A stretch of DNA of 20,474 nucleotides from a virus. The translations under genes were made by a program, and so were the position numbers. This document shows, piece after piece, positions 1 to 20,474 of this stretch. The stretch spans positions 1-20,474 of the IMG/VR virus record IMGVR_UViG_3300048597_000677; one strand, 5' to 3'. The notes beneath the pieces were generated by a model. That model was not told the origin of the DNA. It ran no database searches and saw only the letters and a list, made by a program, of their open reading frames with translations. Numbering within the stretch: position 1 is the first letter of the stretch; the number at the start of each line of letters is the position of its first letter.

Positions 1-177
1 ATGGAAAGAGATCTAGAACGGATCCTCGAAGATCTTCAGGAAATTGCAGATTTCTGTAAGAGAAACAATCTTCCGGAGTCTGCTGAGGCTGTGCTCCGAG
101 CGCAGGAGGCGCTTATGCTCGACCTTGGTCTGATTTCCGCGTTATCACCGACGTCGTCTCAGATCCGCAAGAGCTGA
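1..177 (+). CDS. Small hypothetical protein (58 aa)
   Basis: The frame opens with ATG at the first base and ends with TGA after 58 codons. The product is acidic at its N-terminus and rich in Glu, Leu and Ala, with a predicted helical stretch (residues 1-45, heptad-like Leu/Ile spacing) and no Cys pair or membrane segment. I do not recognise the family. The ATG coincides with the window edge, so no ribosome binding site can be seen and the frame may be the tail of a longer gene. It converges on the minus-strand gene at 192-707, leaving 14 bases between the stops. Base composition is less GC-rich than the rest of the window. A helical small protein is plausible, but the family, and even the reality of the gene, remain uncertain. 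Confidence 0.4.
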   Translation: MERDLERILEDLQEIADFCKRNNLPESAEAVLRAQEALMLDLGLISALSPTSSQIRKS

Positions 178-191
178 GGACATCACTCAGG

Positions 192-707
192 TCAGGGGCT
201 CGCGAGTTCTTGGGTGACGCGCGCTGATTTGAATGAGATCAATCGCCCAGAAGAGCTCGGCGAAGGCGTTGATTCTGCTCTCCAAAAACCTGAGAGAAAC
301 GGATCGGCATTGAGACGAAGCCTTTTCTGCTCCATTAGGCAAGCATCCATGGCATACTCAAGGGTAGTGGCCAGAAGATTGAGCTGCAGGCGTGCAGCTT
401 CATCCTCCAAGGCAACGATGACGTCAAAGAACGCATTGCATCCATCCGGACAGATTACTTCACTGTCAACTTCTGAGTAAGGTTTATCAGGACCAAGAAA
501 GTGATCCGGTTTGTCGAGGCGGTCAGGAAGTTGGTCAAGGCCAGTGGCCGATGGTTTTGTCCGGCCTGCGAAAAGCTCGAGAACGGATTCACTGAAGCTT
601 GCCGTGAGGGTATTCTTGCTGTTTATCAAGAGCGCAGAAGCCCCATGTATCGCCAGTCGAAACAGTGTTCGTAGGCCAGCCACTTGTGGCGGCTCATCCC
701 TATGCAC
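192..707 (-). CDS. Hypothetical protein (171 aa)
   Basis: This is an open frame of 171 residues with a GTG start and no closer ATG in frame. The middle part (about residues 85-130) reads like a folded protein: a Cys-Pro-Asp-Gly-Cys patch near residue 87 is followed by two amphipathic helices rich in Ala, Leu and Glu. The first 40 residues and the Ser/Pro-rich tail are low in recognisable features. No signal peptide or catalytic motif is visible and I do not recognise the family. It converges with the small gene at 1-177 and shares its lower GC content, so the two may have arrived together. The antisense frames over the same stretch are shorter and look random. The start is the weakest part of this call. 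Confidence 0.45.
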   Translation of the reverse strand: MHRDEPPQVAGLRTLFRLAIHGASALLINSKNTLTASFSESVLELFAGRTKPSATGLDQLPDRLDKPDHFLGPDKPYSEVDSEVICPDGCNAFFDVIVALEDEAARLQLNLLATTLEYAMDACLMEQKRLRLNADPFLSGFWRAESTPSPSSSGRLISFKSARVTQELASP

Positions 708-1102
708 CCAAGGCTACGGCTGGACCGGCTACTGCTGAGCTATCATCCGTCGTAGCAGAACTGCACTAATTGAGCGTTACCAGCTCATGGCTACACACGT
801 CGCGAAGAAGGGCCCGTTCTGCCTGTCCCGGCTGGCCCTGGTTCATGCCCCTGGCACCTGCGCGCTCACCTTGAGGGACCAAACGGTGTGTACGCGGACA
901 TCTTCACTCCGCTATCCGGACTCGAGGCATTGCCACAAGTAGTGGGGTGTCCGGAACCGCTTGGGCCGGTGTGTGAGCAGACCTTCATCGGCGTCGCAGT
1001 GATGGTCCCCGCTCCGCCCATCACGTCGAATGCTGCGTCTGACACCAAGGTCTCCTCCGGGCTCGGAGTAGCCGATCGCCGCGCTAACTGCGAATGGCCG
1101 CT
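708..1102. other. Stretch without a supportable gene
   Basis: About 395 bases lie between the hypothetical gene and the decayed recombinase partner gene. Both strands have open frames of 60-130 codons here, but they overlap each other, have no ribosome binding site and resemble nothing I recognise. The frame on the minus strand runs on from, but out of phase with, the remnant at 1103-1433, so the sequence may be older decayed mobile-element DNA. I see no promoter, terminator or repeat that I would defend. Confidence 0.5.
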
Positions 1103-1433
1103 TCAACTGATCCGCCCGAGATGCATTGGCTGCGTGCCCCACTCCAGCGGGAACGGCTCGATCAACTGCGCCAGCGTCACCTCCGGTCCCTGCTTCCCGT
1201 CCAGGATTGACTCGACGATGTCCGCTGCGAGCATCGCAAGCCGCAGCAACCGCGTGAGGTAGGAGGGCGCGATCCACTCTCGTTCGGCTAGTTCGGCAAT
1301 GGCCGTGGTTCATGGAGTCCGCTTCCAGCGGAAGGCGCGCGTCAGCGTCTTTTGCGCCTGGATTCGTTTCGACGCGACAGTGGGGCGCGGCTGTTCGAGC
1401 GCGAGCGTCTCGTGATAGGCTCTACGCTTGATG
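1103..1433 (-). pseudogene. Decayed copy of the recombinase partner (ParB-type HTH) gene
   Basis: Read on the minus strand, this stretch encodes a clear relative of the protein at 3546-3920. The segment AFRWKR is conserved, followed by IAELAERE, then APSYLTRLLRLAMLAADIVE, then ILDGKQGPEVTLAQ and IEPFPLEW, ending at TGA. Between AFRWKR and IAELAERE the remnant has lost about nine bases relative to the intact copy and carries an in-frame TGA (near 1310), so no full-length product can be made. The 5' end fades out just before the helicase gene that starts at 1454 on the other strand. The remnant diverges from the intact copy at many third positions, so it is an older paralogue rather than a fresh duplication. 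The recombinase that should lie upstream of it is absent. Confidence 0.8.
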
Positions 1434-1453
1434 GTAAAGCGCCTTAGCCCACA

Positions 1454-3487
1454 ATGAATGTATCCTCTAGCCTGGGTGAACAGCCAACGACACCAGACCG
1501 TCGCACGGGCCGCTCATTCTACGCGGCGCCTGTCGCAGAGTTTCGTATTACCGATGACGATGCGATCATTGGACGGCTTTCTTCCCGCCACGTCGCCTTC
1601 CATGCTGCCGCCGAGGCCGAGCAGCTTCGTGCCTGGGCGCGCGAAATCGAAATCCTGAAGGAGACCTTCGCAAAGCTCGGCTCGCTCTGCGACGACTGGC
1701 AGCTGCTCCTCGAAATCCCACTGCTGCGGCTCGGAAAACGGATCGACGCGGTAGTTCTCGCGCCCGGAGTCGTAGGTGTGATCGAATTCAAGATCAACGC
1801 GGCTGGGTTTCAGGGCGTCGATCGCGTCCAGACTGAACGCTACGCTCAATCCCTCAGCGATTTCCACCAGGCTTCACAGCAGCGGCTTATCTTGCCGATC
1901 CTTTGCGCCGAGCGGGCTCGGGCGAGGCCGCCAGCGACTACGTTGATCGAAGGCGTCGGCACCCTAATGGAGGTCAATGCGGCGACGCTCGCCGACGCGT
2001 TTGTGGTGCTGCAGGCTCATGTCGATCCGAATGCTGCCACCATTGACGCGCACGGGTTCGACTACTCACCGTACCGGCCGACCCCCAACATCGTAGAGGC
2101 TGCGCAGGCGCTCTATGCCGGGCACGAGATCGCAGACATTGGGCGCGGCGACGCGGCCGATGCAGAGTTGCAGGCTGCGGCAGCGGCACTGCAAGAAATC
2201 GCTGCTGATGCTGAGGCGGCGCGCGCCAAAGTTGTCTGCTTTGTGACCGGCGCACCTGGCGCCGGCAAGACGCTGCTCGGCTTGGACCTCGCACTCAAGA
2301 GTCGATCGGGGAGCCGTCCTGCGGCGCTTCTCTCGGGTAACCGACCACTGGTCCATGTTCTAACTGAGGCTCTGGCGGAAGACAGCGCCGCGCGCGGCGT
2401 GATGCCGAAGACCGAAGCGCGACGTTTCGCTGACGCAGCCATTCAGAACCTGCTTGGATACTTGAAGGAGCACACAGACGGGGCGCCGCCGCCGGAGCAT
2501 GTGATCGTCTTCGACGAGGCACAGCGCGCTTGGGATGCCGAGGTCGGCAAGGAACTCATGGGCCGGCCGAGTTCCGAGCCCGAACTGTTTCTAGAGATCC
2601 TCGACCGCTTGGACTGGGCCTGCCTGGTCTGCCTGGTTGGTCCTGGCCAAGAGATAAATCGCGGGGAAGGTGGCCTCGCACTCTGGGGGGAAGCTCTACG
2701 GGCGGCGCGGAGCGCGGGTAGTCGTTGGCGTGTTGTAGCCGCGCCCCAGGCGGTTGACGGCGGGCCGGACGTGCCCGGTTCCGGCATGTTCGCGGAGGGC
2801 GGACTCGGCGGGGTCGAGGTTCGCCGCGAGCCGGCATTGCACCTTGCGAACGCAATCCGGGCGTATCGAAATCCACTTCATGCCCAGTGGGTGGCGCACC
2901 TTCTGGTTGGCGACGTTGCGGAGGCGAGGGCCCTGGCTGCTAGAATGGATGCCCCGCCGGCACTGATAACGCGTGAGCTCTCCGTAGCGAAGCAATGGCT
3001 CCGTCAACGGCGGCGGGGTGGTCGGACGGTCGGCCTGCTCGCGAGTTCTGGCGCGGTCCGCCTAGTCGGTGACGGAGTGCCGCCTGCGCCGAGATCGAAT
3101 GAGTTGCACCCAATCGGCCACTGGTTCTTGAAGCCCTTCACGGATTTCCGCAGCGCCGGGGCGCTTGAGACCCCGATGAGCGAGTTCGGGTGCCAGGGAC
3201 TCGAGTTGGATTACGCCTGTCTGTGTTGGGGCGGCGACCTGATTTGGACCGACCAGGGTTGGCTTCCGCGCATGATGCGTGCGCCTCGATGGCAGATTGC
3301 GCGAGACTCGGAAAAGCAGCGTTTTCGGCTGAATGGCTACCGCGTGCTACTCACGCGGGCGCGGGCTGGTCTCGTGCTGTTCGTGCCGCGTGGCGAGGCT
3401 GACGATCCGACACGTGCCTCGGCCGAGATGGACGCCTGTGCGGAGGCTCTCCAAGCAGCCGGGTGCGCTCAACTCTTGGAGCGGTGA
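1454..3487 (+). CDS. PD-(D/E)xK-like nuclease fused to DUF2075/Schlafen-type SF1 helicase
   Basis: The 677-residue protein has two parts. Residues about 50-150 look like a restriction-type nuclease core: Glu87, then KRIDAVV with Asp98, then VIEFK with Glu111 and Lys113, the order expected of a PD-(D/E)xK site. Residues about 255-677 are a superfamily 1 ATPase/helicase of the DUF2075 type: Walker A GAPGAGKT (266-273), Walker B VIVFDEAQ (350-357), a motif like EFGCQGLELD (577-586) and a final arginine motif YRVLLTRAR (629-637). No membrane segment is seen, so it should act in the cytoplasm on DNA or RNA. The first ATG is used; the ribosome binding site is poor. The gene stands alone, head to tail with nothing, flanked by two copies of a recombinase partner gene. 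Nuclease-helicase fusions of this build are common in defence islands; an antiphage role is inference. Confidence 0.85.
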   Translation: MNVSSSLGEQPTTPDRRTGRSFYAAPVAEFRITDDDAIIGRLSSRHVAFHAAAEAEQLRAWAREIEILKETFAKLGSLCDDWQLLLEIPLLRLGKRIDAVVLAPGVVGVIEFKINAAGFQGVDRVQTERYAQSLSDFHQASQQRLILPILCAERARARPPATTLIEGVGTLMEVNAATLADAFVVLQAHVDPNAATIDAHGFDYSPYRPTPNIVEAAQALYAGHEIADIGRGDAADAELQAAAAALQEIAADAEAARAKVVCFVTGAPGAGKTLLGLDLALKSRSGSRPAALLSGNRPLVHVLTEALAEDSAARGVMPKTEARRFADAAIQNLLGYLKEHTDGAPPPEHVIVFDEAQRAWDAEVGKELMGRPSSEPELFLEILDRLDWACLVCLVGPGQEINRGEGGLALWGEALRAARSAGSRWRVVAAPQAVDGGPDVPGSGMFAEGGLGGVEVRREPALHLANAIRAYRNPLHAQWVAHLLVGDVAEARALAARMDAPPALITRELSVAKQWLRQRRRGGRTVGLLASSGAVRLVGDGVPPAPRSNELHPIGHWFLKPFTDFRSAGALETPMSEFGCQGLELDYACLCWGGDLIWTDQGWLPRMMRAPRWQIARDSEKQRFRLNGYRVLLTRARAGLVLFVPRGEADDPTRASAEMDACAEALQAAGCAQLLER

Positions 3488-3545
3488 ACCAAGACGCACC
3501 GGATTCTGAGATGCCTTCGATGCAAAGAGCACGCACTCACTCCCG

Positions 3546-3920
3546 TCAACGAGGCTGTGCATGCCATTCCATCGGAAAGGGCTCCAGTACCCGCGCCAGC
3601 GTCACCTCCGATCCCTGTTTCCCGTCGAGGATCGCTTCGACGATGTCGGGCGCGAGCAGCGTGAGGCGCAGGACGCGGGTCATGTAGGAGGGCGCGATCC
3701 CCTCGCGATCGGCTAGTTCGGCGATGGTGGCGAACTCGCCCGACTCCAGCATCCTCTTCCAGCGGAACGCGCGCCCCAGCGCCTTGACCAGCGTGTTGTC
3801 CGTCCTCCGCGGTTGCGTGGCGCCTTCCGGTGACTGCATCTCCTTCCGTCCGCCACGCTTCACGACGCGGAACGGCACGTGGAGCGTCACAGTCTCGGGG
3901 ATAGGCGCACCGCGGGTCAT
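3546..3920 (-). CDS. Recombinase-associated ParB-type HTH protein (124 aa)
   Basis: The product has a basic N-terminus (residues 1-45) and a helix-turn-helix region of the ParB/KorB kind (about residues 62-105: FATIAELADREGIAPSYMTR followed by VLRLTLLAPDIVEAILDG). In this element family it always follows the serine recombinase, and is often annotated as phage-related protein. The ATG at 3920 overlaps the recombinase stop as ATGA and is preceded by GGGAG nine bases upstream, so the longer open frame further upstream is not used. A DNA-binding accessory role, for instance helping the recombinase choose sites or direction, is inferred from position and fold only. A broken copy lies at 1103-1433. 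Confidence 0.85.
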   Translation of the reverse strand: MTRGAPIPETVTLHVPFRVVKRGGRKEMQSPEGATQPRRTDNTLVKALGRAFRWKRMLESGEFATIAELADREGIAPSYMTRVLRLTLLAPDIVEAILDGKQGSEVTLARVLEPFPMEWHAQPR

Positions 3921-5227
3921 GCGGCTGCTCCCATGTCTCCGGCTAGCGTCTCTTGCGCGAGACCGCCGAGACCGTCCACGCGCAGGCTTACGTCCAGCCC
4001 GTCCGTGCCTATGTCGACCCGTTCGACCAGCAGCGCCACGATCCGCGCCTGCTCGGCGGGGAACAGTTCGTCCCACAACGGGTCGAACTGCTGCAGAGCA
4101 GCGCGGGCGGCCGCCTCGGTGATATCGGCGGTATGGGCGCGCGCCGCCTTCCACGTGCCCGCCACGATCTCGGGCTGGCGGAAGACAACACGCAACTGGT
4201 CGATGACCGCCGCCTCGATCTCACCCGCGGGGACGCGACCGATCGGACACGAACCAGCGCCATGCTTCAACACCGTCTGGCTGACGTAGTAGCGGTAGAG
4301 CTTGCCGCCCCTGCGAGTATGGGTGGGCGAGAACGCTGCGCCATCAGGGCCAAACAGTAGCCCCTTCAGCAGCGCGGGCGTCTCGGCCCGGGTTCGTGCG
4401 GCGCGCTGCCGCGGGCTCACCTGCAGGATGGTGTGGACCTTGTCCCATGTAGCGGCGTCAACAATGGCGTCATGCTCGCCGGGATAGCTGTCGCCCTTGT
4501 AGACCGCCTCACCGATGTAAACCCGGTTGTTGAGGATCCGATAGAGGTCCTTCTTGTCGATCGGCTTCCCGCTCTTCCTGGTGATCCCGCGCGCGGTTGC
4601 CTCATTAGCCAGCACCGTGCCCGAGCCAATCTCGATGAAACGCGCGAAGATCCAGCGCACCTGCTCGGCCTCGACCGGGTTCACCACCAGCTTGCGGTTT
4701 CCGACGTCGTAGCCGAGCGGCGGGTTGCCCCCCATCCAAATGCCCTTCATCCGGCTCGCGCGGAACTTGTCACGGATGCGCTCGGCGGTCACCTCCCGTT
4801 CGAATTGTGCAAAGGACAGGAGGATATTGAGCGTCAGCCGGCCCATGGAGGTCGTGGTATTGAATGCCTGCGTGATGGAGACGAACGTGACGCCATTGCG
4901 ATCGAACACCTCGACCAGCTTCGAGAAGTCCATGAGCGAGCGCGAGAGCCGGTCGATCTTGTAGACCACGACCACGTCGATCAGCCCGTCCTCGATGTCG
5001 GTGAGCAGATGCTGCAGGGCAGGGCGGTCCAGTGTGCCCCCGGAGATGCCGCCGTCGTCGTACTGATCGCGGACCAGCACCCAGCCCTCGGACCGCTGGC
5101 TGGCAATGTAGGCCTCGCAGGCCTCCCGCTGGGCGTGGAGCGAGTTGAACTCCTGCTCGAGCCCCTCCTCGGAGGACTTGCGGGTATAGACGGCGCAGCG
5201 GAGCTTGCGGACGATCTTTTCGGTCAT
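3917..5227 (-). CDS. Large serine recombinase (436 aa)
   Basis: The resolvase catalytic domain covers about residues 9-155: YTRKSSEEG with the nucleophile Ser18, DRPAL (67-71), KIDRLSRS (90-97) and QFEREVTAERIR (141-152). A recombinase DNA-binding domain follows (about 165-275, with NPVEAEQVRWIFARF and LYRILNNRVYIGEAVYKG). The region normally holding the zinc ribbon (about 285-345) keeps GLLFGPDG and YRYYVSQ but has only one Cys, so it probably binds no zinc; this seems usual for the subfamily. It should cut and rejoin DNA at attachment or resolution sites. The ATG at 5227 has GGAGGAG just upstream and overlaps the DUF2924 stop as ATGA; an in-frame ATG 156 bases earlier lies inside that gene and is rejected. 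It is the likely integrase of the element. Confidence 0.93.
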   Translation of the reverse strand: MTEKIVRKLRCAVYTRKSSEEGLEQEFNSLHAQREACEAYIASQRSEGWVLVRDQYDDGGISGGTLDRPALQHLLTDIEDGLIDVVVVYKIDRLSRSLMDFSKLVEVFDRNGVTFVSITQAFNTTTSMGRLTLNILLSFAQFEREVTAERIRDKFRASRMKGIWMGGNPPLGYDVGNRKLVVNPVEAEQVRWIFARFIEIGSGTVLANEATARGITRKSGKPIDKKDLYRILNNRVYIGEAVYKGDSYPGEHDAIVDAATWDKVHTILQVSPRQRAARTRAETPALLKGLLFGPDGAAFSPTHTRRGGKLYRYYVSQTVLKHGAGSCPIGRVPAGEIEAAVIDQLRVVFRQPEIVAGTWKAARAHTADITEAAARAALQQFDPLWDELFPAEQARIVALLVERVDIGTDGLDVSLRVDGLGGLAQETLAGDMGAAA

Positions 5228-5676
5228 GCGCTCCTCCGGTGGTTCCTGAGGCCGAAGAAGACCCAGCCGTTCCAGCGGGTGCCGGTAATCGCGCGGGCGA
5301 TGGCGGAGAGCGACTTGTAGGGCCGTCCCTGCCATTCGAACCCGTCCGCGGTGACGGTGACAACATGCTCGACGCACTGCCACTCGCGGATCAGCCGCGT
5401 TCCGGTGATCGGCATGTGGTCCGCGCGGATGCGGCTCTTCTTGCGGTCACCGCCGTCCAGCTCCTCACCCAGCCGCTCAAGCCGCCGGACAGTCTCAGGC
5501 TTGAGCCCGCCATAGGCCAGTTCCTGGATGCGGTAGGCGAGGCGGCTCTCAAGGTAGCGCCGGTTGAACGGCGGTGGCTCGCTGTCGAACAGTTCGCGCC
5601 ACTGCGCCTTCAGGTCTGGCGTCGGCGTGGTCTTCAGCGCGGCTAGGAGCGCGGGAATGGGGTCGTGGCTGGTCAT
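5224..5676 (-). CDS. DUF2924 domain protein (150 aa)
   Basis: I recognise DUF2924: residues 20-75 hold the helical core with LKAQWRELF, PPFNRRYLESRLAYRIQEL and GGL, and residues 88-150 hold the typical ending, where a GTRLIREWQ segment leads to a short beta part (HVVTVTADGFEWQGRPYKSL) and SAIARAITGTRWNGWVFFGL. The C-terminal part resembles a small DNA-binding or clamp-like domain seen next to serine recombinases in alphaproteobacteria. The biochemical function is unknown. The ATG at 5676 has GGAG nine bases upstream and overlaps the preceding stop as ATGA; the gene overlaps the recombinase start by four bases. Such tight coupling with the recombinase implies a shared task, possibly target choice. 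The long upstream extension of the frame overlaps the primase and is not coding. Confidence 0.88.
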   Translation of the reverse strand: MTSHDPIPALLAALKTTPTPDLKAQWRELFDSEPPPFNRRYLESRLAYRIQELAYGGLKPETVRRLERLGEELDGGDRKKSRIRADHMPITGTRLIREWQCVEHVVTVTADGFEWQGRPYKSLSAIARAITGTRWNGWVFFGLRNHRRSA

Positions 5677-5867
5677 GTGGTTCTCCGATTGATCCGGGTT
5701 GCATGACCGCTCCGGTCGGGCGCGGAGTGAAGAGAACTCTCTCCGGTGTCGGCAGATAGTCCGCTTGACTGTCGCAGGCGAAGGCGAACGACGCCGCGGG
5801 CAAGGATCGTGCAGAGCTCGCGGCGGCGCTCGAGCGGGGACAGGTGGGAGGGGTGGAGCGGATTCAT
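5673..5867 (-). CDS. Small recombinase-cassette protein (64 aa)
   Basis: The 64-residue product begins with the recognisable N-terminus MNPLHPSHLSPLERRRELC, followed by a helical run TILARGVVRLRLRQS, then a Ser-rich, basic tail. Proteins with this opening are regularly found just upstream of DUF2924 and recombinase genes in alphaproteobacteria; no function is known to me. Its ATG overlaps the primase stop as ATGA, with GAGG eight bases upstream, and its own stop overlaps the DUF2924 start in the same way, so translation is very likely coupled through the whole cassette. The conserved opening and the double overlap make it a real gene despite its size. Confidence 0.75.
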   Translation of the reverse strand: MNPLHPSHLSPLERRRELCTILARGVVRLRLRQSSGLSADTGESSLHSAPDRSGHATRINRRTT

Positions 5868-8206
5868 ATCGCGACCTCGGCGGCGGTGCCGTTTCGAATG
5901 AGCGAAATCCCCTGCCAGCCCCGGACGCCACGTGACTTTGCGTCCGAGAGGCCTCGGCTACGAAGTGCTTCACCAAGTGCCTTGCTGGAGCCGGCAGGGT
6001 GGCCAAGGGCGTCGGCCCAATCCCTCCACGAAGCAAAAAGGCGGGTGGATGCCGTCCAGGCTTCAGGCTCCGCGCTGCAGCACTCGACGAACCACTGCCC
6101 AACCAGATCCTCGCTTGCGAAGTAGTCCTTGGCGGCCTCCGCAACAGAAGGCGGAGGCATCAGCCCATGTCTGCGCCACTCAGCGCAGCCTTCCAGCATC
6201 CAACCAAGGATGCCGTCCCGCTCTTCAATCAGTTTGTCCTGGAGTGTTCCGTCCCGCGCATCCTCCGGAATGGTGACCGCGAAGGGCACCATGTGAAGAC
6301 GGCGGCGCATCGCCTCCCCGACGCTTGTGATCGCCGGGCGGTGGTTGCCCATGACGACGAGCTTGAACTGTGGCCGAAACTCGAAGTGATCGCAGCGCAT
6401 AAAGTTCGCCCGTATGCTTTCGCCCCCGGTGACCATCTTGATGCGGGCTTCCGACCAGGCGCGACCGGCTTCGGTCTCCGGTACGATCACGAGGCGGGCC
6501 GCCCGAAGCCCGGCGAGTTCGGTGAGGTGGCGCTCCGACTTCGACGCCATGAAGGTGTCGAGAGTTGCCGTCGCCGCGTAGCTGCCAAGGACGCGTGCGA
6601 TCGTCCCGAGGAACACAGACTTTCCGTTAGCGCCGGTGCCGTGGAGGAAGGCAAACACCTGTTCCGAGGTCTGCCCGGTGAGGCAGTAGCCGGCGAGGCG
6701 CTGGAGATACGCCTGCAGATCCCGGTCGCCTCCAGTGATGGTCACCAGGAAGCCGAGCCATCGCGGGCACTCCGTGCCCGGAGACGCGGACGTGATCTGG
6801 GTCAAGAGCAGACTCGGGTCGTGCGCAATAATCTCGCCTGTGTCGAGATCGACAATGCCGGCCGGCGTGTTCAGCAGAATCGCGTGCGCGTCCCACTCCG
6901 CCGTCCGCGTGGCAATCGAGGGATCACTTCCAACGATCCTCAGCGCAGCGGCAATGGTCTTGTCGCTGGCGATGCGTCGCGCGTGGTTGGGGTTGTCCGC
7001 AGTTGAGGCTGCCGTGCGGCAAACTTGCCGCATCATCTCCCGGGTGGAACCTGTCTCATCTCGTTCCCAGACCCTTCCGCTCCAGACGAACCACGAGCCC
7101 CAGGTCTCGACACGGCGGGTCATGGACCCGTGTCGTGCGACGAAGACCGCCGCGAGCGCGTCATCGCTGTGTTTCGGGGGGACGCCGGCCAGCGCATCGC
7201 CACCCGCTCCTGCATCCATTGGCGAGCCGTATGGCATCGGCCCGTTCTTCTCGATGTCCCGCTTGAGAAGCGCGTCGAACTCGCGGCGCACCCGCGCCTC
7301 GTCCCACGGCGGGTCAATCATCGTGGTGTTGTGCTCAAGAACTGCAACGAGGGACCCCTCGATGCTGCACCGGCCGCTCCTCACGTTCCGTAGCCAGTGT
7401 CCGATGACCCGCGACATGGCCTCGAAGCGCGTGATCCCGTCCGCACCACCCGCGCGAACCCGTTGGGTCGCGAGGTCCTTCGCTGATGGGCCGTGCGTGT
7501 CATGCAGGACGGGATCCACGCCGATCTCATGGCTCGCGATCGCGGGCATCGCGACTACCGCATCCGCGAGATCCTTTAGGTCATATTCGACCGGGACGTG
7601 CGCGAGCAGCCGGACAGGAGACCGCTTGCCGTTCTTGCCGTGGATCGATCCGGCCACGCGGATCGGCTGGTGGATGCTGCCAAAGGAGCCATCGCCACCG
7701 ACCTTCGCCGCAATCGCCGCGCGGAGAGCAGCAACTGTGATCAGATCTTCGCCTTCGGCGGGTTCGGTCAATCTCCAGTAGAGGTGGAGTTTCTTCTGGC
7801 CGACCTCAGTCAGTCCTCCCGATGCCACTTCGATGGTGGGCGGGCCGAGATACCGGACGAGATGATCCCGGGCCGCACCGATATCGCCGGTGTCGAGATC
7901 GACGAGGACAACGCCGGTCTGGGCGATGTCGTGCGCTTTTGCGGAACCGGTTGTCTGGACAGTGCCGGGAACGACGTAGAGACCCCGGAATGCCTCCGCA
8001 GCGCGGGGCGCGATCCTGATGAGTCGGTCGGCGGTCGCAGGGACGTGCGGAAACTCGACGTGCGGCGTCTGAACAGTCGTCCCCGTCTCGGACAGCACCC
8101 TGATCGGCACAAACCCATCCAGGTAGCCGAAGAGCACGTCGCAGAAGGTTCTGATGGCGTCGGCGTCGATCGGCGGCAGCTCGGTTTGATTGGAATACGC
8201 AGTCAT
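5864..8206 (-). CDS. P4-type phage/plasmid primase-helicase (780 aa)
   Basis: The N-terminal third (about 20-215) looks like a RepB/archaeo-eukaryotic-type primase domain, with VVLVDLDTGD (Asp103, Asp105) and a later SIHQPIRVAGSIHGKNGKR block. The C-terminal half (about 415-700) is a superfamily 3 helicase of the D5/P4 alpha kind: Walker A GTGANGKS (523-530), a Walker B-like VIVPETE (573-579), sensor motif VVMGNHRP (617-624) and an arginine-rich RRRLHMVPF (634-642). It should prime and unwind element DNA for autonomous replication. I chose ATG 8206 because it overlaps the preceding stop as TGATG and has GGGGA about ten bases upstream; a further ATG at 8215 has that motif too close. Family length is typical (700-850). 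It belongs to the same leftward operon as the recombinase. Confidence 0.93.
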   Translation of the reverse strand: MTAYSNQTELPPIDADAIRTFCDVLFGYLDGFVPIRVLSETGTTVQTPHVEFPHVPATADRLIRIAPRAAEAFRGLYVVPGTVQTTGSAKAHDIAQTGVVLVDLDTGDIGAARDHLVRYLGPPTIEVASGGLTEVGQKKLHLYWRLTEPAEGEDLITVAALRAAIAAKVGGDGSFGSIHQPIRVAGSIHGKNGKRSPVRLLAHVPVEYDLKDLADAVVAMPAIASHEIGVDPVLHDTHGPSAKDLATQRVRAGGADGITRFEAMSRVIGHWLRNVRSGRCSIEGSLVAVLEHNTTMIDPPWDEARVRREFDALLKRDIEKNGPMPYGSPMDAGAGGDALAGVPPKHSDDALAAVFVARHGSMTRRVETWGSWFVWSGRVWERDETGSTREMMRQVCRTAASTADNPNHARRIASDKTIAAALRIVGSDPSIATRTAEWDAHAILLNTPAGIVDLDTGEIIAHDPSLLLTQITSASPGTECPRWLGFLVTITGGDRDLQAYLQRLAGYCLTGQTSEQVFAFLHGTGANGKSVFLGTIARVLGSYAATATLDTFMASKSERHLTELAGLRAARLVIVPETEAGRAWSEARIKMVTGGESIRANFMRCDHFEFRPQFKLVVMGNHRPAITSVGEAMRRRLHMVPFAVTIPEDARDGTLQDKLIEERDGILGWMLEGCAEWRRHGLMPPPSVAEAAKDYFASEDLVGQWFVECCSAEPEAWTASTRLFASWRDWADALGHPAGSSKALGEALRSRGLSDAKSRGVRGWQGISLIRNGTAAEVAI

Positions 8207-8430
8207 CAGCAGCATTCCCCGCCGCGCCGAGCGCGATCTTCAAACGCGACGACATCGCTGACACGATAGAAAATCGAGCCACCAATGCGGAGATATGCCG
8301 GTCCATAGCCCTCGGCCCTCCAGCGTTGTAACGTGCGGAGGGACTTCTTCCAGCGCTCAGCGACGTCGCTCTCCCGGATCAGGGCAAGCGGGTCGTCGAC
8401 TTGCTGGACGATCGAATTCTTCGGGTTCAT
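8206..8430 (-). CDS. AlpA/excisionase-like HTH protein (74 aa)
   Basis: A short winged-helix protein of the MerR/AlpA kind: ALIRESDVAERWKKSLRTLQ at residues 14-33, then RWRAEGYGPAYLRIGG and a final FYRVSDVVAFE strand-helix. Such proteins regulate excision and early genes in phages and satellites. The frame stays open upstream to a TTG at 8508, but that TTG belongs to a repeated TTGTCAC box, and the 8431-8508 stretch holds repeats typical of a control region, so the ATG at 8430 is preferred. It is the first gene of the leftward cassette; its stop touches the primase start (TGATG). It probably controls its own promoter, judging by the repeats immediately upstream. Confidence 0.8.
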   Translation of the reverse strand: MNPKNSIVQQVDDPLALIRESDVAERWKKSLRTLQRWRAEGYGPAYLRIGGSIFYRVSDVVAFEDRARRGGECC

Positions 8431-8441
8431 CAATTCTGCTC

Positions 8442-8479
8442 GCTTTCGAAGCCTCTGCAATCTTTGTAAGGCTTTCGAA
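8442..8479. repeat. GCTTTCGAA direct repeats before the AlpA-like gene
   Basis: GCTTTCGAA occurs at 8442-8450 and again at 8471-8479, a 29-base period, each containing the palindrome TTCGAA. They lie 12-49 bases upstream of the AlpA-like ATG. Position and symmetry suggest an operator for the element's own HTH regulator, but the bases could alternatively encode part of a longer N-terminus if the TTG start were used. Confidence 0.4.
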
Positions 8480-8501
8480 TTCACCGGGCACTTCGTGCGA
8501 C

Positions 8502-8600
8502 GTGACAACGAGCGCCACGGCGTGACAGAAATCAGGTCCTTTCGCGGGTTTCGCGCTGGTCAAGGGAAATGGTGTGACAATACCCAGGTTGATGTGACAA
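8502..8600 (-). promoter_or_regulatory. Four leftward TTGTCAC boxes
   Basis: On the plus strand GTGACA occurs at 8502-8507, 8522-8527, 8574-8579 and 8594-8599. The starts are 20, 52 and 20 bases apart, close to whole helical turns. On the minus strand each reads TTGTCAC or CTGTCAC and points toward the AlpA/primase cassette. The same box occurs twice near 11517-11533, pointing the other way. I see no convincing -10 element paired with any box, so a regulator binding site is more likely than four -35 elements. Confidence 0.5.
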
Positions 8601-8633
8601 ACGCTCCGGAGTTCGCAGGTGCCACGCCCGACA

Positions 8634-10505
8634 CTAGTCAGCCGATTCGACGATCACGATTGTCGGATCGAGACGATGGCCCTTTGACACCTTGTTCTGG
8701 ATCAGAAGGGCTGCGTTTGGTTCGTGTCCATGGATGTCCCGGTAGTTCTTTGCGAGTTCCTTCCGGCACCGATTTACGTACTGTCGCGGCGTGGCAAGCC
8801 CGAGATCAGCCAGTTCACTGACCCGCTCCAAATGAACATAGCGGTGATCTTGTGGAGAGAGCCCAGCTGCCCGATCAGTCTCGAGGTAGCTACGAAGTGC
8901 ATGAGGAACACGGGCCGGAGCGCCGGAAACCCTGCCCAATCCCTGAACGATTACGACATAACGCTTTCCCTCTTGGAGGAATGCAACGCGCAACGGCCCC
9001 GCGGGATCAGGAACGTAATCAGTAGGAGGCGCCTCGACATCCCACTCGCCTCCGTCCCCACCCACAATCGTTTCAATCACGGCGCCTTCTGCGAGCGGCG
9101 AATCTGAACTCCCCACCCAAGTGCGGATGAGAGACGTGGCCGGAAAGGTCTGCTCTGCCAATTCTGCGAAATGCTCGCTGATTGTCCTACCGAGGACACT
9201 CAAGACGGCCGCGCCGTGCCGCCGGTGCATGTCGACCGTCTTCGTGAGGACGCTTTCACTGTCTTCAGTGATATGCCCTCTCGCAATGCGGGAAAACTCA
9301 TGGCCAAACTTCGTGAGGAAGTCGTCCGTGCTTGCGGCGGCCAACCATTTCGCGTGGCGGGTCCACTCGTTCGCAAGGTTGCGCGAGTGTTCCTTGTCGC
9401 GAGATCCAAACAGGACCTCAGTCGCGTAGTTGTCCGCAAAATCGAATTCTCCGAGGCCTGCAGCCAGGATGCCGAACCGGCGATCAAGGCATTGCGAACA
9501 GGCTCCACAATGTGTGTGGCGAGAGTTCTGTTCACGAACGCTGGTGCAACTGACAGTCTCGGCGATTTGCTGTTGGCCACCATGCTCGGCAATCCGACGC
9601 ACCACCTCTGTCTTCGTCTTCCAGGCGTAGACATTCTCGATAGGAATGTGCGCCGGTCCAACTAGGTCAAGCAGCGTCGAGAGATGCCTGAGCGCAAGCG
9701 GATGGGTCGTCCGCGTCGCCATTGTACCTACGATCTGCCGGGACAGCGGCAAGTTGTGGCTGATGATGCCGTTCTCGAAGAAGTCGATGCGCTTTGCGCC
9801 AAAGCCGTGCGCAACTGCAAGAGCCAATGCACTGAAGAGCAGGGATCTTGATCGCTGAGTGCTTTCGACGGCCTCCTGTCCCACCCGGCGTGCCATGATC
9901 TCCAAGTGAAGTACCCGGCCCGGAAAGCGGCTCGCCAGATACCCTCCAAGTTCATGCTGCCGCGGGATTACTTTCTGGGCGGATCGGTGGGTGACGAGAA
10001 CCACCCTTTCGGCGGTGGAATCGAGCGTCTCGAGAGCGCCGGCGAACGAGTCGAGCCCTCCGGAAAACAGAATGACCCTGTCTGCCTGAAAGATCGGGGA
10101 CTCCCGCGCGAGGGGCAGATACTCCTGCTCGTCACCAGTTGCCTCCAGCCGGGCAAATTCCACCGACACCCGATCTTCCGTGAGGAACTCGATTGCATTG
10201 ACCAGCGCGCTCCGAACTGACCGATCGCCCCAGAACTGGAGATCGCGCACATGGAACGTGAAACGGAAGCTTCGTCTCCAGTCTTGACCCATGTCGGGCC
10301 GTGTTGCGCCGCCGCGGGGGACGCTTCCGTCGGCATGAAAGACGGCAGAAGCGATCTCGAGGAAATCGAGGTGACGGTCATCCAGGTTCCGGAAAAGATG
10401 CTTGTCGATTGCATCGGACCTGAGTCGGAATGTCGGTCTCTGTCCGTTGATCTGCACGACCAGAGGTTCCGTGCGACCGTCCACCTCGACCACCGCATTA
10501 GGCAT
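8634..10505 (-). CDS. QueC-like PP-loop enzyme with extended ends (QatC-like, 623 aa)
   Basis: Residues about 142-345 are a QueC (7-cyano-7-deazaguanine synthase)-type core: PP-loop VILFSGGLDSFAG with SGGLDS at 148-153, an ENGI block near 244, and a zinc site of Cys320, Cys333, Cys336 and Cys339 (HCGACSQC). QueC proper is about 230 residues; here there are ~145 extra N-terminal and ~280 extra C-terminal residues, the last 55 of which resemble a winged helix (NRCRKELAK ... SKGHRLDP). QueC makes preQ0 with ATP and ammonia; QueC-like proteins also occur in Qat (QatC) and type IV CBASS (Cap9) antiphage systems. The ATG at 10505 overlaps the upstream stop by eight bases (ATGCCTAA) and has GGAGG ten bases before it; an ATG 33 bases earlier is less likely. 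No queD, queE or queF neighbour exists, which argues against housekeeping preQ0 synthesis. Defence is inferred. Confidence 0.85.
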   Translation of the reverse strand: MPNAVVEVDGRTEPLVVQINGQRPTFRLRSDAIDKHLFRNLDDRHLDFLEIASAVFHADGSVPRGGATRPDMGQDWRRSFRFTFHVRDLQFWGDRSVRSALVNAIEFLTEDRVSVEFARLEATGDEQEYLPLARESPIFQADRVILFSGGLDSFAGALETLDSTAERVVLVTHRSAQKVIPRQHELGGYLASRFPGRVLHLEIMARRVGQEAVESTQRSRSLLFSALALAVAHGFGAKRIDFFENGIISHNLPLSRQIVGTMATRTTHPLALRHLSTLLDLVGPAHIPIENVYAWKTKTEVVRRIAEHGGQQQIAETVSCTSVREQNSRHTHCGACSQCLDRRFGILAAGLGEFDFADNYATEVLFGSRDKEHSRNLANEWTRHAKWLAAASTDDFLTKFGHEFSRIARGHITEDSESVLTKTVDMHRRHGAAVLSVLGRTISEHFAELAEQTFPATSLIRTWVGSSDSPLAEGAVIETIVGGDGGEWDVEAPPTDYVPDPAGPLRVAFLQEGKRYVVIVQGLGRVSGAPARVPHALRSYLETDRAAGLSPQDHRYVHLERVSELADLGLATPRQYVNRCRKELAKNYRDIHGHEPNAALLIQNKVSKGHRLDPTIVIVESAD

Positions 10506-11280
10506 CGGCCGCTTGCCTCCGACGAAGTTCCGAGACAATCTTCTTCATCGCCACAGCTCCGAAAGTCCTCGCATCCTCAGTGTCGAAGAACCCCTTCTGG
10601 TAGGCGGTCTTCCCATACCAGCCTGTTGAGAATTCCTTGATGATGCGGGTGTTCTCCGAAACGAATTGACCAAGTTCCCGGTCAAACATCGTCCGGTCTC
10701 CCTGGCTCTCGAACCGCTGACCAACGCCAATGCGCGTCGATAGTGTTCGGTCGAGCCAGTAGCTCAAAGTCTCGCTCAGGAGATATCCAAAGAAGCCGCG
10801 GCAATACTCCGGGACTGCCACGCTTGAGGAGAGTTGTCTCGCTGTCGCCTGAACCTCTTCCGTCGTGGCTTCGAATAGCCCCGGCAGTCTGTCGCCGATG
10901 AATGTGTTGAGGGTCCGGTTCAGTGCACGGCCCGCCAGGTCACCGAAGTCGGTGCGATTGGAGGCATGCCGTCCGACTTCATCCAGCCGATCGGCCGCCG
11001 CTAGCGTGAGGTCGAGCAGTGTAGGTTGCCCACGGATGTCAAGGTTAAGTCGGCGAAGCGCGTCCCCGAAGTCTGTCGATCTCGCCGCCAGTGGGATGGC
11101 GAGCATGAGGCGGACGGCCTCGACAAACACTTGGTCGTTTGCAGCGCTCACTAGGGACTTCTCGGCGGCCGCGGCGCTCGCCGAAACCACGGACACTGTG
11201 GCAGCCCCGCGGTCGATGAGATCAACGACTTCGCGCCATCGTCGTGTGCCCGGCAGGATACCGAGTGTGTTGTGACCCAT
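10498..11280 (-). CDS. Partner of QueC-like enzyme (QatB-like, 260 aa)
   Basis: The product starts MGHNTLGILPGTRRW and is otherwise mostly helical, with an Ala-rich middle (about 35-60), a hydrophobic helix around RGFFGYLLSETLSYWLDRTL (about 170-190) and a basic end KKIVSELRRRQ. I know of proteins with the MGHNTLG opening next to QueC-like genes, but no function is established to my knowledge. QatB of the Qat system also begins Met-Gly and also precedes the QueC-like gene, so a QatB-like role is a reasonable inference from position and N-terminus rather than proven homology. Start: the only good ATG, with GGGGAGG about ten bases upstream. It overlaps the QueC-like gene by eight bases, so the two are translationally coupled. 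A 19-base imperfect palindrome lies just upstream. Confidence 0.75.
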   Translation of the reverse strand: MGHNTLGILPGTRRWREVVDLIDRGAATVSVVSASAAAAEKSLVSAANDQVFVEAVRLMLAIPLAARSTDFGDALRRLNLDIRGQPTLLDLTLAAADRLDEVGRHASNRTDFGDLAGRALNRTLNTFIGDRLPGLFEATTEEVQATARQLSSSVAVPEYCRGFFGYLLSETLSYWLDRTLSTRIGVGQRFESQGDRTMFDRELGQFVSENTRIIKEFSTGWYGKTAYQKGFFDTEDARTFGAVAMKKIVSELRRRQAADA

Positions 11281-11309
11281 GGGCGTCCGACCTCCCCTTC
11301 GAAGCCCCT

Positions 11310-11328
11310 GCCAAAGTTCAACCTTGGC
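11310..11328. promoter_or_regulatory. Imperfect palindrome upstream of the QatB-like gene
   Basis: GCCAAAGTT C AACCTTGGC is a 19-base palindrome with one mismatched pair, 30-48 bases upstream of the QatB-like ATG and just before its ribosome binding site. This is the usual place for a repressor or activator site of that operon. No regulator gene of its own is next to it, unless the winged-helix-like end of the QueC-like protein binds here. Confidence 0.35.
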
Positions 11329-11362
11329 GCGTGCCGCAAGTCAAACGCCTGATTGCGGCGAT

Positions 11363-11461
11363 GGACGGATTGGACGGATTGGACACAAGAGACCATTAGT
11401 CCACCCGTACGCGCGCGTAAGCAACAAATGAATTCTCGTGTCCAATCCGTCCAACGTGTCC
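11363..11461. repeat. Inverted arrays of 9-bp GGAC iterons; possible origin
   Basis: On the plus strand 11363-11389 is three contiguous 9-mers, GGACGGATT, GGACGGATT and GGACACAAG. On the minus strand 11461-11435 is GGACACGTT, GGACGGATT and GGACACGAG. The two arrays face each other across 45 bases, and contain a perfect 17-base inverted repeat (11370-11386 against 11438-11454). The 45-base core includes an AT-richer part (AAGCAACAAATGAATT). Iterons in two arrays are typical of origins bound by P4-type primases or plasmid Rep proteins, and the window encodes such a primase 3 kb away. A regulator site or recombination site is the alternative. The repeat structure is certain, its function is not. 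Confidence 0.6.
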
Positions 11462-11516
11462 ACGCGATTTGACCCACCCGCGGCGAACGTCGCTCTTTGT
11501 CGCCGTCCTACGCCTC

Positions 11517-11533
11517 TTGTCACTTATTGTCAT
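11517..11533 (+). promoter_or_regulatory. Two rightward TTGTCA boxes
   Basis: TTGTCAC (11517-11523) and TTGTCAT (11527-11533) are spaced exactly 10 bases apart, one helical turn. They match the four boxes at 8502-8600 and face the methyltransferase gene. They lie just upstream of the candidate -35 element, where an activator or repressor would be expected. Confidence 0.45.
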
Positions 11534-11535
11534 GA

Positions 11536-11564
11536 TTACAATGCCTTACCTCGCGTGATATACT
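11536..11564 (+). promoter_or_regulatory. Candidate sigma-70 promoter for the methyltransferase operon
   Basis: TTACAA (11536-11541) and TATACT (11559-11564) are separated by 17 bases; the -10 matches the consensus at five of six positions and the -35 at four. It is 64 bases before the methyltransferase ATG, in an AT-rich patch that stands out from its GC-rich surroundings. Confidence 0.45.
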
Positions 11565-11581
11565 CCGCGCGAGGCAGAGAC

Positions 11582-11609
11582 ACCCCCGCGTAATTCCGAA
11601 GGCGGGGGT
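11582..11609 (+). promoter_or_regulatory. Leader hairpin before the methyltransferase
   Basis: ACCCCCGC and GCGGGGGT form a perfect 8-base-pair stem around a 12-base loop, ending 18 bases before the methyltransferase ATG. There is no T run, so it is not a standard terminator; a translational control hairpin or protein-binding site in the mRNA leader is possible. Confidence 0.4.
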
Positions 11610-11627
11610 CCATGGGCGAGGCGGGCA

Positions 11628-12905
11628 ATGGGCAAGGCGATACGCGACGCGAGGGCACTCGCGGAGGGGCAGGGACTCCGGATCGAGCACCGGGCAGTGG
11701 GCGATCTGATCCCCTACGCGCGGAACGCCCGAACGCATTCGGAGGCGCAGATTGCGCTGATTGCGGGCTCGATCCGCGAGTACGGCTTCACAAACCCGGT
11801 GCTCGTCGACGGGGAGAACGGCATCATCGCCGGCCACGGCCGTGTGATGGCGGCGCGGACGCTCGGGCTCGCCACGGTGCCTGTGATCGAGCTTGGCCAT
11901 CTCAACGAGGCGCAGAAGAAGGCCTACATCCTCGCCGACAACCGGCTGGCCGAGCAGGCCGGCTGGGACAGCGCACTTCTCGCGCTCGAACTCGGCGACC
12001 TGTCGGAACTGGGTGTGGACCTCGGCACGCTCGGCTTCGACGCCGGCGAGATCGACGCTCTCCTCAACCGGGGTCAGCCCGACCCGCGGGAAGAGGAGAC
12101 GCCTGAGCCGCCGGAGGTGCCGGTGTCCCGGCTCTGGGATGTCTGGGTCCTTGGCCGGCATCGGCTGATCTGTGGGGACTCGACGGACCCCGCAACCGTC
12201 GAACGGCTCCTCGCCGGTGTCCGGCCGCATCTGATGTCGACCGATCCACCGTTTGGCGTGAACTACGACCCCGACTGGCGCAACAGGGCCGGGGCGTCGG
12301 AAACGAAGCGTACCGGCAAGGTCCTGAACGACCACAGGGCGGACTGGCGCGAGGCATGGGCGCTGTTCCCCGGAGACGTGGCCTACGTCTGGCACGGGGC
12401 GCTCCATGCGACCACCGTGGCCGAGAGCCTCGTGGCGACGGGCTTTGACGTGCGCTCGCAGATCATCTGGGCCAAGGAGAGGCACGTCCTCTCCCGCGGG
12501 CACTACCACTGGCAGCACGAGCCCTGCTGGTATGCGGTCCGGAAGGGAGGCACGGGCCACTGGAGCGGGGACCGCACGCAATCCACCCTCTGGCACATCC
12601 CGAGCCGCGACCAGGACGCCGCGACGATCCACGGCACGCAGAAGCCGGTGGAGTGCATGCGTCGGCCTATCCTTAACAACTCGAGCCCGGGGCAGGCGGT
12701 CTACGAGCCATTCTCCGGATCGGGAAGCACGATCATCGCGGCCGAGACTACAGGACGGGCGTGCTACGCGGTGGAGTTGGACCCGGCCTACGTCGACGTC
12801 GCTGTTCGCCGGTGGGAGGCGTTCACGGGGCAGGAGGCTGTGCTGGAGGGGCAGGGGAGCAGCTTCGCCGAGGTCTCCACTGAGCGCGTTGGGGAGGAAA
12901 TATGA
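11628..12905 (+). CDS. ParB-domain site-specific DNA methyltransferase (425 aa)
   Basis: Residues about 18-125 are a ParB/Srx-like N-terminal domain (LIPYARNARTHSEAQI, then IIAGHGRVMAAR at 66-77, then ADNRLAEQAGWD). Residues about 165-400 are an N6-adenine/N4-cytosine methyltransferase: catalytic DPPF (206-209), TQKPVECMRRPI (337-348) and the S-adenosylmethionine site EPFSGSGST (360-368). The catalytic motif precedes the cofactor motif, the order of beta-class enzymes such as CcrM. Fusions of this kind sit just before terminase genes in alphaproteobacterial prophages and probably mark phage DNA against host nucleases. No cognate restriction gene is nearby, so it is an orphan. The ATG at 11628 has a GAGG-type ribosome binding site; a long antisense frame over it is a shadow. 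Confidence 0.92.
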   Translation: MGKAIRDARALAEGQGLRIEHRAVGDLIPYARNARTHSEAQIALIAGSIREYGFTNPVLVDGENGIIAGHGRVMAARTLGLATVPVIELGHLNEAQKKAYILADNRLAEQAGWDSALLALELGDLSELGVDLGTLGFDAGEIDALLNRGQPDPREEETPEPPEVPVSRLWDVWVLGRHRLICGDSTDPATVERLLAGVRPHLMSTDPPFGVNYDPDWRNRAGASETKRTGKVLNDHRADWREAWALFPGDVAYVWHGALHATTVAESLVATGFDVRSQIIWAKERHVLSRGHYHWQHEPCWYAVRKGGTGHWSGDRTQSTLWHIPSRDQDAATIHGTQKPVECMRRPILNNSSPGQAVYEPFSGSGSTIIAAETTGRACYAVELDPAYVDVAVRRWEAFTGQEAVLEGQGSSFAEVSTERVGEEI

Positions 12906-13038
12906 CGCGCCTGTCAAAATCCCGTCATGTGATGCTCTGGAACTCGGCTTGCCGCCTCGCGTCTCTGGCGCACGTTCTGGCTGGTCAGACGGCGCACCTG
13001 CCAATTCTGCCGACTGTGTCCGGGGGAAGGGCGCTCCC

Positions 13039-13494
13039 ATGAGCCGCAAGCACCTCGAACTCACCCCCGCGCAGAAGGCCGAGGTGGAGACCCTTGCCGC
13101 GGTGCTGACGGCGGAACAGATCGCCGACTACTTCGGCATCGGGCGCACGACGTTCTTTGCAATGGTCGACCGCGATCCGGAGATCGCCGAACGCTATAAA
13201 CGGGGCAAGGCCAAGGCCATCGGTGCCATCGCACAAAGCCTGATCACCAAGGCCCGCGCCGGCGACACCACCTCGATGATCTTCTACCTGAAGACCCAAG
13301 CCGGCTGGCGGGAGACTGACCGGCACGAGCACGTCTCCGCGACCACGATCGAGGTGGTGGATCGCCAGGAGGGCAGCGCGAAGCTTGCCGCCTACATCGA
13401 CGGCATTGTGGCGCGACAGGCCGGGTGTCTCGGTGCCGTTGACGACCCCCTGATTGCCGCCGATCCTCATGGCAGGGCAGGGGGTCGGAACTGA
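13039..13494 (+). CDS. Phage HTH protein, terminase-small-subunit-like (151 aa)
   Basis: The N-terminus is a helix-turn-helix (residues 8-45: AQKAEVETLAAVLTAEQIAD then YFGIGRTTFFAMVDRDP), followed by a conserved helical block RYKRGKAKAIGAIAQSL and TSMIFYLKTQAGWRETD. Proteins of this type lie between the methyltransferase and the P27 terminase gene in many alphaproteobacterial prophages and are probably DNA-recognition subunits of packaging. The ATG at 13039 has GGAAGG upstream; the same frame is open much further upstream but only as a shadow of the methyltransferase. The stop overlaps the next start as TGATG. The 133 bases between the methyltransferase and this gene hold nothing I recognise. 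Confidence 0.78.
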   Translation: MSRKHLELTPAQKAEVETLAAVLTAEQIADYFGIGRTTFFAMVDRDPEIAERYKRGKAKAIGAIAQSLITKARAGDTTSMIFYLKTQAGWRETDRHEHVSATTIEVVDRQEGSAKLAAYIDGIVARQAGCLGAVDDPLIAADPHGRAGGRN

Positions 13495-14063
13495 TGCGCG
13501 GCCGGAAGCCGCTTCCAACGGCGGTCAAGCGTGTGAGCGGCAACCCTGGAAAGCGCGGCTACAACCATGCCGAACCGCGTCCTCCGGAGGGTCTCCCCGA
13601 CTGCCCGCCACATCTGTCTGCTGTCGCGAAGGCCGAGTGGGATCGGATCGCGGGGACGCTCTACGATATGGGTGTGCTGACGACGGTCGATCGCGCTGCG
13701 CTCGCCGCCTACTGCCAGGCCTACGCGCGATGGGTCGAGGCCGAGGAGAAGCTGAAGGAGACGCCGGTCATGCTGAAGACGCCCTCGGGTTACGTTCAGC
13801 AGTCGCCATGGCTCTCTGTGTCGAACAAGCAGCTGGAACTGATGGGACGCTACATGGCCGAGCTCGGGATCACGCCGGCGTCGCGGTCGCGGGTGGCGAG
13901 CGTCTCCTCTCTGCCAGACAACGAGCTGAAGGTCGTCCGGATCATCATCGGTGGCGAGGATAGCGCATACACAGGCCTTGAGGGCACGGTGCGGGATCGG
14001 GACGGGAACCCTGTCGAGGATGAAAACGCAATCCGGCTACCGTCCGGCTGGAAGCAGGTCTGA
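13494..14063 (+). CDS. P27-family phage terminase small subunit (189 aa)
   Basis: This is a recognisable P27/Terminase_4 family protein: N-terminal RGRKPLPTAVKRVSGNPGKR, then a PPEGLPDCPPHLS linker, then the core AVAKAEWDRIAGTLYDMGVL with DRAALAAYCQAYARWVEAEE, and the QSPWLSVSNKQLELMGRYMA block (about 100-122). Small terminase binds the packaging start site on phage or satellite DNA and hands it to the large subunit. Length is normal for the family. Its start overlaps the preceding gene (TGATG). Normally the large subunit follows at once, often overlapping; here 300 non-coding bases and a serine recombinase follow instead, so the packaging ATPase must come from elsewhere or has been lost. Confidence 0.9.
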   Translation: MRGRKPLPTAVKRVSGNPGKRGYNHAEPRPPEGLPDCPPHLSAVAKAEWDRIAGTLYDMGVLTTVDRAALAAYCQAYARWVEAEEKLKETPVMLKTPSGYVQQSPWLSVSNKQLELMGRYMAELGITPASRSRVASVSSLPDNELKVVRIIIGGEDSAYTGLEGTVRDRDGNPVEDENAIRLPSGWKQV

Positions 14064-14374
14064 GCCATCTCTGCAGGCGTGTGATGCGTGCTGGCGTAGC
14101 AATCTGCTGATGGCGGACCTCAACCGTCGTCGAGTACCAGTGCTGACGAGTGGACTGAGTAATCTCGGCCTGTGGCGGTGTCTTCAGCGTCGCAGGCCGG
14201 GCGCTCAGACACTGATGCACCGCACGGAATGCGGCGGTTGACATGCGACCCCCTGCGTCATCCCGATAAACGAGATGGTCGACGTCCGCACCGCAGGCCA
14301 ATGAATTTGCTACACTTCCTGCCCGGTGCGAGCGATGTACAGACCTGCGCAACGAACGTCAGGCAGGTGTGGAC
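14064..14374. other. Gene-free region upstream of the small serine recombinase
   Basis: About 310 bases with no convincing gene on either strand; no frame resembles the start of a terminase large subunit. It holds TTGACA at 14238-14243 without a well-spaced -10, an extended -10-like TGCTACACT at 14308-14316, and an inverted repeat CAGACCTGC/GCAGGTGTG (14341-14371, one mismatch) whose right arm covers the ribosome binding site of the recombinase. Resolvases commonly keep their recombination site in this position, but I cannot identify the paired subsites by eye. Confidence 0.4.
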
Positions 14375-15166
14375 ATGGCGGATGGTGGGGATGCGGGCAC
14401 GGGCGTGAGCCACGGCCGCAGGCTCGTCGCCTACGAGCGGGTGTCGACGGCCCGGCAGGGCCGATCGGGTCTCGGCCTCGATGCGCAGCGCAAGGCGATC
14501 GAGGACTTCGCGGCGACACGCGGCGCGCAGGTCCTCGCCCGGTTCACCGAGGTCGAGAGCGGGCGCAAGGCAGACCGGCCGGAACTGGCCAAGGCGCTGC
14601 ACCTTGCCAGGGTCACCGGGGCAACGCTCGTCATCGCCAAGCTGGATCGCCTGAGCCGCAACGCGGCGTTCCTCCTGACCCTGCAGGGCAGCGGCGTGCG
14701 CTTCCTCGCCGTTGACATGCCCGAGGCCAACGACCTGACCGTCGGCATCATGGCGCTGGTGGCACAGGCCGAGCGCGAGGCGATCAGTCGCCGGACGAAG
14801 GAGGCGCTGGCAACCGCGAAGGCGCGTGGTGTGAAGCTCGGCAACCCCAACGGGGCGGCGGCGCTGAGGCGCGCAGGGGAGGGCGGTGCAGCGCTCCGTG
14901 CGGCGGTCGCGAAGAACGCCGACGCCTTCGCCCGTGACCTCGCGCCAGTCCTCGCGGATATCCGCGCCCACGGTGACCTCTCGCTTCGTGCCATTGCGGC
15001 CGAACTGACCACCCGCGGGATCAGAACGCGCCGCGGCGGTGCGTGGCACGTGTCGAACGTCAGGGCACTGCTCCAGAGGGTGCCGGACCAGGTTGCAGGG
15101 CTTGTCGCCAACAAGGGTCGCCGCCAGCCTGCCGAAGTTGTCTCTCAGACCTTCGCTGCCCAGTAG
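14375..15166 (+). CDS. Small serine recombinase/resolvase (263 aa)
   Basis: The resolvase catalytic domain spans about residues 16-150: YERVSTARQG with nucleophile Ser24, FTEVESGRKADRPEL (57-71), KLDRLSRNAAFLL (89-101) and AQAEREAISRRTKEAL (130-145). A C-terminal helix-turn-helix follows (about 203-235: LRAIAAELTTRGIRTRR then GGAWHVSNVRALLQR), and a 27-residue unconserved tail. There is no large recombinase domain, so it should act as a resolvase or invertase. I chose ATG 14375 because AGGCAGG lies seven bases before it; GTG at 14369 is too close to that motif. It interrupts the expected terminase order. A truncated relative with roughly 80% nucleotide identity, by eye, lies at 19902-20474. 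Confidence 0.9.
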   Translation: MADGGDAGTGVSHGRRLVAYERVSTARQGRSGLGLDAQRKAIEDFAATRGAQVLARFTEVESGRKADRPELAKALHLARVTGATLVIAKLDRLSRNAAFLLTLQGSGVRFLAVDMPEANDLTVGIMALVAQAEREAISRRTKEALATAKARGVKLGNPNGAAALRRAGEGGAALRAAVAKNADAFARDLAPVLADIRAHGDLSLRAIAAELTTRGIRTRRGGAWHVSNVRALLQRVPDQVAGLVANKGRRQPAEVVSQTFAAQ

Positions 15167-15395
15167 AAGCGCAGATCGACAAGAGCGACGTCCACTTCGA
15201 GCGCCCGTCCGATGGCGACCAGCCCGATCCGCCGCAGATGCAACGGGCGCGCCGGTGCGAGCCGACGCGAGGCTGCAAGCAGATTTTAAGCCGCAGCCAA
15301 GTCCTGAAACAGTCACTGCAACAATGCCCCGCGCTTGCCCTGATTGCGCCATGCTCGGCAGTAATCCCAGCCGTGTGAGGCCGGAGATTAGTCCG

Positions 15396-17375
15396 ATGAG
15401 ATTTCTTGAGCGCATCTTTTCTCCCAGGTCCTTGCAAGGGGTGGAGACACCCCCTGTTCCCGCGGCCAAGGGCTCAGGCCGTGAGGCTGAGCCACAGCAA
15501 TTCCCATCGGCCGCAACGCCGGTCCGGGAAATCCAAGTGCAGCAGTCAGGCGAAGTCCTGTCCATCAGCGTGCTTGGCAAGGGGGCGGACGGGTTCCCGC
15601 TGGATGTGCGGGTCCATGGCTTTGGCGGGGACGCGCCGCGCTTGCGGGCGGCCTTTGCCAGCCAGGTGATCGACGTCACGCTACCCGACGATCTTCCCGC
15701 GCTCGAAGCCGCCCAGGCCGCGGCACGCGCGGCGTTGGCGGACGCGGGCGCGGCCGCGCACATCCCCGCGTTCGACGCGCACTGCGCTGCAGAACGCGCC
15801 CGGCTTGCCACCCGCTGGGCCGAGCTGGACGCCAAGGGCCGGTCGCCGGACACGCTGCGGCTTGTCGGGTCCCCCGCCTACCTCCGACCGGCCCTGGCCT
15901 ACGGGCGAACGGCGCTGAGTAGTGATCCGAGGTTCTACGACCGGGGCGATGTGTGGGGGATCGTTCTGGCGCGGGGCGGCGAGTGCGAAGGGATATCCAG
16001 CTCCTCAGAGGTCTCGCCCGTCACACAGGACGCGCTCGCGACGATCGCGCATCTCTCCGGTCACGAGAAGCTCGAACTTCTCGCCGGCGGTCCGTCGGTG
16101 CTGCCGAAGCTGCGGGCCGAGTTCCGGCGGCGGCGCATCAATGGTCTGTCCGCTCCGCTGTGCGCGATCGACCTCGATGGCGCGGTGATGCTCGGCGGCC
16201 AGGTGTTCTACCGGGATGGCCGCTACGGAAGCTTCAGTGCCTATGTGAACCAGCATGGTCCCTACATGCGGGGCGGTCTTGGCGGGCCGGGGGCTTATGT
16301 CGGGATCCGGATCGAGCGCGATCGCGGTGGAAAGCTGACCATTGAGCGGCCTGTCTCGACTGACCCCAGCTTCAAGACGAAACAGGACCTTGACCGGTGG
16401 TTGCGTGGCCTTCTGGAAATGCTTGTGGCGATGGCGCCCGCGGTGCCGCCGGAATGCCTTGCCGGTCTGGACTACACGCCATTTCACCCTGCGCATCCAC
16501 TTCTGTCTGGCCTGACAGTGCCGCTGGACCAGCAACCGCTTGTCGCCGCCCTGCTTGGTGCGCCCTATGCAGAGGCGGTCGCGCTGGCCGAAAAGACCAC
16601 GGCGCGCCGCGCGAAAAAGGCGGCCAAGGCCGAGACCGCGACGGGGCTCGACGCGCAGATCGCCGACGGTGCCATGTTCGGTCGGCTGAAACTGCCGCAG
16701 TCCGGCGACCTTGGGGGGTTCTCGAACCATCGGACCACGATCTTCATCACGCGGTCCGGCACGACCCCGGCCGGGCGGCGCCGTCGCGAGCTGGCAGGCA
16801 TTTTCCCGCATGATGCGCCGGGGGTTCTGCGGCTCCGAACGATGAGTGTCCGTCCGCTGACGGCCATGCACATGGCGCGCCATCCGCGCCTGACCAACCC
16901 CGATGCCCTGTCCCATGCCAGCGATGCCTGCTTGCGGTGGGATCAGCGCGATGTGTTCGAAGCGGCCTTCCGGCTGTCGTTCCACCTGGACGGCGAGGCG
17001 CGGAACCCGTTCCTCGACACCGATCCGGCGATCTGGAAACTGCCCGCGGGCGAGGGCAGTCTGGTGCTGCGGCTGACGTCCATCGACACCGACGACGGTC
17101 CGCGGGTCCGCGCGTTCGGCGTCACCGATCCCGCGTCGGACCTGTATTCGCTGCACGTGACCGGCGCCGGGTTCATGGCGCTGTGGGTCGGCGACATGTG
17201 GCATTTTGCGGCCCGCCCGGCCCTGACCGAGGCGGGACGCGTCGCGCCCCTGACCCATCGCCGTCTGATCGCGGACGCCATCGCCCGCCATGCCGCGGAC
17301 GACACCGCCACGCTGTCCGCGGGCTTCGACACGGCCTGGGCGAAGCTCGAGAAGAAACACAAGGTGGTCCCATGA
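15396..17375 (+). CDS. Unknown first protein of the MoxR/VWA operon (659 aa)
   Basis: I do not recognise this family. The N-terminal ~45 residues are Pro/Ala-rich and look unstructured; residues 45-95 have beta-strand character (GEVLSISVLGKGADGFPLDV), then an Ala-rich helical stretch (100-150). A middle part around 180-320 contains GDVWGIVLARGG, GHEKLELLAGGPSVLPKL and a Gly/Tyr-rich YVNQHGPYMRGGLGG. Residues about 425-445 are a Lys/Ala-rich helix. The C-terminal third ends in a predicted beta-rich part with MALWVGDMWHFAARP and a helical end. No Walker, protease or nuclease motif is visible. The start at 15396 has GGAG upstream; an in-frame ATG at 15324 would add 24 residues with a Cys-Pro-Asp-Cys pair but lacks a ribosome site. 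It overlaps the ATPase gene as ATGA, so it probably acts with it, perhaps as substrate or targeting subunit. Confidence 0.8.
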   Translation: MRFLERIFSPRSLQGVETPPVPAAKGSGREAEPQQFPSAATPVREIQVQQSGEVLSISVLGKGADGFPLDVRVHGFGGDAPRLRAAFASQVIDVTLPDDLPALEAAQAAARAALADAGAAAHIPAFDAHCAAERARLATRWAELDAKGRSPDTLRLVGSPAYLRPALAYGRTALSSDPRFYDRGDVWGIVLARGGECEGISSSSEVSPVTQDALATIAHLSGHEKLELLAGGPSVLPKLRAEFRRRRINGLSAPLCAIDLDGAVMLGGQVFYRDGRYGSFSAYVNQHGPYMRGGLGGPGAYVGIRIERDRGGKLTIERPVSTDPSFKTKQDLDRWLRGLLEMLVAMAPAVPPECLAGLDYTPFHPAHPLLSGLTVPLDQQPLVAALLGAPYAEAVALAEKTTARRAKKAAKAETATGLDAQIADGAMFGRLKLPQSGDLGGFSNHRTTIFITRSGTTPAGRRRRELAGIFPHDAPGVLRLRTMSVRPLTAMHMARHPRLTNPDALSHASDACLRWDQRDVFEAAFRLSFHLDGEARNPFLDTDPAIWKLPAGEGSLVLRLTSIDTDDGPRVRAFGVTDPASDLYSLHVTGAGFMALWVGDMWHFAARPALTEAGRVAPLTHRRLIADAIARHAADDTATLSAGFDTAWAKLEKKHKVVP

Positions 17376-18490
17376 GCGTGAATGCCATGAGCGTTCCGGC
17401 GGGTGCCGCGCTGCGGGTGCTCAAGACCGGGTGGGCAATGCAGCGCGATAAGGGCTACGCGATGTCGTGGATGCTTCACGGTCCGCCCGGCGTCGGCAAG
17501 ACCCGCATCGCCGAGGCGCTGGCCGCCCATCTGGGCGGTCCGTTGTACGACGTCCGGCTGACCCAGATCGACACGGCCGACCTGCGCGGGCTGCCCTACT
17601 ACGACCACGCCGCGCAGGTGACCAAGTGGTACCGCCCCGAGGACCTGCCGCGCGACGAGGGGCCCGCGGTCCTGTTCCTGGACGAGATCACGTCGGCATC
17701 CCCGATGCTGCAGCCGACGGTCTACGGCCTGTTGCAGGAACGCCGGGTGGGTCTGCACCGCATCCCCGACGCGACCTTCATCCTTGCCGCGGGCAACCGG
17801 GTCGAGGACGGCGCAGTGGCCTACGAGATGGGCAGCGCGCTCGCCGACCGGCTGGTCCACATGGTGATCGCGGCCGACCCCGCGGACTGGATCGACAGCT
17901 TCGCCGTGCCGCAGGGCCTGCACCCGGCGGTGATCGCGTTCATCCGCACCCGGCCCGACATGCTGGAAACCCTCGCCGCGTCGATGGCGGCCGATCACCT
18001 GATCGCGGCGACCCCGCGGTCCTGGGAACGGGTCAGCCGCATCATGTCCCACGTCGCCGACCGCGACATGCGCCGCGTCATGGTGTCCGGCGTCATCGGA
18101 ACCGCCGCGGCCTCGCAGTTCCTCGAGGTGGCCGAGGACATCGAGGCCAATGTCGATGTGCTGAAGATGCTCGACACGTCGCGCCGGGCCCGCGCCGCAC
18201 TTTACCCCGCGACCCTGCATGGCCTGAATGCGGTGATCTTCGGGGTGGCTGCCGCGGTCCGCAGCACCAATGTGGACGCCTGCGTCGAGACGGTGCTCGA
18301 CATCGGCGCCCTGGGGACCCTGCGCAAGCAGGACAGGTTCTTCGCGTCGATGCCGCTCCGCGAGATCGCGACCGCCGGTTTCGAGATGCTGATCGGACGT
18401 TGTCTTGCAGCGGGTCTCGCCGACCGCATCCTGCAGAACCCGGAGTACAAGTCCCATGTTTCGGCGCGTCAGGGCCTGGGTCTCGCCTGA
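17372..18490 (+). CDS. MoxR-type AAA+ ATPase (372 aa)
   Basis: The AAA+ core has Walker A GPPGVGKT (37-44), Walker B VLFLDEITSA (100-109), sensor 1 AAGNRVED (139-146) and the arginine-bearing LADRLVHMVI (157-166). The DLRGLPYYD segment (70-78) is typical of MoxR relatives that remodel partner proteins together with a VWA protein. Residues 205-372 are helical lid and tail. The start overlaps the upstream stop as ATGA, after an AGGTGG ribosome site; the downstream VWA gene begins 35 bases before this gene ends. MoxR ATPases use ATP to load metal or reshape client complexes; the client here is unknown. A high-GC antisense frame of 581 codons is a shadow. Function as a chaperone-like motor is well supported, the pathway is not. 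Confidence 0.9.
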   Translation: MSVNAMSVPAGAALRVLKTGWAMQRDKGYAMSWMLHGPPGVGKTRIAEALAAHLGGPLYDVRLTQIDTADLRGLPYYDHAAQVTKWYRPEDLPRDEGPAVLFLDEITSASPMLQPTVYGLLQERRVGLHRIPDATFILAAGNRVEDGAVAYEMGSALADRLVHMVIAADPADWIDSFAVPQGLHPAVIAFIRTRPDMLETLAASMAADHLIAATPRSWERVSRIMSHVADRDMRRVMVSGVIGTAAASQFLEVAEDIEANVDVLKMLDTSRRARAALYPATLHGLNAVIFGVAAAVRSTNVDACVETVLDIGALGTLRKQDRFFASMPLREIATAGFEMLIGRCLAAGLADRILQNPEYKSHVSARQGLGLA

Positions 18491-19820
18491 ACCGGCGCGG
18501 GCGGCGCTGGCCACGCAGGACCATTCGACCCGGGCGACCGCCGCGCTCCAGCGCCTGGTCGAGACCGACCCGGGGTTCGGCAGCCTTGCCCTGTGGTGCA
18601 GGCACCGCGATGCCACGCCCGAACAGGTCACGCTGTTCCTGCACGGCCAGACCGGCACGCCGACGCTGATCCGGCTGCGGCAGGACATCGCGCCCGCCTA
18701 CACCGACGGCGAGACGATCTACTACGGTCAGGACTTCGCGGACTGGACCATCGAGGAACAGGTAGCCGCCTGCGCGCACGAGATCATGCACGTGGCCTTC
18801 CGGCATCTTCCGCGCGGGCGGGCGCTGAAGACACGCCTCGGGTCACGGTACAACCATGCGCTGTTCAACGTGGCGACCGATCTTCTCATCAACGAAACGC
18901 TTGCCCTCGCACAGTACAGGCTGCCGGCGCACCTTGTCTCGCTGTCCATGGTGCTGCGGCACGCGAAGGGACGGTTGCCCCCTGACCCCAAGGCGATACT
19001 CGCGCGCTACGATGCCGAGACGCTATATGCCGCCCTCGCCGACGTGCTGGAGGGCGGCGGTCCGATGGCCGACGCGCTGCGCGAGGTCTGCGGCGGGATG
19101 CCCGGCGACCTTGACGCGACGGTGCGGCCCCCGCGCGACGACATCCGAGACGCCGAGTGGGACACGCGGCTGCGCCGGGCCCTCAGCGCCAGCGCACTGG
19201 CAGGTAAGGGGCTGGGCAAGCACGCCCTGACGCTGGCCGATCTGCCCCGGCCCCGTGTCCCGTGGGAGATCGTGCTGCGGCGCCTTGTGACCAAGGCCGT
19301 CACCGAGGTGCCGCAGCCCGCCTGGGACCGGCCCGCGCGGCGGTGGCTCGCGCTCGACGCCGATGCGCGCGCGAGGGGGGGCCAGGCGCCGGCCTACCAG
19401 CCGGGGGTGCGGCGGGGCCGGGTCGCCCCCCGCATCGCGGTCTGCATGGACGTGTCGGGATCGGTCAACCGGCCCATGCTGCAGCGCTTCGGCGCCGAGA
19501 TCGCGGGTATCGGCCGCCGCACGGGCGCGGAGCTCCGTCTGATCGTGTTCGACGACGGCATCCAGCTGGACCGGCAGCTGTCGGGCGTCACCCTGATGGC
19601 GGAACTCCTCGCCCTGCGCTTCCGGGGCGGCGGCGGCACCTCCTTCGCCGAGCCCATCCGGGAAGCCGCACGCGGCGCCCCGTCGGCCATCGTCGTCTTC
19701 ACCGACCTTCTCGGACCAGTGGGAGAAGCGCCCGGCAGGGTTCCCGTCTTCTGGGCCTGCCCGCAAGCCAGCCCGCCGAAACCCCCATTCGGTAGAGTCA
19801 TCGCCTTGTCGGGCGGCTAG
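18456..19820 (+). CDS. DUF2201 putative metallopeptidase with VWA domain (454 aa)
   Basis: The N-terminal half is the putative metallopeptidase domain of DUF2201: HEIMHVAFRH gives an HExxH site (His108, Glu109, His112), followed by a conserved FNVATDLLINETL (137-149), which supplies likely further ligands. The C-terminal quarter (about 325-454) is a VWA-like domain with a full MIDAS: DVSGS (332-336), the Thr in GGGGTSFAEP (391-400) and FTDL with Asp417. MIDAS domains bind a divalent metal and a partner protein, here presumably the MoxR ATPase or its client. ATG 18456 has a GGAG-type site and overlaps the ATPase gene by 35 bases; the open frame upstream of it is within that gene. Both active-site motifs are intact, so the protein may be a working protease, though DUF2201 activity is not established. 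Confidence 0.9.
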   Translation: MFRRVRAWVSPEPARAALATQDHSTRATAALQRLVETDPGFGSLALWCRHRDATPEQVTLFLHGQTGTPTLIRLRQDIAPAYTDGETIYYGQDFADWTIEEQVAACAHEIMHVAFRHLPRGRALKTRLGSRYNHALFNVATDLLINETLALAQYRLPAHLVSLSMVLRHAKGRLPPDPKAILARYDAETLYAALADVLEGGGPMADALREVCGGMPGDLDATVRPPRDDIRDAEWDTRLRRALSASALAGKGLGKHALTLADLPRPRVPWEIVLRRLVTKAVTEVPQPAWDRPARRWLALDADARARGGQAPAYQPGVRRGRVAPRIAVCMDVSGSVNRPMLQRFGAEIAGIGRRTGAELRLIVFDDGIQLDRQLSGVTLMAELLALRFRGGGGTSFAEPIREAARGAPSAIVVFTDLLGPVGEAPGRVPVFWACPQASPPKPPFGRVIALSGG

Positions 19821-19901
19821 GCTCAGGATCCGTTGAGTTTCGGACCCAGAAGATGAAGGAAGCAGCGCATCTTTGCCTCGACCAGAGTTCGTCTGTGGTA
19901 T

Positions 19902-20474
19902 CAGGTCCAGCGCTTGGAGATCACGGAGGTCGAGAGCGGGAGGAAGGCGGATCGGCCGGAGCTGAAGAAGGCGCTCGATCTGGCGCGGCTCACTGGCGCT
20001 ACGCTCGTCATCGCCAAGCTCGATCGGCTCTCCCGCAACGCGGCGTTCCTACTGACGCTGCGGGACAGTGGAGTGAGGTTCCTCGCCTGTGACATGCCGG
20101 AGGCGAACGACCTTACCGTCGGCATCATGGCCCTCGTGGCCCAGCAGGAGCGGGAGGCGATCTCACGGCGGACGAAAGAGGCGCTCGCGGCAGCAAAGGC
20201 GCGGGGCGTGCAGCTCGGCAACCCGAACGGAGCAGCTGCGCTCAGGCGGGCAGGGAACCGCGGGGTGGCATTCAGGAAGGCTGTCTCGGCCAATGCGGAC
20301 CGGTTTGCCGAGGACCTCGCGCCGGTGGTTCGGGCCATCTGGGGCAAGGGGCACACTTCACTCCGCGCTATCGCGACCGAGCTCAGTGCCCGTGGGATGC
20401 GAACCCGACGCGGTGGTCAGTGGAGGGTGTCGAATGTGAAGGGGCTACTGGCGAGGATCAGGCGATTGGGCTGA
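19902..20474 (+). pseudogene. 5'-truncated serine recombinase copy
   Basis: From about 19902 the reading frame matches the recombinase at 14375-15166 from its residue ~52 to ~236: TEVESGRKADRPEL, then IAKLDRLSRNAAFLLTL, DMPEANDLTVGIMALVAQ, then the C-terminal helix-turn-helix with RTRRGGQWRVSNVKGLL, ending at TGA. The first ~50 residues, including the YxRVST catalytic Ser motif, are missing; upstream bases down to the in-frame stop at 19854 do not resemble the lost part. A 186-codon product could start at TTG 19914 but could not cut DNA. It might still bind recombinase sites through its HTH. The difference from the full copy (about one base in five, by eye) means it is a separate older homologue, not a recent duplicate. 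Confidence 0.8.

What the first reader, a model, noticed from the sequence alone, without database searches (positions are those of the whole stretch)
8634..11280. Two-gene QatB/QatC-like system without QatA or QatD
A large QueC-like PP-loop enzyme (SGGLDS, four-Cys zinc site) is translationally coupled to a helical Met-Gly-starting partner, inside a phage or satellite backbone and with no preQ0 pathway genes. Known antiphage systems with QueC-like subunits are Qat (four genes) and type IV CBASS (with CD-NTase, effector and a TGT-like protein). Here both the QatA-type ATPase and the TatD nuclease are absent and so are CBASS genes. A minimal two-gene QueC-based defence or protein-modification system would be new or at least poorly described.
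Basis: partly seen in the sequence, partly recalled or inferred. Interest (0 to 1): 0.8.

Follow-up and report, generated by a model that had tools for sequence, protein, structure and literature searches.

The report
Stand-alone two-gene QatBC-like immune module
A phage-borne gene pair makes an enzyme and a helper protein built like the core of the known Qat anti-phage system but without Qat's other two genes, and the same pair turns up on its own in mobile DNA of many bacterial groups, so it looks like a minimal, previously undescribed relative of Qat that probably works by attaching something to one protein's first residue.

Summary
Window 8634-11280 (-) encodes a 260-aa helical protein starting Met-Gly-His and, overlapping it by 8 nt, a QueC-like enzyme of 623 aa (ATG at 10505). 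The enzyme's first ~480 residues are modelled as a QatC fold (Z 32.5 to solved QatC). The partner has no sequence match to QatB, yet QatB is its best structural match (Z 12.3 over 207 residues; next 5.8). Homologues form a distinct family: 171 fetched loci (81 partners under 75% identity) from phage contigs, a Leptospira plasmid and seven further phyla. The pair is almost always adjacent (81/81 loci found by partner alone), and QatA/QatD are absent (0 of 108 loci with enough flank; the same profiles find 9/10 and 10/10 true Qat operons). The partner's N-terminus MGHxxLGxLPx[TS][RK]xW is nearly invariant. QatC active-site residues are kept; QueC nucleobase motifs are lost. A C-terminal module is variable: winged helix (window), a second regulator-like domain, or a PD-(D/E)XK nuclease. 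Flanks carry other defence genes more than control regions do. Best reading: a natural two-gene QatBC-like defence system that modifies the partner's N-terminal glycine. Defence and the chemistry are inferred, not shown.

The parts
10498..11280 (-). qatB-like partner gene, 260 aa, starts MGHNTLGILPGTRRW
   Evidence: family A5/A9; AF2 pLDDT 93.9; best PDB match QatB 9y01_A Z 12.3
8634..10505 (-). qatC-like QueC-family gene from its likely ATG, 623 aa (the ORF is open up to a TTG at 10538, 634 aa)
10498..10505 (-). 8-nt overlap ATGCCTAA of the two genes (translational coupling)
   Evidence: sequence
11236..11280 (-). codons 1-15 of the partner: conserved N-terminal motif MGHxxLGxLPx[TS][RK]xW, unstructured in the model up to residue 12
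11291..11297 (-). GGGGAGG ribosome-binding site of the partner
   Evidence: sequence
10516..10520 (-). GGAGG ribosome-binding site of the enzyme gene, inside the partner's 3' end
   Evidence: sequence
9105..10505 (-). QatC-like core (residues 12-478): N-terminal extension, PP-loop QueC domain, C-terminal helices
   Evidence: VIA-align Z 32.5, rmsd 3.1, 394 of 428 residues of 9y01_B
10047..10064 (-). SGGLDS pyrophosphate-binding loop (residues 159-164)
   Evidence: SGGxDS in 72/72 relatives
9699..9716 (-). TRTTHP (residues 275-280), equivalent of the essential QatC T278/T280
   Evidence: [TS]RTTHP in 72/72 relatives; alignment to PDB QatC
9489..9548 (-). zinc-site cysteines C331, C344, C347, C350
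   Evidence: invariant in A8
9024..9098 (-). disordered linker (residues 481-505)
   Evidence: pLDDT under 50
8649..8996 (-). C-terminal winged-helix domain (residues 515-630), absent from QatC
   Evidence: predicted secondary structure; class wh1, 90 of 161 loci; related-type domain in L155 matches Trans_reg_C 6e-9
11362..11462 (.). dyad of TTGGACGGA-type repeats around ACGCGCGCGT upstream of the pair, probably phage operator or origin
11628..12905 (+). flank: ParB-methyltransferase of the phage backbone
8206..8508 (-). flank: excisionase-like HTH protein
5864..8215 (-). flank: P4-type primase/helicase
3917..5323 (-). flank: large serine recombinase (integrase)

Best explanation
A natural two-gene QatBC-like anti-phage cargo module. 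The two proteins are made from overlapping genes and most likely form a complex as QatB and QatC do (inferred from fold). The partner's start Met is removed, its Gly-His tail enters the PP-loop active site of the QueC-like enzyme, and the enzyme uses ATP to activate a carboxylate (identity unknown; probably not recognised as QueC recognises CDG) and couple it to the N-terminal glycine (inferred from invariant residues and from QatBC/Cap9). The state of the partner then controls the enzyme's C-terminal module: in the window a winged helix that probably binds nucleic acid, in other members a PD-(D/E)XK nuclease. Shown here: the pair, its conservation, linkage, absence of QatA/QatD, predicted folds and residues. 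Inferred: complex, chemistry, trigger, effector step, defence.
For: Linkage: partner adjacent in 87/94 loci found by the enzyme (most misses lie at contig edges), enzyme adjacent in 81/81 loci found by the partner; 14 of 16 genomes picked by partner alone carry the enzyme, most of them next door. No QatA/QatD in any pair locus; 108 had room. Folds: enzyme core = QatC, Z 32.5; partner = QatB, Z 12.3 against 5.8 for the next. N-terminal G in 80/81 and H in 80/81 non-redundant partners, matching the essential MGTS glycine of QatB (PMC13279940). Active site: SGGxDS and [TS]RTTHP in 72/72; QueC YxQxHxxE and YPDC in 0/72. Modular C-terminus with an intact PD-x9-ExK nuclease in 3 members. Patchy, mobile spread: 14/248 genomes in one family, 2/199 and 3/398 in two phyla, centre included. 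Flanks: 58 PADLOC models at E 1e-20 in 106 proteins against 5 in 110 control proteins from the same contigs. Literature: QatB+QatC alone protect against lambda (PMC13279940).
Against: No phage-restriction or biochemical data for any member. The partner is not detectably QatB by sequence (hhalign probability 3%) and lacks QatB's 30-90 residue disordered tail; only ~12 residues precede its first helix, so tail entry into the active site is not tested. Chemistry is unresolved even for QatC. The PADLOC excess includes the phage's own ParB-methyltransferase (4 of the hits) and many cross-hitting models, so it overstates the number of defence genes. Many pairs sit beside serine integrases (97 of 171 loci), which fits cargo but also a role in the element's own life.
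Confidence: 0.66

Rival explanations
1. A QatBC-like protein-modification pair that serves the mobile element itself (lysogeny, excision, superinfection exclusion or gene control through its winged-helix domain) rather than defending the host.
For: Winged-helix C-terminus in most members; a LexA-type DNA-binding gene 34-40 nt upstream in 41 of 57 members of one subclass; serine integrase within the locus in 97 of 171.
Against: Occurs in at least three element types (serine-integrase phages, a tRNA-Lys/tyrosine-integrase island, a Leptospira plasmid); within the window's own phage backbone it is accessory (4 of the 78 newly fetched primase loci hold the enzyme); nuclease-fused members fit defence better.
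Confidence: 0.2
2. Ordinary qatABCD that has locally lost qatA and qatD.
For: Enzyme and partner are QatC- and QatB-like in fold.
Against: 0 of 108 loci with enough flank carry QatA or QatD although the same profiles find them in 9/10 and 10/10 Qat loci; on the tree the 13 QatC proteins lie together on one side of a branch, apart from all 72 pair enzymes; different C-terminus and N-terminal motif.
Confidence: 0.02
3. A preQ0/7-deazaguanine synthase for tRNA or phage DNA modification.
For: QueC superfamily, SGGxDS and zinc site; phages do carry QueC for DNA modification (general knowledge).
Against: QueC signatures YxQxHxxE and YPDC absent in 72/72; large extensions; obligate partner; no queD/queE/queF or TGT-type gene among the window proteins scanned; the related QatC does not restore queuosine in a queC mutant (PMC13329287).
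Confidence: 0.04
4. A toxin-antitoxin or abortive-infection pair in which the partner restrains a toxic enzyme or nuclease domain, with N-terminal modification playing no part.
For: Two overlapping genes; nuclease-fused members; decayed copies with stops in some genomes.
Against: Near-invariant N-terminal glycine and kept catalytic residues point to enzymatic use of the tail; most members have no recognisable toxic domain.
Confidence: 0.08

Closest known systems
qatABCD (Qat) anti-phage system: QatB and QatC (PDB 9y01/9y02, 9vlk, 9zee)
   Same: QatC fold over ~470 residues, SGGxDS, TxTTHP-type substrate loop, four-Cys zinc site; helical QatB-fold partner encoded immediately upstream with an N-terminal Met-Gly; QatBC alone can protect (PMC13279940)
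   Different: No QatA or QatD; enzyme below the NCBI QatC cut-off (194.9 of 280 bits); partner not recognisable as QatB by sequence, starts MGH not MGTS, short tail; extra swappable C-terminal domain
Type IV CBASS Cap9 with its CD-NTase (PDB 9nto)
   Same: QueC-family enzyme paired with a protein whose N-terminal glycine follows the start Met; same core fold (Z 14.1)
   Different: Partner is QatB-like, not a CD-NTase; Tyr/Asp nucleobase-binding residues absent; no Cap10 seen; much larger enzyme
Canonical QueC (preQ0 synthase, PF06508, PDB 3bl5)
   Same: PP-loop ATP pyrophosphatase core and zinc site (Z 14.3)
   Different: Lacks QueC substrate motifs; has N- and C-terminal extensions and an obligate partner
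DpnII/MboI-type REase domain (PF18742)
   Same: C-terminal domain of three family members (L002, L068, L075), catalytic PD...ExK kept
   Different: The window member has a winged helix at that place instead

Membership tests
Qat system (qatABCD) | QatC: QueC domain with QatC-type N- and C-terminal extensions | tested here: met
   VIA-align Z 32.5, rmsd 3.1, 394/428 residues against 9y01_B
Qat system (qatABCD) | QatC score over NCBI equivalog cut-off (NF041925, 280 bits) | tested here: not met
   194.9 bits; 0 of 16 genomes with the family over the cut-off
Qat system (qatABCD) | QatC active-site loop with Thr pair (T278/T280) instead of Tyr/Asp | tested here: met
   T275/T277 in the window; [TS]RTTHP in 72/72
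Qat system (qatABCD) | QatB helical fold | tested here: met
   Best PDB match of a pLDDT 94 model, Z 12.3, rmsd 3.8, 207/215 residues, next 5.8; helical folds can score high by chance, but the margin and the gene order agree
Qat system (qatABCD) | QatB detectable by sequence profile | tested here: not met
   hhalign A5 vs 12 QatB, probability 3%; QatB profile hits no pair locus
Qat system (qatABCD) | QatB N-terminus MGTS on a 30-90 residue disordered tail | tested here: not met
   N-terminal Gly kept (80/81) but followed by His (80/81); only ~12 unstructured residues
Qat system (qatABCD) | QatA KAP-type ATPase gene upstream | tested here: not met
   0 of 108 pair loci with enough flank; profile sensitivity 9/10
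Qat system (qatABCD) | QatD TatD nuclease gene downstream | tested here: not met
   0 of 108 pair loci with enough flank; profile sensitivity 10/10
Qat system (qatABCD) | Protection against phage that needs QatC catalysis and QatB glycine 2 | not testable with these tools
   needs plaque assays
Type IV CBASS | Cap9-type QueC: short (~185 aa), Tyr/Asp nucleobase site | tested here: not met
   623 aa; YPDC 0/72
Type IV CBASS | Adjacent CD-NTase substrate | tested here: not met
   Adjacent gene encodes a QatB-fold protein; no PADLOC match
Canonical QueC | YxQxHxxE, VPxRN and YPDC motifs | tested here: not met
   0, 1 and 0 of 72 relatives; all three found in E. coli QueC as control

The most novel reading that the evidence does not exclude
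A separate, widespread class of immune systems in which an N-terminal protein-ligation enzyme of the QueC family, its glycine-tailed substrate and a swappable DNA-acting module (winged helix or PD-(D/E)XK nuclease fused to the enzyme) together make a complete two-gene system, so that modification and effector sit in one complex.
Probability: 0.5. Interest if true: 0.86.

Novelty: new variant of a known kind. Interest (0 to 1): 0.74.

Why it matters
Qat is known as a four-gene system whose chemistry and effector step are unsolved. Here nature has cut it to the two parts that experiments found sufficient, and in some members fused a nuclease to the enzyme. That gives a small set of systems in which substrate, enzyme and candidate effector can be tested at once, and a near-invariant N-terminal motif on which to look for the unknown modification. 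It also adds a large family that the defence catalogues searched here (PADLOC 2023, NCBIfam) do not name.

Tried and rejected
Single-sequence scans of genome and viral collections found nothing; alignments built from a Leptospira plasmid relative opened the family. The genome search on relatives of the window is not available for a virus record, and 'of' needs a genome handle. The partner has no match in Pfam, PADLOC, NCBIfam, PHROGs or, by sequence, the PDB; TIGR03651 circular bacteriocin at E 0.024 was taken as chance. Dazbog was considered as a possible named two-gene QueC-like system; one paper search found nothing and no PADLOC model matched. The family tree was rooted on E. coli QueC only; that branch is very long, so only the separation of QatC from the pair family is used. 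A universal third gene was looked for and not found. The window's C-terminal domain has no significant Pfam match; winged helix rests on predicted topology and on weak or related-class matches. The primase-slot comparison was inconclusive on what replaces the pair, because other phages of the backbone have a different gene order.

Full report
What is there. On the minus strand of the window, a 260-aa gene (10498-11280) is followed by a QueC-family gene ending at 8634. The partner begins ATG GGT CAC behind GGGGAGG. The pair's GC content (about 0.59) is lower than that of most of the window (about 0.65). The backbone is a phage or phage-derived element: large serine recombinase, P4-type primase, excisionase-like HTH protein, ParB-methyltransferase and terminase small subunits.

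The enzyme. It matches NCBI's QatC model over residues 52-374 at E 2e-57 but at 194.9 bits, below the curated 280, and solved QatC sequences 9vlk (3e-30) and 9zee (2e-23). An AlphaFold2 model from 54 relatives (pLDDT 88.6) superposes residues 10-476 on P. aeruginosa QatC, Z 32.5, rmsd 3.1, 394 of 428 residues; QueC and Cap9 give Z 14. SGGxDS, the RxR motif, ENG, [TS]RTTHP and the zinc cysteines occur in 72 of 72 non-redundant relatives; the canonical QueC motifs YxQxHxxE and YPDC in none. TRTTHP corresponds to the QatC threonines T278/T280, which replace the nucleobase-binding Tyr/Asp of QueC and Cap9 and are essential for Qat defence (PMC13279940). The enzyme is therefore of QatC type and is unlikely to make preQ0.

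The partner. No library recognises it. A model from 80 relatives is confident (pLDDT 93.9, pTM 0.90), all-helical, with residues 1-12 outside the fold. Of all solved structures the two QatB chains rank first in Foldseek (probability 1.00, though E only 0.05) and in VIA-align (Z 12.3, 207 of 215 residues, rmsd 3.8), with the next entry at Z 5.8. By sequence profile the relation is not visible (hhalign probability 3%). Since helical proteins can reach high Z by chance, I rest the QatB assignment on three things together: the fold margin, the gene order (directly upstream of a QatC-type enzyme), and the N-terminal glycine. In 81 partners under 75% identity, position 2 is Gly in 80, position 3 His in 80, Leu-6 in 80, Pro-10 in 78 and Trp-15 in 75. 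QatB has a conserved MGTS start plus Pro-16/Trp-18, and glycine 2 is essential (PMC13279940). The tail differs: QatB carries 30-90 disordered residues between motif and fold, this family about 12.

The family. Scans with alignments gave 14 viral loci by the enzyme, 164 genome hits of which 80 were kept, and 89 viral hits by the partner of which 80 were kept; some loci are the same contig fetched twice. In all 171 loci hold both genes side by side, partner upstream, usually overlapping by 4-38 nt. Independent linkage: 81 of 81 loci found by the partner have the enzyme; 87 of 94 found by the enzyme have the partner, most misses lying at contig edges. In genomes drawn without regard to the enzyme, 14 of 16 partner carriers also have it, several in decayed form. 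Carriers include Pseudomonadota, Acidobacteriota, Planctomycetota, Thermodesulfobacteriota, Krumholzibacteriota, Omnitrophota, a cyanobacterial MAG and a Leptospira noguchii plasmid. Frequency is low and patchy: 14 of 248 genomes in one alphaproteobacterial family, 2 of 199 and 3 of 398 in two phylum samples, centre genome included.

Not a broken Qat. Profiles of QatA and QatD from three Qat plasmids find the genes in 9 and 10 of 10 other Qat loci but in none of the pair loci; 108 of these have at least 2.5 kb upstream and 1.5 kb downstream. Thirteen QatC proteins lie on one side of a branch apart from the 72 pair enzymes. There is no universal third gene, although in the subclass with a ~700-aa enzyme a 77-aa LexA-type DNA-binding protein sits 34-40 nt upstream in 41 of 57 loci. 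Libby et al. report that only about a third of QatC-cluster proteins have qatA or qatD as neighbours (PMC13329287); this family may be part of the remainder, which they do not describe.

The C-terminal module. Beyond the QatC-like core, 161 enzymes fall into classes without cross-similarity: 90 with the window's domain, 58 with another regulator-like domain, 3 with a nuclease and 10 others. In the window the model shows strands, three helices and a C-terminal hairpin after a disordered linker, the order of an OmpR-type winged helix; Pfam sees it only weakly in one relative (L001, 0.054), while a different-class relative (L155) matches Trans_reg_C at 6e-9. Three members from Leptospira, a Planctomycetota and a cyanobacterial MAG end in a DpnII/MboI-type REase domain (E 1e-8 to 1e-10) with PD...ExK intact. 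A constant core with an exchangeable DNA-acting end is usual for immune proteins (general knowledge) and suggests that the end carries out or directs the response.

Context. In nine genomes, proteins flanking the pair match 58 PADLOC models at E 1e-20 (methylases of types I-III, AbiEi/AbiEii, DrmD/DpdE-type helicase and others) against 5 models for a similar number of proteins elsewhere on the same contigs. Models cross-hit and four hits are the phage's own methyltransferase, so this is an enrichment and not a count of systems. The pair sits in serine-integrase phages (97 of 171 loci), at a tRNA-Lys gene beside a tyrosine integrase (L055), and on a plasmid. Within phages sharing the window's primase it is accessory.

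Conclusion. It works, most likely, like QatBC: ATP-driven modification of the partner's N-terminal glycine by the enzyme, coupled to a C-terminal DNA-acting module. It is not a member of the four-gene Qat system, because QatA, QatD, the QatC cut-off and the QatB tail were tested and not met. Complex formation, the ligated compound, the trigger and defence itself remain to be shown. I found no paper describing such a pair, with the limit that only open-licence papers were searchable and the defence profile library is of 2023.

Noticed in passing
window 1454-3487 (+): 677-aa protein matching PADLOC candidate PDC-S41 (3e-205) with a Schlafen-group-3 helicase domain: a second probable defence gene on the same contig.
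   Followed up: no
window 14369-15166 and 19914-20474 (+): Two related small serine recombinases (300-nt direct repeat, 81% identical, 5.4 kb apart) flank a MoxR-type AAA protein and a DUF2201 metallopeptidase/VWA protein; the phage part stops at the terminase small subunit, so this looks like a second inserted element.
   Followed up: partly
window 11362-11462; upstream of the pair in L006, L010, L013, L015, L016, L024-L030, L036, L039, L044: Dyad of short tandem repeats around an ACGCGCGCGT-type centre in many of these loci. The repeat word differs between phages (GGACGGATT, GCAACAGAT, GGACAGAT, TGACGGAT) but both arms change together, as expected of an operator or origin recognised by a diversifying phage protein.
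   Followed up: partly
L021 6837-7070, L070 6839-7072 and 39 others: LexA-type DNA-binding protein of about 77 aa (PF01726, 2e-14) without a protease domain, 34-40 nt upstream of the pair in 41 of 57 members of the 700-aa subclass and in none of the window's subclass: a three-gene subtype.
   Followed up: yes
G103:C1:2125407-2126177: A partner gene with no QueC-like enzyme in the genome at E 1e-20; G045, G256 and G017 hold decayed or split pairs.
   Followed up: no
L001 7833-9233: On a Rhodobacteraceae plasmid the enzyme gene has lost its N-terminal part and the partner next to IS3-family transposase genes.
   Followed up: no
L040: A pair filed under Oceanobacillus (Bacillota) is close to alphaproteobacterial pairs and carries the same phage backbone: probably contamination of that assembly.
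   Followed up: no
flanks in A11 (L027, L025, L033, L036, L056, L070, L074, L082 or L103): One neighbouring protein matches DpdE (3.6e-182), a helicase of 7-deazaguanine DNA modification systems; the same protein may also explain the DrmD, HmaA and BrxH hits. Which locus holds it was not traced.
   Followed up: no
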